Assembly (NCBI RefSeq): GCF_002156705.1
Contig: NZ_CP019893.1
Location: 1,364,001 to 1,428,000 of the forward strand
DNA length: 64,000 nt
DNA from: Natrarchaeobaculum aegyptiacum
GTDB taxonomy: Archaea; Halobacteriota; Halobacteria; Halobacteriales; Natrialbaceae
Reading direction: 5' to 3'
Part shown: positions 1 to 64,000 of the stretch, piece after piece
Layout: each line of letters begins with the position of its first letter
How positions within the stretch are numbered: the stretch's first letter is position 1
Notes under the pieces: model-generated
Seen by the model: the letters and a program-made list of their open reading frames with translations, nothing else
Told to the model about the DNA's origin: nothing
Database searches by the model: none
Translations under genes and position numbers: made by a program

Positions 1-1
1 C

Positions 2-271
2 GGTCGCAAGAACCTCCGGATGCCGGACGAAGACGAGGTCTTCGCGACCGTCACGGACATGCTCGGGGCGAATCGGGTGAAAGTACGCTGTGCCGACGGG
101 AAAGAACGCACCGCGCGCATTCCCGGCAAGATGCAAAAGCGCATCTGGATCCGCGAAGACGACGTCGTGCTCGTCTCCCCGTGGGACTGGCAAGACGAGA
201 AGGCCGACATCACCTGGCGCTACGAGAAGAGCGACGCCGACCAGCTCCGGGACGAAGGCCACATCCGCTGA
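2..271 (+). CDS. eif1A: translation initiation factor aIF1A (5' truncated by window edge)
   Basis: Archaeal homologue of IF1/eIF1A, an OB-fold protein that binds the A site of the small ribosomal subunit during initiation. The visible sequence covers the whole OB domain, including [20 protein letters not shown] and IREDDVVLV, and ends in the acidic tail DEGHIR. The first ATG is at 20, but the frame is open to the window edge and reads GRKNLR just before it. Haloarchaeal aIF1A normally has a short basic leader ending in GRKNLR, so the true start lies outside the window and the full protein is about 95 residues. Confidence 0.93.
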
Positions 272-296
272 TACGGACCCCTGGACCGATTCTGTA

Positions 297-851
297 CTAC
301 AGATCGAACTCACGAGCGAGTGAGCCGAGCAACCGACTCCCGGGAGACTGGAGGAAAAACTCGGCGTCACGTTTCGACTCGAGAACGTGTTTCCGGATAG
401 CCCCGTCTTCGTCCGCGGCGAGTGACTCGAGTTCGGTTGCGAACGCGGCGATCGATTCGTCGTCCTCGAGGGAATCGTAACACCGATAGACGTCTTTCAG
501 CCCCCGGGTTGCCGACTGTCGAACGCGACCATCCGCGTCCAGAATCGCCTCGAGAAAGAAGCCACCGGCCGTATCGGCACGCCGTTCGACCGCCTCGCGC
601 TCGAGTCGACCGTCGTCGATCAGGAAGGCCGCCGAGAGACCGGGACACAGCTGGTCGGCCGCCCGAACGACCGACTGGCGCACGTAGCCGTCGTCGCTAT
701 GGTCGTAGATCGCAGCGAGGTCCGACACCGTTTCGTCGAGCAGTGCTCCCCGCTCGGCCGGCTCGAGGTTGCCGACCCGGTCGATGGCGTCGTTCACCCG
801 GTCGGCGTCGCTCGAGCGAACGGCCTCGAGGAGGTCGTCTGTGCCGTCCAT
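297..851 (-). CDS. HEAT-repeat-like protein of unknown function
   Basis: 184 residues, all helical in character, with repeated helix-pair patterns. Segments such as DGYVRQSVVRAADQL, DADGRVRQSATRGL and DEDGAIRKHVLES each have the D-x-x-(V/I)-R-x-x-(A/V) turn typical of HEAT or PBS-lyase-like repeats. No catalytic motif or membrane segment is visible. It probably acts as a protein-binding scaffold, but that is inference from the fold. It is convergent with aIF1A, and the two stop codons are about 25 bases apart. Confidence 0.6.
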   Translation of the reverse strand: MDGTDDLLEAVRSSDADRVNDAIDRVGNLEPAERGALLDETVSDLAAIYDHSDDGYVRQSVVRAADQLCPGLSAAFLIDDGRLEREAVERRADTAGGFFLEAILDADGRVRQSATRGLKDVYRCYDSLEDDESIAAFATELESLAADEDGAIRKHVLESKRDAEFFLQSPGSRLLGSLAREFDL

Positions 852-1062
852 ACTCGTCGTTCGACATCGACCTACTCAAACGTGTGGTGAGTGCCCAACT
901 GTCGACAGATCGTCGAACGCAATCGTCCGGACAGGAAGCGTCGTACCCGCAGTAACTGTCTGCTGATGGGGCGTCGAGAACGATGCGTTACCAGTCGGAT
1001 TTCGCTATTCGATCCGGACCTCCCGGCGGAAGTGATTTTTGTGCGATCCTCCGACAGGTACC

Positions 1063-1791
1063 ATGGTCGTTCCACTCGAGATGGGCTGGCGTCACCTCCT
1101 GTTCGAGAACTGGCCGGTCGACCCGGCCGTGATGAATGCGCACCTGCCCGAGGGCCTCGAGCCCGACGTCTACGACGGCTCGGCGTGGCTCTCGGTGGTC
1201 CCCTTTACCAACGTCGCCGTCAGGCCCCGCGGGCTTCCCGCGTCACTCGGCGTGGAGTTGCCCGAACTGAACCTCAGGACCTACGTCTCCCGCGACGGCG
1301 TCCCCAGCGTCTACTTCTTCAGCCTCGACGCACAGGGTCTCGCGAGCGTGCTCGGCGCGCGCGTCTTCCACCACCTCCCGTACTACTACGCCCGGATCAC
1401 CCTCGAGGTAGCCGACGGCCGAATCCAGTTCAGCAGTCGCCGACGACACCCCGGCGCGCGACCGGTACACTTCGAGGGGACCTACTGGCCGACGGGCGAG
1501 CCGTTCGCGGCACCCGAGGACCCGTTCGCCGCGTTCCTCGTCGAGCGGTACCGATTCTATACCGAAGCCCAGGACGGGTCGATCCGGTACACGGACGTCG
1601 CCCACCACCCCTGGACGCTCTACCCGGCCACCGCCGACGTCGAAACGAACACGCTGTTCGCCGCCCACGGGTTCCCCGAGCCGGACGCCGATCCGGTGTA
1701 CTACTATAGCCCGGGTCTCGACGTGGTCGCCTCGCGAAGCAGTCGGTCGGAGCCGTCCGGCGCGTCCGCTCCAGCGGACGAATCGACGTGA
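1063..1791 (+). CDS. DUF2071 (YqjF-like) family protein
   Basis: 242 residues. The N-terminal block MGWRHLLFENWPVDP, followed by LPEGLEPDVYDGSAWLSVVP, and the later GVPSVYFFSLDAQGLASVLGAR and VFHHLPYYYARI are the hallmark segments of DUF2071, a lipocalin- or acetoacetate-decarboxylase-like fold of unknown reaction. The frame extends upstream to a TTG at 1039, but the ATG at 1063 gives the usual family N-terminus and is preferred. It is monocistronic; the next gene downstream is convergent. The substrate is unknown. Confidence 0.85.
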   Translation: MVVPLEMGWRHLLFENWPVDPAVMNAHLPEGLEPDVYDGSAWLSVVPFTNVAVRPRGLPASLGVELPELNLRTYVSRDGVPSVYFFSLDAQGLASVLGARVFHHLPYYYARITLEVADGRIQFSSRRRHPGARPVHFEGTYWPTGEPFAAPEDPFAAFLVERYRFYTEAQDGSIRYTDVAHHPWTLYPATADVETNTLFAAHGFPEPDADPVYYYSPGLDVVASRSSRSEPSGASAPADEST

Positions 1792-1834
1792 CGGTGAACT
1801 CGAGGGATCGAATCCGGCGTCGAAAAAGCGGAAT

Positions 1835-2425
1835 TCAGGCGCGGCGCGGTTCGCCCGCCGGCGCGCCAGCCTCGAGCTTGCGGCCGGTGTAGGCGACGGT
1901 GACCATCGAGACGCCGGTCACGAGGATACCGACGCCCACGAGGAGGCCGAGCGCCCAGGTCGCGTTGGTCGGGAAGCCAGCCCAGATGAGGCCGGCGAGG
2001 ACGAGCGAGACGAGGCCGCTCAGGGCGATCGCGGCGCGGCCGGGCTGGTCGGCCATTCGGACCGCCATCCACAGCTCTGCGAGGCCGTCGACGAGCAGGT
2101 ACGCGACCAGCAGGATGGTCAGCGTCGCGAGGCCGACCAGTGGGTTGACCAGCAACATGAGACCGGCGACCACCGAGACGACAGCGAGGGCGGCCTGCCA
2201 GAGGGAACCACGCCAGCCGCGGGCAGTGAACGTGTGGACGCCGTGGACGATCCCGGCGACGACGAGCAGCGCCCCGAGCCCGATCGTCACCGAGAGGCCG
2301 GTGACGAACGGAAGCGCGATCGCGAGGATGCCGACGAGGCCGACGGCACCGCCCGCGAGTGCGAGCGTCCGCCAGCCGTGCTCGAGGGAGTATCCCTCGG
2401 GAACTTCTGTGGGTGTTTCAGTCAT
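1835..2425 (-). CDS. HdeD/DUF308 family integral membrane protein
   Basis: 196 residues with six hydrophobic segments separated by short loops, for example LALAGGAVGLVGILAIALPF, GLGALLVVAGIVHGVHTF and LGLLVGVGILVTGVSMVTVA. This matches the two-times-three-helix DUF308 architecture of HdeD-like proteins. In enterobacteria HdeD is linked to acid resistance; no such role can be inferred for a haloarchaeon. The ATG at 2425 (MTETPTEV) is preferred over the ATG nine bases upstream. It ends convergently with the DUF2071 gene. Confidence 0.82.
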   Translation of the reverse strand: MTETPTEVPEGYSLEHGWRTLALAGGAVGLVGILAIALPFVTGLSVTIGLGALLVVAGIVHGVHTFTARGWRGSLWQAALAVVSVVAGLMLLVNPLVGLATLTILLVAYLLVDGLAELWMAVRMADQPGRAAIALSGLVSLVLAGLIWAGFPTNATWALGLLVGVGILVTGVSMVTVAYTGRKLEAGAPAGEPRRA

Positions 2426-2613
2426 GTGAGTCACCGACGTGGTATACGCCCCCAGTGGGGATAAAACAGATTGACGATTTGACAGTCTATCCGGGGAACG
2501 GACCGGTCCAGAAACGGGACAGAGAGACTCTCGAGCCCGGTTCCGTTGGGATTCGAACGACGAATATTCACCGGGGAGGGGAGCCCACGTCGACTCCCGT
2601 CGTCAACGGTGGT

Positions 2614-2859
2614 GTGATAGACGAGACGGCCGACGACGAGCGCCGGAACGAGCGAGCGGCGAATGGCACCGCCGATTACCTCGAGTGTGAGGTCTGTCAC
2701 ACCCGGGTTCCGGCGTCGGTCCACCGCGAGCACCTGTTGAAGGCGTGTCCGGGCGAGTGGACTCGTGTGCTCGGTAGCAGTGGTGCTCACTACCGCGCAG
2801 AAGTTTGCCAAGGGGAATTATTGATTTTCGATACCAGAACTATATTTACGAATACGTAA
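2614..2859 (+). CDS. candidate small zinc-finger protein
   Basis: A GTG-initiated 81-codon frame whose centre reads CEVCHTRVPASVHREHLLKA followed by C. This is a C-x2-C ... H-x4-C arrangement resembling the UBZ4/Rad18-type zinc finger, with a charged N-terminus rich in D, E and R. The last 14 codons run through the AT-rich promoter-like palindrome of the next small gene, which makes the 3' end suspicious. Either the gene overlaps its neighbour's promoter or it is a decayed reading frame. Function unknown. Confidence 0.38.
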   Translation: MIDETADDERRNERAANGTADYLECEVCHTRVPASVHREHLLKACPGEWTRVLGSSGAHYRAEVCQGELLIFDTRTIFTNT

Positions 2860-2862
2860 ATA
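2843..2862. promoter_or_regulatory. perfect inverted repeat over a TATA-like box (candidate operator)
   Basis: TATTTACG, a four-base AATA spacer, then CGTAAATA: two perfect 8-bp arms. The left arm overlaps the TATA-like string at 2841-2848, about 38 bases upstream of the ATG of the small gene at 2884. A dimeric regulator bound here would block TBP/TFB, so repression is the simplest reading. The regulator is unknown. Confidence 0.45.
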
Positions 2863-2883
2863 CCTCCAGCTCCTTGGACGTAC

Positions 2884-3021
2884 ATGGAAGATTCTCCCTC
2901 CAGAGACCCGATCACCGGCGTTTCACTCGAAGACGACGACGTCCCGATCTACCTCCCCGGGACGCCGACCCTCTCGTTCGTCAGGTACATCGAACGGGCG
3001 ATTAGTATGCTGCGTCGGTAA
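2884..3021 (+). CDS. small acidic protein, 45 residues, unknown
   Basis: Begins MEDSPSRDPITG and ends YIERAISMLRR. It has an acidic N-terminal half (SLEDDDVPIYLPGTP) and a basic amphipathic C-terminal helix. It is supported as a gene by the TATA-like box and palindrome at the right distance upstream, and by haloarchaeal codon use with strong third-position GC. It has no cysteine pairs or membrane helix. No function can be assigned. Confidence 0.5.
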   Translation: MEDSPSRDPITGVSLEDDDVPIYLPGTPTLSFVRYIERAISMLRR

Positions 3022-3160
3022 CGCGACACACAGTAGCGATCCCACCGTACGGAACAGTGAACCGGCACGAACGTCTCGAATCCTCGATACCGAAAGAGCG
3101 CTCGAGTCAACTGACTGGAACGGTGGTGTCGAGGACGCGTGGATTTGCAGAATTGGCTGA

Positions 3161-4936
3161 CTACTTCTCCTCGACGTGACGAATTTCGACGGCGATTCCA
3201 CGTGTGCTCTCGGCCATCTCTCGGCCGAACATCTCCGCCCGGCCGATGCCGAAGGCCTTCGGCCCCTCGACAACGACCTCGTCACCGACGCGGATGTTCT
3301 CGTCCGCGTCGACGACACCCGGCGCGAGCACGCTCCCGTGGGGGACGAAGCCGTCGATCTCGGCGCGTTTGACCGGCACGTCGCTGTCGACCCACCGCTT
3401 CGCGCCCTCGAGCGTAAACGAGAGCGTCCCGTACTGGGGCACCATCGTCGCCAGTTGCGTGTCCTCGCGGTCGCGAACCTGGATCTTCGGATACCGACTC
3501 GTGGTCTGGATGTCGTCGAAAATCTCGTCGCCAGCGCCGTCACCGAGCAGGTAGTCCGCGATGGCCCGGACGGTGTTGTGTTCGCGCTCGCGTTTGCTGT
3601 ACTTCAGTTCCCCCTCGAGCGCCGCAGACAGGTTCGACAGCGACTCGTCGTCGGTCGGGTGGCCACCCTCGGGGACGGTGTAGGTGATCTCGAGGTCTTC
3701 CTCGCCGTTCCAGGACTCCTCGACCCGGGAAACGATGTCGCGGTAGCCCTCGTCCGGGACGTGCGCGACGACGTAGGGGTAGGTGTCGGCGTTGCGCTCG
3801 AGGTACCGCCGGAGCACCTCGCTCACGAACTCCTTCTCGTCTTCGGACCACCGACCCGTCACCACGGTGTCGTAGTGCTGGGCCGGGTAGGTCGTCTCGA
3901 GTTCCTGCGGAACGACGCCGATGGGGCTGGTCATCGAGACGAGGTGGGCCCGCCACCGGATGGCGTCGTGGAACTGCCCGTGGCTCTGGGATTCGCTGTA
4001 GGGCTTCGTCGCCGAACACGGCACGAGCACGAGTGGATTCCTGAATCGGTTCCGGTACCGGGAGGTCACCCGGTCGGCGTAGCGCTGGATCTCGACCCGG
4101 CGCAGGGTGTCCTCGGTCGCGGCGTTGATCTGCGCATCCCGGAGAATTGGCGTGCGCTCCTCGATGTAGCCCCACTGGGAGTCGAGCCGACGCATCGCCG
4201 CGGTGAGCCACTGGTCCTGGCGGGCCTGTCCCTCGAGGTAGTCGCGCAGGCGACCGTCACGGATGCGCCGGCGGACGATTCCCAGTTCGGCCTCGAGTGC
4301 GTGGCGGTTGTGCTCGGCGCAGTCTTCCCGGGTAAACTCCGCGCGGGGCTGCTGGCAAGCCGGGCAGGCACAGGGCAGTTCCTCGAGGTCCTCGAGGAAG
4401 TACGCCTCGTCGGTGGTCAGGTATCGACCCTCAGTCCCTCTGACGACTGCTGCAGTCGCGTCGAAGCAGTCGACACCGGCGTAGGCGAGCAGCGCGACGT
4501 TTCGCGGGGTAGCGACGCCGGAGAAGTAGAGTGCGGTGTCGGCCGGGATGGCCTCGCGGACGTTCACGACGGCCTCGATGAGCGCCTCGCCGTGGCCGAC
4601 GATCGACTGGACGTCAGAGACGACGTAGGCGTCCGTCCCCTGACCGTCGACGTGGTCGCTCGCGACGACTGCCACGCTCGGGTAGTCGACGTCGGGGGCG
4701 TCGACGGCGAACGACTCCTGGACCTCGTCGGCAGTCCCGCCCGGGAATCCCCGGTGGGGCAGGACGGTCAGGGCCGACTCGTCGCCCTCGGGAATCTCCC
4801 GGTCGGCCGCCCAGAGCGAGCCCGCGTCCTCGAGAATATCGTCGACGAGCGCGGGCGTCGTCCGGGGCGACTCGAGGCGGAGTTCGCCCACGCGCGCGGC
4901 CCCGTCGCGTGCGTGTACTTCGAAGTACTCGGTCAT
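3161..4936 (-). CDS. arcS: archaeosine synthase ArcS (TgtA2)
   Basis: 591 residues. ArcS attaches lysine to preQ0 at position 15 of tRNA; with the radical-SAM partner RaSEA this adduct becomes archaeosine. The N-terminal third is a degenerate TGT-like domain with a Cys cluster (CACPAC near 189-194, then C and H). The signature motif PC-x3-KPY-x2-S-x2-H is intact at residues 306-319, with the key lysine at 311. A PUA domain occupies roughly the last 80 residues (VKRAEIDGFVPHGSVLAPGV onward). The partner RaSEA gene is in this window at 54714-55814 and tgtA is 0.9 kb away. Confidence 0.95.
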   Translation of the reverse strand: MTEYFEVHARDGAARVGELRLESPRTTPALVDDILEDAGSLWAADREIPEGDESALTVLPHRGFPGGTADEVQESFAVDAPDVDYPSVAVVASDHVDGQGTDAYVVSDVQSIVGHGEALIEAVVNVREAIPADTALYFSGVATPRNVALLAYAGVDCFDATAAVVRGTEGRYLTTDEAYFLEDLEELPCACPACQQPRAEFTREDCAEHNRHALEAELGIVRRRIRDGRLRDYLEGQARQDQWLTAAMRRLDSQWGYIEERTPILRDAQINAATEDTLRRVEIQRYADRVTSRYRNRFRNPLVLVPCSATKPYSESQSHGQFHDAIRWRAHLVSMTSPIGVVPQELETTYPAQHYDTVVTGRWSEDEKEFVSEVLRRYLERNADTYPYVVAHVPDEGYRDIVSRVEESWNGEEDLEITYTVPEGGHPTDDESLSNLSAALEGELKYSKREREHNTVRAIADYLLGDGAGDEIFDDIQTTSRYPKIQVRDREDTQLATMVPQYGTLSFTLEGAKRWVDSDVPVKRAEIDGFVPHGSVLAPGVVDADENIRVGDEVVVEGPKAFGIGRAEMFGREMAESTRGIAVEIRHVEEK

Positions 4937-5002
4937 ATGGAAACTGGGTGGGGCAGCGAGAAAGAGGCTGTCGGTCCAGCGTCGCCGCTCGAGGCCGCGT
5001 CG

Positions 5003-5374
5003 TCAGGCCCGCTCGAGGAACGCGGCCGTCGCCGAGGTGTGCCCGCGGTTGAACGACCGGATCTCGGCGACGATTACGTCGCCTTCTGCGAGATCGCGTG
5101 GGACGTCTTCGACGAAGACGACGAATCCCTCGACCTTGCAGACGGCGTGGCGCTCGCCAGAGTGGTGCTCTGAGAAGTCAGTGATGGCGACGCGTCGAGT
5201 CTCACCGAGGTCGACCGGCGGCTCGCGTCGCTGGGCCTCCCGGTGACGCTCGGCGGAGCGTTCACGGTCGGATCCGGTTCCCGACGCACCCCCCGAGCGG
5301 AGGCGGCGAGCGATCCCTGCAAACAGGACGACGAGCACCACGGTTCCGATCACGAACGAGGACGCGCTGAACAT
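5003..5374 (-). CDS. membrane-anchored TRAM domain protein
   Basis: 123 residues. A single N-terminal hydrophobic helix (SSFVIGTVVLVVLFAGIARR) is followed by a charged linker and a C-terminal TRAM domain of about 60 residues (VDLGETRRVAITDFSEHHSG, then EGFVVFVEDVPRDLAEGD and SFNRGHTSATA). TRAM is a small beta-barrel that binds RNA. Free TRAM proteins are common in haloarchaea and have been likened to RNA chaperones. The membrane anchor is unusual. It lies 66 bases downstream of the arcS start on the same strand, so it would be upstream in a shared transcript. Confidence 0.8.
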   Translation of the reverse strand: MFSASSFVIGTVVLVVLFAGIARRLRSGGASGTGSDRERSAERHREAQRREPPVDLGETRRVAITDFSEHHSGERHAVCKVEGFVVFVEDVPRDLAEGDVIVAEIRSFNRGHTSATAAFLERA

Positions 5375-5544
5375 TCGATAGTCGGAGTCGAGTCGGCACC
5401 CACATCTCGGTTCCGGTCCTCGCTGGAAACGAGGGCGGCGCTGGTCGCCGCCTACCCGACGACGGTCGTGTCCTCGATCGGCCGTCGAACGCCTTAGCAG
5501 GGCTACAACTCCCGTCGCTCGTTTTGAGAACCGGCGGAGTGCTT

Positions 5545-5871
5545 ATGAGTCCACAGCCTCTTCCACCGGCAGTGAAGCAGTCCTCCATCGACGAAGCCGA
5601 CGAGTGTGCCGATGGCGCGAGCATGGCCGTCGTGAACGCCGTCGCGGCGCGACGGAACGTCGATCCGCTCGAGCTTCCACCACTGTACGACTGGATCGAC
5701 CCCGAAGCCCTCGACGCGCTGTTCGATCCGCCCGAGGAGGCAGCGAATCGGCGACTCGAGTTCGTCTACGACGGGCACCTCGTGACGGTCGAGGGCTCCG
5801 ATTGTACGATCCTCGTCGACGGCACGCCCGTGACGGGTGACTTCGAGTACGTCGAACTCGGAGACGAGTAG
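5545..5871 (+). CDS. HalOD1 output domain protein
   Basis: 108 residues. A HalOD1 domain covers most of the protein: SMAVVNAVAARRNVDPLELP, PLYDWIDPEALDALF and then LEFVYDGHLVTVEGSDCTIL. HalOD1 is a haloarchaea-specific domain found alone or at the end of response regulators, and its biochemical activity is not known. The ATG at 5545 gives the usual start; an in-frame upstream start at 5524 is less likely. It is convergent with tgtA, with 8 bases between stops. Confidence 0.85.
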   Translation: MSPQPLPPAVKQSSIDEADECADGASMAVVNAVAARRNVDPLELPPLYDWIDPEALDALFDPPEEAANRRLEFVYDGHLVTVEGSDCTILVDGTPVTGDFEYVELGDE

Positions 5872-5879
5872 GGCAACGG

Positions 5880-7355
5880 TCACTCACCAGTCAGGTCGAC
5901 CAGCGACACCCCGTCGGGCAGAGTCGCGAGCACCGCCGCAGGCCAGTCACGGTGACCGAGGGTGATCTCCGTCCCCGGATTCGCCTCGGCCAGCCGCGTG
6001 ACGCCGTCGGCAGCCGCCTCGAGAGCCGCGCGGTCGGTCCGGTCGGGAACTTCGGCGGTGAGCGGATAGGTCTTCGAGAGCGCCCTCGGGAAGGGGCCAA
6101 ACGGCGGCTCGACCCGCCAGCAGGCGTCGAACTCGTCGCTTCGGGTGGGGCTCCCTTCGGTGAGAAACAGCGAGTCGGGCACCGAGAGCCGCTCGAGTCG
6201 GTCGTGGTGGCGGGCTACTTCCGGACGACGCGCACTTTCGTGAGAGGTAGAAAAGAACGAGCCCTTCGAGACCGGGTCGTCGGCCTCGAGCTGATCGGTA
6301 TACTCGAGCAGCGTGCGGTAGCCGTCGAGCATCGTCGGGTGCGCACGGGCGCGCTGGTCGACCAGTTCGAGGAGGTTCCCCTCGCGAATGGCCTGTTTGA
6401 TGCGGCGCAGTTCCTCGAACGTGACGTGGAGGTTGTGTGCGGCGAGTTCCGTCTCGCGGCGCTGGTCGTCGAGCGCCCGGAGTTCGTCGGGTGAGAACTC
6501 CGTACAGACGGGACACGAGCAGGGGAGATAGTCGAGGTCCTCGAGGTGACGGGTCCCCCGGACCGTCAGGTAGCGGTCGTCGCGAGCGTACAGCGCGTAG
6601 GCCGCGGAATCGAAGAGGTCACAGCCCAGCGCGACGCCCAGCGCGAACATCATGGGATGGCCCGCGCCGAAGAGGTGAACTGGGGCGTCGCCACCGAGCC
6701 CGCGTTTCGCGGCGGCGACGGCGTCGACCATGTCGTCGTAGCGGTAGTCGTTCATCAGCGGGACGACCGCACCGACGGGGAAGACGTCGAGTGCGGTCGC
6801 GTCGGCGTGTCTGGCCGCTTTCTCACGCAGGTCGGGGTAGGTCGATCCCTGGACAGGCGCAGTAACCAGCATGTCGCCAGTCTCGACGGTTTCGGCGAGT
6901 TCGAGCCGCTCCTGCGTGGTCTCGAGTTCGGCCTCGGCCTGTTCGCGGGAGACGTCCGGCGGGGTCGGGATGTCGACGGGCGTTCCGATGTCCGAGCCGA
7001 TCGCGTGCTGGAACTCGAGGATCTCCTCGGTCGTGACGCTGATCTCGCCGTACTCCGAGAGCTGGAAGGAGCCGGAGTCGGTCATGATCGCCCCCGGGAA
7101 GTCGAGCATCTCGTGGAGCCCCTCCGAGAGCGCGCGCTCGCGGACGTCCTCGGTGCCGTGGATGATGTAGGAGTTGGTGATGAGGATCTCGGCGCCGAAC
7201 TCGTCGGCGAGCCGCCGCGGGCTGATCGTATCGAGGTTCGGATTGATCACGGGCAACAGCGCCGGCGTCTCGACGGTGGTCCCGGCTCGAGGGACGGTGA
7301 GCTCGCCGATTCGGCCGGCGGCGTCGGTGTCCCGGATCTCGAAGTGCTCGCGCAT
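5880..7355 (-). CDS. tgtA: archaeal tRNA-guanine(15) transglycosylase
   Basis: 491 residues. It exchanges guanine 15 in the D-loop of many tRNAs for preQ0, the first committed step of archaeosine formation on tRNA. Visible signatures are [20 protein letters not shown], the substrate-binding [12 protein letters not shown], a second catalytic aspartate region ([17 protein letters not shown]) and the zinc site CSCPVC followed by a histidine. The open frame extends upstream, but the ATG at 7355 (MREHFEIRD) gives the family N-terminus. No PUA domain follows; in haloarchaea it resides in ArcS. Confidence 0.95.
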
Positions 7356-7679
7356 TGTGCCCCCTTGGAGGGAGGGACGTAAGTCACTGAAGATTCGGCC
7401 GGACTGCGCCGGGTCGGGAAGAACGACCGCGGGAGAACGACCGTATGGATCGCATTCCCCGATAGACGTATCCCCGGCGGCCAGCGCAAGGCGAACGATC
7501 AGGTGCGTCGAGCGGTCGCCGGAGTGGGCAAACGCCGATCGTCGGCTCGACGAGCGACGGCAGCGGGAAGTGAAATTGCCATTATCGACCGTTTCGAGGT
7601 TCAAAGTCCGCATTTCAGACGGAGAATCGCGTAACGGTCGCCTCGTTTTAGGCAGCCGTGGGCCGGTAGCACTGGCTGC
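7356..7679. other. divergent intergenic region between tgtA and the acidic-protein genes
   Basis: 324 bases separating two divergent starts. The right end carries the promoter motif described at 7633-7651. I see no open frame with a plausible start, no RNA gene and no terminator-like stem-loop in the rest. Confidence 0.6.
7633..7651 (+). promoter_or_regulatory. promoter motif shared by the two acidic-protein genes (copy 1)
   Basis: AACGGTCGCCTCGTTTTAG ends 28 bases before the ATG of the first acidic-protein gene. The same motif, differing at one base, occurs at 9279-9297 before the second. CGTTTTAG sits where a haloarchaeal TATA box is expected for a leaderless transcript. Conservation of the bases upstream of it suggests a BRE or a specific activator site. 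Confidence 0.6.
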
Positions 7680-8981
7680 ATGCGTTCACGATCACAGACA
7701 CTCGGTGTCGCACTGGTCGCACTGATGGTCGCCCTCTCCGGAGGGCCGGCCCTGGCCGGTGCGGCGTCGGCACCCGCTGACGGAGACGTAACGCTTCAAC
7801 TCGAAGATACAGACGTCGAGACACTCGAACTCGATGACGTCACGATCGAAGACGCGACGATCGAGGAGTTAAACGTTGAGAACCTCGACGTTGACGAGGA
7901 AGAACTCGAGCAAATCGTCGAAGAGGAAACCGATGCGAACGACGATGACGACGCGAACGACGAAGACGACGGCCTCCTCAACGACGAGAACGAGAACGAC
8001 GCTGACGAAGACAACGACGTCGCTGACGACGAAAACGGTATCGAGGACGCTGATGTGACGTTCACCGACCTCGAGATCGAACAGCTCGAACTCGAGGACG
8101 TCACCGCCGAAGACCTCGAATTAGGTGACGAGGTCGACGAGGAAAACGACGTTGACGAAGACGACGAGGAAGACGATGACCTCCTCAACGACGACGAGGA
8201 AGACGATGCAGTCGACGCTAACGACGACGAGAACGACGTTGACGACGAGGACAACGACGTCGCAAATGACGAAAACGACGTCGATGACGAGGACGTCGAT
8301 CTCGAGGCTGCCGACTCGGTGACCGTCAGCGACCTTACCATCGAGACGATGGACGTCGATGACCTCACCATCGACGACCTGACCGTCGAGGACGTCGAGG
8401 ATGACGAGAACGACGTCGCTGACGACGAAGACGACGCGATGGACGATGACGAGATGAACGACGACGATGCGATGGACGATGACGAGATGAACGACGACGT
8501 CACTGACGACGAAAACGACGAGATGGATGACGAGAACGACGTCGCTGACGACGAAAACGGTGAGCACGAAGAGATCGACTCACTCACCATCGAGCACTTC
8601 GACGTCGACGAGATCACAGTCAGTACGATGACCGTCGAAGCGGTCGACACCGAGAACGACGTCGACGACGAGATGAACGACGACGATGCGATGGACGATG
8701 ACGAGATGAACGACGACGAGATGGACGACGATGCGATGAACGACGACGAGATGGACGACGACGAGATGAACGACGAAACCATCGAGCAGGCATCTGCGAC
8801 CTCGATCGACATCGGTGACGCGACCGCCGACGCGATGAGCGCCGCCGAAGCCGAGGGCCTCGAGGTCGACGAGGAGGAGGTTGACGACGACGAAGAGGAC
8901 GATGACGTCCTCGACGATGACGAGGAAGAAGACGACGAAGAAGATCCTGACGACGACAACGACGACGGACTCCTCGGCTAA
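7680..8981 (+). CDS. secreted hyperacidic pentad-repeat protein A
   Basis: 433 residues. A Sec-type signal peptide (hydrophobic [19 protein letters not shown]) precedes four blocks with a five-residue rhythm, such as [48 protein letters not shown] and [17 protein letters not shown] fifth block near the C-terminus reads [15 protein letters not shown]. The pentads resemble a pentapeptide-repeat beta-solenoid with acidic faces. They are joined by long low-complexity linkers of Asp, Glu and Asn. There is no lipobox and no C-terminal anchor. It is paralogous to the next gene. Function unknown; an extracellular cation-binding or surface-coat role is speculation. Confidence 0.8.
8436..8499 (+). repeat. 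in-frame low-complexity repeat in acidic protein A, block 1
   Basis: Two tandem copies of a unit encoding [10 protein letters not shown], with near-identical codons (GCGATGGACGATGACGAG core). This short repeat is likely to expand and contract. Confidence 0.7.
8668..8775 (+). repeat. in-frame low-complexity repeat in acidic protein A, block 2
   Basis: A second and longer array of MNDD/MDDD units built from the same GACGAGATG and GACGATGCGATG words as block 1. The two arrays flank the fourth pentad block, so recombination between them could delete it in frame. Confidence 0.7.
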
Positions 8982-9324
8982 CGCCGTCGGAATTACCATC
9001 GGTTCGCTCGCACGATAACCGAATCCCCGCTTCGTTTTCTCGGCCGATCGCTGGTCGAACGACAGCACCAGCGCCGTCGAGACGAGCCACCAGCGGCGGT
9101 AACCACTCGTTCTATCCAGTTCGTGGTCGCTGCGACCGTCGAGTCGCCGTAGTGGACGTCTGAGCGGCGGTCGATCGCTCGAGCACTCCCGATCACGACG
9201 GCCACTCGGCGGTCGTAACCGCCCGATTAGCAGCCGCGACCGGTGGGGCAACTGGCTGTTTCCAGCCGAGAGCGTCGAAACGGTCGGCTCGTTTTAGCCG
9301 AGCGAACCCGGTAGGTCAGGCCGC
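8982..9324. other. intergenic region between the acidic-protein genes
   Basis: 343 bases with no supported gene on either strand. Only the right-hand 50 bases show a recognisable signal, the promoter motif at 9279-9297. No obvious terminator is seen after the first gene. Confidence 0.6.
9279..9297 (+). promoter_or_regulatory. promoter motif shared by the two acidic-protein genes (copy 2)
   Basis: AACGGTCGGCTCGTTTTAG, one mismatch to the copy at 7633-7651 and ending 27 bases before the ATG at 9325. The nearly identical spacing implies both genes have their own promoter under the same control. Confidence 0.6.
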
Positions 9325-10527
9325 ATGAGTTCACGATCGCAGACAGCTGGGACGGTGGGGGTCGTCCTGATCGCACTGCTGGTCGCCCTCGCCGGCGGCC
9401 CCGCCCTCATCGGCGCAACGACGGCAACGGACGCTGGCGCGGGCGAATCGACGAGCACGACCGCAACGCTCGAGAACGTCCAGGTCGAGAGCCTCGACCT
9501 CGACGACGTCCTCGTCGAAGACGCCACCATCGAGGAACTCGTCGTCGAGGAGTTCCAGATCGACGATCCGGAGCAACTCGAGGAGGCGGTCGATGACGAC
9601 GAAGACGACGAGGTCGCCGACGAGGAGCAAGAAAACGACGACCAGGAACAGGAAGACGATGACGTGCCTGCCGACGACCTCGCGACCGCCGAAGACGTCA
9701 CGCTGACCGACGTCCACCTCGAAGAACTCGAGCTCGAGGGCGTCGCGTTCGACGACCTCGAGGTCGAAGAGGAAGGGGAGGAGGACGTCGATGCGAACGA
9801 CGATGACGATGCGGACGATGCGAACGACGATGACGACGAACTCGGCGTGATCGACGAGGACGCTGACGCGGCGACGATCGAGGACCTCACGATCGAGACG
9901 ATGGAGACCGAACAGCTCACGATCGACGAACTCGAGGTCGAAGACGACGGGATCATCCAGCAGATCAGCGACTGGTTCGACGACCTGATCGGTGACGACG
10001 AGAACGACGACGACGCTGCCGACGAGAACCAGCAGAACGACGACGCTGCCGACGAGAACCAGCAGAACGACGACGCGATCAACGAGGAGAACGGCGTCGC
10101 CCAGCAAGAAGAAGACGACGAGCAGGACACCGACATCGCTGAGGACGAGGACGACCGCGAGGAGATCGGCGAACTCACCATCGAGCAGTTCGACGTCGAA
10201 TCCATTGCGATCGATTCGATGACGATCGGTGAGTTCCGGGAGGACGACCCGGAGGCTGACGAAAACGACGCTGACGAGAACGAAGCGCAGCAGAACGACG
10301 ATGACGAAAACGATGCCGAAGCAGACGGCGACGGTGACCGCATCACGCAGGCGACCGCGAGTTCGCTCTCCGTCGGTCACGCCGACGCCGACGTCGTCAC
10401 CGTTGCAGACGCAGCGCCGCTCGAGGAGATCGAAGACGAGGAAGACGATGAAAACGTCGAGAATGCCGATGACGACGGTGTCGGCGACGCAGACGAGAAC
10501 GACACCCAGAACGAGGCCAACGAGTGA
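9325..10527 (+). CDS. secreted hyperacidic pentad-repeat protein B
   Basis: 400 residues, paralogue of the preceding gene. It has the same signal-peptide style (VVLIALLVALAGGPALIGA) and the same module order: LENVQVESLDLDDVLVEDAT, VTLTDVHLEELELEGVAFDD, LTIETMETEQLTIDELEVED, LTIEQFDVESIAIDSMTIGE and a last module ATASSLSVGHADADVVTVA. The folded modules align with protein A while the D/E/N/Q linkers do not, so linkers evolve by repeat turnover (a 30-bp unit encoding DDAADENQQN is duplicated near 10012-10071). One linker contains the amphipathic IIQQISDWFDDLIG, absent from protein A. No anchor is seen. Function unknown. Confidence 0.8.
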   Translation: MSSRSQTAGTVGVVLIALLVALAGGPALIGATTATDAGAGESTSTTATLENVQVESLDLDDVLVEDATIEELVVEEFQIDDPEQLEEAVDDDEDDEVADEEQENDDQEQEDDDVPADDLATAEDVTLTDVHLEELELEGVAFDDLEVEEEGEEDVDANDDDDADDANDDDDELGVIDEDADAATIEDLTIETMETEQLTIDELEVEDDGIIQQISDWFDDLIGDDENDDDAADENQQNDDAADENQQNDDAINEENGVAQQEEDDEQDTDIAEDEDDREEIGELTIEQFDVESIAIDSMTIGEFREDDPEADENDADENEAQQNDDDENDAEADGDGDRITQATASSLSVGHADADVVTVADAAPLEEIEDEEDDENVENADDDGVGDADENDTQNEANE

Positions 10528-10717
10528 ATCTCCTCGGTGTCACGTGGTTCGAGACACCGGAGGTGTCTCCTCATCACGGAAATCAAAGAGTTCCGTACGA
10601 CCCCGAGGAACTCGGCCTGCTCAGCCTGTAGACGGGTGATAGGGCCGGCTTCGACGAGTCAGGCCACCGACTCGAAAATGAGTCGGGAAGCGACGCGTCC
10701 ACTACCGAGGGGGCGTC

Positions 10718-11272
10718 TCACTCGGACGACTCGAGCAACCGGTAGTAAGAGACGGCGAGTACCGTCCGGCCGTCGCGAATCTCGCCCGCTCTGACCGCTT
10801 CGAGGAGGTCGTCGAAGGCCATCGGCTGCACGCGGATGGTCTCGTTGTGGTCGAGTTGCTGGTCGGCCGTGGGGCGACAGCCGTGGGCGACGAAGAAGTG
10901 CATGATCGAATCGGCGATTCCGTTGGCCGGTTCGACGGTCACGAGCCGCTCGAGTCGGTCGGCTTCGTGGCCGGTCTCTTCGGCGAGTTCGCGCTGGGCG
11001 GCGGCCTCGAGGTCGGCGTCGTCGGGTTCGGTGCCGCCGACGGGGAGGCCGCGGTTGACCCGGGAGACGGCCTGTCGCCACTCGTCGATGCAGACGACGT
11101 CGCCGTCGGGTGTAAACGGCAGGACGCAGACGCTCGCAGGTTCAGAGAGGTAGTCGAACTCGGTTTCGGCGCCGTCTGGCAACGAGACGGTGTCGGTGAC
11201 GACGTCGAAGCCGGGGCAGGTGTAGGAGGTTGTCGACTCGAGGGTGTCCCAGGCGAGCGGATCAGCTGGCAT
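10718..11272 (-). CDS. Nudix hydrolase (ADP-ribose pyrophosphatase-like)
   Basis: 184 residues. It is predicted to cleave nucleoside diphosphates linked to another moiety, ADP-ribose being the likeliest type. The Nudix box is GGTEPDDADLEAAAQRELAE followed by ETG. The glycine, REL and EE are in place, but the first glutamate of the consensus (G-x5-E) is Ala here, which could weaken metal binding or be compensated nearby. Upstream, VCVLPFTPDGDVVCIDEWRQ fits the ADPRase subfamily. The ATG at 11272 is chosen over an upstream in-frame start at 11329. Confidence 0.82.
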   Translation of the reverse strand: MPADPLAWDTLESTTSYTCPGFDVVTDTVSLPDGAETEFDYLSEPASVCVLPFTPDGDVVCIDEWRQAVSRVNRGLPVGGTEPDDADLEAAAQRELAEETGHEADRLERLVTVEPANGIADSIMHFFVAHGCRPTADQQLDHNETIRVQPMAFDDLLEAVRAGEIRDGRTVLAVSYYRLLESSE

Positions 11273-11483
11273 ACCCGCAGGTAGGTGTGACTGGATGAAA
11301 AGCGGCCCGTCATGGTGGCGCCCACGCACTGGCTACTGGCCGTCGTCCGGGCACTGATCGTGCGCTGATCGGACACTGACCGTGCCTACTCGCGCCTACG
11401 CGAACCATTCCGGTCGTCGACCCTGCGTACAGCCGCCTATAACAAAGCCACGAAGCGATGACCGTCGCTATTCAGAGGACATC

Positions 11484-11759
11484 ATGGATCAGCTGACCGG
11501 ATTCCAACGCGACCTGCTGTACGTCATCGCTGGCAAAGATCGTCCCTCGGGACAGGAGATTCTCGACGACATCAACCGTTACGTCGACCAGCCGGTCACT
11601 CACGGCCGGTTGTATCCGAATCTCGACTCGCTCGTCGAGATGGAACTCGTCGAGAAAGGACAGCTCGACCGTCGGACGAACTACTACGCGCTGACGCCGA
11701 AAGGGAGACGTGAACTGGAACGTCGACAGCAGTGGGTCGACCAGTACGTCGACGTCTAG
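11484..11759 (+). CDS. PadR family transcriptional regulator
   Basis: 91 residues making a complete PadR winged helix: LTGFQRDLLYVIAGKDRPSG, then HGRLYPNLDSLVEMELVEKG and TNYYALTPKGRRELERRQQW. PadR proteins of this size bind DNA as dimers and are usually repressors; the ligand is unknown. The ATG at 11484 fits the family. A candidate TATA box (CTATAAC, about 11436-11442) lies upstream. No divergently transcribed partner suggests a target. Confidence 0.88.
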   Translation: MDQLTGFQRDLLYVIAGKDRPSGQEILDDINRYVDQPVTHGRLYPNLDSLVEMELVEKGQLDRRTNYYALTPKGRRELERRQQWVDQYVDV

Positions 11760-12075
11760 TCCGAACCGCGCCTGCGTCGTCCATCGTCTCCGGCGCACCC
11801 GTACCACGAGCACCTGCAGCGTCTGTCTCCAGCCGATCTTCTGTCACTCGAGCACCGATCGACGAGGTGCCGATTAGCCGAGAGGTAGACGCCACCATCT
11901 GGATCGAACGACGGACCCGTCGTGGGTTCGCGTGTAGGCCGATCGTACGTGGAGAAACGGCACCGTACGGGTCCCGACGGCGCTGCTGTACGGGACCGTT
12001 ACCGCGTGCCAGTCCCGGGAACCGGCTCGCCACAGCGGGCCGGTCAGTGCGGAGACCGACCGGTCGACCGGGGGA
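11760..12075. other. intergenic region, no gene seen
   Basis: 316 bases between the convergent PadR and DUF4397 genes. Frames on either strand lack plausible starts and acidic composition. No clear stem-loop terminator is visible. Confidence 0.6.
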
Positions 12076-13323
12076 TTAGTCGTCCGCGGCTGGCGGGTCC
12101 TCCGGCTCGTCTTCGACCGGCGGTTCGTCTTCGGGCTCGGGCTCGGGCTCGGGCTCCTCCACCGGTTCCTCGGCGGGCTCTTCGTCCACCGGTTCGTCGT
12201 CCGGCTCGACTTCCTCGGGTTCGTCGTCGATTTCTTCCTCTTCGAGCTCCTCTTCTTCCGGCTCGAGCTGATCCTCCTCGGGTTCGACGTCGTCTTCTTC
12301 GTCCTCCCGCGTGCCGTCGACGAGAGGCCTGACTTCGAACGGGCGGTCGTCCTCGTCGTCCTCGAGTCCCGTATCGTCGTCGGGAGCCATCTCGTCGTCT
12401 TCGGCCTCCTCGTCGTCCTCGAGGTAGCCGATCGCGAACACCGTGTAGGCCAGGCCCTCGTCGAACTCGACGTCGGCTTCGGCGACGGGATCTTCCGGTT
12501 CGATCACGTCCTCGTCGGCGTCGAAGTCGACCTCGTCTTCGTCTTCGGTCTCGAACTCGTCGTCGGCTTCGTCTTCGGTCTCGAACTCGTCGTCGGCTTC
12601 GTCTTCGGCCTCAGCCTCTCCGGCCGGGTAGACGCCGATCGTGCGGTCGCCGGGCTCGATCGCGCGGTAGCCCGTGGGAACGGCAAACTCGGCGTCCTCG
12701 ACGAGCGTTCGACCGTCGTCTTCGTCGACGATGTCGACGTTCGGAGCGCCGGGAGACGCGTGGAAGAATCGAAGGTCTGCGGTCCCGTCCTGGACGTCCT
12801 CCGGTTCCCGATCGACGAGCAAGAAGACTTCGAAGGTCCCCTCCTCGGGATCGTCTTCGACGTCCTCATCTTCGTCGAATGGGTCGTCGTCCATTGCCGG
12901 ATCGTCCTCGTCGTCGGCCTCCGGCTCGTCCTCGTCAGTCTCGAGGTCCATCTCACCGAGTTCGCCGATCGCAGCGGCGGTGTAGTAGCCGCCGTCGACG
13001 ACGAGCGTCCCCTCGAAGACGACGGCATCTTCGTCGCCGGCCGCCGTGATCGTCACCTGGTAGGAGCCGGACGCGATCTCGAGGTACGGCGAAACGTCGT
13101 CGTAAGCGACGTCCGCGAGAACGTGCTGTTCGTCGACGTAGACGTCGACGTCCGGTGCGTCCGGCGAGAAGTGAGCCACGCGGAAGCCACCGATTTCCGG
13201 TTCCTCGGTCTCGTCGCCCGGTTGGTCCTCGTCTGCGGTCTGTGCCAGTACGGTCCCGGAAAACGCGCTTCCGGCACCGACGACGCCGAGCGTTTTGATC
13301 GTCGTTCGTCGTGATATCGTCAT
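12076..13323 (-). CDS. Tat-exported DUF4397 protein with long acidic tail
   Basis: 415 residues. A twin-arginine signal (ISRRTTIKTLGVVGAGSAFS) precedes two DUF4397 beta-sandwich units. The first is around residues 45-120 (FRVAHFSPDAPDVDVYVDEQ); the second, around 175-220, begins ADLRFFHASPGAPNVDIVDE. Acidic inserts containing a tandem repeat of DEFETEDEAD separate them. The last 90 residues are almost only E, D and P, a disordered tail. DUF4397 proteins are extracellular and of unknown role. The ATG at 13323 is preferred to the GTG six bases upstream. Confidence 0.85.
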   Translation of the reverse strand: MTISRRTTIKTLGVVGAGSAFSGTVLAQTADEDQPGDETEEPEIGGFRVAHFSPDAPDVDVYVDEQHVLADVAYDDVSPYLEIASGSYQVTITAAGDEDAVVFEGTLVVDGGYYTAAAIGELGEMDLETDEDEPEADDEDDPAMDDDPFDEDEDVEDDPEEGTFEVFLLVDREPEDVQDGTADLRFFHASPGAPNVDIVDEDDGRTLVEDAEFAVPTGYRAIEPGDRTIGVYPAGEAEAEDEADDEFETEDEADDEFETEDEDEVDFDADEDVIEPEDPVAEADVEFDEGLAYTVFAIGYLEDDEEAEDDEMAPDDDTGLEDDEDDRPFEVRPLVDGTREDEEDDVEPEEDQLEPEEEELEEEEIDDEPEEVEPDDEPVDEEPAEEPVEEPEPEPEPEDEPPVEDEPEDPPAADD

Positions 13324-13722
13324 CGGCACCCAATTCGGGGGTCGTGAACGGGAAAAACCGGTTAGTCAGTTACCCTGATTTTCGGCCTGTTAACATCGTC
13401 GCTCTGCGTGGTCGTTCGTCCCTACCGACCGAAACATCCGCCTACGAAGGCAGTACGCACGGCCACAGCGAGTCCGGCGTCGCGATCGACAGACCGGCGT
13501 TTCAGGCCCAGAGAGTCCAGAATACCGGCCCGGCTGGCGCGTCTCCCCCGTCGCGTGGCCGAAGCGAAAGCGAACTGACGGACTACTCGAGTACAAGGGA
13601 CGCCCTACTGGCGGTGATCTGGAGCCTGCACTTGCAAGGTCGATCGCGGGTGAGACGGCAGGAAACGTCGCGTCGCCGCTCCGAACGTTCACCCGTGCCT
13701 ACCCGACTTCGAATGGGCGTTC
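13324..13722. other. intergenic region, no gene seen
   Basis: 399 bases between two genes on the minus strand. The left end should hold the promoter of the DUF4397 gene; AT-rich stretches occur around 13353-13392. I find no supportable coding frame or RNA. Confidence 0.55.
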
Positions 13723-13905
13723 TCACTCGGTCTCCGGGTCGTCGTCGACGTCCTGACCGTTTCCGGTTCCTTCCTCCGCATCCGGTTCATCGTCGTCCGC
13801 ACCGTCTGGATCGAGACAGCCTGCGAGCAGCAGGATCGAGATCGAACCAGCCGAAGTGAGTACCCGTCGTCGACGTCTCCGATTCGATCGAGTCACGACG
13901 ACCAC
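13723..13905 (-). CDS. small haloarchaeal lipoprotein
   Basis: 60 residues. A very arginine-rich n-region (RSNRRRRRRVL) is followed by a short hydrophobic stretch and a lipobox LLLAGC, then 30 acidic residues ending DVDDDPETE. This is the pattern of a Tat-exported lipoprotein anchored through the cysteine. There is no folded domain after the lipobox, so it is either a very short surface lipopeptide or a truncated gene. The start is GTG; an alternative GTG lies nine bases downstream. Confidence 0.6.
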   Translation of the reverse strand: MVVVTRSNRRRRRRVLTSAGSISILLLAGCLDPDGADDDEPDAEEGTGNGQDVDDDPETE

Positions 13906-14033
13906 TCCGCACGCGAGCGTTCAAACTGCGTCCCCGACACACGCGAGCAGTTCACGTCGGAGTCGGCCTCGAGCGCCTCTCGAACGGGGAAACTCACCCA
14001 AGCGTTCTTCTCTGCGCGGCCGATAGAGGACGT

Positions 14034-14390
14034 ATGGAGACGGAATACGCCGTCACTCGCGACGGAACCGCTCTCGTGACCCTCCACGGTGGCTCGGAGA
14101 CGACCGCCCGTTCTGACGCCGTCGACGAGCTAGAACGCGAACTCGAGGCCCTGACCGACGACGGCGCGATCGAGGAGTGGGAACTCGGTGACGACGGCGT
14201 GTACGAACACCCGACGGCCCCGTTCGAACCCTACACGATCGCCGTCGACGTCTCGGTGACGGTCGCCGTCGAGGCTCCAGACGAGCACGAAGCTGGCGAG
14301 CGCGGCGCGAACGCGATCGATTCCGCCCTCGCGAACGCCGGCGCCAACGACGTGTCCTACACTGAGCCGCCGGCGGTGACGACACGCTGA
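14034..14390 (+). CDS. conserved-looking acidic protein, unknown
   Basis: 118 residues, alpha/beta in appearance: METEYAVTRDGTALVTLHGG, then a helix DAVDELERELEAL, then PYTIAVDVSVTVAVEAPDEH. No motif, cysteine or membrane helix is seen. Codon use matches the core genome. It ends 51 bases before the next gene, which encodes a SAMP, and may be co-transcribed with it. No function is assigned. Confidence 0.65.
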   Translation: METEYAVTRDGTALVTLHGGSETTARSDAVDELERELEALTDDGAIEEWELGDDGVYEHPTAPFEPYTIAVDVSVTVAVEAPDEHEAGERGANAIDSALANAGANDVSYTEPPAVTTR

Positions 14391-14453
14391 TCGACGCTCG
14401 CCCGGACGTAGGCTTATGCACTGGGCAGTCCTCCACCACGTATGGGCACGAGC

Positions 14454-14732
14454 ATGGAACTCCAGTTACGCCTGTTCGCTACCTTCCGTGAGATCGTCGG
14501 CGGCAAAGAACACACCCTGACCGTCGACGAGGGAGCCAGCGTCGGCGACGTCCTCGCCACGCTCGAGGCAGAGTACGACGAGCTCGAGGAGCGGTTACTC
14601 GAGGACGGGACGCTCCGACCGCAGTTGAGCGTGCTGAAGAACGGCCGCGACGTGATCCATCAGGAAGGAGCAGCGACGCCGCTCGAGGACGGGGATACGC
14701 TGTCGGTGTTTCCGCCGGTCGCTGGCGGGTGA
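14454..14732 (+). CDS. samp3: ubiquitin-like small archaeal modifier protein (SAMP3-like/MoaD family)
   Basis: 92 residues with a beta-grasp fold ending in the diglycine PPVAGG. The order MELQLRLFATFREIVGG, GDVLATLEAEYDELEERLL, LKNGRDVIHQEG and GDTLSVFPPVAGG matches SAMP3 of Haloferax better than SAMP1 or SAMP2, judged from memory of the family. SAMPs are activated by the E1-like UbaA and either modify proteins or carry sulfur for molybdopterin or tRNA thiolation. An in-frame ATG at 14442 is also possible and lies at a leaderless distance from a TATA-like TTATGC near 14415. Confidence 0.8.
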   Translation: MELQLRLFATFREIVGGKEHTLTVDEGASVGDVLATLEAEYDELEERLLEDGTLRPQLSVLKNGRDVIHQEGAATPLEDGDTLSVFPPVAGG

Positions 14733-14871
14733 GAGCCGTTCGATCCGACCCGCCCGACCGAACCGGTTCGGCCAGATTGGGCCTCGTCAGGGGTGTGAGC
14801 CCCCAGCACGGCCACGACGATTCCGAGATCGCTTTAGGGCTCGGCGGTCCGAGTCCAGCTAGACCGAACCG

Positions 14872-15582
14872 ATGGACACAGACGACTCGCCGGGAGCCGC
14901 GGTCACCTTCGACCGCGAGGGACTGCGGACGGGATTTCTCACCTGCGTGCCCGTCGCCGCAGGCGTCGGAGGTTACGGCGTCGCCTTCGGCGTCCTCGCC
15001 AGTCAGGCCGGGCTGAGCGTCGCCGAAGCCGCGCTGATGAGTGCGACCGTCCTCGCCGGCGCCGCCCAGATCGTCGCGATCGAACTCTGGGCGGACCCGG
15101 TGCCGGTCGCCGCGATCCTCACGACCGTCTTCGCGATCAACCTCCGGTACTCGCTGATGGGGGCCGCCCTCCAGCCGTGGTTCGAACACATGCGCGCGAG
15201 CCGCGTCTACGGGAGCCTGTTCTTCCTCGTCGACGAGAACTGGGCGCTGACGATGCGCGACCTCAAGTCCGGGAGCGGCCGGGGTGCCTACCTGCTCGGC
15301 AGCGGCATCGCGATGTGGGTCTTCTGGGTCGGGTCGACCATCGTCGGGGCGTTCGCCGGCGGCGTGATCGGCGACCCGTCCCAGTACGGCGTCGACTTCG
15401 TTCTCGCTGCCGTCTTCGTCGCCCTCGCCGTCGAACTCTGGGATGGCAACTCCTCGCTCGTCCCGTGGCTCGTCGCCCTCGGGGTCTCCGTCGGCGCGGC
15501 CGCGATCGTCCCCGGCCAGTGGTACATCCTCCTCGGCGGGCTGGCCGCCGCCGTCGTTGAGGTGATCCGCTTTGACGGGTGA
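14872..15582 (+). CDS. azlC: AzlC family branched-chain amino acid exporter, large subunit
   Basis: 236 residues with about seven or eight membrane segments. Family blocks are PVAAGVGGYGVAFGVLASQA, LMSATVLAGAAQIVAIEL and FAINLRYSLMGAALQPWF. Together with AzlD it forms a two-component exporter of branched-chain amino acids (or azaleucine) in the cell membrane. It overlaps azlD by 11 bases, which couples their translation. Confidence 0.88.
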   Translation: MDTDDSPGAAVTFDREGLRTGFLTCVPVAAGVGGYGVAFGVLASQAGLSVAEAALMSATVLAGAAQIVAIELWADPVPVAAILTTVFAINLRYSLMGAALQPWFEHMRASRVYGSLFFLVDENWALTMRDLKSGSGRGAYLLGSGIAMWVFWVGSTIVGAFAGGVIGDPSQYGVDFVLAAVFVALAVELWDGNSSLVPWLVALGVSVGAAAIVPGQWYILLGGLAAAVVEVIRFDG

Positions 15583-15910
15583 ACTGGCCGTCCTCCCTGC
15601 GAACCCGCTCTCGCTCGATCCATTCGTCGTGGCGATTGTTCTCGCGATGGCCGCGGTGACCGTCTTCACGAAAGTAAGCGGCCTCTGGCTCGTCCGCCAC
15701 GTCGAGGTCAGTGACCGACTCGAGGCGGGACTCGAGGTGTTGCCGGGCGCGATCGTGATCGCCGTCCTCGGTCCCGAACTCGCAAGCGGCGGGCCCGCCG
15801 AGTGGAGTGCCGCCGCGGTCGTCCTGGTCGTGATGTGGCGAACCGAGAGCATCCTGCTGGCACTGATCGCTGGCGTGCTCAGCGTCGTCGCGTTCCGATC
15901 GATTCTCTGA
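15572..15910 (+). CDS. azlD: AzlD family exporter small subunit
   Basis: 112 residues, four hydrophobic segments, with VTVFTKVSGLWLVRHVEVSD and LEVLPGAIVIAVLGPELASG characteristic of AzlD. It partners with the preceding AzlC. Translation appears to start at the TTG at 15572 inside the end of azlC, consistent with coupling. Confidence 0.82.
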   Translation: MTGELAVLPANPLSLDPFVVAIVLAMAAVTVFTKVSGLWLVRHVEVSDRLEAGLEVLPGAIVIAVLGPELASGGPAEWSAAAVVLVVMWRTESILLALIAGVLSVVAFRSIL

Positions 15911-15993
15911 CCGGCCGCTGGCGTTCGCTGACCACCGACTCGACGCCCGAAATCCGACGGCGGCTTTATCCCAACTGCGCGCCAACTGGCCGC

Positions 15994-16341
15994 ATGGTCG
16001 AACGGCTCGAGCGGTCGTTCCGCGGCATCTCGACGCGCCTCGCGGTCCGGTACCTCGAGCGCCTCGGGGGGACGTGTCTCGACGGAGACGGTGCGCACAG
16101 AGAGGGGAGTGACGACGCGGATGGAGACGCGGACGGTGACGCCGACGATGACGCTGCGGCCGACGACGTCGAAGCCGTCGTCACCGCCGACGAGTGGACC
16201 GCGTCGATCACCTCGAGATCGGTCGAGATCGGGCCGACGCTCACGCTGACGGAGGTAATCATCGTCTTCGAGGGCGACTCCACTGTGCTCGAGGCGCTGC
16301 TCGAGCGGTTCGAACAGAAGGCGATGCGAGCCGGTGGCTAG
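15994..16341 (+). CDS. conserved haloarchaeal protein, unknown
   Basis: 115 residues. A basic amphipathic N-terminus (MVERLERSFRGISTRLAVRYL) is followed by an acidic linker (DADGDADGDADDD) and a C-terminal alpha/beta segment (VEIGPTLTLTEVIIVFEGDS) with a final helix FEQKAMRAGG. The frame extends upstream, but the ATG at 15994 begins the region with normal codon bias. No catalytic motif. Function unknown. Confidence 0.6.
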   Translation: MVERLERSFRGISTRLAVRYLERLGGTCLDGDGAHREGSDDADGDADGDADDDAAADDVEAVVTADEWTASITSRSVEIGPTLTLTEVIIVFEGDSTVLEALLERFEQKAMRAGG

Positions 16342-16419
16342 GACGGACGCGGCAGTTTCGGTTGGAACGTGGGCACCGAATCGGGAACGAGAACCAAACC
16401 GGGACTCGAGTGAGCGGTC

Positions 16420-16812
16420 TCAGTCGTCTGCGGTCGCGAACGACGCGCCAGCGCCGGCGTCGGCGTCGCCCTCCGCCGTGGCAATCTCGACCTCGAGGCC
16501 GCCGTCGGCGATCGAGACCACGACGTCGTCGAAGCTCGTCCGGTATTCGGTGGCGTGTTTGCCCGTCGTGTTGATCCGGACGCGCTCGTCGACCAGATCG
16601 GCCTCCGCGAGCATCTCGACCTTGCGGTAAGCGGTCGACATCGGAATGTCACAGCGTTCTGAAATCTCGGTCGCCGTCAGAGCGTCGTCGGCCGTCGCCT
16701 CGAGGATGAGCCGGCAGGCGTCGTCTTCCAGTGCAGTCAGCACGGCCGCCGGAGATGCCTGATCGTCGTCGGTGCCCCATCCTCGCGCAGCAGTCGGATT
16801 CATCGCGGTCAT
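16420..16812 (-). CDS. winged-helix (ArsR-like) transcriptional regulator
   Basis: 130 residues. The N-terminal half is a winged helix: AVLTALEDDACRLILEATAD, LTATEISERCDIPMSTAYRK, VEMLAEADLVDERVRINTTG, then KHATEYRTSFDDVVVSI. No metal-binding cysteines are present. It is divergent from the HTH_10 gene at 16988, and the 175-base gap should hold promoters for both; mutual regulation is possible. The ATG at 16812 is preferred over upstream in-frame codons. Confidence 0.82.
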   Translation of the reverse strand: MTAMNPTAARGWGTDDDQASPAAVLTALEDDACRLILEATADDALTATEISERCDIPMSTAYRKVEMLAEADLVDERVRINTTGKHATEYRTSFDDVVVSIADGGLEVEIATAEGDADAGAGASFATADD

Positions 16813-16987
16813 CGTTATCTGTTGGTCGTGGCGGTGCCCCCTCCAAATGAGTCCCAATAAATACAGGGCCCTTTATAACGGGTCTGATGATCTGACGCCG
16901 GACACGCTGTCGATCGTTCGTTCCGCGCTGGTCCGACGGTCGGACGGAGGGTTTACGGCGACGCAGTTCGGACTCTCTCCCGAGCCC

Positions 16988-17644
16988 ATGGCCTCGGGAA
17001 TCCGCGCGGAAGTGACGGTCGACGATCCACCGGAGTGTGTCGTCACGCAGGTCGCCACCGAGGCAGACGGTAACGTCCACTCGGTCACCAAGAGCGCCAA
17101 CCCGAACGCACCCGAGCGCGTCACCGAGGAACTCGTCCTCGAGGCCGACTCGGAACCCGACTCGTTCGACCTCGACACGGCGGTCTCTGCGATCTTCTCG
17201 TACGGGTCCGGGTCGGTTTACCGGTTCGAACGCGACGTCGACCGCGGCTGTCCCTGCACGGTCGTCGAAGCGTTCGACTGTCCGGTCGTCGACGTGCGCG
17301 CCCGCGGGTCGTCGTTACACATGGCGTTCCACGTCCCGGATATGGAGGGACTACAGGCGGTCATCGGGGAGTTGACCGACCAGTACACCGTCGACGTCAG
17401 GCGGCTGCTCCAGTCCCAGAAAGACCACGGCGAATCGAACCTCGTCTTCGTCGATCGGAGCGCACTCACCGACCGCCAGCTCGAGGTGCTCGAGACGGCC
17501 CACCGGATGGGGTACTTCGAACACCCGAAGCGCGCGAACGCAGGCGAGGTCGCAGCGGAACTCGAGATTACGGGTGCGACGTTCACCGAACACCTCGCGG
17601 CCGCCCAGTCGAAGCTACTCGATGCGATCCTCGACTCCGCCTGA
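16988..17644 (+). CDS. Bat-type HTH_10 transcriptional regulator
   Basis: 218 residues. An N-terminal Bat-like sensory region of about 150 residues includes RGCPCTVVEAFDCPVVDVRA and a central GSSLHMAFHVPDMEGLQAVI. It is followed by a C-terminal HTH_10 domain (LTDRQLEVLETAHRMGYFEH, AAELEITGATFTEHLAAAQS). Proteins of this layout activate single operons such as bacterio-opsin or DMSO reductase genes. The CPC triplet may sense redox or metal. A TATA-like TTTACGG lies about 37 bases before the chosen ATG. An in-frame upstream start is possible but less likely. Confidence 0.85.
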   Translation: MASGIRAEVTVDDPPECVVTQVATEADGNVHSVTKSANPNAPERVTEELVLEADSEPDSFDLDTAVSAIFSYGSGSVYRFERDVDRGCPCTVVEAFDCPVVDVRARGSSLHMAFHVPDMEGLQAVIGELTDQYTVDVRRLLQSQKDHGESNLVFVDRSALTDRQLEVLETAHRMGYFEHPKRANAGEVAAELEITGATFTEHLAAAQSKLLDAILDSA

Positions 17645-17767
17645 TTCGGCCCGCCAGCGCTGTTTCCCGGGCCACGCTGAAGGATTCTCGCCGCGAGAAC
17701 CACGCCGACGGATCGCCGTTCAAGAACCCTTCGACAACTTCCCGCCGTCGGTAGTGAACCCCACTTC

Positions 17768-17775
17768 TATATATA
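17768..17775 (+). promoter_or_regulatory. strong TATA box
   Basis: TATATATA, the most canonical TATA box in the region, about 60 bases upstream of the zinc-ribbon gene at 17833. Transcription would start near 17800, leaving a leader of about 30 bases. Confidence 0.6.
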
Positions 17776-17832
17776 CCGGCCGCGCAGGACTACTCGTAGC
17801 CAGAAACTCGTCTCCCGAACACGAACCCCGTC

Positions 17833-17979
17833 ATGAGTAGATACGAATTCAGCTGTCCGGAGTGCGGACAAGAGATCGAAGTAAACGAATCGATGCGCGA
17901 GGCGATGCTCGAGCACGGCTGCCCGGTCTGTGGCGCGACCGTGACGTCGGGGACGTTCGCGACGAAGCCATCGAACTAG
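17833..17979 (+). CDS. small CPxCG zinc-ribbon protein (48 residues)
   Basis: Begins MSRYEFSCPECGQEIEVNES and continues to HGCPVCGATV; the two C-P-x-C-G knuckles make a complete zinc ribbon. The rest is a short helix (MREAMLEH) and a tail. Haloarchaea encode dozens of such micro-proteins, some affecting motility or biofilm; I recall this subtype as DUF7560 but cannot confirm. A strong TATA box lies upstream, which supports expression. Confidence 0.85.
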   Translation: MSRYEFSCPECGQEIEVNESMREAMLEHGCPVCGATVTSGTFATKPSN

Positions 17980-18122
17980 TCGATTCGAGGTGCCCTCGAG
18001 TCAGGGGTTCGGATTCGGTTTTCTCACTCATCACACCGCTTCGACCGAGCCGTCTCGCGGTCGTCACTGGTTCGCCATACCACTGGATAGCGCTCGTCAA
18101 AACTGACCGACGACGGTGCGTC

Positions 18123-18575
18123 TCACTCGTCGCGGTCGACTTCCGTTCGTCGACCCTCGAGTGAGGCTGGATCGAGCCGGTAGAGTTCGATGTCGAGTTC
18201 GTCGCGACCCATCGCCCAGATTTCGAACAGCGGACGCTTTGCCTTTCCGTACTGTGCGATCTGGTCCGGCGACAGTTCGGCCGGCGGGATGTCCTCCAGA
18301 GTGCCGCTCGCGACGACGCTCTGATAGGTCGAGCCGTCCTCGTCGTACACCACGAGTCTGGCGGTCGGCGAAGACGCCAGAAACCGTCGCTTCTCGCTCT
18401 CGGGGGTCGAAACGAGTCGCATGTAAAAGACGCGCTCGGCGTCGTCGTAGCCGTAGGAGATCGGGATGGCGTACGGCTCGTCGGCCTCGGCGAGCGACAA
18501 TACCCCCGTCTCGTGACGAGCGAGGAAATCGTCGATCTCCGCACCGGTCATATCGACTTCCTGATTGATTGCCAT
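18123..18575 (-). CDS. pyridoxamine 5'-phosphate oxidase family (flavin split-barrel) protein
   Basis: 150 residues. The split-barrel blocks are visible: IDDFLARHETGVLSLAEADE, PYAIPISYGYDDAERVFYMR, SEKRRFLASSPTARLVVYDE and a C-terminal IELYRLDPASLEGRR. Members bind FMN or F420 and act as reductases or oxidases on varied substrates; the substrate is not deducible. The ATG at 18575 gives a normal N-terminus. A CTTTATCG box near 18610 is a possible promoter. Confidence 0.85.
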   Translation of the reverse strand: MAINQEVDMTGAEIDDFLARHETGVLSLAEADEPYAIPISYGYDDAERVFYMRLVSTPESEKRRFLASSPTARLVVYDEDGSTYQSVVASGTLEDIPPAELSPDQIAQYGKAKRPLFEIWAMGRDELDIELYRLDPASLEGRRTEVDRDE

Positions 18576-18689
18576 CGTCTCAATGGCTGTGCAAAAGCAG
18601 ACCACTACCTTTATCGTTGCCATCGCCAGCGCGCGCTCGCCGACGCTCGAAGAATCGACTCGGGGTCGGAGAGACCGGATGCCTGACCG

Positions 18690-19346
18690 TTAGACGAACA
18701 CCTGCGGCGCGTACTCGAGGACGTGGGTGACTGCAAACGTGAACGATTCGGGATCCTGTCCGGGACCGGGCCCGGGTTCGGTGGTCGTCTCGCCCAGGTC
18801 GAGAACGAACGCCGCGAGGACGGCTACCAGCAGGACCCCGCCGGTCGGGACGACGAATCCCGCGACGAGCGTGGCGACGACGGCAGCGATCGCCGCCTGT
18901 CCAGTCGAGAGGCTGTGAAAGGCCGCCAGCCCCTTGATCTGGAGGTAAAGCCCGTACAGGCCGAGAGCGATATTCACGAGCGGAACCCACCACAGACCGT
19001 ATCTGATCAACGTCGGAAACGCGTAGGCCTCGAGCGTCAGGACGACGCGGTCGGTGCCGAACAGCGAGGCGATGGCGTGGGCGAGCAGTGACTCGATCAC
19101 CGTCGTCAGCCAGAAGAGAAGCGCAAGACCGAGCGACAGGACTACGACGGAAAGCGCCCCCATCGGTGACGTAATGTTCAGGATCGTTCCGATGGCCATC
19201 ACCGGGAGGACGACGACCACGAACGAGACGAGCATGAACGCGAGTGGGTACCCCACCCCGTGGCGTTCCCGGTACTGGTCGAAGAACAGATCCGGGTCCC
19301 GGATCATGTAGCCGTTGACCCCTTTCCACTGTTTGGCAAATTCCAT
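18690..19346 (-). CDS. YIP1 family membrane protein
   Basis: 218 residues, five or six membrane helices, beginning with a cytoplasmic segment MIRDPDLFFDQYRERHGVGY typical of archaeal YIP1 proteins. GTDRVVLTLEAYAFPTLIRY and LYLQIKGLAAFHSLSTGQAA are family blocks. In eukaryotes YIP1 acts in vesicle traffic; the archaeal role is unknown. An AT-rich segment about 30 bases upstream of the start (AGTAAATTAC on the minus strand) is a likely promoter. Confidence 0.82.
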   Translation of the reverse strand: MEFAKQWKGVNGYMIRDPDLFFDQYRERHGVGYPLAFMLVSFVVVVLPVMAIGTILNITSPMGALSVVVLSLGLALLFWLTTVIESLLAHAIASLFGTDRVVLTLEAYAFPTLIRYGLWWVPLVNIALGLYGLYLQIKGLAAFHSLSTGQAAIAAVVATLVAGFVVPTGGVLLVAVLAAFVLDLGETTTEPGPGPGQDPESFTFAVTHVLEYAPQVFV

Positions 19347-19526
19347 ACATCAATCGTCAAACTTCTTCGAGAAGTAATTTACTATCCGGTAGAACGAATT
19401 CATGGGCGGCAGATTCGACTGCGCCGTCACTCGAGGGCGAGACTGGATCGGTACGGCGGCGGCTCGGATCGTCGACGAGCAGGCGAGCACACAAGCGCGC
19501 GAAAACGGAGGATCTGCGTGACCGGT

Positions 19527-21449
19527 TCAGTCGTCGCCGACAGCCGTCCCAGCGCCGTTCGAAACGCCCGTTCCCGGCCCGATCTCGATGCCGAGGTCGG
19601 CGAGTTTCTCGTCGGGGACGACGCCGTCGACCCAGCCGCGGTGGTCGTAGTACTCGGCTTTCATCTCCTCGAGTTCGCAGTACTCGTCCTCGCTGGCTCC
19701 CTGTCCGCGGATGCCGTCTTCGAGGAACCGGTCGGGCAGTGAGTCGTCCTCACCGTCGAACCCGGCGAGGTTGTTGTAGTAGCGCTCGAGCGTGTAGATC
19801 CGCTCGCCAGCCTCGAGCAGGTCCTCCTCGGTGACGTCGCGACCGGTCATACCGTTGTACTGGAGGACGTATTCCTCGATCCCTTCGGCGAAGGCGTTGA
19901 ACTTGCAGATGTCGAAGCTGTCGCTTATCGCGTGGAGGTCCTGGAACGCGGCCGTCAGTTCGCCTTTGCCCTCCCACTCGTAGGGGTCGACGGGTTCTGG
20001 AATGCCCAGAATCTCCGCTGCGGGAGTGTACCCGCGCAGGTGACAGGCCCCGCGGTTCGAGGTGGCGTAGCCGATTCCCATACCCTTCAGGGCGCGCGGG
20101 TCGTAGGCGGGGATCGTCTGGCCCTTGACAGCCAGCGAGTTGTCGGCAGCGTCGCGGGCCTCGGCGATCCGACGGGCCCCCTCCGCGAGCAGGTCCGCGA
20201 GGTCGCCGTCGCGGTGGCCGATCTGCTCGAGCATGTCGATCATCGTCTCGGTGTCGCCCCACTCGATCTCGCCGACGTCCTCGAGTTTGCCTTCCTCGGA
20301 CATCTCCATGGCCATCGCGAGCATGTTGCCGGCCTCGATGGTGTCGATCCCCATGTCGTTACAGCGGTCGATCATCACGGCGACGGCGTCGCGGTCGGTG
20401 TGTCCGGAGTTCGGGCCGAGTGCGTAGGCCGACTCGTACTCGTAGGACTCCATCCGGACGTTCATGTCCTCGCCTTTGTGCATGTAGTCGACCTCGACTT
20501 CCTTCTTGCAGGCGACCGGGCAGGAGTGACAGGTCGGCTCGTCGACGAGGATGTTCTCGCGAACGTTCTCCCCGGAGACGCGCTCGGCGTCGATGTCGAC
20601 GCCCTCGGCCTCGCGCATGCTCCCCGTCGAAGTGTACCGCCCGTTCTTCGTCGGCAGGCCGTCCATCTCCTCGCCGACGTTCATCAGGACGTTCGTTCCG
20701 TACATCGAGAGCCCACCCTCGTTGGGCGCGGTCACCTCCGATTCGGTGATCGCCTGCATCGCCTGCTGATGTCCCTCCTGGAACGTCTCCGGATCGGCTG
20801 GCTGGGGCATGTCCGTCGTCGACTTGACGACGACCGCCTTGAGGTTCTTCGACCCCATGACACAGCCAGTGCCGCCACGCCCAGACGCCCGGTCGTCCTC
20901 GTTGACGATACAGGCGTATTTCACCTGGTTCTCGCCGCCCGGACCGATCGCCATGATCGAGAGGCTCTTGCCGTATTCGCCCTCCACGTCCTCCTCGATC
21001 GTATCGCGGGTCTCGTGGACGCCCGTCCCCCAGAGGTGGGAGGCGTCCCGGAGTTCGACCTCACCGTCTTCGACGTACGCGTAGACTGGGTCGTCGGCCT
21101 GTCCTTCGAACAGCAGGCCGTCGAAGCCAGCCCACTTCAGGCGCGCTCCGGACCAGCCGCCGTGGTGACTGTCCGTCACGGTACCGGTGAGCGGCGACTT
21201 CGTACAGACGGCGATCCGACCGCTCATCGTCGTCTGGGTCCCCGATAGCGGCCCGTTCATGAAGGCGAGCAGGTTGTCGGGGCCGAGCGGGTCGACGTCC
21301 GTACCTTGCTCGAATACGTACTTTACTCCGAGGCCACGTGCCCCGATATACTTCTCTGCATCCTCGTCGTCGATCGACTCGTAGTCGACCGTCCCCTCGG
21401 AGAGATCGATTCGACCGACTCGGTCCTGGAAACCACCTAACGTAGTCAT
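19527..21449 (-). CDS. aldehyde ferredoxin oxidoreductase family protein
   Basis: 640 residues. A tungsten-bis-molybdopterin enzyme predicted to oxidise an aldehyde to the acid with ferredoxin. The N-terminal AOR domain has IGARGLGVKYVFEQGTDVDP and MNGPLSGTQTTMSGRIAVCT. The [4Fe-4S] ligands C-x2-C-x3-C are at residues 307, 310 and 314 (CHSCPVACKK), with the fourth in DICKFNAF. YDPRALKGMGIGYATSNRGA is the pterin-binding C-terminal block. The C-terminus is extended by an acidic, glycine-rich tail. Substrate range is unknown. No pterin or tungsten-uptake gene is adjacent, although the MoaD-like SAMP at 14.5 kb could be relevant. Confidence 0.93.
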   Translation of the reverse strand: MTTLGGFQDRVGRIDLSEGTVDYESIDDEDAEKYIGARGLGVKYVFEQGTDVDPLGPDNLLAFMNGPLSGTQTTMSGRIAVCTKSPLTGTVTDSHHGGWSGARLKWAGFDGLLFEGQADDPVYAYVEDGEVELRDASHLWGTGVHETRDTIEEDVEGEYGKSLSIMAIGPGGENQVKYACIVNEDDRASGRGGTGCVMGSKNLKAVVVKSTTDMPQPADPETFQEGHQQAMQAITESEVTAPNEGGLSMYGTNVLMNVGEEMDGLPTKNGRYTSTGSMREAEGVDIDAERVSGENVRENILVDEPTCHSCPVACKKEVEVDYMHKGEDMNVRMESYEYESAYALGPNSGHTDRDAVAVMIDRCNDMGIDTIEAGNMLAMAMEMSEEGKLEDVGEIEWGDTETMIDMLEQIGHRDGDLADLLAEGARRIAEARDAADNSLAVKGQTIPAYDPRALKGMGIGYATSNRGACHLRGYTPAAEILGIPEPVDPYEWEGKGELTAAFQDLHAISDSFDICKFNAFAEGIEEYVLQYNGMTGRDVTEEDLLEAGERIYTLERYYNNLAGFDGEDDSLPDRFLEDGIRGQGASEDEYCELEEMKAEYYDHRGWVDGVVPDEKLADLGIEIGPGTGVSNGAGTAVGDD

Positions 21450-21565
21450 GATACTGCTCGTGACTAGAGTAGGGCCGCCATCCTGTTAGCTGTTGCCAAG
21501 AATCAGTAACTGCATATGGTTACCCGCTGCAACGGAGTGATTCAGAAAATACGCCGAGTTGAGCG

Positions 21566-21583
21566 AGAATATCGTGATATTCT
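21566..21583. promoter_or_regulatory. perfect inverted repeat upstream of the aldehyde oxidoreductase
   Basis: AGAATATC-GT-GATATTCT, 8-bp arms, within an AT-rich 130-base stretch. It lies about 117 bases upstream of the oxidoreductase start and 121 bases from the end of the DUF1328 gene. A candidate regulator site; no regulator is identified. Confidence 0.35.
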
Positions 21584-21703
21584 AGCAATTGGCTACGTTG
21601 GCAATATTTGTACAATCGTAAGAGCAGACTGTTTCGGCGCTACCGGAAGAGGTGGCTCACCGCCCCGGATGAACCGACCGTCGATCGGTGGTACGGACTC
21701 GAG

Positions 21704-21919
21704 TCAGAGCAGGAGGGCGACGATCGCCAGCACGATGAAGATCAGGACGAAGATCCGTGCGATCTCCATCGAGATGCCGGCGACGCCGCGAGCGCCGACG
21801 GCGGCCGCGAGGATCGCCAGCACGAAGAAAATCACCGCCCAGTACAGGAACCCGCCACCGCCGACTTGCATCGGTGCGACTGCGTCGTACATGCCTCCGG
21901 GGAGCACGCTCCAGATCAT
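21704..21919 (-). CDS. DUF1328 small membrane protein
   Basis: 71 residues with two membrane helices: [19 protein letters not shown] and [16 protein letters not shown], joined by the conserved [15 protein letters not shown]. This is the complete DUF1328 (YtjA-like) family, found in bacteria and haloarchaea and often stress-linked. No enzymatic motif. Confidence 0.88.
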
Positions 21920-22106
21920 AAACGGCCGACACCGTCACAGACGATTCGACGGTGTAATCGGTGGCTACTCGCCGATCGCCGAACTGCGCAGGTATCGCAG
22001 CTGCAGGCGCTCTCGAGCGGGCGCTTTCCGATATCCCCTCCTACGGACGATAGCGTGACGGGACCCAGTTCGCCGAAAGCCCGACAGGACCCGTCGGTCC
22101 GGCCGG

Positions 22107-23987
22107 TTACGACGAGTTACCTTCGAAGAACGCGCTGCAGAGCTTCGCCTCTGCCGAACGCAGGTGCTCGTGGAAGGTCGGGCGTGAGACGCCCATCGTC
22201 TCGGCCAGTTCCTCGCCGGTCGTCGGCCGCGGCCACTCGAAGTATCCCCCGAGGTACGCCCGCTGTAACGCGACGAACTGGCGCTCGGTGAGTTCCGACT
22301 CGAGCCGCGCGGCGAACTCCTGACGGGTGTCTCCCCCGGGCTCGCGCTGGTGGAAGGAGACGACGTCCGACCCGTCGTAGCGGTCCTCGATCCCCTCGAC
22401 GACCGACCGTACGTCGGCCGAGCGGGGAATCTCGAGCGTGAGACGCGCCCGGCCCTCGTCGCCTTCGATCGCCACCAGTCGGACGCCGCGGTCGGAGAGC
22501 CAGGCGACCGGATCGTCCTGATCGGTTACCTCGAGCAGACACTCGCCGTCGCGCTCGACGACGACTTCGCCCTCGAGTCCCGCCTTCTGGAGCGCCGACT
22601 CGAGCGCCTCGGCAGTGGCGTCGGGGCCGGTAACCGTGTACAGCGAGGCGGTCCGGTCGCCGGTCCGGTGGGACGATCGGCGGTACTCGAGGCGACAGTC
22701 GACGGCGCTCGAGATGGCGACCGGGGCGAGGTCGGGGTCGGTGACGTCGACGTCGACGGCCACGACGGCGTCGGTCGCGAGCACGCGACTCGTCTCGCGA
22801 GCGTTGATCCCGCTCGCGACCGCGCGGGCCAGCGCCGAGAGGATTACCGACTCGCGGTCGTCGATGGCCGCCTCGGGTGCTGCCTCGAGGACCAACACCC
22901 CGTACTCGACGTCGTTGTAGACGAGCGGGAAGGCCGCGCGCGTCCGACCGTCGGTCTCGAGGACGGATTCACCGGATCGAACTGCAACCGCGGCGGGGTG
23001 TTCGTCGGCGGTCGAAATCGTGGCTGACGGGTCGTCGCCCGACGGTGGCGACACGTCCCCGGCGCGTTCGCGAACGACGATCTGCTCGGTCGCCGGATTC
23101 CGCTCGCCGATCCAGGCCCCCTCGTAGTTCGGCTCCTCGACGAATCGTTCGCAGACGGCTTGCTCGAGCGTCGACCGGTGAGTCGAGCCCGCGACAGCCG
23201 TGGTGACGTCCTGGATGAGTCCCTCGACACGGTCGAGGACGAACTCGAGTTCGGCGGTCCGGCGCTCGAGAGCGAGTTCGGCCTCCTTGCGCGCGGTGAC
23301 GTCGTTCTGGAAGCCGACGTAGTTCGTCAACTCGCCGTCGTCGTCGTAGACCGGCGCGATCGTCACTTCGTTCCAGAACTCGGTGCCGTCCTTGCGGTAG
23401 TTCAGAATCTCGACGGTGACGGGGCGTTCCTCGTCGACCGCAGCGGCCATCTCGGCGATCGTCGACTCGTCGGAGTCTTCCCCCTGCAAGAAGCGACAGT
23501 TCCGGCCGATGACCTCCCCGGTATCGTAGCCGGTGATAACCTCGTAGGCCTCGTTGACGTACACGAGCGGGTTATCCTCCTGGTCGGGATCAGAGATCGC
23601 GATCCCGACCGGTGCCTCGTTCATCGCCCGGTCTTTCACCACACGATCGTCGGCCGGCGGCTCGTGACTGCCGGTGGATTCGAAGACGAGCGTCGTACCA
23701 TCGACACCACGGTGGATCCGCGCGTCGAAGCGCTCGCCGGCCAGTTCGACCGTTCGCGCCGTGCCTGCCGTCGCGTCTGCGATCGCCTGCTCGAGCAGCG
23801 GCCACTCCTCGAACGCGCTCGCAGGATCGTCCCCCGAGGACACGTCGAACGCCTCTCGCGCGGCCTCGTTTGCCTCGGTGATCCGGCCCTCCGCGACCCC
23901 GACGACGGGGTCGACCAGCCGCTCGAGCGCCAGCGCTGACTGTGAGTTCCGTCCCCCGGCCCCAGGATTCGTGTCCACGTCGTCCAT
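22107..23987 (-). CDS. LOV/PAS-GAF-Bat-HTH_10 transcriptional regulator (bacterio-opsin activator-like)
   Basis: 626 residues. Domain order: an N-terminal PAS-like region (about 1-100), a LOV-type PAS (about 115-235), a GAF domain (about 265-390), the Bat domain (about 400-560) and a C-terminal HTH_10 (LTERQFVALQRAYLGGYFEW, LAETMGVSRPTFHEHLRSAE). The PAS carries the blue-light signature GRNCRFLQG with the reactive cysteine at about residue 164, then NYRKDGTEFWNEVTIAPVYD, both expected for flavin-binding LOV photoreceptors. It is predicted to be a light- or redox-sensing activator of opsin or carotenoid genes; no such gene is in this window. The ATG at 23987 is chosen. Confidence 0.9.
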   Translation of the reverse strand: MDDVDTNPGAGGRNSQSALALERLVDPVVGVAEGRITEANEAAREAFDVSSGDDPASAFEEWPLLEQAIADATAGTARTVELAGERFDARIHRGVDGTTLVFESTGSHEPPADDRVVKDRAMNEAPVGIAISDPDQEDNPLVYVNEAYEVITGYDTGEVIGRNCRFLQGEDSDESTIAEMAAAVDEERPVTVEILNYRKDGTEFWNEVTIAPVYDDDGELTNYVGFQNDVTARKEAELALERRTAELEFVLDRVEGLIQDVTTAVAGSTHRSTLEQAVCERFVEEPNYEGAWIGERNPATEQIVVRERAGDVSPPSGDDPSATISTADEHPAAVAVRSGESVLETDGRTRAAFPLVYNDVEYGVLVLEAAPEAAIDDRESVILSALARAVASGINARETSRVLATDAVVAVDVDVTDPDLAPVAISSAVDCRLEYRRSSHRTGDRTASLYTVTGPDATAEALESALQKAGLEGEVVVERDGECLLEVTDQDDPVAWLSDRGVRLVAIEGDEGRARLTLEIPRSADVRSVVEGIEDRYDGSDVVSFHQREPGGDTRQEFAARLESELTERQFVALQRAYLGGYFEWPRPTTGEELAETMGVSRPTFHEHLRSAEAKLCSAFFEGNSS

Positions 23988-24096
23988 GCGATACCGTAGA
24001 ACAGCCACTGGCAAGAAAGAGTGTGATTCGGCCGAGTGTCGCCCGCGAACACGGGTATCCCCCGAGGTTAAGCCGCTCCATGTCGTATGGTATCGT

Positions 24097-24300
24097 ATGT
24101 CAGTGTATAGATCACCCTTCGAACGACTCCGGCAGACCTACGAGGCCGACCAGATCTGTGGCGCCTGCGGGCATCAGGACACCGATACCGAGGGCGGGTG
24201 GCGCGTCTCGACGACCGGCAGTCGCGTCCAGTACCAGTTCGTCTGTCCCGTCTGCGATGCCGTCGAGACGCGGGAACTCCGCCTCGAGCGCCGGCGCTGA
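24097..24300 (+). CDS. small zinc-finger protein (HVO_0649-like)
   Basis: 67 residues with two knuckles, CGACG and CPVCDAVE, separated by 37 residues and flanked by charged helices (SPFERLRQTYEADQ, TRELRLERRR). The start ATG follows a TATA-like TATGGTATCGTATG region. It resembles the haloarchaeal family named for HVO_0649 as I recall it. It is divergent from the LOV regulator, so the two share an intergenic region of 109 bases. Confidence 0.75.
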   Translation: MSVYRSPFERLRQTYEADQICGACGHQDTDTEGGWRVSTTGSRVQYQFVCPVCDAVETRELRLERRR

Positions 24301-24550
24301 CTCGCACGCGACAGATCGAGTTGCGTCCCACCGCGTCGATCCCGGGCCACGGAGTTCCGGGTACCTCGTTCTGATCCAGCCCGTCGCACGATCCTCCACC
24401 GAGCAACAAGGTTAATTTCGGTCGCGCACCCTCGAGTAGACGAGAACTCCGTCCCCCTCTCGTATGTCAGGACGCTACCCGCCCGGTGACCGTCGTTCGG
24501 CGGCGACGAGCTTCGCCGCTCACCGTCGCGTGCGCCCGCCTCGAGCACGC

Positions 24551-24557
24551 CGGAGGT
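24551..24557 (+). promoter_or_regulatory. Shine-Dalgarno site that decides the KaiC-like gene start
   Basis: GGAGGTG, seven bases before the GTG at 24565. The in-frame GTG at 24556 overlaps this site and so is unlikely to be the start. Strong ribosome binding sites are uncommon among the leaderless genes here. Confidence 0.6.
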
Positions 24558-24564
24558 GGATCCC

Positions 24565-25695
24565 GTGACCGAAGACGACGACTGGTTCGAACGGGCCATC
24601 ACGACCGACGATGGTGACGAGGGCGACGACGGCAGCGAGGAGGACACAGATCGCGACGACCGTGCCGACGCGTCGAGAACGGCTGCCGGGGACGCTGTCG
24701 AGGGGGCCGAGGAATCCGTCGACGAGGAACTCGAGTTCGACGAGGAGGACGAAGCAGGTGACGCCGAAGAGGCCGACGCGAGCGACTCGCTGTTCGCCGA
24801 CGACTTCGGTGCGGCGATGGAGAGTGCGCCCGACCTCCCCGGTGGATCGCCCGGCGGGGATCTCGACAGCCCCGGCACGGCCGACGTCAGTCCGGCCGAG
24901 CCAACCAGCGCTGGTGAGGACCTCGAGTTCGGCAGCGCCGACCCTGCGTTCGCCACCACGGAAGAACCCACCTTCGACGACGAGATCGACTCCGACCTCC
25001 CCCGGATCGACCTCGGGATCGAGGGACTCGACGGGATGATTCAGGGTGGCGTCCCCGAACGGACGCTGATGGTCACCATCGGCGGCGCAGGCACCGGGAA
25101 GACGACCTTCGGAATCCAGTTTCTCGATCACGCCCTCGCACAGGGCGAGAGTGCGGTGTACATCACGCTCGAGGAGAGTCGCCGACGCGTGATCAACAGC
25201 GCGACGGAGAAAGGCTTCCCGTTCGACGAGTACGTCGACGAGGGTCGACTGGCGATCGTCGACCTCGATCCGATCGAGATGGCAAACAGCCTCGCATCGA
25301 TCCGGTCGGAACTCCCCGCGCTCGTCGAGCAGTTCGGCGCGTCCCGACTCGTCCTCGACTCGGTCTCGCTGCTCGAGATGATGTACGAGAATCAGGCCAG
25401 CCGTCGTAACGAGATCTACGACTTCACCCGGAGCCTGAAAAACGCAGGCGTCACGGCGCTGTTGACCAGCGAGGCGTCCTCGGAGACGCCGTATGCCTCC
25501 CGGTACGGCATCGTCGAGTACCTCACCGACGCAGTCTTCATCCTCCAGTACGTCCGTGCCGCAGACGACTTCCGGGAAACGCAACTCGCCATCGAGATCC
25601 AGAAGATCCGTGACGCGAACCACTCGCGACACAAGAAGCCGTACGAGATCACCGGCGAGGGGATCTCGGTCTACCAGCAGGCCAACCTGTTCTGA
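24565..25695 (+). CDS. KaiC/RadA-like RecA-superfamily ATPase with acidic N-terminal extension
   Basis: 376 residues. The first ~145 are low-complexity acidic. A single KaiC-type RecA domain then starts at LPRIDLGIEGLDGMIQGGVP, with Walker A GGAGTGKT near residues 174-181, the YITLEESRRRVINSA segment and a Walker B-like RLVLDSVSLLEM. The C-terminal HSRHKKPYEITGEGISVYQQ is typical of archaeal KaiC homologues. Single-domain archaeal KaiC proteins bind partner signalling proteins; no kaiA or kaiB is present. Function in this organism is unknown. Confidence 0.85.
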   Translation: MTEDDDWFERAITTDDGDEGDDGSEEDTDRDDRADASRTAAGDAVEGAEESVDEELEFDEEDEAGDAEEADASDSLFADDFGAAMESAPDLPGGSPGGDLDSPGTADVSPAEPTSAGEDLEFGSADPAFATTEEPTFDDEIDSDLPRIDLGIEGLDGMIQGGVPERTLMVTIGGAGTGKTTFGIQFLDHALAQGESAVYITLEESRRRVINSATEKGFPFDEYVDEGRLAIVDLDPIEMANSLASIRSELPALVEQFGASRLVLDSVSLLEMMYENQASRRNEIYDFTRSLKNAGVTALLTSEASSETPYASRYGIVEYLTDAVFILQYVRAADDFRETQLAIEIQKIRDANHSRHKKPYEITGEGISVYQQANLF

Positions 25696-25812
25696 AGGGA
25701 ATACACCGACGTCGCGTCGACCATCGAGCGACGCCACGCCCGCTATCCCCGGCCGGCGAGGAGAGAAGGAAGGTCTTTTTCCCTCCACGCGAGTGGTCCG
25801 ACTAGAGACTCG

Positions 25813-26247
25813 ATGTACGAGACGATCCTCTTTCCGACGGACGGGAGCGAACACGCCGAGACGGTCGCCGAGCACGCGTTCGAAGCCGCCCAGGTGCGGT
25901 CGGCCACGTTGCACGTCGTCTCCGTCGTCGACGACCGCGCGTTCCTCGTTCTGGACGACGACCGCGTCGAAGAGGTCAGGAGCGACCTCCGACGCAACGC
26001 CCGCGCGGCGGTCGACGACGCCACCGCCCTCGCCGCCGAACACGACCAGGACCTCGAGATCGAAACGGCGATCCAGACTGGCCACCCCGCCGAGTGCATC
26101 GTCGACTACGCAGCCGAAAACGACGTTGACCTGATCGTCATGGGAACGAGCGGCGACGAGTACGAGAACAACGTCGTCGGGAGCGTCTCCCAGCGCGTCG
26201 TCCGGACCGCTCCCGTTCCGGTCACGACCGTCGGCCCGGACGCCTGA
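25813..26247 (+). CDS. universal stress protein UspA family
   Basis: 144 residues. MYETILFPTDGSEHAETVAE is the N-terminal strand and phosphate loop. The ATP-binding motif is present as MGTSGDEYENNVVGSVSQRV, close to the G-x2-G-x9-G(S/T) consensus, and the end VRTAPVPVTTVGPDA is standard. Haloarchaea carry many such genes; the specific stress is unknown. It is monocistronic. Confidence 0.92.
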   Translation: MYETILFPTDGSEHAETVAEHAFEAAQVRSATLHVVSVVDDRAFLVLDDDRVEEVRSDLRRNARAAVDDATALAAEHDQDLEIETAIQTGHPAECIVDYAAENDVDLIVMGTSGDEYENNVVGSVSQRVVRTAPVPVTTVGPDA

Positions 26248-26417
26248 TCCGCGCTCCGACCTCGTCGAGCCCCGAGGGTCTCCGTCGCCGTCGACACGTC
26301 CCGCCCGGTTTTATCATCACTCTCGGTTAGCTTTCGGCTTAACGTCCATGGTAGAGTTTCGGGAACTCGAGACGGACGCGTCGCCAGTCCGTCCGAAGAC
26401 CCGTCATCGGTAAACAA

Positions 26418-26439
26418 CCACGGGTCAGGTGACCCGTGG
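26418..26439. repeat. perfect 10-bp inverted repeat
   Basis: CCACGGGTCA-GG-TGACCCGTGG, about 75 bases upstream of the membrane-protein start at 26514. It would form a nine-pair stem with an AGGT loop in RNA. It could be the terminator of uspA, an operator, or a relict IS200-type end. Confidence 0.5.
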
Positions 26440-26513
26440 AACTCTCGCTGTTCCCTTTAGATCACATCCTCAGAGATCAAATTGATAAGTGATGACTCGT
26501 AAAGTGGTGAAGA

Positions 26514-27947
26514 ATGCGCCGTTCGATCGTCGTCGCCGCGGCCCTGCTCGCCATCGCGTTCCTCTTCGTCGGAGGGCCCTCGCTACTCTTTTCGCCATCG
26601 GCAGACGAACTCGCGCCAGAGGAAACAGACGATCCCGAACCGGAGCTCGTCTCGTTCGACGGCGTCGACAGTGGGTTCTGGCCCTACCTCAACGCTCGTG
26701 AAGCCCACGAAAAACGGAGTCCACTGAACGTCGTCGTCCGCGGCGACGCTAACGAGACCCTCTGGCTGCTTGCAGAACACGGCGACGGAGACTGGGAAGA
26801 AGCCGACCACGACCACTTCGAGGCCGAGGAATTACTCGACTTCAGTGGCAACGATACCGACTCGGCGATGGATCCAGACATAGATCCAGACGAGGCAAAC
26901 ACGACGATAGAAGAGCACCGCCCCATAGAACCGACCGAAATCCCGTGGTCGGAAGCTGACGGTGCGACGCGGTATGCCTACCTCGACCCCGGCCCCGACG
27001 AGGACGCCTACTGGACCACCGAAACCCTCCAGCTCGAGGACGGCGAGTACTACGGCTACCGGTACCACGTCCGGATGTACGAGAGTCCGAATCCAGACGA
27101 CGAGTGGGTCGTGATGCAAACTCACTCCGAACATTTCGACTGGTTCACCCTCCGCCACCGCGTCGACGGCGTCGAGCAGGCACAGGCCCGCCTCGAGGCC
27201 GACCTGATGGCCATCCCCGGTGTCGACGTGCAAGAGAACGTCCAGCGGATATTCCTCGACAACCGTGGCCCCTCCGACGCCGACGGCTGGGCGACCAAGG
27301 TCGATCTCACCGCGATGGCGGTGCTCCCACTGGCGCTCGGTCTTGCGGCCCGGCGGAATCGCGGCCGTACTCGCGACGGCAGTTCAGGTCGCGGACAGTA
27401 CGCACGTGCCGAAACAGGTGGCGGAGCACTCGGCCGGATCGGCAATCCGGTCGACGACCGACTCACGGAATACGACCGGGAGCGACTCGCGGCCATCGCC
27501 GAGCGGATCGAGGTCGGCCACCTGCTGCTCGTCGTCACCATCTTCGCGGTGATCCTCGGCGTCCGTGCGGGGGGCATCCTGCTCGACAACACCGTCGACA
27601 CACTGACCGTCCACATGATCGCCGCACTGCTGTACCCCATCATCGCCATCGGCCTCCCGGTCGCGACCTACACGATCGCCAACGGCCTCGAGCGCCGGAT
27701 GGACGCCGCACTGGTGGCCTCGACGTCGCTCGCGGCGGCCATCTGGGTCGACTATTCGGTCATGGGCGTCGACGTCCTGCCGGTCGACGTGGTCTTCCAG
27801 CGTGCACTCGTCGTCGTCGCCCTCGGGCTGATCGCCGCCGGGGCCGCAAACCGGGCAACCCGCGGGTCGCGGTTCAACGACATGGAGATCGCCGGCGCAG
27901 GCCTCTGGGCGCTCGTCCTCGTGGCGACGCTACTCGGGTACCTGTGA
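26514..27947 (+). CDS. multi-spanning membrane protein of unknown function
   Basis: 477 residues. An N-terminal signal-anchor (IVVAAALLAIAFLFVGGPSL) is followed by an acidic external domain of about 240 residues containing YYGYRYHVRMYESPNPDDEW. A helix at DLTAMAVLPLALGLAARRN leads to a charged cytoplasmic loop. Then come about five helices (LLLVVTIFAVILGVRAGGIL, MIAALLYPIIAIGLPVATYT, ALVVVALGLIAAGAANRA, LWALVLVATLLGYL). No catalytic motif is recognised. The topology suggests a receptor or channel-like protein, but I do not recognise the family. Confidence 0.75.
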   Translation: MRRSIVVAAALLAIAFLFVGGPSLLFSPSADELAPEETDDPEPELVSFDGVDSGFWPYLNAREAHEKRSPLNVVVRGDANETLWLLAEHGDGDWEEADHDHFEAEELLDFSGNDTDSAMDPDIDPDEANTTIEEHRPIEPTEIPWSEADGATRYAYLDPGPDEDAYWTTETLQLEDGEYYGYRYHVRMYESPNPDDEWVVMQTHSEHFDWFTLRHRVDGVEQAQARLEADLMAIPGVDVQENVQRIFLDNRGPSDADGWATKVDLTAMAVLPLALGLAARRNRGRTRDGSSGRGQYARAETGGGALGRIGNPVDDRLTEYDRERLAAIAERIEVGHLLLVVTIFAVILGVRAGGILLDNTVDTLTVHMIAALLYPIIAIGLPVATYTIANGLERRMDAALVASTSLAAAIWVDYSVMGVDVLPVDVVFQRALVVVALGLIAAGAANRATRGSRFNDMEIAGAGLWALVLVATLLGYL

Positions 27948-28190
27948 GCCGGTGGCTCGAGGGCCCGGTACCATCGACGTCATCTGGTCACGTCAGACGT
28001 CACAGACCCCGACGGCCTCGAGATGAAGATCACCGTCGCATCGTCCGAGTTGTGAGTCGAAAGCCGAGCGCCAACAGCCGGGACCGGACTCGAGTTCGAG
28101 CGGTTCGCCGCCCGGCGGAGTCGACGGCTCGAACCGTTCATCACGAGGGAAACAATTACTGTCGGCCAGTCTAGTTGTCGAGACGACTCC

Positions 28191-29039
28191 ATGCAATTCG
28201 ACGTCGACGGCGGCAAACTCCTGTACGTGCTCGGTGTCGTCTTCGCACTCGGCGCACTGACCTACTTCGCGCGTGACGTCGTGTTCGGCCTCTCGATCAC
28301 GGTAACGGCCGCTCTCCTGTTCGTCATCTTCCTGTGTTTCCTCGTGGCCGGGTTCACGATCGACCGCGACGTCCTCGACGTCGTCGCCTTCGCCGTCGCG
28401 GGACTCGCCTACGTGGTCTTCCTCTGGTACGTCACCATGCGGTACGGGCTCACTGACACCGGCATCTTCCTCCTGCTTTCCGCCTCGGCCGTACTGTTCG
28501 TCGGCCTCGGCTACGGCGTCCGGACGGTCGGGATCGACCTCCCCGTTCGACGGGCCGGCGCGATCGTACTCGCGCTGGTCCTCCTCAGTACGCTCCTCGC
28601 GGCGGCCGACGTCGTCAGCGGCGACGTCACGACCGAAATCGAACTCGAGGACACCGTGACGGTGTCAGTCTCGGACGCCGACGCCGATCGGGACGACCAC
28701 GTTCGGGTCAGCCAGCAGGTCGGTACCGTCACCGTCAGCAACCCCTCGCCCTTTACCCGTCCGGTCGACCTTCCCCGCGCCCACGGCTGCGTCGTCGGCT
28801 GGGACGACCACCCCGACGACCGACTCCCCGTGCAATTCGAGCCGTCACAGTACGAGACCGCCGATCACCTCGAGCGTGGCGATAGTCGGACCTACGACCT
28901 CGAGGTCTCGCTTGCCCTCCCCGCGAACGAAACCGACGAACAGACGCTGGCCGTCGAGCGTGGCGAGGACTGTGACGTCAGCCGCTCGGAGCCGACGCTC
29001 GTCGTGGTCCTCGAGGACGACGATATCGTGGCCGTCTGA
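28191..29039 (+). CDS. membrane protein with C-terminal external beta domain, unknown
   Basis: 282 residues. Five hydrophobic segments lie in the first 145 residues (for example LLYVLGVVFALGALTYFARD, VTAALLFVIFLCFLVAGFTI, AGAIVLALVLLSTLLAA). An acidic, beta-rich region of about 130 residues follows, with two cysteines (HGCVVGWDD and GEDCDVSRS) that could form an extracellular disulfide. No motif known to me. The gene upstream is similarly unknown and on the same strand, 243 bases away. Confidence 0.72.
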   Translation: MQFDVDGGKLLYVLGVVFALGALTYFARDVVFGLSITVTAALLFVIFLCFLVAGFTIDRDVLDVVAFAVAGLAYVVFLWYVTMRYGLTDTGIFLLLSASAVLFVGLGYGVRTVGIDLPVRRAGAIVLALVLLSTLLAAADVVSGDVTTEIELEDTVTVSVSDADADRDDHVRVSQQVGTVTVSNPSPFTRPVDLPRAHGCVVGWDDHPDDRLPVQFEPSQYETADHLERGDSRTYDLEVSLALPANETDEQTLAVERGEDCDVSRSEPTLVVVLEDDDIVAV

Positions 29040-29112
29040 TCAGCCTCGAACCTCGAATCGGACGAGAGCTCGGGGGTCGATGGCGTGTTCTTCGTGGATG
29101 TTCGGGTGAATC

Positions 29113-29191
29113 GCCTCGGGGTCAAGTGGTTCGAGAATCGAAGATTCTCGTCATCACGAGAGAGCTTTGCTCTCTCGATCGACCCCGAGGC
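29113..29191 (-). ncRNA. predicted cloverleaf RNA at the tnpB 3' end (candidate omega/re-RNA scaffold)
   Basis: On the minus strand an outer 11-bp stem (29113-29123 with 29181-29191, GACCCCGAGGC type) encloses two perfect hairpins. One is 29157-29177 (9-bp arms CGAGAGAGC, three-base loop); the other is 29132-29150 (8-bp arms CGAGAATC, three-base loop). The structure straddles the tnpB stop codon at 29154, exactly where IS200/IS605 elements encode the guide-RNA scaffold and where archaeal sense-overlapping transcripts have been reported. The guide would lie just below 29113, after GATTCAC. Confidence 0.65.
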
Positions 29192-30404
29192 TTCCTGCTT
29201 CCACGACGCGCTTTGCAGACACCTGAGTGGTGTCCGTAGGGAGCGCAGTCTCGACAGGCGTCTCTTCGGGCCATCCCAGCCCTAGTTCAGAAAAGCCGCG
29301 TTGCAGGACGTTCATCGCTGCGTTCGCGTCACGATCGCATTCGAACCCACACGAGGGGCACGAACGGTCTCGCACCCAGATGGGTTTTGCCGTCTCCACA
29401 CCGCACGACGCACATTCCTTTGTCGTTCCCTCGGGTTCGACCTGTACGACGTGCGTGCCGTACAGGTCGCCTTTGTATTCGAGGAGTGTGATGAATTGTC
29501 GCCACGCTGCATCCTGCTTGGTCCGGGCGTTCCCCTCTCCCTGAAGCATCCCAGCTACATCGAGGTCTTCGACGAACACGGCGTCGTGCTCACGGACGAG
29601 CCACGTCGTGATCTTGTGCTGATAGTCGAGTACCTTCCGCCGGATGTGACGCGTGATCTTCGCCACTTCTCGACGTTGCCTCTCGTAGTTGTTCGACCCC
29701 TGCTCTTTGCGAGAGAGTTTGCGTTGCTCACGGCGGAGTCGCTCGTATTCGTCTTCGAGATCGAGCCACTCCACGGTCGTCCCGTCACTCGTGTGGATGT
29801 AGTTCAAGATGCCGAGGTCGATGCCAACGCTATTGCTCGTGTCGAGAGTCTCTACCGCGGGTTTCTCGGGGAGATCGGCATCGTCGACTTCGAGGCTGAA
29901 GGAGACGAACCACTCGTCGGTCGTCTCCTTTTTGATCGTGACTTCTTTGATGGTTGCTTCGTCAGGGATTTCGCGGTGGTAGCGGATGCGGATATCTCCG
30001 ATTTTCGAGAGCCAGAGCGTCGCATGTCGGCCACTCGTGTTTGTGAGTTCGAAGCCAGACTGTGAGTACGTCATGCTCTGGAACTCCCGTGGAGACTTCC
30101 AGTTGAGTTTCCCGACCGTGTTTCCATTTCGTTTCTGTTCGGAGCGTCCATCGAGGTTCTGGTAGAATCTGGTGACGGTTCGTTGCAGCGCCTTCGAATT
30201 AACCTCCGAAAAGATGGGGAACTCGTCTTTCCACCCGGGAAGCCTGTAGTGATGCTTGTACGCGGAGCCAATGTCATCGGCGTCCACGTTTTCGTATTCG
30301 TACAGGGTGTAGTTGTACGCCTGGCGATGAACGTCGATGTGGTAGTCCAGTGCAGCCACTACCTCTTGTGTCGGGTAGGCGGGGTAGCGGTGACTGTATT
30401 CCAT
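29154..30404 (-). CDS. tnpB: TnpB RNA-guided endonuclease (IS200/IS605 family, IS1341 type)
   Basis: 416 residues, full length. The split RuvC nuclease is intact: Asp196 in GIDLG, Glu279 in FVEDL and Asp359 in DRDANAAMN. A zinc finger has Cys331, 334, 349 and 352 (CASCG, CPSCG). The N-terminus (MEYSHRYPAYPTQEVVAALD) is the helix-turn-helix/wedge start. TnpB cuts DNA next to a short target motif, guided by an RNA from the element's right end, which favours retention of the element. No tnpA transposase is adjacent, so this is a solo-tnpB element moved in trans if at all. It lies 297 bases from, and divergent to, the ABC transporter operon. Confidence 0.93.
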   Translation of the reverse strand: MEYSHRYPAYPTQEVVAALDYHIDVHRQAYNYTLYEYENVDADDIGSAYKHHYRLPGWKDEFPIFSEVNSKALQRTVTRFYQNLDGRSEQKRNGNTVGKLNWKSPREFQSMTYSQSGFELTNTSGRHATLWLSKIGDIRIRYHREIPDEATIKEVTIKKETTDEWFVSFSLEVDDADLPEKPAVETLDTSNSVGIDLGILNYIHTSDGTTVEWLDLEDEYERLRREQRKLSRKEQGSNNYERQRREVAKITRHIRRKVLDYQHKITTWLVREHDAVFVEDLDVAGMLQGEGNARTKQDAAWRQFITLLEYKGDLYGTHVVQVEPEGTTKECASCGVETAKPIWVRDRSCPSCGFECDRDANAAMNVLQRGFSELGLGWPEETPVETALPTDTTQVSAKRVVEAGSLGVDRESKALS

Positions 30405-30701
30405 CGCTGTCTACTGGTTTGGGACGTGTCTACTCAATGGTTTGTCTGGTTGCCTATCGGATTCAACCCCCGGGAATTCTCCTTGTACTTCTGGAAACTG
30501 TCCCTGCCGGCCGCCGTGTGGACACTGTCATCGAGAACCTGTCCACTGCCGGCGACAGGGTTCGGCAAAGCTTACCCCATCCCAGATTAAACAGGAATAA
30601 AGATTGTCCGTACAGATTTGATCACTAGTGGGGAAGAAAATGGGCGATTCATTACACTCCAATCGGAAAGACTATTACTCCCTATTGGAATTGCATGGTT
30701 T

Positions 30702-32336
30702 ATGCGTACAAATTCACGCCGATCATTCCTTCGATCGGTTGGTGCAACAGGTGCTGTTGGGACGGCCGCTCTCGCAGGCTGTGCCGGTGTAGACACTGGC
30801 GCTGACGAGGATCTCGGGGAGCCAGTTCCGGAGATCCAGTTTGTCTTCCAGACTGCCGGAGCGAGTCCAGACCGGAACGAACTCGGTCATCTCGTCGCGG
30901 ACAACCTCGAGGAGATTGGCTTCGAAGTCGATCGGCAAGAGCGTGAGTTCGATCCGCTCGTTCAGCAGTCCGTCGTCGAACAGGACTTCGACGTCTCGCT
31001 GCTCGGGTGGGGTGGAACACCGGAACGGATCGATCCGCACATCTTCCTGATGGACATGCACCACTCGGACTTCAGCATGGAAGGTGGACGGAACACGCCG
31101 GGCTACAATAACCCCGAGTACGACGAAATCGCCGAAATGCAGGCCCAGGAGGTAGACGAGGACGCTCGACGCGAACTGGTGTTCGAGGCACAGCAGATGC
31201 TGTCGGAAGATCAGCCACGCTGTTACATCGCGAACGAGGGTGGCGACCATCCGTACAACTCCGAGCGTCTCGACAGCGTGAATCCGACGTTGGGCGAAGG
31301 GCTCAACGGGTTCTGGAACTTCTTAGAGCTGGAGCCGGCCGACGGCGTCGACGAGGTGACGTTCGGGTACGGGGCCGACATCATCTCGCTGAACCCGATG
31401 CAGGACCTGGCGACGCCGGACCGCCAGTTCATCCGGCTCATCTACGATCAGCTCTACCGCTTCGGCGAGGACGGCGATCCGGTTCCGTGGCTGGCCGTCG
31501 ACGAACCGGAGATTTCCGACGACGGGACGGCCTTCACCGTCGAAATCCGCGAGGGACACACGTTCCACGACGGCGAAGAAGTGACGATCGACGACGTCGA
31601 GTTCTCGTTCGAACTCTTCGCCGAACACTCCCCGACGTTCCAGACCTACCTCGAGGGAATCGAGGAGATGGAGACCAGCGGCAACGAGATCACCTTCCAC
31701 CTCGACGAACCCGACGCGACGTTCGTGAGTAACGCGCTGGCACAGATCTACATCTTCCCCGAACACATCTGGGCCGGGATCGACGACCCGACCGAACAGG
31801 GAGACGACGAGTACATCGGCAGCGGCCCGTTCGTGTTCGAAGACTGGGAGCGCGAGGTCGAGATGCAGTTGCGCAGGTTCGACGACCACTTCCAGCCGCC
31901 GAACGTCGAGCGGCTCATCCGCGTTCCCGGCGACGCCGGCACCCTGATCGATCAGATCGAGGCACACGAGATCGACATGTTCGGCAACGAGCCGACGCCG
32001 GTCCAGGCCGAACGGATCGCCGACGATCCCGATCTGGGTCTGGCTACCTTCGAAGACATCGGCCACGTGAAGCTCTCGTACAACATGCGTCGCGATCACA
32101 TGGACGACGTCCACCTCCGACGCGCGATCTCCTACTGTGTCCCCAAAGAAACCTTCGTCGAGGACATTCGCGGCGGGATGGGGACGGTAACCCACTCGCC
32201 GATCGCTCAGGCAGTCGAGAACTGGCACAACCCCGACGTGCGCCAATACCACGAGAACCTCGAGGCGGCCGAAGAAGAACTCGAGGCTGGCGGTTACGAG
32301 TGGGGAAGCGACGGCCGGCTCTACTACGGGGAATAA
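30702..32336 (+). CDS. oligopeptide-type ABC transporter substrate-binding lipoprotein, apparently circularly permuted
   Basis: 544 residues. A Tat lipoprotein signal (RRSFLRSVGATGAVG) leads to a lipobox LAGC with Cys27. The mature protein has the SBP_bac_5 fold elements but in swapped order. Residues about 44-212 resemble the usual C-terminal part (ADNLEEIGFEVDRQEREFDP, LLGWGG, NNPEYDEIAEMQ). Residues about 216-544 hold the usual N-terminal part (SLNPMQDLATPDRQFIRLIY, VEIREGHTFHDGEEVTIDDV, LRRAISYCVPKETF) and stop at AGGYEWGSDGRLYYGE, where the C-terminal part normally begins. It is the first gene of the importer operon. Confidence 0.88.
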   Translation: MRTNSRRSFLRSVGATGAVGTAALAGCAGVDTGADEDLGEPVPEIQFVFQTAGASPDRNELGHLVADNLEEIGFEVDRQEREFDPLVQQSVVEQDFDVSLLGWGGTPERIDPHIFLMDMHHSDFSMEGGRNTPGYNNPEYDEIAEMQAQEVDEDARRELVFEAQQMLSEDQPRCYIANEGGDHPYNSERLDSVNPTLGEGLNGFWNFLELEPADGVDEVTFGYGADIISLNPMQDLATPDRQFIRLIYDQLYRFGEDGDPVPWLAVDEPEISDDGTAFTVEIREGHTFHDGEEVTIDDVEFSFELFAEHSPTFQTYLEGIEEMETSGNEITFHLDEPDATFVSNALAQIYIFPEHIWAGIDDPTEQGDDEYIGSGPFVFEDWEREVEMQLRRFDDHFQPPNVERLIRVPGDAGTLIDQIEAHEIDMFGNEPTPVQAERIADDPDLGLATFEDIGHVKLSYNMRRDHMDDVHLRRAISYCVPKETFVEDIRGGMGTVTHSPIAQAVENWHNPDVRQYHENLEAAEEELEAGGYEWGSDGRLYYGE

Positions 32337-32593
32337 CCGCTGGCCGTCCGACGGGAGCCACGAACGGGTGAACTCCCGTCTACAACCGAACGGAACGAAC
32401 GAGAGCGACCCGAATTGGACCTCGTTTCGCGACACTACTGACCCGATTCGACCCGTCGACTGACGGGACTGAAAAACGAACGACCGATGCACCACATTGA
32501 CCATATTCGATGCGATCGAACGATCCCGCGTGATGGGATAGGCAGACGGATGGAAACGAACGCACAACCGAGTGTACCAAGCGAGGACGACAG

Positions 32594-33574
32594 ATGGGAT
32601 TGAGAGAGTACATCGTCCGACGCATCCTCCAGCTCGTGTTTACGCTGTGGGCGTTCGTCACGCTCCTGTTCGTGTTGTTCAGGATGGTCCCGGGTGATCC
32701 GACGACGCGGTTCGTCATGGAGTATCCCACGCCCGAGGCACGGGAACAACGGATCGAAGAGCTCGGGCTCAACGAGCCGCTGCACGTCCAGTACATCGAA
32801 TACATGAGTCAGCTCATGCGGGGGGAGTTCGGCGACTCGACACACTACCGGGAGCCAGTGAGCGAACTCATCTTTCCGCTGTTCCTCAACACGATCGTGC
32901 TCATGTTCACCGCGTTGATCATCGCCTATACGTTCGGCGTGATCTTCGGCGCGGCTATGGGTTGGTTGCGAGGCAGCCGCTTCGAACGCGGCGGTATCGT
33001 CGCCACGCTCATGGCCCGCTCGTCGCCAGAGTTCTGGATCGGCGTCATCCTAGTCTGGATCTTCGTCTTCCAGCTCGGGGTCCTCCCCCGAAGTGGGATC
33101 GGCGGGTACGGCGACGAGTTGACGATGAACGTCATCGACCGGTACGTCAACGTCGACTTCCTCCGACACCTGATTCTGCCAGCGCTGACGGGAGCGATCT
33201 ACTACATGGCGACGCCCGCCCTCCTGATGCGAAATACCATGCTCGAGGTCCTGAAGGCCGACTTCATCGAGATCAAAAAGGCCGAAGGGCTGCCCGAGCG
33301 AACGGTACTGTACAAACACGCCGCACGCAACTCCGTGTTGCCGCTCGTGACGGTCGTCGCGATCGCAACCGGTGCCGCGATGGGCGGTTCGGTCATCATC
33401 GAGACCGTCTTCAACTGGCCGGGGATCGGCCGTGAGATGGTCGCGTCGGTGACCAGAAACGACTATCCGGTCGCGATGGCGGCCTTCTTCCTCATGGGAA
33501 CCGCCGTGATCGTGATGAACTTCGTCGCCGACCTGGCGTACCTCTATCTCGACCCACGGGTGAAATACGAATGA
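32594..33574 (+). CDS. dppB: peptide-type ABC transporter permease 1 (DppB family)
   Basis: 326 residues, six membrane helices. The N-terminal signature IVRRILQLVFTLWAFVTLLF with FRMVPGDPTT, and the EAA loop DFIEIKKAEGLPERTVLYKH followed by ARNSVLP, are diagnostic for DppB/OppB. It forms the membrane channel with the next gene, which it overlaps by four bases (ATGA). Confidence 0.93.
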   Translation: MGLREYIVRRILQLVFTLWAFVTLLFVLFRMVPGDPTTRFVMEYPTPEAREQRIEELGLNEPLHVQYIEYMSQLMRGEFGDSTHYREPVSELIFPLFLNTIVLMFTALIIAYTFGVIFGAAMGWLRGSRFERGGIVATLMARSSPEFWIGVILVWIFVFQLGVLPRSGIGGYGDELTMNVIDRYVNVDFLRHLILPALTGAIYYMATPALLMRNTMLEVLKADFIEIKKAEGLPERTVLYKHAARNSVLPLVTVVAIATGAAMGGSVIIETVFNWPGIGREMVASVTRNDYPVAMAAFFLMGTAVIVMNFVADLAYLYLDPRVKYE

Positions 33575-34536
33575 GTCTTGAAACCCCTCCCACGGATACC
33601 GACTCGCTGGACCGACGCAAACTTCGCTGGCAGCGCCGCCTCGAGGCGGTCCGCAACTGGCTGAACGTTCTCAAAGCGGACCGAATGGGCCAGATCGGAC
33701 TCACGATTCTGGCGGTGTTTTTCTTCATCGGGGTCTTCGCCCGTCCGATCGAGATTTCGGTTGGGCCCGTCTGGGCGACGGTCCAGCCGTTCTCGCTCGC
33801 ACCCTACGAGCCCGGTGCCCGGGTCGCCGGAACGGGGCTCCAGGGGCCGTCGTGGGACCACCCGCTCGGTACGACACACCTCGGTCGGGACGTCCTCTCC
33901 CAGCTGCTCGTCGCGACTCGAGTGACGCTGATCGTCGGCGTCGTCGCAGCGTTCATGGCCGTCTTCATCGGTGCGAACGTCGGCATCATCAGCGCCTACT
34001 ACGGCGGCTGGGTCGACGACCTCCTGATGCGCATTACCGACGTCGTCTACGGCGTTCCGTTCCTGCCCTTTGCCATCGCACTGGTGTTCATCATCGGTGC
34101 CAGTCTGGTCAACGTCATCTTCGCGATCGTATTGATCCTCTGGCGTGGCACCGCCCGCGTCGTTCGGTCACAGGTACTGAGTCACAAACAACGGCCGTAC
34201 GTCGAGAGCGCCCGAGCGATCGGCGCGAGTGACTTTCGGATCATGTACGTCCAGATCATGCCGAACGTCCTGCCACTGATCTCGCTGTACGCCGCCTTCG
34301 CGGTGGCGTGGGCGGTGATCGCAGAGGCGAGTCTCTCGTTCCTCGGACTCGGCCCACCGGGGATGATCTCCTGGGGCGAGATGATCTACGACGTCCGCAG
34401 CGCCGGTGCCCTCCGCGAGGCGTGGTGGTGGGTGTTCCCACCGGGCATCGCCATCATGCTGTTCGTGATGTCGGTGTTCTTCATCGGCCGCTCGCTCGAG
34501 AAAGTAGTCAACCCAGAACTGCGCCACTCCGAATAA
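33571..34536 (+). CDS. dppC: peptide-type ABC transporter permease 2 (DppC family)
   Basis: 321 residues. An N-terminal cytoplasmic segment and first helix (GQIGLTILAVFFFIGVFARP) are followed by the binding-protein-dependent permease core. HPLGTTHLGRDVLSQLL-type sequence (here DHPLGTTHLGRDVLSQLL) and the EAA loop SARAIGASDFRIMYVQIMPN identify DppC/OppC. It is translationally coupled to the preceding permease. Confidence 0.93.
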   Translation: MSLETPPTDTDSLDRRKLRWQRRLEAVRNWLNVLKADRMGQIGLTILAVFFFIGVFARPIEISVGPVWATVQPFSLAPYEPGARVAGTGLQGPSWDHPLGTTHLGRDVLSQLLVATRVTLIVGVVAAFMAVFIGANVGIISAYYGGWVDDLLMRITDVVYGVPFLPFAIALVFIIGASLVNVIFAIVLILWRGTARVVRSQVLSHKQRPYVESARAIGASDFRIMYVQIMPNVLPLISLYAAFAVAWAVIAEASLSFLGLGPPGMISWGEMIYDVRSAGALREAWWWVFPPGIAIMLFVMSVFFIGRSLEKVVNPELRHSE

Positions 34537-34540
34537 GACA

Positions 34541-35593
34541 ATGACGCTACTCACAATCGACGGATTGCAGATGTACTACCGGAGCGAGGACGGATACGTC
34601 CGTGCCGCCGACGACATCAACCTCGAGCTCGAGCGCGGGCAGACACTCGGACTCGTCGGCGAGAGCGGCTCCGGAAAGACGACCATCGCCCGGTCGATCA
34701 TCCGGCTGTTGCCGGACAACGCCGAGGTCGTCGACGGATCGATCGACTTCGACGGTACCGAGATCACCGACCTGACCGACCGGGAACTGCGCAACCAGAT
34801 CCGATGGCAGGAGGTATCGATGATCCCGCAGAACGCGATGAACGGCTTCGACCCGGTCTACACCGTCGGCCAGCAGATCGTTCAGGTGATCAGACACCAC
34901 GAAGACGGCGTCTCGAAGGCCGACGCGAAAGAGCGCGCCAGAGCGCTGTTCGACGAACTCGGCATCGACCCCGACCGCGTCGACGACTATCCCCACCAGT
35001 TCTCCGGTGGAATGGCCCAGCGAGCGATGATCGCACTGGCGCTGTGTCTCGAGCCACGGCTGATCCTCGCCGACGAGCCGACGACGGCACTGGACGTGGT
35101 GATCCAGGACCGCATCCTCGACACCATCAAGGAGATGCAAGCGGAGTACGACAGCGCGATGATCCTGATCACCCACGATATCTCGGTGGTCAGTGAAACT
35201 TCCGACCGAATCGCCGTCTGTTACGGGGGACGGATCGTCGAACAGGCCGACGCGGCCACGATCATCAAGAATCCCCGCCATCCCTACACGCTCGGACTGC
35301 GCAACGCGTTTCCCGACATCGGGGACTCGAACGACGAACTCATCTCGATCCCAGGTACGCCACCCGAACTCGTCGATCCGGGCGAAGGCTGTCGGTTCGC
35401 CCCCCGGTGTCCGTTCGCCGAAGAAGAGTGCTGGGAGGTCACGCCGGAACCCGAAGAGTACGACGACGGACACATCGTCGAGTGCCACCGCGCCGACGAG
35501 GCCGACGAACTCCGACCGCTCGCCGAACAGCGAGAGACGTGGATGGGCGAGGAGAAACCGGAAACAGCCCCCATTCAGGGAGGTGACGACTGA
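34541..35593 (+). CDS. dppD: peptide-type ABC transporter ATPase (DppD family)
   Basis: 350 residues. Walker A GESGSGKT, signature FSGGMAQRA and Walker B LILADEPTTALD are all present. The C-terminal oligopeptide-transporter tail has four cysteines (GCRFAPRCPFAEEECW, then VECHRADE), a pattern that in some DppD proteins binds an iron-sulfur cluster. It energises import with the following ATPase; its stop overlaps that gene's start by one base. Confidence 0.93.
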   Translation: MTLLTIDGLQMYYRSEDGYVRAADDINLELERGQTLGLVGESGSGKTTIARSIIRLLPDNAEVVDGSIDFDGTEITDLTDRELRNQIRWQEVSMIPQNAMNGFDPVYTVGQQIVQVIRHHEDGVSKADAKERARALFDELGIDPDRVDDYPHQFSGGMAQRAMIALALCLEPRLILADEPTTALDVVIQDRILDTIKEMQAEYDSAMILITHDISVVSETSDRIAVCYGGRIVEQADAATIIKNPRHPYTLGLRNAFPDIGDSNDELISIPGTPPELVDPGEGCRFAPRCPFAEEECWEVTPEPEEYDDGHIVECHRADEADELRPLAEQRETWMGEEKPETAPIQGGDD

Positions 35594-36891
35594 TGTCGCT
35601 TACGTCCGAAACCGACGAGCGCGCAACGCAGGCCGACGACGTGAAACTCCGACTCGAGAACCTCGATAAACACTTCGCCGTCAATCAGGGTATCCTCTCG
35701 CGAATCCTCCGCGGAGAGTCCTCGCAGTACGTCCACGCTGTCGACGACGTCTCCGTCGAAATCGCCGACGGGGAAGCGTTCGGGCTGGCTGGCGAGTCCG
35801 GCTGTGGGAAGACGACCCTTGGAAAGACCGCCATCAAGCTGACCGAGCCCACGAACGGTCGGATCATCTTCGACGGCGAAGACGTCACCGACCTGAGCGG
35901 CGGTGACCTCAAGGCATTCCGACGAGAGGCCCAGGTGATCCACCAGAACCCGTACGACTCGATCAACCCCCGATTCACGGTCTACGAGTGGGTCGAAGAA
36001 CCCCTCATCGTCCACGACATCGGCACGCCCGAAGAACGTGAAGCGCGCGTCCTCGAGACCCTCGAGATGGCCGGACTCGAGCCACCGGAGGCCTACGCCC
36101 ACGAGTACCCGACAGAACTCAGCGGTGGTGAGCGCCAGCGGGTCGGCATCGCCCGCGCGCTGGTACTCGAGCCGTCGTTCCTGCTGGCTGACGAACCCGC
36201 GAGCATGCTCGACGTCTCGATCCGGGCGAGCATCCTCGAGGTCTTCGAACGGCTGCAGGACGAACTCGGCCTGACGGCGCTGTACATCAGCCACGACCTC
36301 TCGCTGTTGAAACACATCTGTGACCGCATCGGGATCATGTACCTCGGCGAGCTCGTCGAGGTCGGCCCCGCAGACGAGATCATCGACAATCCCCAGCACC
36401 CGTACACGCAGGCGCTGGTTTCGTCGGTCCCGCGGGTCGACCCCGACGTCGACCGCGAGCGCATCGAACTCGTTGGCGAGGTTCCCGACGCCGTCGACGT
36501 CCCCAGCGGCTGTCGCTTCCACCCCCGGTGCCCGAAGCTCATCCCACCGGAAGACGTCGACCTCGAGCAAGACGTCTGGCGAGCCGTCGCCAACCTCCGG
36601 CGCGACCTCCTCGAGGACGACCTCGCACTGGCCGACGACGAGACGCCCACCCCCGCAGCGATCCGGGCAGAGTACGGCGTTCCGGACGAACTCTCCGATT
36701 CCCACGTCGACGAGGTGCTCTCGGCGGCCCTCGAGACCTACACACAGAGCGACGAGGCGACGCTCGACCGGCTCAGGGAGGCACTCGAGAGCCCGTGTGA
36801 ACGCGGCTCGATCCCGACGTATCAGGCCACTGGCGTCCAGCGCTCGCAGTGCCTGCTGCACGACCCCGACGGCCCATATCAGGTCGAGTAA
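35593..36891 (+). CDS. dppF: peptide-type ABC transporter ATPase (DppF family)
   Basis: 432 residues, about 100 longer than bacterial DppF. Walker A GESGCGKT, signature LSGGERQRVGIARAL and Walker B LLADEPASMLD are intact. The tail starts GCRFHPRCPKLIPPEDVDLE and continues as a helical acidic extension before two more cysteines (PCERGS, SQCLLHD). As I recall, this extension is usual in haloarchaeal DppF. Last gene of the operon. Confidence 0.93.
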   Translation: MSLTSETDERATQADDVKLRLENLDKHFAVNQGILSRILRGESSQYVHAVDDVSVEIADGEAFGLAGESGCGKTTLGKTAIKLTEPTNGRIIFDGEDVTDLSGGDLKAFRREAQVIHQNPYDSINPRFTVYEWVEEPLIVHDIGTPEEREARVLETLEMAGLEPPEAYAHEYPTELSGGERQRVGIARALVLEPSFLLADEPASMLDVSIRASILEVFERLQDELGLTALYISHDLSLLKHICDRIGIMYLGELVEVGPADEIIDNPQHPYTQALVSSVPRVDPDVDRERIELVGEVPDAVDVPSGCRFHPRCPKLIPPEDVDLEQDVWRAVANLRRDLLEDDLALADDETPTPAAIRAEYGVPDELSDSHVDEVLSAALETYTQSDEATLDRLREALESPCERGSIPTYQATGVQRSQCLLHDPDGPYQVE

Positions 36892-37022
36892 CTCGGCGAG
36901 CGGGCCGATCGGACCGCCTCGAGACCTCGACGCGCGTTCTTCGACGTTGTTCCCTCTTCGGTGCAGCCACCATTATCCCTCCAGACGGCCAGTAGACACT
37001 CAGAACGCACCTCCGAAGACAG

Positions 37023-37150
37023 TGCGCCGACCGGGAGTCGAACCCGGGCTATGAGCTTGGGAAGCTCATGTCCTACCACTAGACTTCCGATGGACTCGCT
37101 CCGCTCGTCCATCGACCTTCGCCTCGCGACGCTCGGCTCAGCACCGGCGC
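37023..37150 (-). tRNA. tRNA-Gly(CCC) copy 1 interrupted by a 57-base insertion
   Basis: Identical in every tRNA base to the intact copy at 37309-37379, but the first nine bases (37142-37150) are split from the rest (37023-37084) by 57 bases at 37085-37141. The insertion is therefore between tRNA positions 9 and 10, after the acceptor stem. It contains an 8-bp hairpin (CGATGGAC/GTCCATCG). Without removal, the acceptor stem cannot pair locally. Either an unusual intron or a disrupted gene. Confidence 0.6.
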
Positions 37151-37165
37151 TGTTACGGTCGAAAA

Positions 37166-37293
37166 TGCGCCGACCGGGAGTCGAACCCGGGCTATGAGCT
37201 TGGGAAGCTCATGTCCTACCACTAGACTTCCGATGGACTCGCTCCGCTCGTCCATCGACCTTCGCCTCGCGACGCTCGGCTCAGCACCGGCGC
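37166..37293 (-). tRNA. tRNA-Gly(CCC) copy 2 interrupted by the same 57-base insertion
   Basis: Exact repeat of copy 1: exon-like parts at 37285-37293 and 37166-37227, insertion at 37228-37284. It is separated from copies 1 and 3 by an identical 15-base spacer. Confidence 0.6.
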
Positions 37294-37308
37294 TGTTACG
37301 GTCGAAAA

Positions 37309-37379
37309 TGCGCCGACCGGGAGTCGAACCCGGGCTATGAGCTTGGGAAGCTCATGTCCTACCACTAGACCACCGGCGC
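37309..37379 (-). tRNA. tRNA-Gly(CCC), intact
   Basis: 71 bases. Acceptor stem GCGCCGG pairs with the 3' strand apart from one G-U. The anticodon stem TGAGC/GCTCA carries the loop TTCCCAA, giving anticodon CCC. The T-arm is CCGGG-TTCGACT-CCCGG. CCA is not encoded. A TTTT just after the 3' end could stop transcription. Confidence 0.92.
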
Positions 37380-37737
37380 TCACTCACTTCGTTCGCTCGC
37401 GCTGAGGATCGCAACTCCTCCGGGGTTGCTCACCACCGGCACGCGTCGTCCTCCGGGGTTGCTCACCACCGGCACGCGTCGTCCTCCGGGGTTGCTCACC
37501 ACCGGCACGCGTCGTCCTCCGGGTCCGCTTCGTTCAGCGAGACACCGGGTTACTCGAGTAGTAGCCACCGCCGACACTTCAACGTAGCGCTCCGAGCGCG
37601 CCCGTCGCTCCCGTTCCGAACACCAGTGGAGGCGACTCACCACGAGATCCCGTCACTCGAGCCCCTGACCGAACGTCCGTCCACTTTTTCGGGCGAATGC
37701 GAGGCTATTAGGGCGGTGCGGCCGTACAGATCGGCAA
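37380..37737. other. intergenic region between tRNA-Gly and nadE
   Basis: 358 bases holding the 33-bp repeats at 37417-37523 and, near the right end, the presumed nadE promoter. No gene or obvious tRNA promoter box is seen. Confidence 0.6.
37417..37523. repeat. 33-bp direct repeats, 3.2 copies
   Basis: The unit starts CCTCCGGGGTTGCTCACCAC at 37417, 37450 and 37483, with a partial copy from 37516. The copies are contiguous and identical, with no spacers, and lie immediately upstream of the tRNA-Gly array. Confidence 0.9.
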
Positions 37738-38532
37738 ATGATCGACCTTCGGTTCTCTGAGGCGGAACTCGAACAGCGACGCGAGCACATCACCGACTTC
37801 ATCCGCGAGCAGGCCGACGCCGCCGGCGTCGACGGGGCCGTGCTCGGCCTCTCGGGTGGGATCGACAGCACGCTCACGAGCTACCTCGCCGTCGAGGCGC
37901 TGGGAGCCGAGCACGTCCACGGCCTCGTCCTCCCGGCAGAGGTCAGCAGCGACGAGCACATGAGCGACGCCGAGCGCGTGGCCGAGGACCTCGAGATAGA
38001 GTACGACGTGATCGAGGTCGAACCGATCGTCGACGCGTTGCTCGCGGCCTACCCCGACGCCGAAGGCGACCAGATGGCCGTCGGGAACGCCCGCGCTCGC
38101 GTCCGGGCCGTGCTGAACTACCTCGTCGCGAACCACGAGGAGCGGCTGGTGCTCGGTACCGGTAACCGCAGCGAGGCCGCCGTCGGCTACTTCACCAAGT
38201 ACGGCGACGGCGCGGTGGACTGTCACCCGATCGGGAACCTCTACAAGGCCCAGGTCCGCCAGCTGGCTCGCCACGTCGGCGTCCCCGAGGACCTCGCGAC
38301 CAAGACGCCGACGGCGGAACTGTGGGCCGACCAGACCGACGAACAGGAGATGGGGATGGGCTACGACACGCTCGACTCGATCCTCGTCACCCACATCGAC
38401 GGCCCGCTCTCGGTCGACGCCACCTCCCGCCTGCTCGAGGTCGACACAGAAACCGTCGAGCAGGTCCGCGAGATGTACGCGGCCAGTACCCACAAGCGTC
38501 ACGTTCCGCCAGCGCCGGAGCCACTCTCCTGA
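37738..38532 (+). CDS. nadE: NAD+ synthetase (ammonia-dependent)
   Basis: 264 residues. It converts nicotinate adenine dinucleotide to NAD+ with ATP and ammonia. The PP-loop SGGIDS is at about residues 39-44. VLGTGNRSEAAVGYFTKYGD, GAVDCHPIGNLYKAQVRQLA and TPTAELWADQTDEQEMGMGY are diagnostic. There is no glutaminase domain, as usual in archaea. It ends in the basic/proline KRHVPPAPEPLS. Together with NadK at 56.3 kb it covers the end of NAD(P) synthesis. Confidence 0.96.
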   Translation: MIDLRFSEAELEQRREHITDFIREQADAAGVDGAVLGLSGGIDSTLTSYLAVEALGAEHVHGLVLPAEVSSDEHMSDAERVAEDLEIEYDVIEVEPIVDALLAAYPDAEGDQMAVGNARARVRAVLNYLVANHEERLVLGTGNRSEAAVGYFTKYGDGAVDCHPIGNLYKAQVRQLARHVGVPEDLATKTPTAELWADQTDEQEMGMGYDTLDSILVTHIDGPLSVDATSRLLEVDTETVEQVREMYAASTHKRHVPPAPEPLS

Positions 38533-38562
38533 GCGGCGGTTCGATTTGGTTCCGCTCGCGTC

Positions 38563-39384
38563 TCACGCCGACTCGAGGACGGCCACGACCCTGAGCCGTC
38601 GGTAGTCGGCGATCCAGTGATCGTCGTCCACGTACAGGTCCTCGCGCGCCTCGTCTTCGACCGCCTCGAGGAACCCGTCCCGTTCGTCGTCGGGAACCGG
38701 CCCCAGTAACTCGTCGCCGAACATCTCGAGCCATCCCGACAGGCCATCGTCGCCGTCCTCGAGCGGCGTCGGGCGGTCGAACAGCCGGGCGTGGCGAACC
38801 TCGAAGCCGTGGGCCTCGAGTGCGCTGGCGTACTCGCCGACGCTCGGGAAGTACCACGGGTTCGCGGCCGGATAGCCCCGGCGCTCGAGTTCGGTGGCGA
38901 CCGCGTCGACGATCGTCTGGACGTTGCCCGTGCCGCCGAACTCGGCGACGAACCGGCCACCGGGGCCGAGCGCGTCGGCGACGCACTCGAGGACGGCGTC
39001 CTGATCCTGTTCGTCGATCCAGTGCAGCGCGGCGTTCGAGAAGACGGCGTCGAAGGGGTCGTCGAAGGCGAACTCGCGGGCGTCGGCCCGGACGAACGCG
39101 TGCTCCGGGTACCGCTCCCGGGCCTGTGCGAGCATCTCGGGGGAGCGATCGAGACCGACGACGTCGGCCCCCACGTCGGCGATCCGTGCAGTCAGGTGGC
39201 CGGTCCCACAGCCGAGGTCGAGAATCCGCTCGTCGGGAGTTGGCTCGAGCAGGTCGAGGACGTCCTCGCCGTACTCGTAGACGAACGAGTGGCTGCCGTC
39301 GTAGGCACTCGAGTCCCACCCGTCGGTGCGCTCGCCCTCGTTCTCGCGGCCGGTCGACTCGGGGTCGTCGCTCGAGGTGGTCAT
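38563..39384 (-). CDS. class I SAM-dependent methyltransferase
   Basis: 273 residues. SAM motif I is ILDLGCGTGHLTARIADVGA, motif II VVGLDRSPEMLAQARERYPE, and FDAVFSNAALHWIDEQDQDA follows. The overall layout, including NPWYFPSVGEYASALEAHGF, resembles trans-aconitate 2-methyltransferase-like enzymes acting on small molecules. The substrate is unknown. It is convergent with nadE. Confidence 0.85.
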   Translation of the reverse strand: MTTSSDDPESTGRENEGERTDGWDSSAYDGSHSFVYEYGEDVLDLLEPTPDERILDLGCGTGHLTARIADVGADVVGLDRSPEMLAQARERYPEHAFVRADAREFAFDDPFDAVFSNAALHWIDEQDQDAVLECVADALGPGGRFVAEFGGTGNVQTIVDAVATELERRGYPAANPWYFPSVGEYASALEAHGFEVRHARLFDRPTPLEDGDDGLSGWLEMFGDELLGPVPDDERDGFLEAVEDEAREDLYVDDDHWIADYRRLRVVAVLESA

Positions 39385-39480
39385 AGCTCTCCTTTCGCCG
39401 GAGGGGACGTAAATCCTCGAGTCGCGGCGACGGGCAGTGGTCAGAGTGAACCGACGCAGCGCAACCGGAGAGAAACGAAG

Positions 39481-40191
39481 CTACTCGAGCAGCGCGTCGA
39501 CGTCGTCGGCGTGGGCCGCCACGAGGTCGCCGAAGGCTGCAGCCTCGCGTCGTTCCTTGGTCGCCTCGCCAGCGCAATCCCGGATACGGCGCTTGAGGAC
39601 GCCGAGCGCATCGTGGGCGTTCGCCGCGATTTCCTCGGCGACCGTCCGCGGCTCGTCTTCGATCCGGGAGATGAGCCCCATCCGGAGAGCCTCCTCGGCA
39701 TCGACCGAGCGACCGGAGAGGGCGAACTCGAGGGCGTCACCTTCACCCAGCACGCGCGGCAAGCGGACGGTTCCGCCCCAGGCGCCGAACAGACCGAAGG
39801 TGACGCCCGGTTCGCCGTACGTCGAATCGGGCGTGCCGACGCGGACGTCGCAAGCGAGCGCGAGTTCGAGACCGCCGCCGCGTGCGGGACCGTCGATGCC
39901 GGCGACGACGACCGCGGGCGACGCTTCGATCGTCCGGGCGACCCGCTGGCCCAGTTCGGCGAACGCGACTGCGGCGTCCGGATCGCCATCGAGGTCGGCG
40001 ACGGCGTTCAGATCAGCACCGGCGCAGAAGGCCGGTCCTTCGCCGGTGAGATAGATTACCGGTTCCTCGGCGTCCGCGATGGCCGCCTCGAGGGCCTCGA
40101 GAGCGTCGAGGGTGAGAGCGTTACGGGCGTCGGGCCGGGCGAGCGTGACGGTTCGAATCGACTGCCGTTCGTCAGTCGTTACCCCGATCAT
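39481..40191 (-). CDS. enoyl-CoA hydratase/isomerase family protein
   Basis: 236 residues. Crotonase fold with both oxyanion-hole segments, FCAGADLNAV and DGPARGGGLELALACDVRVG, and TYGEPGVTFGLFGAWGGTVR. The position of the usual first catalytic glutamate reads FGLFGAWGG, so hydratase activity cannot be assumed; isomerase or other crotonase chemistry is possible. The frame continues upstream, but the ATG at 40191 matches the family start. It is divergent from the next gene with a 61-base gap. Confidence 0.88.
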   Translation of the reverse strand: MIGVTTDERQSIRTVTLARPDARNALTLDALEALEAAIADAEEPVIYLTGEGPAFCAGADLNAVADLDGDPDAAVAFAELGQRVARTIEASPAVVVAGIDGPARGGGLELALACDVRVGTPDSTYGEPGVTFGLFGAWGGTVRLPRVLGEGDALEFALSGRSVDAEEALRMGLISRIEDEPRTVAEEIAANAHDALGVLKRRIRDCAGEATKERREAAAFGDLVAAHADDVDALLE

Positions 40192-40252
40192 ACCCCGGAG
40201 TGAATCGGGCGTTTCCAAAGGCCTTTGCTTCCTCCGTCGTAAGCCACCGCCA

Positions 40253-41026
40253 ATGGAGACGGCCGACAACTGTCGGCGTGCCGCGTTCGAAGCCGTCGCG
40301 GACGTCGAACCACCGCGGTTGCACGACCTCGTCGAGACCATCCTCGAGGACGCATCGATGGTCCCCGGCGCGCTCACGATAGAGAGCGCCGCCTGCGCCA
40401 CGTCCGAGACGGGGAGCGTCCGCGAGGAAGCACGCGAGAACGGCGACCGCAACCAGGAGAACGTCGATACCCACGCCGCCGGCGTCCAGCTCATCTACGA
40501 AGGGCTGCGGCTCACCCGAACGCTTGCCCACGAAGAACCCTGGTCGACCGGCGAGGAGACGGCCCGGACCAGCGAAGCCGACCTCGAGATCCTCGCCGCC
40601 GACATCCTCGTCGCCCGCGGATTTTACCTCCTCGCGCGCACGGAGGCCGCCGACAAGGCCGTCCAGACCGTCCGGGCGTTCGGCCGCGATCAGACTCACA
40701 GGGTCCGCGATCACCCGACCGTCGGTTCCGAAGACACCGCCGGTGACTCACGAGAAACCGACGGAGTCGACGCATCGACCCTCGACGGCGAAGCCAACCT
40801 CGAGCGCGACGTCCTCGAACTCGCCGTCCGAACCGGCGCCGCAGCCGTCGGCGAGCACCCCTCCCCCCGACTCCTCGCACTCGCGGACGATCTCGCACGG
40901 AGCGTCGGCCCCTCGTTCCCACCGACCGAGGAGTGCCTGTCCGACGGCGACCTCGAGGCCCGCCCGTCCGACGCCACGCTCGATGATGGGACCACCGACC
41001 GGGCGACGTCGGCGACCGACCACTGA
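40253..41026 (+). CDS. haloarchaeal helical protein (DUF7114-like), unknown
   Basis: 257 residues. METADNCRRAAFEAVADVEP, then LVETILEDASMVPGALTIES, a variable acidic stretch and AGVQLIYEGLRLTRTLAHEE. The middle AADILVARGFYLLARTEAAD followed by AVQTVRAFGRDQ resembles the helical bundle of polyprenyl-synthase-like regulatory proteins, but no Asp-rich motif exists. I recall the family label DUF7114. Function unknown. Confidence 0.7.
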   Translation: METADNCRRAAFEAVADVEPPRLHDLVETILEDASMVPGALTIESAACATSETGSVREEARENGDRNQENVDTHAAGVQLIYEGLRLTRTLAHEEPWSTGEETARTSEADLEILAADILVARGFYLLARTEAADKAVQTVRAFGRDQTHRVRDHPTVGSEDTAGDSRETDGVDASTLDGEANLERDVLELAVRTGAAAVGEHPSPRLLALADDLARSVGPSFPPTEECLSDGDLEARPSDATLDDGTTDRATSATDH

Positions 41027-41111
41027 CCGATACGGATCCCCGCACCCGCGCTCGGGCCCCGACTGCGGTGAAGACGTAACTATTATAACACGACTCGCTG
41101 ACATCTAGGCG

Positions 41112-41663
41112 ATGCCTTCGCTGCCCTCCACCAGCGACGACGAAACGACAGATACGAACACCCGGTTCCCGATTCCGACTGGCGGGCTCGCTCGCCGCCG
41201 TTTCCTCGCGGCCGCCGGCGCGACCGCCTCGGTCGCCCTCGCGGGGTGTGCCACCGTCGTGGACTTCCTCGCTGGCATGGTCCTCGACGACGTGAACCTC
41301 ATGAACGGGACCGACCAGGTCCTCACCGGCTCGATCGTCGTGCGAAACCCCGACGGCGAGACCGTTCTCGACGACTCGTTCGAGGTCGAACCGGACGAGG
41401 ACGACGGTGGACCCGACCCCGACGAGGAGTCCCAGGCCGTCTTCGGCGACGTCTTCGACGGCCCCGGCGAGTACACCGTCGAGATCGAACTCGACGAGGA
41501 TAGCGCCATCGACGGCGAAACCGAGGCGACGCTGACGGCCACCGTCGACGATCCAGAAGAAGAACACATCATAGTCCTCTTGGGTGCCCCCGAACACCCG
41601 GAGCCGGTCGACGTCGTCGTCATCGAGAACTTCTCGGAGATGGCCGAGCGACTCGAGGAGTGA
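41112..41663 (+). CDS. Tat-exported lipoprotein, unknown
   Basis: 183 residues. A long n-region leads to ARRRFLAAAGATASVALAGC, a twin-arginine signal with lipobox; the mature protein begins at that cysteine (about residue 46). The mature domain is a small beta sandwich (DQVLTGSIVVRNPDGETVLD, GEYTVEIELDEDSAIDGETE). It may be a cell-surface carrier or sensor, but no ligand-binding motif is evident. Confidence 0.75.
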   Translation: MPSLPSTSDDETTDTNTRFPIPTGGLARRRFLAAAGATASVALAGCATVVDFLAGMVLDDVNLMNGTDQVLTGSIVVRNPDGETVLDDSFEVEPDEDDGGPDPDEESQAVFGDVFDGPGEYTVEIELDEDSAIDGETEATLTATVDDPEEEHIIVLLGAPEHPEPVDVVVIENFSEMAERLEE

Positions 41664-41817
41664 GCCGCTCCGGGCCGTATCTGCTTCCAACGCGAGTTTC
41701 GAGCGCTCGAAGGTCGGTCACCGGCGACGGACCACCAGACGGCACTCCGACACACCACCACACGGGGCAGGCGAATCGAAACCCATAAAGACGACTCCGG
41801 ACAACCAGTAACTGCGC

Positions 41818-41889
41818 GCCTGGGTAGCTTAGCGGTAAAGCGCGTCCTTGGTAAGGACGAGAGCCCGGGTTCAAATCCCGGCCTAGGCT
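41818..41889 (+). tRNA. tRNA-Thr(GGT)
   Basis: 72 bases. Acceptor GCCTGGG pairs with CCTAGGC (one G-U). The anticodon stem CGTCC/GGACG carries the loop TTGGTAA, anticodon GGT. The T-arm is CCGGG-TTCAAAT-CCCGG and the discriminator is T. A run of T follows at once. It forms the left border of the accessory island. Confidence 0.93.
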
Positions 41890-41961
41890 TTTTCGTTTCA
41901 CGCGTTGGTTCAAGTGCTCTGTTGAATGGCTGCTGAATGATGGTTAGAGAGGCTCACAGAG

Positions 41962-42760
41962 TTATTCTATGCTAATGATAGCGAACACGAGGACAATTTC
42001 ACGGAACCGTCGATACCAGCCCAGTGCTCGCACGGCATCGCCGAGCGAGCGCTTCGTTGTCGAGTACGAAGTTTCGGCCATCCAGCGCTGAGAGTAGTCT
42101 TTTGTCTGGATGAGCGCGTTGTTCCCCATCGTGAGTGGTCTCGATCCGCGCTGTAAGATCAGGGGTTCGACACCGGGGGCGTAAAACTCGCATCTGGTGT
42201 GCCAGTTGTGGAAGGCTTTGTCAGCTGCCACTGAAAGCAGGTCGTCCGCGTTCCGGCGGACGACCTGTGGCCCTGTCTTCGTATCGTGTTTCCACCGGGC
42301 CGAGATATGGACGGCAAGAACTGCAAGAGACTCCACATCGGTTAGTGTCGTCACTTTCAGCGTCTGAACGCTATTCCCGGATCGTTGACGGGAGTATGAG
42401 GAAGCAGCGCGTCGGTCAAAGAACGTACTGTCGAGAGCAACGTGCCCGCCATACCCACATTCTCAGCCGATCGAACGACTTGTAGATCGTGCTGTAATCC
42501 GGCAACTCGTCCCGATCGAGGCCAAGTACGTCACGAACCTCAGACATGTACTTCAGCCGGTTCGGCGTTTCACTGTAGCTATGGCCCCCTCGAGCCGACA
42601 ACTGTACAAAATGACGTGCATCCAGCGGACGAACCCGCTGCTGGCGTACTCGCCCGCGTGTTTCCCAAACGCTTGTTTTGTCAGGTCTCGACACTTCTCA
42701 ACGAAGTCGAGGATATCGATCTCAAGTCCAAGCTCGATCTTCTCGGGTTCGTCTTTCTAA
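41962..42760 (-). pseudogene. decayed IS5-family transposase
   Basis: Read on the minus strand, three fragments in different frames make one haloarchaeal IS5-type transposase. They are an N-terminal part (EIDILDFVEKCRDLTKQAFG, FVRWMHVILYSCRLEGA), a middle part (DELPDYSTIYKSFDRLRMWV) and a C-terminal part (HVALDSTFFDRRAASSYSRQ through SYSTTKRSLGDAVRALGWYR). A frameshift lies near 42585. A further deletion of about a dozen codons lies near 42440, between MWVWRA and the catalytic ALDSTFFD. Not functional. Confidence 0.8.
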
Positions 42761-42943
42761 CCCGTAATGTCTGTCGGTTAGATCGTTCTGAAACAGAGCA
42801 GTTTTCACCGTCCCTCGGTTCGCCAATAGCATTCTCGAACGACAGGTGTATCCTGAAGACACGGATATGGGCTTCCAGCGCTTCGGCGCAAATAACTTCA
42901 TTAAACACAAACGATATACCACCGACTAAAATCAATATATTAA

Positions 42944-43861
42944 ATGGGATCCAGAAGCTATATTTTGCTCTTTGTCGTCCTTGGAATAATCTGGGGCGGT
43001 GCATATCCAGCGATCAGAGTAGGAGTTGAGACAGTTCCACCCGTGTTCTACGCGGCAGTGAGATACGATATAGCAGCCATCATTATGCTCATATCCATAT
43101 ACCGTTCTGTTGACTATTGGTATCCACAGAACACAGGCGATTGGATCAACGTCGGGTTTGGAGGATTACTCATCATTGGGGCGTACAACGCCTTCCTCTT
43201 TACCGGACAAACAATCATACCAAGTGCTGTGGCAGCAATTCTTGTCGGCCTAATGCCAGTTTTTACAACATTCTTTTCACAGACACTCGTCTCCGATGAA
43301 AATTTGACACTTTCTGGCGTTAGCGGCATCCTGCTAGGTTTCGTTGGAATTATAATTATATCCCGACCCGATCCGTCCCACCTTCTCGGTGGCGATACAT
43401 TCGGACAAGTACTGGTGATTGCTGCAGCAGCCAGCATGGCGCTCGGGAGCGTTCTTACGGAGCGAGTCGATTCTGACCAGCCGGCGATTACGATGGAGAC
43501 GTGGTCGATGGCCGTCGGAGCAATCGTGTTACACGTAGCCTCGTTTCAAACTACCACTTCACCGTGGGCGATCCAGTGGACTCCGTCAGCAATCCTTATG
43601 CTGGTGTATCTGTCCGTTCTTGCGAGTGCAGCCGGTTACTTCATTTACTTTTATCTGCTGGAGGAGTTAGGCGCGTTCGAAATGAACTTTATCGCGTACT
43701 TAGCAGCGGCGTTCGGTGTCATTATCGGCTGGGCAGTGCTTCAAGAACGAATCACCCCGTACACGCTGATTGGGTTCGGCTGTATCTTCTGTGGGTTCCT
43801 CCTGATGAGAAAAGATGAGGCCAAACGAGTAGTGTCTATCATTCGTATGGTTCCAAGATAA
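42944..43861 (+). CDS. EamA/DMT family transporter
   Basis: 305 residues, ten predicted helices in two EamA repeats: FVVLGIIWGGAYPAIRVGVE at the start and VYLSVLASAAGYFIYFYLLE, LAAAFGVIIGWAVLQERITP near the end. Metabolite exporters of this superfamily move amino acids, nucleosides or drugs; the substrate is unknown. Base composition is clearly more AT-rich than the neighbours, and a TATATTAAA string abuts the start. IS remnants lie on both sides, so it was probably acquired by transfer. The frame is intact. Confidence 0.88.
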   Translation: MGSRSYILLFVVLGIIWGGAYPAIRVGVETVPPVFYAAVRYDIAAIIMLISIYRSVDYWYPQNTGDWINVGFGGLLIIGAYNAFLFTGQTIIPSAVAAILVGLMPVFTTFFSQTLVSDENLTLSGVSGILLGFVGIIIISRPDPSHLLGGDTFGQVLVIAAAASMALGSVLTERVDSDQPAITMETWSMAVGAIVLHVASFQTTTSPWAIQWTPSAILMLVYLSVLASAAGYFIYFYLLEELGAFEMNFIAYLAAAFGVIIGWAVLQERITPYTLIGFGCIFCGFLLMRKDEAKRVVSIIRMVPR

Positions 43862-43951
43862 TTGCCATTTGCTGGGACGAAAACTGGTTTGATCACACGG
43901 TGGTGGTGCAGAACTGGCCGTGTTTAGTTAAGGCTGAAAAGCGAGGCGGGA

Positions 43952-44604
43952 GTGATTTTCAGCTTGCCCCTGGCGAAAGTCGCTCAACTCAGAGGTTGTA
44001 GCGAGTGGATCGAGGTGGATTTTGTGGAGCGAGATCGGACACCAAGCGAGCTGATGAAGCTCGGCACTCGACTCCATCTGGCTGGACTCTCACTTTCGAA
44101 TACCATTCAAGAAATTGAGAAGCTCGGTGTCAAAGGTCACGGAAAGCCGTCCACGGTTGGGTGAAGGAAGCCGATCTACAGCCGACAGACGATGCCGGTC
44201 CGGATCACATCGCGCTTGACGAACCCGTGATCCGAATCAATGGATAGCAGTGGTGGCTGTACGCCGCTGTCGACCCGGACACGAACAAAGTTCTCCATAT
44301 GAGGCTGTTTAGGACCACTACAACCAAAGTAACGCAGCAATTTCTACGAAAGCTCCAAGGGAAACACGACATCGAAGACGCCGTGTTTCTCGTCGATTGC
44401 GCCCAGCATCTAGCCGCAGCACTTAGTCGAGCAGGACTCCGATTTCAGACGGTTCGCCATAGAAATCAAAATGCTATTGAACGTGTCTTTAGAAATGTGA
44501 AAAGCCCCACATCTTCGTTTAGTAATAGCTTCAGACACGTGCAGCCGACGACCGCAGAAACATGGCTGCAAGCCTTCGCCGTCTGGTGGAATTCACTTAA
44601 CCAA
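43952..44604 (+). pseudogene. decayed IS6-family transposase
   Basis: The fragment IEVDFVERDRTPSELMKLGT and LHLAGLSLSNTIQEIEKLGV is followed by a frameshift near 44145. The second frame reads VKEADLQPTDDAGPDHIALD, then hits a TAG inside the segment that should continue to QWWLYAAVDPDTNKVLHMRL. The last part (FLVDCAQHLAAALSRAGLRF, SFSNSFRHVQPTTAETWLQA) is in frame but has lost its stop. CGTGTTTAGTTAAG near 43919 and the inverted CTTAACCAAACACG near 44596 look like the terminal repeats. Confidence 0.8.
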
Positions 44605-44686
44605 ACACGATGGTCACGGATGTTCCCCAGCCAGCCTGCTATAGCAGGTTCTAGGTTTACTCGGCAAGGGACACCCCCCATGACAC

Positions 44687-45830
44687 ATGAGGTTTGACCT
44701 GACTAAGGACCAACAGGCTCTTCGAGATGAGGTTCGGGTGTTCACAAAAGAAGAGATCAAACCAAAGACGAGAGACCTTGACCGGGAAAAAGAGTATCCG
44801 AACACGATCCTCGACGAACTCGGCGAACACCGTTTGACGGGTGTGACAATCCCGGAAGAGTACGGGGGACGTGGCGAAGGCTTCGTCGAGCTCGCGTTAG
44901 TGATCGAAGAGCTATCGGCTGGGCTAATGTCCGTGGCGAGCATTATCGGGCTCCATCTCGGAGTTGCGGAAGTTGTCGAACGCTTCGGAACCGAGGCACA
45001 ACGCGAGGACTTTCTTCCCGAGATGGCGTCTTTCAACACTGTCGGCGCTCTCGGCTTGAGTGAGGCGAACGCAGGGAGTAATAAACTGGAGATGGAGACT
45101 AGGGCCGAACGTGACGGCGATGAGTGGGTTCTCAACGGTCACAAGCAGTGGGTGACGAACTTTCTCGAGACGGACTACGTCCTCACGTACGCGAAGACCG
45201 GCCCCGATGAGAACGCACCACACAACATCAGTGCGTTTCTTGTCCCGACCGACGACTTCGAAGTCGAGACGGTGTGGGAGACGCTGGGTGCGAACAGTGT
45301 GAAGTCCCCGTGTGTCTCTCTCTCTCTCGGATGTTCGTGCTCCCGATGATCGACTCATCGGTGAGGAGGGTGAAGGCTACGTTCAGCGTGGTGGACTTCA
45401 CACTGGGGTGAACGTCCCTGCTCGTGGCGTCGGTATCGCTCGCGCTGCCCTCGAAGATACGGTGGCCTACACAAGCAGTCGTGAGCAGTACGGCCAGCAC
45501 ATCAGCGACTTCCAAGGGGTTAGCTGGGAAGTCGGCAAGATGGCCGAACGAGTCGATACCGCCCGGTTGCTCACTCTCCGCGCAGCCGACCGTGCAGATC
45601 GCGGACACGACGCCGCACGCGAATTCAGTATGGCGAAAATCACTGCGACACAGGCCGCTGTGGACAACGCGAACGAGGCAATGCAACTCCACGGTGGTAT
45701 TGGTTACACGACGGAACACCACGTCGAGCGGTATCTGCGCGATGCGAAACTTCTCACGATCGCTGGCGGTCCGAATGAAGGCCACAAGAATACGCTCGCA
45801 GAAGCAGTCTTTGAGCAGTACGAGAAGTAA
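44687..45830 (+). pseudogene. acyl-CoA dehydrogenase interrupted at a (TC)7 tract
   Basis: Two overlapping frames give one complete acyl-CoA dehydrogenase of about 380 residues. The first (44687-45349) has MRFDLTKDQQALRDEVRVFT, VTIPEEYGGRGEGFVELALV, GALGLSEANAGSNKLEMETR and WVLNGHKQWVTNFLETDYVL. The second (45312-45830) has GVGIARAALEDTVAYTSSRE and ANEAMQLHGGIGYTTEHHVE followed by RYLRDAKLLTIAGGPNEGHK, with the flavin and active-site C-terminal region. The frame breaks inside TC repeats at 45315-45328; five TC units would restore CVSLSDVRAPDDRLIG. Confidence 0.88.
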
Positions 45831-45836
45831 TCGAGA

Positions 45837-46124
45837 AAACAGCCATTTTCCGAGTCGTCGATTCCAGTACTTCCAGATATCCTCGTCGGTGATACCGTCG
45901 AGGTATTCGAGGACGATGACTGGGTTCTCGAACTGGAAGGCGTATTCGACGGCCTTTGTAGAGGCTTTCACGATTTCGTTGACCGCACTCGTTGTGTCGC
46001 ACCCGCCATCGAAATTCTCGTTGAGTAGCGATTCGTATCGGTCGTACTCCTCGTGGAGCTTGCGCTGCTTGTACTGAGTGGGTGGGGCAAGATACGCTTC
46101 GAGCGTCTTGCACTCCGCGCTCAT
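45837..46124 (-). pseudogene. TnpB-type transposase remnant with internal deletion
   Basis: The N-terminus KTLEAYLAPPTQYKQRKLHE and CDTTSAVNEIV belongs to a second, different TnpB subfamily. It jumps directly to KASTKAVEYAFQFENPVIVL and DEDIWKYWNRRLGKWLFSRL, which in intact relatives lies about 170 residues later, inside the RuvC domain. The deletion joint is in a shared (D/E)IV codon run. Homology ends after FSRL, next to the acyl-CoA dehydrogenase stop. Inactive. Confidence 0.7.
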
Positions 46125-46324
46125 TCTTCAGCAGCGTCGAGTCCCCGTTCGATGCGTTCGGCGCATACGTAGTCCGTTCGCAGGCCGTTCTCGCGGGAGT
46201 ACTCTCTCACAGAATTACCGAGGCGGATACCACGGGGCTTGACCCGAGGCAGTTGACTGACAAGCTCCGTACCTGCCAGACGGGGCCGTTGACATCCGGG
46301 CTTAGACGCTTCCCGGTATCCCAC
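46121..46324 (-). pseudogene. short reading frame coupled to the TnpB remnant
   Basis: The end of this frame, RGIRLGNSVREYSRENGLRT followed by DYVCAERIERGLDAAEE, looks like real protein. Its TGA overlaps the ATG of the TnpB remnant (ATGA), as in translational coupling. The upstream half has no coding character. Probably the tail of a small gene that accompanied this TnpB; family unknown. Confidence 0.3.
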
Positions 46325-46578
46325 CTCTCAACGAGCCACCGCACTTCTCGGGACGAAAGAGAACCCTCGAGACGGCAACGCTCAATACTGCCTGTGACGT
46401 ACCCGTTACCGGCCGATGACGAAGGACTGCGGTGCCGAGGGCGTCGGGGCCGGACGGGGGTCGCTCCGTTCCTCGCGCTCGTCGACGAGTTCCCGAAGGC
46501 ACTGAGGCCGCTACCTTCCTGCAGCGCCTGCCGGTCGAGCGCCAGCCTTGGTGGGCCACAACAGGAGAGGTCGACCGT
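46325..46578. other. island right margin, nothing recognised
   Basis: 254 bases between the coupled short frame and the copA stop. No supported gene. The transition back to core-genome composition happens here. I see no repeat of the tRNA-Thr 3' end that would mark an attachment site. Confidence 0.5.
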
Positions 46579-48909
46579 TCAGAGCTCGAGTCGGCTCAGC
46601 CTCGCGGAGTTTGTGATGACCGAGAGGCTCGAGACGAACATCGCGACGACGGCGATGACGGGGTGGAGCAGGCCGACGAAGGCGATTGGGATGGCAAGGG
46701 CGTTGTAGACGAACGCCCAGAAGAGGTTCTGTTTGATCTTCGAGAAGATGCGCTCGGAGAGGGAGTAGGCGTCGACGAGTGCAGCGAGCGAGCCACGGAC
46801 GAGGCTGACGTCGCTCGACTGGATGGCGACGTCGGTGCCGGTGCCGATGGCGACGCCGACGTTGGCCTGCTTGAGCGCCGGGGCGTCGTTGATCCCGTCG
46901 CCGACCATGGCCACGTGTTTGCCTTCTTCCTGAAGGTCCCGGACGGCCTCGATCTTGTCCTGCGGGAGGACGCGGGCCTTCACGCGCTCGGGATCGATGT
47001 CGACCTGATCGGCGATGGCGCGAGCCGTTCGCTCGTTGTCGCCGGTGATCATCCAGGTCTCGAGTCCGCGGTCGTGGAGCGTCCGGATCGCCGCCCCGGA
47101 GTCGTCCTTGATCGTGTCGGCGGTTGCCACCAGCCCCGCGAGGTCGCCGTCGACGCCGACGAGGACGGTCGTCTTCCCCTCGGCCTCGAGGTCGACGACC
47201 GTTTTCTCGGTCCGCTCGGGGATCTCGATACCACGGTCGGCGAGGAACGATGCGTTGCCGACGGCCACCGTTTGCCCCTCGATGGTCGCCTCGATACCCT
47301 TGCCGGGGACGCTGTCGAACGACTCGAGGTCGGCGAGGTCGATGTCCTCCTCCTCGGCGTGGTCGACGATTGCCTGCCCGATCGGGTGTTCGCTGCCGCG
47401 TTCGGCGGAGGCGGCGAGGCGGACGAGGTCGCGCGCTTCGACGACGGCGGGATCCGCACGATCGGCGGCGTCACCGGGGCCATCTTCGAGGCGGTCTTGA
47501 TCCTCGAGGGAGCCACCGTCCGCGTGGGCGTGGTGAGCCGGGACGACGTCGGTAACCGAGTGGTCGCCCTCGGTGATCGTTCCCGTCTTGTCGAGGACGA
47601 CGGTGTCGACGTCCTTCAACGTTTGAATCGCCTCGCCGTCTCTGAAGAGGACGCCGTACTCTGCGGCCTTGCCGGTGCCGGCCATCAGTGCGGTCGGCGT
47701 CGCCAGCCCGAGTGCGCAGGGACAGGCGATGACCAGCACGGCGACGGAAGCGAAGATGGCCAGCGTCAGCGGGTCGAGCGCGAGGTCGACCCACGGGAGG
47801 GCGGGCGCGGCGACGCTGGCGACGGCTCGCATCGCGTCGGGGAAGACGAACCAGACGAGAAACGACAGCGTGGCGAGCGTGAGTACGATCGGGACGAAGA
47901 CGTTCGTCACGCGGTCGGTCAGCGCCTGAATCGGGACCGTGGTCCCCTGGGCTTCCTCGACGAGGTCGACGACCTGCGAGAGGAACGTGTCGTTGCCGAC
48001 CTTCTGGGCCTCGACGCGGAGCAACCCGGAGCCGTTGACCGTCGAGCCGATGACCTCGTCGCCGTCCGTCTTCGAGACGGGGTCGGACTCGCCGGTGACC
48101 ATCGACTCGTCGACGGTGCTTCTGCCCTCGAGCACGACGCCGTCGACGGGCACTTTCTCGCCGGGGCGGACGACCAGTTCGTCGCCCACGTCGACCTCTT
48201 CGACCGGCACCTCGAGTTCCTCGCCGTCGCGGACGACGCGAGCGGTCTCGGCCTGCATCGAGACCAGCCCCTCGATGGCGGCGCTGGCCCGGCCTTTCGC
48301 CCGGTCCTCGAGGTAGGTACCCACGAGGTGGGAGGCCATGATCATCGCGCCGACGCCGGCGTAGTTCTCGATCGGCGAGACGAACACCATCACACCGGTC
48401 GCCCACGCGACGACGGTACCGAGCGCGATCAGCGAGTCCATGTTGAACGAGCCGTTTGTCACCGCCCGGAGGGCTGAGGCGTGGGTGTTGCGCCCGTAGT
48501 AGAAGACGACGGGCGTGGCGAAGACGAACAGCAGGACGTCGATCTGGAACCCGGTGAGCGGGTCGATCGGCGTCCACATGAACACCATCAGGAGCAAGAT
48601 TGGCGAGGTGACGATCCAGGCCCGGATCGCCAGTCGCCGCTGGGCCAGGAGGTCCGCGTCCTCCTCGTCGTCTTCGAGTGACTCCTCTCGGACGCCGTAT
48701 CCCACGTCCTCGACGGCTTCGACGAGTTGCTCGTCCGGGAGGCTCTCGTCGTGGTGGACGGTCGCCCGCTCGGTGGCGAAGTTGACCGCCGCCTCGTCGA
48801 CCTCCTCGAGGTCCTCGAGCGATTCCTCGATCGTGTTCGCACAGGTTGCACAGGACATCCCCGTCAGGGAGAGGTCGGTTCGCTCACGGCCGGCCGCTGT
48901 CGATGACAT
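46579..48909 (-). CDS. copA: copper-translocating P1B-type ATPase
   Basis: 776 residues. It pumps Cu(I) (or Ag) out of the cytoplasm using ATP. One N-terminal heavy-metal domain has GMSCATCA (Cys20, Cys23). The transmembrane metal site CPC is at 396-398 in [15 protein letters not shown]. The actuator TGES is at 272-275, the phosphorylated Asp440 in DKTGT, a nucleotide-binding SEHPIG and the hinge [10 protein letters not shown]. The catalytic loop has an acidic insert rich in D, H and A ([12 protein letters not shown]). The gene upstream on the same strand encodes a metal-sensing regulator. Confidence 0.95.
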
Positions 48910-49054
48910 GGTTGCTCACCCTGTGTGAAGATACGCCATCACCGTTCATGCGGTTTCGTGCTCAGAGTCCTCGGTTCGAGCGAGCGAAAACTTTCGAATC
49001 CAAAGTGCGAGAGTCGATCGGAGTTCGGCTGCGGTATACGTAGACGAGTTCGCC

Positions 49055-49654
49055 TCAGTCCTCGTTCACGCCCTGCTCGAGTCGTTCGTACTCCGCCTCG
49101 AACGACGCCTTGCAGGTTTCACAGCAGAAGGCCCGCGTCTCGCCGCCGACCTGCGAGATGGCGCCGTCGCTTCCGACGTCGTTCCCGCAGACGACACAGG
49201 AGAGCGCGAAGTCCGCCGGCGAGACGCCGACGCTCCACTCGTACCGGGCCAGCGGCGTGACCTCGTACCCCTCGAGGACCTCGAGATCGACGTGCTCGCG
49301 GAGCCAGACGTGGACCGGCTCGTCGGGGATGGCGACGTGGGCGAGGATCGTTCCGTCGAGCAACTGGAAGACGTGTTCGGTCGCCTCGAGGTCCCGCAGG
49401 TCCTCGAAGACGCGCTCGACGGCCGCCGGCGTGACCTCGAGCCGAAGTACCAGTGGCTGTCGGTTCCGGAACGCCGTCCGGTCGACGTCGATCGTGAACT
49501 GGCGGATCACGCCCAGTTCCTCGAGGCGGGAGACGCGGTCGGAGACGGCGGGCGGCGAGAGGCCGACCGCGTCGGCGATCTCACTGTACGGCCTGCGGGC
49601 GTCCTCTTGTAAGAGGCGGACGATCTCGAGGTCGGTCTCGTCGAGGTCGCGCAT
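49055..49654 (-). CDS. Lrp/AsnC-type regulator with C-terminal TRASH domain
   Basis: 199 residues. The HTH (LDETDLEIVRLLQEDARRPY, AVGLSPPAVSDRVSRLEELG) is followed by an AsnC-like ligand domain and a TRASH zinc-ribbon-like metal site (CVVCGNDVGSD, RAFCCETCKASFEAEYERLE). Regulators of this build control copper pumps in archaea. Its position directly upstream of copA, 145 bases away and on the same strand, fits copper-responsive control. An earlier in-frame ATG at 49681 is possible. Confidence 0.9.
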   Translation of the reverse strand: MRDLDETDLEIVRLLQEDARRPYSEIADAVGLSPPAVSDRVSRLEELGVIRQFTIDVDRTAFRNRQPLVLRLEVTPAAVERVFEDLRDLEATEHVFQLLDGTILAHVAIPDEPVHVWLREHVDLEVLEGYEVTPLARYEWSVGVSPADFALSCVVCGNDVGSDGAISQVGGETRAFCCETCKASFEAEYERLEQGVNED

Positions 49655-49819
49655 GTGTTCTACTCGGTGGGCAATTTTCATGAACCTGTCCCCGGATTCG
49701 ACCCGGAAATCCAAAGTCGAGGTGACCGGCCAGTTCGAAATCGAAACAGGAGTCGCCCAGCAGCGAGGTCGGTCGAATGTCGGACCATTTATTCAGCAGG
49801 GAAGAAGTATCCGTTACCC

Positions 49820-51028
49820 GTGATCGACTGGGCGTTACTGGTGGGCGTACTCGTGGCGTGTTTCGTCGCGTACAACATCGGCGGGGCGACGACCGGACCA
49901 GCGTTCGGACCGGCCGTGGGTGCGGACGTGCTAAGCAAGACCACGGCGGCGGCGCTGATGTCAGTCTCGTTCTTCGCAGGTGCGTTCACTATCGGTCGCC
50001 GCGTCGTCGACACGCTCGGCGAAGACATCGTCACCGATCCAAGCGTGTTTACGCTCGAGGCCAGTATCGTCGTGCTCGGATTCATCGGTCTCGCGCTGCT
50101 GGTCGGCAACATCACGGGCGTGCCGGCGTCGACCTCGATGACTGCAGTCGGGGCAATCGCCGGGCTCGCCGTCGCTGGCGGAGTGCTCAACCGCCCGGTG
50201 CTGACCGAGATCGTCTCGTGGTGGATCCTCGGTCCCGTGATCGGCTTCTGGGTCTCGGTGATGATCGGTCGGTACCTCTATCCACACGTGGATCGGCTTA
50301 TCGCGATCGATCGAACGGACGAGCCGCTGGTGACGATCGACCGAACGGGATCGGTACCGAAACCGGCGGTTCACGAGGATGCGAGCCGACGCGAGCTCGT
50401 CGGCGCGGCGATCGTCGTCGGGATCGGCTGTCTGATGGCGTTCAGTTCAGGCGCGAGCAACATCGCGAACGCGATCGCACCGCTGGTCGGCAGCGGGCAA
50501 CTGGCGATGAATCCCGGGATCGTCGTCGGCTCGGCGGCCGTCGCCGTCGGCGCGTTCACGATCGCCAGACGGACGATGGAATCACTCGGCAACGACATCA
50601 CCGACCTGCCGCTGACGGCCGCGATCATCGTCGCCGTCGTCAGTTCGACGATCGTCGTCTTCCTCTCGGCGATCGGCATCCCGGTCCAGTTCGTCATCAT
50701 CGCCACGTTGAGCATCGTCGGACTCGGCTGGGGCCGCGCCACGCGAACCGTGACTATCGCCGACGCGGTCCGTCGGCAGGACGTTCCCGTGACTGCCGGT
50801 GGCCTCCAGATGGACGCGGAGGCCCCGACGGTCGGCGAGCCCGACCTCGAGAGTGACTCCGCTGACGACGTCGATCCGATCGGCGAGGAGTCACCGGAGA
50901 CGGTTCCCGCAGCGTCGGACCTCTTCGATCTCGGGGTGACCGCGCGAATCGTCGTGATGCAGTCGATCGTCCCGGTCCTCGCGACGATCGGCTGTTATCT
51001 GACCTTCGAGTTCGTGGTGTTCGCCTGA
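49820..51028 (+). CDS. inorganic phosphate transporter, PiT family
   Basis: 402 residues. The two inverted PiT signatures are recognisable as FVAYNIGGATTGPAFGPAVG near the start and LMAFSSGASNIANAIAPLVG near the middle. About ten helices surround them, with an acidic cytoplasmic loop (DLESDSADDVDPIGEESPET) before the last helix. Low-affinity, ion-coupled phosphate uptake is expected. The start is the GTG at 49820; upstream sequence lacks coding character. It is divergent from the TRASH regulator. Confidence 0.9.
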   Translation: MIDWALLVGVLVACFVAYNIGGATTGPAFGPAVGADVLSKTTAAALMSVSFFAGAFTIGRRVVDTLGEDIVTDPSVFTLEASIVVLGFIGLALLVGNITGVPASTSMTAVGAIAGLAVAGGVLNRPVLTEIVSWWILGPVIGFWVSVMIGRYLYPHVDRLIAIDRTDEPLVTIDRTGSVPKPAVHEDASRRELVGAAIVVGIGCLMAFSSGASNIANAIAPLVGSGQLAMNPGIVVGSAAVAVGAFTIARRTMESLGNDITDLPLTAAIIVAVVSSTIVVFLSAIGIPVQFVIIATLSIVGLGWGRATRTVTIADAVRRQDVPVTAGGLQMDAEAPTVGEPDLESDSADDVDPIGEESPETVPAASDLFDLGVTARIVVMQSIVPVLATIGCYLTFEFVVFA

Positions 51029-51113
51029 CGACGTGGCCACCCCAAGAGAGCCACTGGAGTCGACCGCCGGGTGACCGCCGACCTGATAATCCCCGCCGCC
51101 CAACGAGGGTGGT

Positions 51114-51740
51114 ATGGTGAGCACACTGCGGGGTCGGCAGACGCAGTTCTACATCGACATCTGTTACGGCATCGCGTTCTCCGCTGGCTTCGGGTACTTG
51201 CTGGTGTTCGGGATGGACCCACGTGTGGCGGCGTTCATGGGCGGACTCGTGCTCGGGTACTTCCTGCGGGTCTGGGAGAACATGAGCGTCTACGAGCGGA
51301 TCCTCGAGGAAGAGGTCGCCTCGAAAGCGGAGACGCAGGTTGCCGAGGAACTCGACGAACAGGTTCCCCAGCGCGTCGAAGAGCGCGTGACCACCGAAGC
51401 CGAAGAGCGAGTCGCCGAGGAACTCGACGAGCGTGTCGAAGAACGCGTGACCACCGAGGCCGAGGAGCGAGTGACGGAAGAGCTCGACGAGCGCGTCGAG
51501 GACCGAGTGACGACGGAGGCGGAAGAACAGGTCGCCCACGAAGTCGAAGACCGGGTCGCCGACGAACTCGAGGCACAGATTAGCGGGGCGGACGAACGCA
51601 CGGTCGCGGACAACGTCGAAGCGGAGCTGTACGATCGAATCGCCGCGGTCGACGAGGAACTGGCCGAGACGGTGCGCGAGCACCTGGCGGACGCCGACGA
51701 AAACGGCGGCGCGCGAGAGGAACCCGAAACCGCGGAGTGA
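51114..51740 (+). CDS. membrane-anchored repeat coiled-coil protein
   Basis: 208 residues. Two N-terminal helices (FYIDICYGIAFSAGFGYLLV and MDPRVAAFMGGLVLGYFLRV) are followed by a charged rod. The rod contains three tandem 20-residue units of the type VEERVTTEAEERVAEELDER, with a 60-bp repeat at DNA level. A degenerate unit precedes them and the rod ends in a non-repeat acidic tail. Heptad-like spacing of V and L suggests a coiled coil extending from the membrane. Partner and role unknown. It abuts the convergent amidase gene. Confidence 0.75.
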   Translation: MVSTLRGRQTQFYIDICYGIAFSAGFGYLLVFGMDPRVAAFMGGLVLGYFLRVWENMSVYERILEEEVASKAETQVAEELDEQVPQRVEERVTTEAEERVAEELDERVEERVTTEAEERVTEELDERVEDRVTTEAEEQVAHEVEDRVADELEAQISGADERTVADNVEAELYDRIAAVDEELAETVREHLADADENGGAREEPETAE

Positions 51741-53252
51741 TCAGTCGCCGGTGGAGCGTGCGGCCTCGAGCGCGCGTCCCGCCTGCAAGACCGTCGCGTC
51801 GTCGAACCGGGAGCCGACGAGCATGAGGCCGGTCGGAAGGCCGTCGGCGGTTCCAGCGGGAACGCTGATCGCCGGGTGGCCGGTCCGGTTGAACGGCGTG
51901 GTGTTGGCGAGGACGTCCTGGCTCGCGAGGCGGTCGAACTCGTCGCGGTCGCGGTCGCGTTCCCGCGCGGTCACGAGCGTCGTCGGCATGGCGAGCAGAT
52001 CGTGTTCCTCGAGGACCTCGTCGTACCGGGTGGCGAGTTCCACGGTGAGGTTCATTCCGTGGGCGTAGTATCGCGAGTGGTACTCGTTGTTCGTGTAGGC
52101 GCCGAGGAGGACCAGCAGTTTGAGCGCCGCCGGGAAGTCGTCGGCCTGTGCTCGGCGGGCTTTCCCGAAGGCCTCGATCCACGACCGGTTGTACCAGGCC
52201 TTCCAGCCGTGACCGAGCCCCTCGCCGAGGAACGCGTCGAGCAGCCCCTCGGCGGCACAGACCGAGTGAATCGCGCCCGCGTCGTCGTGCATCGGGACCG
52301 AGACGTCCTCGACCGAGGCGCCGGCGTCGGCGAGCAGGTCGATCGCCTCGCGGGCGTTCTCGAGCACGCCAGATTCCGCGTCGGGGTCGTCGAAGCCCTC
52401 CTCTAAGACGCCGATCGAGAGCCCGTCGACGCCGTCGTCGAGCCCCTCCTCGTAGCGCTCGACGGGTACCGGCGCGTGCGATCGAAGGTGCTGTTCGTTG
52501 CTCCCGGCGATGACCGAGAGGACGCGCGCGACGCTCTCGACGTCGGGCCCCATCGGTCCGGGGTGGTCGATAGCGTGCTCGATGCCGATACAGCCCGTGT
52601 AGGGGACGAGTTCGTAGGTCGGCTTGTGGCCAACGATCCCACAGAGGGCGGCAGGGATGCGGACGCTCCCGCCCTGATCGGAGCCGATGGCGGCGTCGGC
52701 CTCGCCGGTCGCGACGACGACCGCGCTCCCGCCACTCGAGCCCCCGGCGAGGTAGTCGTCGTCCTCGGGGTGGCAGATCGGCCCGAACGCGCTGTGGCCG
52801 GTCCGGGTCATGGCCATGTCGTCCATGTTCGTCTTGCCGACGATGTCTGCGCCAGCCTCGAGCAGCCGGGTGACGACGGTCGCGTCGCGGTCGGGGACGT
52901 AGCCCTCGACGACGTTCGAACCGCAGGTCATCTCGACGCCAGCGACACAGACGTTGTCCTTGATGGCGACGTCCCAGCCGGCGAGGTCGCCGTCGTCGCC
53001 GGCGACGAAACAGCGATTCACCCAGGCGTTGTGCGGATCCTCGTCGCTCGAGACGCGGCGACCGGCGCTCCGGACGCGGGATTCGGTCCCGCCGAGTCGC
53101 GGCTCGAGGCTGTAGTTCGCGACCGTCTCGTATCGGTCGACCCGGTCGGCAGCCAGTTCTGCGAATCGCTCTCGCTCGTCGGGGGTGAGATCGAGGTAGA
53201 GGTCTTCGGCAAGCTCCGCGAGGGCGTCTTCGGTCGGCGGCCGCAGTGGCAT
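51741..53252 (-). CDS. amidase signature family enzyme
   Basis: 503 residues. The Ser-cisSer-Lys triad is present: Lys in AIKDNVCVAG and the serines in the GGSSGGSAVVVATGEADAAI and GSDQGGSVRIPAALCGIVGH region. It is longer at the N-terminus than GatA, and no gatB or gatC is nearby, so it is more likely a free amidase hydrolysing aliphatic or aryl amides than part of the tRNA amidotransferase. Substrate unknown. Confidence 0.9.
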   Translation of the reverse strand: MPLRPPTEDALAELAEDLYLDLTPDERERFAELAADRVDRYETVANYSLEPRLGGTESRVRSAGRRVSSDEDPHNAWVNRCFVAGDDGDLAGWDVAIKDNVCVAGVEMTCGSNVVEGYVPDRDATVVTRLLEAGADIVGKTNMDDMAMTRTGHSAFGPICHPEDDDYLAGGSSGGSAVVVATGEADAAIGSDQGGSVRIPAALCGIVGHKPTYELVPYTGCIGIEHAIDHPGPMGPDVESVARVLSVIAGSNEQHLRSHAPVPVERYEEGLDDGVDGLSIGVLEEGFDDPDAESGVLENAREAIDLLADAGASVEDVSVPMHDDAGAIHSVCAAEGLLDAFLGEGLGHGWKAWYNRSWIEAFGKARRAQADDFPAALKLLVLLGAYTNNEYHSRYYAHGMNLTVELATRYDEVLEEHDLLAMPTTLVTARERDRDRDEFDRLASQDVLANTTPFNRTGHPAISVPAGTADGLPTGLMLVGSRFDDATVLQAGRALEAARSTGD

Positions 53253-53342
53253 AGAGGTGCCTCACGGGTCTGGCGGAAGTGATCGTGGGGTGCATTCGCA
53301 AGCCAGCATCGGGATGGAAGACTCGAGCAGGTGTCGTCTTCC

Positions 53343-53963
53343 TCACTCGAGCCCACCGCCGGACACCAACTCGAGCGGTGGCCGACTTCCGTCGGCGTCG
53401 TCGCGTGCGACCAGCGTCACTCGCGGTTCGCCGTCGACCAGCGATTCGTGGTAGTACAGCACCCGCAGGTCGCGACAGGCCTCGAGGAGTTCGTTCGGCG
53501 CGAACCGGTAGTGGTCGCCCGGACCCGGTCGGTGGTCCGCATCGGAGTCCGAGCCGCGGTATCCAGCCGGCGACTCGAGGTAGTGTTCGTAAAAGAGGAT
53601 GCCACCGGACGCGAGGGTCGACTGGATCGCGGGGAGCCTGTCGCGAACGTCGAGGAAGCTGATCGTCACGAGGTCGTAGGCATCGCCGGGGAACGCGTAG
53701 CTGTCGACGTCGGCGAGGATCCACGCGATTTCGCCCGCCTGCTGTCCCACACCGTCGTGATCTCGGCTCACGGTTCGATCGCGAGCGCGCTCGAGTTGCG
53801 CCCGCGAGAGGTCCACGGCGTCGACGGTCCACCCGCGAGCCGCGAGGGCGCGGGGGTTCCGCCCCAGCCCGGTCCCGAGGTCGAGCGCCCGGCCCGGAGG
53901 AAGTGACTCGAGGAGCGTCCGGAGGACCAGCGCAACGTCGTACGTCGACGGATCGTGACTCAC
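53343..53963 (-). CDS. SAM-dependent methyltransferase (tellurite-resistance TehB-like)
   Basis: 206 residues from the GTG at 53963. SAM motif I is ALDLGTGLGRNPRALAARGW, then TVDAVDLSRAQLERAR, DAYDLVTISFLDVRDRLPAI and LASGGILFYEHYLESPAGYR. This resembles the TehB/thiopurine-type small methyltransferases. The longer upstream frame is arginine-rich and not coding. The divergent gene begins 179 bases away. Confidence 0.85.
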   Translation of the reverse strand: MSHDPSTYDVALVLRTLLESLPPGRALDLGTGLGRNPRALAARGWTVDAVDLSRAQLERARDRTVSRDHDGVGQQAGEIAWILADVDSYAFPGDAYDLVTISFLDVRDRLPAIQSTLASGGILFYEHYLESPAGYRGSDSDADHRPGPGDHYRFAPNELLEACRDLRVLYYHESLVDGEPRVTLVARDDADGSRPPLELVSGGGLE

Positions 53964-54111
53964 GTCGGTTCGTCTCCGACGACGGCGTACTTGAATACTG
54001 GCTGGTTGCACTGGCTCGAGCTGGCTGTACTGGCTCGAGCCGCAAGCAATGCGCTGTGACCGATTTATGGTCGCCACGCTGATTGGCACATATTTCTGGA
54101 GTGGAGAAAAG

Positions 54112-54118
54112 ATATATT
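54112..54118 (+). promoter_or_regulatory. TATA box of the HTH gene
   Basis: ATATATT, about 25 bases before the ATG at 54143, the spacing expected for a leaderless haloarchaeal mRNA. Confidence 0.55.
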
Positions 54119-54142
54119 CGTTCCCGCGCCAAAGTGCGGACA

Positions 54143-54676
54143 ATGCCAGAGAGTCCGGATGCCGCGAGCGATCCGTCGGCCCGGTGGCAGTCGGATCGGA
54201 CGACGTTCCAGCGCGTCTACGACGTTCTCGTGGGGACGACCGATCCCGCGTCCGCACAGCAGTTCGCAACGCGGGCGGACTGTTCCGAAAACGGTGCTCG
54301 ACAGGCGCTCGAGCAACTCGTCGAGATGGGGATCGCCGATCGAACGGATACTCGTCCGCGCCAGTACGTCCGGAACGAGTCGTACCTCCGGTGGAAACGC
54401 GTCGAAACGCTCGCACGCGAACACAGCATCGGTGAGCTTCGGTCACGTCTCGACGACCTCATCACCGCGGATTCGGAGTTGCAGGACAGATACGACGTCC
54501 CGGACCCGAACGCGGTCGTCGTCTCCGACGATCCGGATACGGACCACGAGACGGTCCACGAACGCTGGGACGACCTCGCTGACTGGCGAACGATCCGTCG
54601 AGACATTCCGATCCTGAAACGCGCCGTCCGGCGGGCCGAATCGGCGAGCGACGGCCGCGTGAACTCGAGTTTGTGA
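54143..54676 (+). CDS. HTH protein (DUF7342-like)
   Basis: 177 residues. An N-terminal winged helix (TTFQRVYDVLVGTTDPASAQ, CSENGARQALEQLVEMGIAD, RPRQYVRNESYLRWKRVETL) is followed by a helical region with DDLADWRTIRRDIPILKRAV. It is probably DNA-binding. I recall the label DUF7342 for this haloarchaeal family. Target unknown; adjacent RaSEA is convergent. Confidence 0.75.
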   Translation: MPESPDAASDPSARWQSDRTTFQRVYDVLVGTTDPASAQQFATRADCSENGARQALEQLVEMGIADRTDTRPRQYVRNESYLRWKRVETLAREHSIGELRSRLDDLITADSELQDRYDVPDPNAVVVSDDPDTDHETVHERWDDLADWRTIRRDIPILKRAVRRAESASDGRVNSSL

Positions 54677-54713
54677 TGGACGGAGGCGAAAACGAACGTA
54701 ATCGGTACGGGGG

Positions 54714-55814
54714 TCAGTTCGTCAGCGGCTGGTTGAACCCGCGCTCGCGCTCGAGGACGGTCTCCCAGGTGAGTTCACAGTCACAGGAGACCTGCTCGAA
54801 GACGGTGGGGTCCTGTCGGAGGCCGAAGTCCTTGATTGCCTTCTGGACGAGGTCGTCGCACTCTTTGCAGTTGTGCGGGCCGCGGTCGGAGCCGTGGCCG
54901 ACGGGGTCGGAGACGACGATGGCGTCGACGTCGGCGGTCTGCTCTAAGACGTGGGCGACCGACCAGAGCCACGGCGGGCGATAGCCCCCGCGGAAGTAGA
55001 GGTCGTCGACCATCGTGTAGCGCTGGACGTTACAGGGGTTCATCGAGACGGTGTGACAGCCGGCAACGTCGGCACAGCGTTCGATCGAGGAGATCATGTC
55101 CTCGACGGCCTCGGATTCGGTGAGGAACGGCGGCTTCATCAGGAGATAGGCCTTGATCCCGGCATCGGCGTCCTCGCCCGCCTCCGAATCTGCGGCGGCG
55201 GCCTCCGCGCAGGCGTCCTCGAAGTCCGCGAAGTCGAAGTACTTGTTCACGCAGTCGTGACGGACCCGATCCGTGGCCGTCTCGAGGCCGATCGCCATGT
55301 CCGTGTCGATCCCGTGCTGGGTGAAGTCGCCGATCTTCTCGCGGGAGACGAAGTCCGGCAGCGACTCGAGGACGATCCGCTCGCGGTCGGCGAACGTCTC
55401 GGCGATGGCTTCTCGGGTGCGGGCGCCGACCTCGCGCTCGTCCAAAAAGGAGCCGGAGGTGTAGATCTTGATGAGTTCGGCAGGCTCGTCGGCGTTTTCA
55501 CTTTCGTGCTCGAGACAGACGTCGATCTGGTCCAGCAGGGCCTCGTGGGAGACGGAACCGCCGTCGACGCTCTCGGCGACGTAACCACACATCGTGCAGC
55601 CGCCGGCTCGAGCCCAGCGGCAGCCGCCGGTGTTGAGGATGATCGTGAGGCTCTGCTTGACCCCGTCGGGGGTGTTGTCCTCGTCGAGCCAGACGCGGGT
55701 AGGCTCGTGGGGGTCGTAACTGGCCTCCTTGCGCGAGCGGATCTCGCGCATCACCTGATTGTGGGCGTCCATGCCCTTGCCCTGCTCGTAGACCTCGGGC
55801 GTGGGAGTGCTCAT
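54714..55814 (-). CDS. raSEA: archaeosine biosynthesis radical SAM protein RaSEA
   Basis: 366 residues. The partner of ArcS in forming archaeosine: after ArcS adds lysine to preQ0 in tRNA, RaSEA uses radical SAM chemistry to cleave the adduct. The iron-sulfur ligands are Cys65, Cys73 and Cys76 in GGCRWARAGGCTMCGY, an Elp3-like spacing. YTSGSFLDEREVGARTREAI, DMAIGLETATDRVRHDCVNK and MNPCNVQRYTMVDDLYFRGG are family blocks. Two further cysteine pairs lie near the C-terminus (HNCKECD, CDCELTWE). The ATG at 55814 is chosen. Confidence 0.93.
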   Translation of the reverse strand: MSTPTPEVYEQGKGMDAHNQVMREIRSRKEASYDPHEPTRVWLDEDNTPDGVKQSLTIILNTGGCRWARAGGCTMCGYVAESVDGGSVSHEALLDQIDVCLEHESENADEPAELIKIYTSGSFLDEREVGARTREAIAETFADRERIVLESLPDFVSREKIGDFTQHGIDTDMAIGLETATDRVRHDCVNKYFDFADFEDACAEAAAADSEAGEDADAGIKAYLLMKPPFLTESEAVEDMISSIERCADVAGCHTVSMNPCNVQRYTMVDDLYFRGGYRPPWLWSVAHVLEQTADVDAIVVSDPVGHGSDRGPHNCKECDDLVQKAIKDFGLRQDPTVFEQVSCDCELTWETVLERERGFNQPLTN

Positions 55815-55902
55815 TACTCGATCTGAGCGGCCCAGCAGGTAAAGCCCCTGCGCCTCGCCACTGGTCAGATACGAGTTCGGCGCTGCAGAGACATCAGTTC
55901 GC

Positions 55903-56221
55903 AACACCACGAAAGCCCCCGTCTCGCTCGACCATCCGCGGCTCGTTGTCGTTCGAGAGAGCGAAGCTCTCTCGTGATGACCAAAGACCTCCGGTCTTTC
56001 GAACCACGGTCCTCGCTTCGCTGCGGTCCTTACGTCGCCGAGGATGGACCGACCGAGACGGCCCCTTTCATTCCCACCCGTGTCGACTGCTCGAGCAAGC
56101 TACGTGGGTGGGAATGAAAGGGGCTGCCCTGGTCGCTGAGCGAGACGACGTAAGCACCGCAACATTGTGAGGAGCGCAGCGAGTCGCAGCCAGCGACCAG
56201 GGCAGGGGCTTTCGTGGTGTT
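55903..56221. mobile_element. 319-bp MITE-like element with terminal and nested inverted repeats
   Basis: 17-bp perfect terminal repeats AACACCACGAAAGCCCC (55903-55919) and its complement (56205-56221). Inside are a two-hairpin module at 55954-56001 also found at the tnpB 3' end, a 19-bp inverted repeat GCCCCTTTCATTCCCACCC (56061-56079 with 56106-56124), and a 14-bp one TGCCCTGGTCGCTG (56125-56138 with 56191-56204). No open frame of substance. It sits between the divergent raSEA and nadK genes. Confidence 0.6.
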
Positions 56222-56310
56222 CATCGGCGACCAATCGAAACATGGTTCGCAGAACAATCGCACGACTAGCGACGCGTCTTTTTTGACGACGGCCGCGCAA
56301 TCGGAAGGCG

Positions 56311-57177
56311 ATGGACGTCGCCGTCGGCATCGTCGCCCAGCGAGGAAACGAGCGCGCACAGAGACTCGCCGGAACCCTCCTCGAGACGCTCGAGCGGGAC
56401 CACGGCGCTGACGTGGTGGTGGACGAGGCGACCGCCAGCGCGGCGGCTGCCGACGCGACGGACGAAACGGACGACCTCCCCGGCGTCGCCGTCGAGGAGA
56501 TGGCCGACCGTGACCTCGTGGTCAGCATCGGCGGCGACGGCACTCTCCTCTTCGTCGCTCGAGCGATCGGTTCGACACCGCTCGTGGGTGTCAACCTCGG
56601 AGAAGTGGGCTTTCTCAACGCAGTCGATCCTGCAGACGCGGAGGCCGTGGTCACCGATCTCGTCACGATCATCGAGGCTGGCGACCCGGTCCCCGGTCGC
56701 GACCTCGTCCGCCTCGAGGCGAGCGCTGCCGGCGAGTCGTGGATCCTCGAGCCAGCGCTCAACGAGGTGCTCGTCCACGGGCCGCGACGGGGCCACAGCG
56801 GCGGGGCGACGATCGAGATCCGCGTCGACGGGACACAGTACGTCGAGACCCACGCCGACGGGGTTCTCGTGGCGACGCCGACCGGTTCGACCGCCTACAA
56901 CCTGAGCGAGGGCGGGCCGCTGGTCCACCCCGATGCGGACGCACTCGTCGTCACGGGGATGGCCCCCACCGAGCCGATAGCACCGCTGGTCGTCGATCAG
57001 GACGCGAGTCTCTCGATCACGGTCTCGAACGCCCCCGAGGCGTTCGTGATCGGCGACGGGCGCAACCGTCGAGCGGTCGAGCCCCCAGTGACGGTCGCGG
57101 TGTCGACCGCCGACGAACCAGGGAAACTCGTCGGCCCGGAGTCGAACGTCTTCGAGGCGCTCGAGAAACTCGAGTGA
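56311..57177 (+). CDS. nadK: NAD kinase
   Basis: 288 residues. It phosphorylates NAD+ to NADP+. The GGDGT motif is in LVVSIGGDGTLLFVARAIGS, followed by VNLGEVGFLNAV, the NE(V) motif in PALNEVLV, and DGVLVATPTGSTAYNLSEGG. Full length. The spacing between the N-terminal strand and GGDGT contains an acidic insert (ASAAAADATDETDDLPG). Confidence 0.95.
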   Translation: MDVAVGIVAQRGNERAQRLAGTLLETLERDHGADVVVDEATASAAAADATDETDDLPGVAVEEMADRDLVVSIGGDGTLLFVARAIGSTPLVGVNLGEVGFLNAVDPADAEAVVTDLVTIIEAGDPVPGRDLVRLEASAAGESWILEPALNEVLVHGPRRGHSGGATIEIRVDGTQYVETHADGVLVATPTGSTAYNLSEGGPLVHPDADALVVTGMAPTEPIAPLVVDQDASLSITVSNAPEAFVIGDGRNRRAVEPPVTVAVSTADEPGKLVGPESNVFEALEKLE

Positions 57178-57192
57178 GCCCGATCAGTTCGA

Positions 57193-57837
57193 TCACCCCG
57201 CGTCGACCAGCCGCCCGAGCTGTGACGGCGGCACCGCCCCGCGGGCGACGCGCCCGTCGGCGACGAACGTCGGCACGCCGGTGATCCCGCGTCGATGGGC
57301 GTCGGCGAACCGGTCCTCGAGAGACGCGCGCAGGTCGTCGTCAGCGATTGCAGTCCTGATCCCCTCGCTCGAGAGCCCAACGCGGTCGGCGAGGTCGGCC
57401 AGTACGTCGACCTCGCCGATGTCGCGTTCGTCCTGCCAGAGCGCGGTGTAGATCGCCTCGTCGAACGCGGGCCACGTCTGGGGATGCTCCCGAGCGACGT
57501 ACAGCGAGGCCTGCTGGGCCGGCAGCGAGTCGACCTCGATCGCGAGTTCCTGTGCCATCTCGACGCCGTACTCCGCCTGCAGTCGACGGACGTTCTGGCG
57601 GGCCTGCTCGTAGTAGGCATCGTCCTTACCATCGTCGGCGTCGTGATCGATCGAGCCGTCCGGGTTCCGCTTGTCTCGACGCAGATCGAACGGGTGCCAC
57701 TCGAGCGCGAGCGGTTCGGTACGCTGCTCGCGGTACTGGGCGAGCGATCGTGTGCCGAGATAACAGAATGGGCAAACGTAGTCGGCGTAGACCGTGAGCC
57801 GGTCGGTCGCCCCGGGAGTCGACGGGGTGTCAGACAT
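57193..57837 (-). CDS. DsbA/FrnE family thioredoxin-fold oxidoreductase
   Basis: 214 residues. The active site CPFC is in VYADYVCPFCYLGTRSLAQY. The all-helical insert and the cis-proline region GITGVPTFVADGRVARG are in place. FrnE-type proteins catalyse disulfide exchange or isomerisation in the cytoplasm. No signal peptide is seen, so it is cytoplasmic. Confidence 0.9.
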   Translation of the reverse strand: MSDTPSTPGATDRLTVYADYVCPFCYLGTRSLAQYREQRTEPLALEWHPFDLRRDKRNPDGSIDHDADDGKDDAYYEQARQNVRRLQAEYGVEMAQELAIEVDSLPAQQASLYVAREHPQTWPAFDEAIYTALWQDERDIGEVDVLADLADRVGLSSEGIRTAIADDDLRASLEDRFADAHRRGITGVPTFVADGRVARGAVPPSQLGRLVDAG

Positions 57838-57915
57838 ACCTGCGATAGGAGGCGTCGACGGAAAAACGACCGGACGCCGGCAGTCTGGCCCGCGTCGGGT
57901 GTGGGCCGACTCGAG

Positions 57916-58746
57916 TTACGCGCCGTCGCGGTTGGACGGATCGGCTGCGGAGTCAGCACCGACGACATCGGCATCCGCGTCTGCGTCCCTGTCGACCGAC
58001 ACCGGCAGGTTCGGATCCCGGTACGGGTTGTGCCCGTAGGCCGGAAGCTCGTCCTCGAGTTGCTCTTTCAACACGCGCCGAAGGCGATTGAGGCTCGTCG
58101 TGTCGAGGCCGTGTTTCGACGCGAGTCGCTTGAACGTCGGCTCGTCGGTGACGTCGTGCGCACGGTACTCGGCGAACAGCTCTTCCATGCGGTCGGCCGA
58201 CAGCGACTGGACGTCGACGTCGTCCAGTCCGAAGTACTGTCGCCGATCGACGTCGACAACGTGGCGAATGACGACCAGCGCGACCTTCTCGATCGCCCGC
58301 TGGCTCCCGAACTCGGTGAGGTCGATCTCGTCCATCACACCGAGCGCAAGATCGCGCTGCCACGGCGTCACCTCGAGGGCGTTACACAGCGCCTGCGTCG
58401 TTCGCAGGCGATCGAGGTGGTGGGCACGCTCGCTGTAGCCCGGCGTCGCGGCGTGCTGTTCGTCGTGGAGGCGGCGAACGCTCTCGGAGAGATCCCCGTC
58501 GGGCGACTCCGCCCGCCCGATCACCGTTGCACTCGGCGTGACGACCCCCCAGCGCCGGACCGTCGCGTCCCGCTGGGCCGCCGCTCGAGAGAGCGAGCCC
58601 GCTCCCGGCCGGGTCTCGAGGTGGTGCGTCGACTCCTGCTCCGGCGTGACGCCGCCATCGGCTCGAAGATCCGACGAGGATCGCGAACCGTCGGTCTGGA
58701 GGGGCTCACCGCGACCGGCGTCGGGCGCGGATCCGTCGGGTTGCAT
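57916..58746 (-). CDS. rpoeps: DNA-directed RNA polymerase subunit epsilon (haloarchaeal)
   Basis: 276 residues. An acidic, disordered N-terminus of about 60 residues precedes VRRWGVVTPSATVIGRAESP, TPGYSERAHHLDRLRTTQAL, CNALEVTPWQRDLALGVMDE and GSQRAIEKVALVVIRHVVDV. The helical core resembles a cyclin/TFB-like fold. Haloarchaeal genomes annotate this family as RNA polymerase subunit epsilon; direct evidence of that role is thin. The gene is preceded by an unusual array of repeated promoter-like blocks. Confidence 0.72.
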   Translation of the reverse strand: MQPDGSAPDAGRGEPLQTDGSRSSSDLRADGGVTPEQESTHHLETRPGAGSLSRAAAQRDATVRRWGVVTPSATVIGRAESPDGDLSESVRRLHDEQHAATPGYSERAHHLDRLRTTQALCNALEVTPWQRDLALGVMDEIDLTEFGSQRAIEKVALVVIRHVVDVDRRQYFGLDDVDVQSLSADRMEELFAEYRAHDVTDEPTFKRLASKHGLDTTSLNRLRRVLKEQLEDELPAYGHNPYRDPNLPVSVDRDADADADVVGADSAADPSNRDGA

Positions 58747-58992
58747 CTCGTCTGAGGGTCAGCGGGCGAGACTGAAAAAAGCTCGTGCTCGTTCGCGTAC
58801 GCCGTCAGGTTTGTTCGGCCGTAGGATCGTCGAACGCGGACGCGAGCACGGTGGCGGTCTCTCCACACCGCACCCATCGGAATTGTCCGCTCTGGAACTC
58901 GAGTCGGTGTTCGACGCTCGAGCGCTGTCTGAAGTATCGACTCGACGGAGTGGCAACTCGACGGTGATGAGCCACCTTCGAAAATCCCTTCG

Positions 58993-59536
58993 TAGCTCTA
59001 CCTTGTGACCAGAGGTACGTAAAGAGCGTCGGCGGTCGACGTCGCTCACGGGGTGAAATCTCGGGCTCGTCGCCCGAAGAAAGTCGTCGCGTCGACAGCG
59101 GCCGCTCGAAACTCGTGAGCGCGTGAGAACGGCCGTCTTCCCGCCATAGCTCCACCTTGTGACCAGAAGTACTTAAAGAACGAAGGCAGCTTGCAACTGA
59201 GAGACGCGGGTTCGAATCGACGAGACCGTCGACAGTAGCTACTCGAGAGCTGTAGAGACTGCGAGAACGGCCGTCTTCCCGTCATAGCTCCACCTTGTGA
59301 CCAGAAGTACTTAAAGGAAATACGCTCCACCGGTCCGACCACGGCCCCGAGTCGACCGACACCGTGTCTCGAGTCGACCGACACCGTGTCTCGAGTCGAC
59401 CGACACCGTGTCTCGAGTCGACCGACACCGTGTCTCGAGTCGACGAACGTCGACAGCAGTCGCTCGAGGTTCGTGAGTACGTGAGAACGACCGGCCTCCC
59501 GTCATAGCTCTACCTTGTGACCAGAGGTACTTAAAT
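58993..59536 (-). repeat. four copies of a 32-bp promoter-like block
   Basis: On the minus strand each reads TTTAAGTACTTCTGGTCACA then AGGTGGAGCTA, with one to four differences between copies, at 58993-59024, 59147-59178, 59285-59316 and 59505-59536. TTTAAGTA is a good haloarchaeal TATA box. Copies 2-4 are followed by a further shared stretch, GGGAAGACGGCCGTTCTC or a close variant. All point toward rpoeps. Spacing is 154, 138 and 220 bases. Confidence 0.75.
59349..59436. repeat. 22-bp tandem repeat, four copies
   Basis: GAGTCGACCGACACCGTGTC plus TC, four exact copies at 59349, 59371, 59393 and 59415, then a partial copy. It lies between the third and fourth promoter-like blocks and explains their wider spacing. 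Confidence 0.9.
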
Positions 59537-59563
59537 GAGGGTCGGGCAGCCGACAGGCGAGCG

Positions 59564-60541
59564 TCAGCCCCGACTCGCGTCGATCAGGTCGTCGACGAAC
59601 GCGTCCAGTCGGTCCCGATCCGGGCCACCACGAGCGTGGATCGACGGATCGATCGCTCGCGGCGGGGTGGCGAACGACCGGCCGACGAGGTCGCCCACGA
59701 CCTCGCTCCCCTCGCCGCGGCGCTTCCGCTCGAGCAGGTCGCGAGCCCGGTCGATCCGGTCGGCGTCGAAGACCGTGGGTGCTTGCTCGTCGAGGAACGC
59801 CTCGAACTCGAGGGCGGGCAGGTCGTGATCGCCCCGCTCGCCGGTTGCGAGCAGGTAGCGGGCGGACATCGCCGCCCGGCAGACCGTGAGGTTGCGTTTG
59901 ACCGTTCGGTCCGTGGCGGTCTCGGCGTATCGCTCGTCGTCGGCGTCGATCCGTGTCGTCCCGTCGGGTGCGTCGACGAGGAAACCGTCGTCGTCTCGCT
60001 CGCGGATGGGATAGACTTCGCCGTCGCGCACGAGGTGACAGGAGAGGTACTTCCGGTAGTTGTTCCTCGCGATCGCCCGCCAGTCGTGGTACAACTCGAT
60101 CGGATCGAAGGTCCGTTCGACGAACGCGCGGAGCGGGGCAGGGTCGACGGTCGTCCGATAGCGAACGGGACTTCGGAGGAGGTCGATCGCCCCCTGGTTG
60201 GACTCGGCGAGCAACCGGGCGAACGTGGTGACGTCCCAGCCGTGGCACTCGAGGTCGACAGTCGGCGCGTTGCCCCGGTCACCGTCGTCGTCAGAATCTG
60301 GCTCACTCGAGTCGTCGAGCACCGTCGGTGGCCCCTCGAGGTGGGCGTACCGGCGCAAATCGGTCGCGACGAAGACGAACCCGACGTCGTAGTCGCTGTC
60401 GGGTCCGGCCGCCCCCCAGGCGTGACTCCCGCGGGCGGCCGCGAAGACGATCGAGACGTCGTGGCGGCGCTCGAGGCTCGAGAGGGTGTCCTCGACGGCC
60501 GCGTGGACTGCTGGTGGGATCGAAGGCCGGGGAGCGGGCAT
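59564..60541 (-). CDS. nucleotidyltransferase-fold protein (COG3541/YcgL-like)
   Basis: 325 residues. The polymerase-beta-like motif is IVFAAARGSHAWGAAGPDSD then YDVGFVFV, with the paired Asp of a nucleotidyltransferase (DSDYD). The long C-terminal region includes LLAESNQGAIDLLRSPVRYR and KRNLTVCRAAMSARYLLATG, matching the COG3541 family linked to RNA repair or tRNA-like chemistry in some bacteria. Substrate unknown. An acidic insert is present near residue 90. Confidence 0.82.
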   Translation of the reverse strand: MPAPRPSIPPAVHAAVEDTLSSLERRHDVSIVFAAARGSHAWGAAGPDSDYDVGFVFVATDLRRYAHLEGPPTVLDDSSEPDSDDDGDRGNAPTVDLECHGWDVTTFARLLAESNQGAIDLLRSPVRYRTTVDPAPLRAFVERTFDPIELYHDWRAIARNNYRKYLSCHLVRDGEVYPIRERDDDGFLVDAPDGTTRIDADDERYAETATDRTVKRNLTVCRAAMSARYLLATGERGDHDLPALEFEAFLDEQAPTVFDADRIDRARDLLERKRRGEGSEVVGDLVGRSFATPPRAIDPSIHARGGPDRDRLDAFVDDLIDASRG

Positions 60542-60574
60542 CGGTGAGACGGACGGGTCGAACGGTAAAAACGA

Positions 60575-60763
60575 TCAGGTCGATCGCGAACCGGGATACT
60601 CGTGGCCGACCACGAGCGCGACCACGTTCACGACGAGAAGGCCGAGAAACAGCGAGAAGGTGAACGCGGAGTCGAGGCCGAGGAGAAAGACCGGAACGTA
60701 CGTCAGCGGCATGACGGTGGCGACCCAGAAGCTTGCAGCGGTGATGGCATCGCGTAGACGCAT
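60575..60763 (-). CDS. small two-helix membrane protein
   Basis: 62 residues with helices FWVATVMPLTYVPVFLLGL and FSLFLGLLVVNVVALVVG and a short polar tail. Codon bias is typical. The start follows the preceding small gene's stop by four bases, so the two form an operon. Function unknown. Confidence 0.68.
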   Translation of the reverse strand: MRLRDAITAASFWVATVMPLTYVPVFLLGLDSAFTFSLFLGLLVVNVVALVVGHEYPGSRST

Positions 60764-60767
60764 CACC

Positions 60768-60968
60768 CTAGCGCATCGAGTCGAGGCCGACGAAGGAGTC
60801 CTCGTGGGCCGAGATCCAGGTCGTCATGAGTTGTTCCTCGCTGGCGTTCCGGGGGAAGATCGCACACTCGTCCGGTGCATCGTCGTTCTCGACGGTGACG
60901 ACGTCGAGTTCGAGGGCGTCCCGCGGGGGTTCGTCCATCCGTGGTCGGGTGTCACCGTTAGAGGTCAT
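60768..60968 (-). CDS. small acidic haloarchaeal protein (DUF7511-like)
   Basis: 66 residues: LDVVTVENDDAPDECAIFPR, then ASEEQLMTTWISAHEDSFVG. The ECAIFPR and TTWISA blocks are what I remember as the DUF7511 signature. It is co-transcribed with the small membrane protein. Function unknown. Confidence 0.75.
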   Translation of the reverse strand: MTSNGDTRPRMDEPPRDALELDVVTVENDDAPDECAIFPRNASEEQLMTTWISAHEDSFVGLDSMR

Positions 60969-61023
60969 CGGTCGGTCGACCCCGACTACCCCGGTACGGG
61001 TAATTGTTATCCAGTAGTTTACA

Positions 61024-61054
61024 GTCCACTGGGGGCAAATTTTCCCCGGTGGAC
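61024..61054 (-). terminator. stem-loop between htrA and the small-protein operon
   Basis: GTCCACTGGGG (61024-61034) and CCCCGGTGGAC (61044-61054) form an 11-bp stem with one T-G pair around a nine-base loop containing CAAATTTT. It lies about 190 bases after the protease stop on the same strand. It could be a terminator, or a structured element in the leader of the DUF7511 gene. Confidence 0.4.
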
Positions 61055-61241
61055 GGGAGAAGAAGAGGCAGGAGCCGGGTATCTGGAATTTCCGGCATAC
61101 GATGACTATCGCGTCGATCGGGACCGTCTTAGCGGAGCGTTAGCGAAACGTTAGTGAGAACGTAACCAGCCGTTTCCGCAGGTGGATCGTCGATCACAGT
61201 CCCGTCGTGGTCGCCCCCACCTCGAGCCGCCGCAGACGCGA

Positions 61242-62351
61242 TCAGTTCTCGGGGCGTTCACCGAGCGCAAGCGGCTCGGTAACCTCCCGACCGTCGCGCC
61301 AGATGCGCAGGTCGATGGTCTGGTCCGGACTCGTCTCGAGTGCGAGGAACGTCGAGAGGGCGTGGCGATCCGGAATCGGCTCGTCGTCCATCTGGACGAT
61401 GACGTCCCCGCCGACGGGGACCGGTTCGCCGCCCCGTTCGACGAGGCCGTCGGCACCCTCGAGAACCCCATCGGCGGGACCGTCGGAGATGACGTCGGTG
61501 ACCATGATACCGGTCGCTTCCGGCAGGTCGTTTTCCTCGGCGATGACGCGGTCGACCGTCGCGAGGTGGATACCCATGTACGAGTGGCGAAACTCGCCGT
61601 CCTCGATCAGGGTGGGAACGACGCGACTGGCCAGCGCGGCGGAAATGGCGAAGCCGATGTTGTTGCCGCCGCCGGCGTGGACGACGCCCACGACGTCGCC
61701 GTCGAGGTCGACCAGCGGGCCGCCGCTGTTACCCGGGTTGACCGCGGCGTCCGTCTGGACGACGTTGGGGAACGAGAAGTTGCGTCCGGGCGCGTCTGTC
61801 GTGCGATCGACGCCGCTGACGATGCCGGCCGACATCGACCCCTCGAGCCCGAAGGGGTTGCCGATGGCGAGGACCTGCTGACCGACGACGGGGTGTTCGG
61901 CGCTGAACGACAGCGGTGTCGTCGACTCGGGAACGTGGTCGACTTCGAGAACTGCGAGGTCGCTAAAGCGGTCCGTGCCGACGAGGCGGGACCCCGACCA
62001 GTCGCCGGTGAGGTACTGGAGTTCGACTGCCTCGGCACCGGCGACGACGTGATCGTTCGTGACGACGTGGCGGTCGTCGACGACGAATCCGGAGCCTTCG
62101 CCGCGGCCTTCGGCGTCGGACGTCGGATCCTCGACGCCGAACGCCCGGACCTGCGTGACCGAGTCGATGACGGCCTCGTAGACGTCGGTGAACGCCGAGC
62201 CCTCGGCGACGTTGTCCCGGTCGATCTGGTGGGAGGAACTGCCGTCGATCTGGCTTCTGGAACGGGGCTCTGCACAGCCGGCGACGGCCGCCGAGAGGCC
62301 GGCCCCTGCGAGGGCCAGAAAGCCCCGACGGTCCAGCCGATTCGTCCTCAT
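61242..62351 (-). CDS. HtrA/DegP-like serine protease lipoprotein with PDZ domain
   Basis: 369 residues. A Tat signal (DRRGFLALAGAGLSAAVAGC) with lipobox Cys26 anchors it outside the cell membrane. The trypsin-like domain has the triad His101 (TNDHVV), Asp131 (SDLAVL) and Ser209 (GNSGGPL). IGNPFGLEGSMSAGIVSGVD is the HtrA signature. One PDZ domain follows (about 260-360, YMGIHLATVDRV and GDVIVQMDDEPIPD). It is expected to degrade or refold damaged surface proteins. Confidence 0.93.
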   Translation of the reverse strand: MRTNRLDRRGFLALAGAGLSAAVAGCAEPRSRSQIDGSSSHQIDRDNVAEGSAFTDVYEAVIDSVTQVRAFGVEDPTSDAEGRGEGSGFVVDDRHVVTNDHVVAGAEAVELQYLTGDWSGSRLVGTDRFSDLAVLEVDHVPESTTPLSFSAEHPVVGQQVLAIGNPFGLEGSMSAGIVSGVDRTTDAPGRNFSFPNVVQTDAAVNPGNSGGPLVDLDGDVVGVVHAGGGNNIGFAISAALASRVVPTLIEDGEFRHSYMGIHLATVDRVIAEENDLPEATGIMVTDVISDGPADGVLEGADGLVERGGEPVPVGGDVIVQMDDEPIPDRHALSTFLALETSPDQTIDLRIWRDGREVTEPLALGERPEN

Positions 62352-62613
62352 GTGCGGGCGAAAGGATCCCTGCTATTTCAACCCGGGTGTCTTTGAGCAG
62401 CGGAGACCCGGCGACCACGACTTCCGGCCGGAACCCGAACGACTCGAGCACCGGGTGATTCCCCGCCGCTCGCTTCGAGTCGTCCTCCCGTGAAGATAAG
62501 TCACTCCACCGCCGATGGGCGGGCATGAACGCCCGCGAGACCCACACGAGAGGTCCCCCCGTGCTCGAGTCGTCAGCAGTCGCGACGTTACCCGGTGTCT
62601 GCGGTGGTCGGCG

Positions 62614-63792
62614 ATGAGCGACGACCCCGACCTCGCCGTCGGTGCCGACGCGTTCACAGACCGCGGCGCAGGGCTGGCGGTCGCCGTCGTCGGCGCAGGT
62701 GCGGTGGGCGCGACCGTCGCGTACGAACTGGCCCGTGAGGGTGCCGACGTGACGCTGTACGATCGGGGCGGAATCGCGAGTGGCTCGAGCGGTCGCGCGG
62801 CGGGCATCTGTTACGACGCGTTCGCCGATCCACTGGACGCCGAGATCGCTGGCGAGTCGATCGAGCGGTTTCGCGCGCTCTCGGGCGACGAGACGTTCCC
62901 GTTCGTCGAGTGCCCGTACGTCTGGCTGGCCCGCGAGGGCGACGCGGAGGCCGCCGACGCGATCCGCGGGCAGGTCGACCGGATGCAAGACGCCGGCGTG
63001 ATCGCCCTCGAGATGGACGCCGACGCGCTCTCCGAGCGGTTCCCGTCGGTCCGGACCGACGACGTCGCCGTTGCCGGGATCGCTGGCGCGGCCGGGTACA
63101 CCGATCCGGCCCGGTATACGGCGTGTCTCGCGGCCGCTGCGACCGGGGCCGGCGCGACGCTCGAGTCCGACTCGCCGGTATCAGTTCGGGCAGACCCCCC
63201 TCGAGTGCTCGAGGAAGACGGCACCAGCCACGAGGTCGACGCCGTCGTCGTCGCCGCCGGCGCACGCACGCCGTCGTTGCTCGCCGACGCCGGCCTCGGG
63301 ATCGCCGCCAAACCCTACCGGGTGCAGGCGCTCGTCGCGAGCGGCGTGTTCGAGGAACCGATGTGCTACGATGCGACGGCCGACTTCTACGTTCGGCCCC
63401 ACGCCGAAGGGCTGCTCGCCGGAAACGGGACCGAAGAGCGAGAGGCCGAGCCTGACGCGTACGACCGTGACGCCGACCCGGACTTCGCCGACGGCCTCGT
63501 CAAACGAGTACGCCACCGGTTCCCGGGCCTCGAGGGGAGTGTCGACCGGGCGTGGGCGGGACTCTGTACGGCGACGCCGGATCGTGATCCACTGGTCGGA
63601 GAACGAGCAGAGGGGGTCTTCGTGGCGACGGGGTTCCAGGGACACGGGTTCATGCGCGCGCCGGCGATCGGTGCGCGGCTGGCCGAGGAAGTCCTCGGCG
63701 GCGACGGTATCGATGCCTTCGATCCGACGCGGTTCGACGGTGACGAGACGTTCGCGATTCGAGAGGGACTCCACCTCGAGGAACAGAACTGA
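62614..63792 (+). CDS. FAD-dependent oxidoreductase, D-amino acid/glycine oxidase family
   Basis: 392 residues. The Rossmann FAD motif is VAVVGAGAVGATVAYELARE, followed by SGSSGRAAGICYDAFADPLD, VVVAAGARTPSLLADAGLGI, KPYRVQALVAS and a C-terminal DPLVGERAEGVFVATGFQGH. It probably oxidises an amino acid or N-methylated amine; the substrate is not deducible. The ATG at 62614 is chosen over the frame's earlier start because the leading 33 residues are arginine-rich and non-acidic. Confidence 0.88.
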   Translation: MSDDPDLAVGADAFTDRGAGLAVAVVGAGAVGATVAYELAREGADVTLYDRGGIASGSSGRAAGICYDAFADPLDAEIAGESIERFRALSGDETFPFVECPYVWLAREGDAEAADAIRGQVDRMQDAGVIALEMDADALSERFPSVRTDDVAVAGIAGAAGYTDPARYTACLAAAATGAGATLESDSPVSVRADPPRVLEEDGTSHEVDAVVVAAGARTPSLLADAGLGIAAKPYRVQALVASGVFEEPMCYDATADFYVRPHAEGLLAGNGTEEREAEPDAYDRDADPDFADGLVKRVRHRFPGLEGSVDRAWAGLCTATPDRDPLVGERAEGVFVATGFQGHGFMRAPAIGARLAEEVLGGDGIDAFDPTRFDGDETFAIREGLHLEEQN

Positions 63793-63831
63793 GCCGGCCA
63801 GTCGAGGTCACGTGGCCGGGCCGACTCGAGG

Positions 63832-64000
63832 TCACTCCCCGACCTGGAGGCCGTCACGTCGGTCCGGACGTTCGGACGAGGCGGTCGTCGCTTGCGGATC
63901 GCGATCGGGGCCCGTGTCGGGACCTCCGCCGGTTGCTCGATCACTCGCTGGAGCGGTGGTCGTTCCGGGGCCCACGTCGTCGCCGACGTCCGTCACTGCG
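63832..64000 (-). CDS. C-terminal end of a gene running off the window
   Basis: 55 codons and a TGA are visible on the minus strand. They encode a flexible tail rich in D, G, P, T and R (for example TDVGDDVGPGTTTAPASDRA) that ends GLQVGE. The acidic, low-complexity composition fits the tail of a haloarchaeal protein. It converges with the oxidoreductase. The product cannot be named. Confidence 0.45.
   Translation of the reverse strand, partial: AVTDVGDDVGPGTTTAPASDRATGGGPDTGPDRDPQATTASSERPDRRDGLQVGE

Follow-up and report, generated by a model that had tools for sequence, protein, structure and literature searches.

A circularly permuted family-5 solute-binding protein heads a Dpp/Opp-type importer operon in Natrarchaeobaculum aegyptiacum

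The window, a 64,000-nucleotide stretch of the Natrarchaeobaculum aegyptiacum genome, encodes a 544-aa solute-binding lipoprotein (SBP) of the SBP_bac_5 family (SBP5, cluster C) at 30702..32336 (+), whose segments run C-N1-N2. Both segments are complete, each is present once, their order is cyclic and the linker between them is short, which defines a circular permutation. Taken together, the evidence favors, with a probability of about 0.88, a naturally permuted family-5 ABC-importer SBP that was probably re-cut in a second-lobe loop, likely via duplication, with several origins across the family. The protein is a member of a cross-domain clade of permuted SBP5s rather than a one-protein oddity. 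The permutation reading of the first-pass annotation is thereby supported, with amendments on the lobe that was cut and on the breadth of the family.

Segment order, junction and predicted fold

The gene, assigned by Pfam, phmmer, segment-order classification and orthologues, opens with a Tat signal and lipobox (RRSFL...LAGC; 30702..30782, +), which reads RRSFLRSVGATGAVGTAALAGC and is also present in the orthologues; from this motif, Cys27 is probably the lipidated residue. Residues 42-208 (30825..31325, +) correspond to the C-terminal segment of canonical SBP5s (DppA about 342-507), as indicated by Pfam, structure match and hhalign, and residues 217-544 (31350..32333, +) to the N-terminal segment (DppA 1-345), as indicated by Pfam and structure match. 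Between them, residues 209-217 (31326..31352, +) form a junction of few residues that links the former chain ends, C-terminus to N-terminus. The gap between segment matches has a median of 5 residues across 86 permuted proteins, and the AlphaFold2 model has a pLDDT of 95-97 across residues 201-220, spanning the junction. The C-terminal end of the chain is the cut loop itself, EAGGYEWGSDGRLYYGE.

In separate Pfam scans of the two halves of the protein, the first aligns to SBP_bac_5 profile positions 290-351 (E 5e-6) and the second to 2-284 (E 1e-54); the intact sequence reaches 211 bits over two stretches against a curated cut-off of 32.4 (PF00496, E 3e-62). The same inversion is seen with phmmer on several solved-structure templates from the PDB. 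In 8efz, query residues 220-538 match chain residues 13-328 and query 58-171 match 350-454, while in AppA (1xoc) query 247-538 match 52-351 and query 24-177 match 339-487. In profile-profile comparison against haloarchaeal SBPs of normal order, a first-segment profile built from 31 relatives falls on the C-terminal columns 388-533 of 551 (E 3e-19), and the second half of the full profile falls on columns 55-400 (E 3e-54). The halves therefore stand in the reversed order that had been proposed, and the HMM check of each half that was suggested with it returns reversed model coordinates. The canonical order N1-N2-C is absent, and on the order C-N1-N2 the protein is classed as a permuted variant of SBP5 and not as a canonical member.

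An AlphaFold2 model built from 33 permuted sequences is well predicted over residues 41-544 (mean pLDDT 90.3, pTM 0.86). Sequential structure aligners match the whole model by its larger segment only, superposing residues 211-544 on AppA 1xoc 18-357 (Z 25.1) and residues 217-542 on DppA 1dpp 1-345 (Z 22.4). For this reason residues 41-218 were folded alone, yielding a moderately confident model (pLDDT 76.7, pTM 0.54) that matches 6ofq 387-549 (Z 10.4), 1xoc 358-520 (Z 9.8) and 1dpp 342-507 (Z 9.7). The DppA ranges 1-345 and 342-507 tile the chain once with an overlap of few residues, which points to a clean permutation rather than a truncation, as first described. Each segment falls on the expected part of DppA/AppA, the alternative outcome of an unrelated domain was not seen, and the complete bilobed SBP5 fold is predicted to be kept despite the permutation.

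The position of the cut requires a correction. That the C-terminal-lobe blocks come first agrees with the match to DppA 342-507, but the cut lies inside the lobe (DppA about 342-345) and not at its start. It falls in the loop that follows the 'AGY' helix, and this loop belongs to the second lobe on what we take to be the lobe boundaries of DppA. With the new termini within it, the second lobe would be split, not moved whole.

Operon and candidate cargo

The SBP gene heads an intact operon, as the first-pass annotation stated. Downstream, all on the + strand, lie a DppB-type permease (32594..33574; PF00528 and PF19300), a DppC-type permease (33571..34536; PF00528), a DppD-type ATPase (34541..35593) and a DppF-type ATPase (35593..36891), each ATPase carrying PF00005 and PF08352 oligo_HPY. 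The SBP stop and the first permease start are separated by 257 bases, and the remaining operon genes almost abut or overlap. Two BPD_transp_1 permeases paired with two ABC ATPases bearing oligo_HPY constitute the Dpp/Opp importer layout. By sequence the operon is thus of Dpp/Opp type, which does not establish the earlier label 'peptide importer'. A TnpB-type gene (OrfB_IS605, Cas12f1-like TNB) lies upstream at 29154-30404 (-) of the window, ~300 bases from the permuted gene and directed away from it.

In DppA, the peptide ends are held by Arg355 and Asp408. The phmmer alignment pairs Glu108 of the permuted SBP with Asp408 of DppA and does not extend over the stretch around Arg355. Around other permuted-SBP operons, creatininase, M20/M28 peptidase or hydantoinase/oxoprolinase genes are repeatedly found adjoining (L132, L133, L136, L081, L082 and L083), and C26 and Rid-family genes are likewise neighbors of relatives. 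Such neighbors suggest small amides or N-substituted amino acids as cargo in those systems only; no creatininase, M20, M28, C26, hydantoinase/oxoprolinase or Rid-type gene is adjacent to the operon described here.

Distribution and number of origins

Of the seven SBP5 proteins encoded in the host genome, five (L001-L005) are permuted and the other two (L009, L010) keep the normal order. The proposed search of haloarchaeal genomes reveals that C-N1-N2 is widespread in other haloarchaea. It also occurs in genomes of the same phylum that we infer to be Archaeoglobi-like (L048-L051), with full operons at L048 and L051. A permuted Archaeoglobi-like SBP at L051:5233-6972 (-) ends in a weak PGF-CTERM match and is probably C-terminally anchored. 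Bacterial carriers comprise Oceanobacillus, Bacillus and Mesobacillus of the Bacillota, Clostridia and SAR324 MAGs, Chloroflexota, with Promineifilum among the named carriers, and Alphaproteobacteria, some on plasmids (Nitratireductor, Microvirga, Ketogulonicigenium and Roseomonas). In each of eight bacterial genomes searched, one full-length permuted match is found among several to many partial, normal-type matches. The search of viral contigs yielded no relatives. On Salinigranum rubrum plasmid NZ_CP026310.1 (43891-45397), a permuted SBP is annotated as two adjacent substrate-binding genes, which a frameshift or a natural split would explain. An L004-type permuted gene of genome G549 is interrupted at L172:2520-2720 by CTGTCTCTTATACACATN, apparently a Nextera adapter remnant in the assembly.

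A second cut point was found in a Bathyarchaeota MAG and in relatives within its phylum (L096, L151-L164), whose SBP5s run N2-C-N1; this type-2 cut lies between the strand ending '..NPNYF' and the next segment, and the phylum also holds normal-order SBP5s. The 171 complete proteins classified comprise 86 C-N1-N2, 71 N1-N2-C and 14 N2-C-N1 members, counts that mirror the discovery route and not natural frequencies. All 171 are cyclic in order, with zero non-cyclic arrangements.

Trees were computed from de-permuted sequences with a quick search and contain long branches. A branch with SH-aLRT 99 separates the main clade, comprising archaea and bacteria, from the rest; the Archaeoglobi-like proteins (99) are placed apart from that clade, the type-2 proteins are supported at 98, and the L004-type clade (100) mixes permuted and normal-order orthologues. 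AU tests on a 44-row set, with groups picked after the first tree was seen, reject a single clade for all C-N1-N2 proteins (lnL 272 lower, p-AU 4.7e-5) and a joint clade of main and Archaeoglobi-like proteins (p 0.002). Monophyly of the permuted L004-type proteins is not rejected (p 0.157), so these are counted as one event, though the tree hints at more. The nearly identical cut loop in main-clade and Archaeoglobi-like proteins is what a single ancient permutation would leave behind if every C-N1-N2 protein descended from it and the normal order was restored repeatedly. This account has to contend with both AU rejections, with many reversions required among normal SBP5s, and with the L004-type cut, which lies one helix earlier, before DPEKAATLLEEGF and equivalents, whereas the main clade keeps that helix C-terminally; we consider it quite improbable. 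Permutation at this loop region seems to have occurred more than once, with another SBP5 lineage, type-2, cut elsewhere.

Domain shuffling, in which the C-terminal SBP5 half of another gene was fused ahead of an SBP5 that had lost its own C-terminal half, draws on the C-part-only tree (149 columns). There the main clade does not come out intact, which makes C-segment chimerism possible in some members; however, the C part is short and diverged, enough alone to blur its tree. Three of the four permuted groups (L004-type, Archaeoglobi-like and type-2) come out alike in trees of the N part and of the C part, which argues against chimerism in these; both halves of L173 are closest to normal-order orthologues of one subfamily (52% and 55% identity), and pairwise identities in the N part correlate with those in the C part (Spearman 0.46). 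Shuffling is accordingly an improbable source of the observed order. The chance of a misassembly or annotation error at the locus is negligible. The adapter near the junction of L172 demonstrates that artefacts do exist, but the gene described here is one open frame on a single contig, two further genomes of the genus carry orthologues (88-89% identity) with the same order in a single open frame, and relatives in named isolates of other phyla share that order; an error is refuted by these independent genomes.

Proposed mechanism and comparison with known systems

In the favored reading, natural circular permutation, a canonical N1-N2-C chain would have been re-cut in a second-lobe loop and its old ends joined to give C-N1-N2. 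The route was probably tandem duplication with in-frame fusion, followed by partial loss from each copy, with the signal peptide of the first copy kept. Tandem SBP5 genes occur at L061 1-3440, where the open frames overlap, and at L055, a possible starting arrangement for such a route; a duplicated intermediate (C-N1-N2-C) is absent from the 171 complete proteins classified. Family and operon suggest that the permuted SBP is exported folded by Tat and then lipid-anchored, that its two lobes close on a small ligand, and that the ligand would be passed to the DppB/C-type permeases, with the DppD/F-type ATPases supplying power.

Owing to the position of the cut, both chain ends and the lipid tether would leave from the second lobe and not from the N-terminal domain. 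The permutation could then be an adaptation of tethered SBPs, in which an anchor on the second lobe alters capture or docking. Lipoboxes are present in haloarchaeal, Bacillota and Chloroflexota members and in two of three Archaeoglobi-like members inspected, the third having a weak PGF-CTERM anchor match, and the same idea was raised for the permuted Treponema pallidum protein TpMglB-2 (PMC4990184). Against this, the lipobox scan finds none in the alphaproteobacterial L131, L132, L135, L136, L088 and L090, which look like soluble periplasmic proteins, so a shift of the tether cannot fully explain the permutation; neutral fixation is just as plausible, and we regard tether adaptation as doubtful. 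A broader, tentative proposal is that the SBP5 fold may have been repeatedly re-cut in both archaea and bacteria, in at least four separate permutations at three cut points, because moved ends and tether change how receptor and transporter meet, with one haloarchaeal subfamily preserving both orders as a natural experiment. Permuted and normal-order orthologues of L004 type are still ~50% identical, making both the event and its effect directly testable.

Natural circular permutation within one fold is usually regarded as a rare and isolated curiosity; SBP5, a large and well-studied family of receptors, has several cases, spread over archaea and bacteria. In annotation, permuted SBP5s carry no label beyond 'ABC transporter substrate-binding protein'. 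Because sequential aligners take one segment at a time, template-based inference of structure or ligand misleads unless the order is corrected. The permuted proteins also mark tolerated cut points usable for sensor engineering.

The protein resembles canonical SBP5 (cluster C) members such as DppA, OppA, AppA and NikA in family profile, in whole fold as predicted here, in partner permeases and ATPases, and in its signal peptide; it differs in running C-N1-N2 instead of N1-N2-C, with both chain ends placed in the second lobe. No description of a permuted SBP5 was found in the open-access literature searched, a scope that leaves subscription journals aside, and the nearest precedent is TpMglB-2, from another SBP class. 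TpMglB-2 (Tp0684) is a permuted type I / cluster B glucose-binding protein with a solved structure and known ligand, for which its authors proposed a 'type Ic' subclass and tied it to tethering (PMC4990184). Fold and profile place the present protein in SBP5 / cluster C and thus outside type Ic. The two proteins differ in SBP class and in the position of the cut, and share the natural circular permutation of a tethered ABC-importer SBP with the bilobed fold intact, as predicted here for the haloarchaeal member.

Follow-up and report, generated by a model that had tools for sequence, protein, structure and literature searches.

Interrupted tRNA-Gly(CCC) genes of Natrarchaeobaculum aegyptiacum are most likely damaged copies bearing a two-hairpin repeat, not intron-containing genes

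Introduction

Non-canonical tRNA introns occur in Crenarchaeota. In Haloferax, the tRNA splicing endonuclease has been reported to need a full hBHBh' motif (available portion of PMC7714728). Haloarchaea also carry short dispersed repeats, described in Haloquadratum as SMRs and PATEs (PMC3119063), and integrating elements can leave tRNA fragments behind, as at the tRNA-Thr of Caldiarchaeum (PMC3293823). The locus described here invites comparison with all three. We found no account of its insert, or of the X-hairpin-X'-spacer-X units described below, in the open-access literature searched, including the available portions of PMC7714728, PMC3119063, PMC4090602, PMC3293823 and PMC8371274.

The locus lies in a 64,000-nt stretch of the N. 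aegyptiacum genome (NZ_CP019893.1, positions 1,364,001 to 1,428,000), hereafter the window; its genome is referred to as G000. An initial annotation had recorded two interrupted tRNA-Gly(CCC) genes beside an intact one and had offered two explanations, a non-canonical intron or disrupted copies kept next to an intact gene. We favour the second. The bulge-helix-bulge (BHB) is incomplete and costly, the anticodon loops are altered in relatives and the insert resembles a dispersed haloarchaeal hairpin repeat; the interrupted copies are therefore most likely damaged tRNA copies and not introns.

Results

Sequence comparison, ARAGORN and Rfam each support the three tandem tRNA-Gly(CCC) genes first annotated at 37023-37379, which lie on the minus strand. 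Copy 3, transcribed first, is an intact gene of 71 nt (37309..37379; Rfam RF00005, 66.2 bits), followed by interrupted copies at 37293-37166 (copy 2) and 37150-37023 (copy 1). Copies 1 and 2 do not differ from each other and carry the same 57-base insertion (CTGAGC...CGGAA) after base 9; cutting out these 57 bases leaves exactly the intact gene, with all other tRNA bases the same, so the annotation was accurate on this point too. By sequence comparison, copy 2 consists of nucleotides 1-9 (GCGCCGGTG), here called the left arm X (37285..37293), the two-hairpin insert (37228..37284), and nucleotides 10-73, 62 nt that are the same as in the intact gene (37166..37227). The corresponding parts of copy 1 lie at 37142..37150, 37085..37141 and 37023..37084. 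The repeat model R2 (see below) scores the copy 2 insert at 83.3 bits, the sequence itself being among the 15 from which R2 was built. The boundary of the insert is unique because its first and last bases both differ from the base of the intact gene at that place. No target duplication surrounds it in the window. An acceptor piece followed after 45-70 nt by the D-stem occurs twice in the window, compared with none in 100 shuffles.

TRF describes the array as a perfect 143-bp tandem repeat of 2.4 copies (37023..37370, minus strand). In the single-contig genome of 3.93 Mb, the 143-nt unit has three matches, all at the array: one in each interrupted copy and one in the body of the intact gene. 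ARAGORN and the Rfam tRNA model report the interrupted copies as ordinary tRNA genes, reading each as a contiguous tRNA of 71-73 nt, with an Rfam score of 49 versus 66.2 bits. In this contiguous reading the acceptor strand is formed by the end of the insert and pairs poorly, with 5/7 acceptor pairs compared with 7/7 in the split reading (by eye). Upstream of the intact gene on the minus strand are a leader unit of the form X-hairpin-X' (37399..37442; model R1, 56.2 bits, the sequence itself being among R1's 29) and a perfect 33-bp tandem repeat, in 3.3 copies, of the front part of this unit (37416..37523). Farther upstream, AGCGCTACGTTGAAGTG (37575..37591) is a likely promoter of the tRNA unit; similar sequences occur upstream of tRNA-Gly(CCC) in several relatives.

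Comparison of the locus in related genomes, a check that the annotation had proposed, revealed that the interrupted arrangement recurs. A congener (G003) shares the window's 15-nt spacer, between one intact and one interrupted copy. The insert there likewise measures 57 nt, and in its second hairpin an A-U pair replaces G-C. In Natronobiforma cellulositropha (G085), the intact copy is followed downstream by a copy interrupted by 53 nt. Genome G040 retains a decayed remnant, in which a leader unit, the nine bases and most of the insert are followed by a deletion into the tRNA 3' end; R2 matches this remnant at 62.5 bits. In all of these genomes, as in that of the window, nadE adjoins the locus. 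A second congener, G001 (77% complete), carries the intact gene and leader units at the locus and no interrupted copy, and therefore loss or separate origin must be assumed; this speaks against great age or strict inheritance of the interrupted copy. Genome G002 (55% complete) offered no gene at which to judge interruption. Among 391 genomes of the class, a pattern for the right end of the interrupted copies (up to three mismatches) identified interrupted genes in G000, G003 and G085, and in the other 11 matching genomes it hit apparently intact genes.

We further noticed that in the genus of G040 (G037-G040) the sole full-length tRNA-Gly match to the gene has a UCC anticodon in 4/4 genomes. 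An intact tRNA-Gly(CCC) was not found in any of these four, where GGG may be read by the UCC tRNA.

Over 62 body positions, interrupted and intact copies differ at none in the window, two in G003 and four in G085. The unmutated bodies in the window's strain are the strongest point against decay there and alone would fit a working gene. Both changes in G003 fall in the anticodon loop and give CUC. This loop is TTCCCAA in the three intact copies, GTCTCAA in the interrupted copy of G003 and GTCCCAC in that of G085; the CCC anticodon is kept in the interrupted copies of the window and G085 and changed in G003, and so is not conserved across orthologous copies. Bodies within one genome share lineage-specific bases, which we read as gene conversion. 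The interrupted copy of G085 has a D-stem mismatch, is called tRNA-Ile by ARAGORN and is predicted to lose the D and anticodon arms in its lowest-energy fold. The predicted lowest-energy folds keep the cloverleaf and the two hairpins in G000 and G003, and acceptor pairing through the left arm is 7/7 in all three genomes (by eye). The interrupted copy most likely yields no translation-competent tRNA.

The annotation had seen no clear BHB. This is borne out in that the motif is incomplete and costly, but not in full, since a central helix can be written: a 4-bp helix (CCGG/UCGG) with 3-nt bulges fits at 9/10 in G000, G003 and G085, although it is absent from the lowest-energy fold. The central, exon-side and intron-side helices (H,h,h') measure (4,1,2), (4,1,5) and (4,1,2), respectively. 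The outer helices thus fall short, with h of 1 bp in all three; the h' of G003 (5 bp) alone would pass. Two control introns of the window's genome gave (4,6,4) for tRNA-Gln(UUG), whose site ranks first in its BHB scan, and (4,6,6) for tRNA-Met, whose site is the best of five cut positions tried. Sites with H=4 that score at least as well as 9/10 number 22 in G000, 3 in G003 and 14 in G085. Enforcing the motif at 9/10 costs 21.6, 19.4 and 24.8 kcal/mol in these genomes, compared with 5.1 (Gln) and 0.0 kcal/mol (Met) for the genuine introns. Among 20,000 shuffled inserts, H=4 arose at 9/10 in 2.3%, and together with h' of at least 2 in 0.23%, in shuffles that ignore the conservation of the right-end CGG in the repeat family. 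The central helix is weakened as evidence for an intron because it is built from this conserved CGG and the palindromic acceptor-strand CCGG.

Folded as RNA, the 57 nt form two hairpins (z -2.7; 4/200 shuffles as good). As DNA the insert is less structured (z -1.3), which counts against our preferred explanation. A search of the class genomes with the nine bases plus the insert gave matches at E<=0.01 in at least 162/391 genomes, many of them short; near full-length matches are located outside tRNA genes, as far as the displayed flanks tell. Among the matches listed, identity to the insert over query positions 11-66 is 91% and 89% in G414, and likeness is 86% on a Salinirubellus plasmid and 84% in G408 and G227. 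Model R2 was built from 15 of 20 listed repeats, a list that leaves off loci with only a partial repeat; L257, L260, L271, G085 and L269 were omitted for a different length or the lack of a clear first hairpin. It takes its structure from the window's own insert and is biased toward it. R2 matches 29/39 genomes at E<=0.01, including that of the window, in which its sole matches are the two tRNA copies plus a marginal one (E 0.001). Across the alignment of the 15 repeats, pairing is kept in 93% of 270 cells, and both sides are changed in 31 cells versus 9.1 in shuffled alignments. Such changes affect 10/18 pairs, in both hairpins (3/7 and 7/11), a number reached by 0/500 shuffles. Of 22 R2 matches in genome G118, the 16 copies examined (L325-L340) contain an insert-like two-hairpin motif as part of a larger repeat, which by eye is roughly 150 bp long.

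Units resembling the left part of the insert precede many intact genes. Among 47 intact-looking tRNA-Gly(CCC) genes (our own count, from 51 rows minus two interrupted genes, one decayed and one element-like), 25, including the window's, have one to three upstream units X-hairpin-X'-spacer-tRNA in which X is the tRNA's own first bases; the other 22 have none at up to two mismatches to tRNA 1-11. Where a variant acceptor and a unit occur together (G011, G020, G085, G093 and G302), X bears the same variant in all five genomes, and in some genomes with the common acceptor X is off by one base, for example in G000 and G029. Such units also precede tRNA-Gln(UUG), where X is that tRNA's own; the window's genome has two of these. 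In that genome the core unit pattern (up to three mismatches) is found only before Gln(UUG) and Gly(CCC). Of its 44 tRNA loci, those listed with their own first bases (12 nt or more) upstream are only Gln(UUG) and Leu(UAA), in the latter case within a longer duplication; a single mismatch in X kept Gly(CCC) off this list.

Some tRNA loci show further partial copies. In the window's genome (L153, about 1155-1257), a truncated duplicate covering the promoter region and the beginning of tRNA-Leu(UAA) lies about 285 nt upstream of that gene, and ARAGORN calls a tRNA-Gly(acc) there, at 1215-1296. On the minus strand of G029:C11 (L104), the good tRNA-Gly(CCC) gene is accompanied, about 1.1 kb away, by a second one that has decayed and has a leader unit of its own. 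Just downstream of the good gene, a 24-nt tRNA 3' fragment stands behind a hairpin.

A covariance model of the unit, R1, was made from 29 units (27 with a left arm within two mismatches of the tRNA and two from the Gln leader), and it recovers these by construction. Left-arm identity in its rows is partly a matter of selection because units were picked by left-arm match. Across the units, 63 cells are changed on both sides compared with 16.2 when shuffled. With stricter filters, R1 matches at least 93/125 genomes of the family, Natrialbaceae as judged from its named members. X is repeated downstream (at least 8/9) in 62/68 unit hits versus upstream in 4/68, and shuffled X in 1-3%. This test covered 68 of 83 hits, omitting ten in L155, L125, L110 and L111 and five weaker second hits in L222, L242 and L210. 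By site, the downstream X is present in 30/31 Gln leaders, 8/10 Gly, 1/1 Pro, 7/9 units lying antisense at tRNA-Ala 3' ends (X in both misses is cut by the 50-nt search length) and 16/17 other sites, most of which appear to be protein-coding-like DNA. Leader regulation was rejected as a general account, as units also lie antisense at tRNA-Ala and tRNA-Pro 3' ends and at sites where no tRNA was found.

The interrupted copies share the register of these units. Their left arm, tRNA 1-9, is followed by hairpin 1 in register (X, one base, TGAGC). Their right X is unequal to the left (CCATCGGAA versus GCGCCGGTG, 4/9), and X' and the right arm (CGATGGAC/GTCCATCG) pair with each other. In G085, the interrupted copy opens with 34 nt identical to the leader unit that precedes the intact gene; R1 recognises the initial 44 nt of this copy (42.2 bits) and three further units between the two genes. 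The distance from left arm to tRNA base 10 is 66 nt in G000 and G003 and 62 nt in G085. This is within the range of ordinary leaders, in which the nearest unit starts 53-68 nt before the tRNA, giving 62-77 nt with the nine bases. R2 responds weakly to ordinary leader units. Its matches in G003 (16.0 bits) and G085 (23.7 bits) both end exactly at base 9 of the intact tRNA, whose own first bases form the right arm; those in the leaders of the window and G001 (19.4 and 16.6 bits over 41 nt) do not end there.

Three other accounts of the arrangement were set aside. The idea that the right arm descends directly from tRNA 1-9 through paired substitutions gains little support from identities of 4/9 in G000 and 5/9 in G085. 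A leader unit and an insert as unrelated events were dropped as first choice, the left half of the interrupted G085 copy being equal to a leader unit. The order expected of a permuted tRNA (10-73, 15-nt spacer, 1-9) does exist, but it arises from the tandem array.

Discussion

On balance we think that copies 1 and 2 are probably duplicates of tRNA-Gly(CCC) whose own nucleotides 1-9 were lost to a two-hairpin repeat unit, without an intron, a reading that we hold with restrained confidence. Behind it stand the observed anatomy, its recurrence at the nadE-linked locus of G003, G085 and G040, the identity and register shared with leader units, the X repeats, the covariation of the two hairpins, the incomplete and costly BHB and the altered anticodon loops. 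The order of events, like the age, the gene conversion and the lack of function, we infer. A unit would have the form X-hairpin 1-X'-spacer-X, with X copying the end of a neighbouring tRNA gene, and the interrupted copy would be a leader unit fused to tRNA nucleotides 10-73. The left arm X would supply nucleotides 1-9, still matching the tRNA and restoring acceptor pairing across the 57 nt. The gene's own 1-9 and its partner X' would have been exchanged for another pair of the repeat family (CGATGGAC/GTCCATCG); this right-hand pair looks like those of dispersed repeat copies, and its right arm would sit in place of the gene's own 1-9. The interrupted copy, present in two genera and as a remnant in another, is probably old; it would have doubled recently in the window's strain, and gene conversion may have kept its body similar to the intact neighbour.

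Several observations count against such a fusion. The bodies in the window carry 0/62 mutations, all seven acceptor pairs form, and the cloverleaf is kept in the predicted folds of G000 and G003. The exchange of the right arm is only inferred, its identity to tRNA 1-9 being insufficient to establish descent, and the same end product results if a ready-made repeat is simply inserted at 9/10; on either account the copies would be damaged or repurposed, not introns. Plain insertion is the nearest rival: a two-hairpin mobile repeat would have entered an intact tRNA-Gly duplicate and turned it into a pseudogene. We consider it unlikely, yet worth serious attention. The insert does resemble the dispersed haloarchaeal repeats of G414, G408, G227 and the Salinirubellus plasmid, and among the matches listed (G000, G003 and G040 set aside) 10 of the 22 of at least 50 nt begin at its first or second base; others of the 22, however, start up to eight bases earlier, with X-like flank there. 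Insertion would also leave to chance the agreement in length and register with leader units, including the leader unit that forms the left half in G085, and no target duplication is seen in the window.

If the interrupted copies had instead been retained for a functional tRNA-like RNA that stays unspliced, with the hairpins adding a domain to it and a role as decoy or regulator but not as decoding tRNA, one could account for the 7/7 acceptor pairs formed through the left arm in three genomes, which hold even across the G3-C70 to A3-U70 difference of G085 (by eye), for the structured insert (z -2.7; 4/200 shuffles) and for its presence in two genera. Covariation of the arms is no proof of function because the left arms of leader units track the tRNA anyway, and the G085 copy, with its D-stem mismatch, its predicted fold lacking D and anticodon arms and its call as tRNA-Ile, the decayed copy of G040 and the lack of a copy in G001 make this improbable. 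We give still less credence to a non-canonical BHB intron at 9/10 that the tRNA splicing endonuclease would cut. Exact removal of the insert does restore the gene, a central helix is writable in all three genomes, the combination with h' of at least 2 is rare among shuffles (a point that also counts against our preferred explanation) and the intron-side helix reaches 5 bp in G003. Against this stand an exon-side helix of 1 bp throughout, an intron-side helix of 2 bp in G000 and G085, 22, 3 and 14 rival sites at least as good, a cost of 19.4-24.8 kcal/mol as opposed to 5.1 and 0.0 for genuine introns, shuffle statistics that overlook the family-conserved CGG near the right end, the altered anticodon loops of relatives and the full hBHBh' reported as required by the Haloferax endonuclease (available portion of PMC7714728). 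An assembly artefact, which the annotation had named as grounds for discarding the observation and which the perfection of the 143-bp repeat might suggest, is the least credible explanation, because diverged versions occur in G003, G085 and G040; only the copy number (two or one) in the window's strain could be wrong.

Returning to the loss of nucleotides 1-9 to a repeat unit, the interrupted copies are open to misreading as a new intron class and are better seen as the trace of a repeat family that copies tRNA ends. More speculatively, and with considerable doubt, a small haloarchaeal repeat element may settle at chosen sequences, often the ends of tRNA genes, with the flanking 7-12 nt copied at each site in both direct and inverted orientation. 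The inverted copy could be a base-pairing guide to the target or the record of a templated foldback, and the interrupted tRNA-Gly would be one product. If copying is confirmed, it becomes testable how so short an element matches each host tRNA on both of its arms, and there would be a route by which tRNA genes gain hairpins, lose their 5' end and become pseudogenes.

Separately, in genome G099 (L103, C1:1286500-1290500, about 1205-2452), a stretch of about 1.1 kb divides a tRNA-Gly(CCC) close to its anticodon. Within this stretch lies a complete tRNA-Gly-like gene whose anticodon, by eye, is CCC; the interruption is perhaps an integrated element carrying a replacement tRNA.

As in the archaeal BHB introns of Haloferax tRNA-Trp, -Met and -Gln, exact removal of the insert restores the tRNA, and a 4-bp central helix with two bulges can be written. 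The insert differs from them in its 1-bp exon-side helix, large energetic cost and own hairpins, as well as in its position at 9/10 and the anticodon drift in relatives. With the fragments left by integrating elements, such as at Caldiarchaeum tRNA-Thr (PMC3293823) and those of archaeal tyrosine recombinases (PMC8371274), both as described in the portions available, the locus shares partial tRNA copies beside an intact gene, whereas here the duplication covers the 5' 9-12 nt and comes with a hairpin and an inverted copy. The SMRs and PATEs of Haloquadratum, which we compared by description (available portion of PMC3119063), are like our repeats in being short, dispersed and non-coding, with inverted or palindromic parts, and for SMRs that portion describes no target duplication. 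SMRs measure 80-110 bp, whereas the units here are shorter, the nearest starting 53-68 nt before the tRNA, and, unlike SMRs and PATEs, bear a copy and an inverted copy of their flank, often at tRNA ends.
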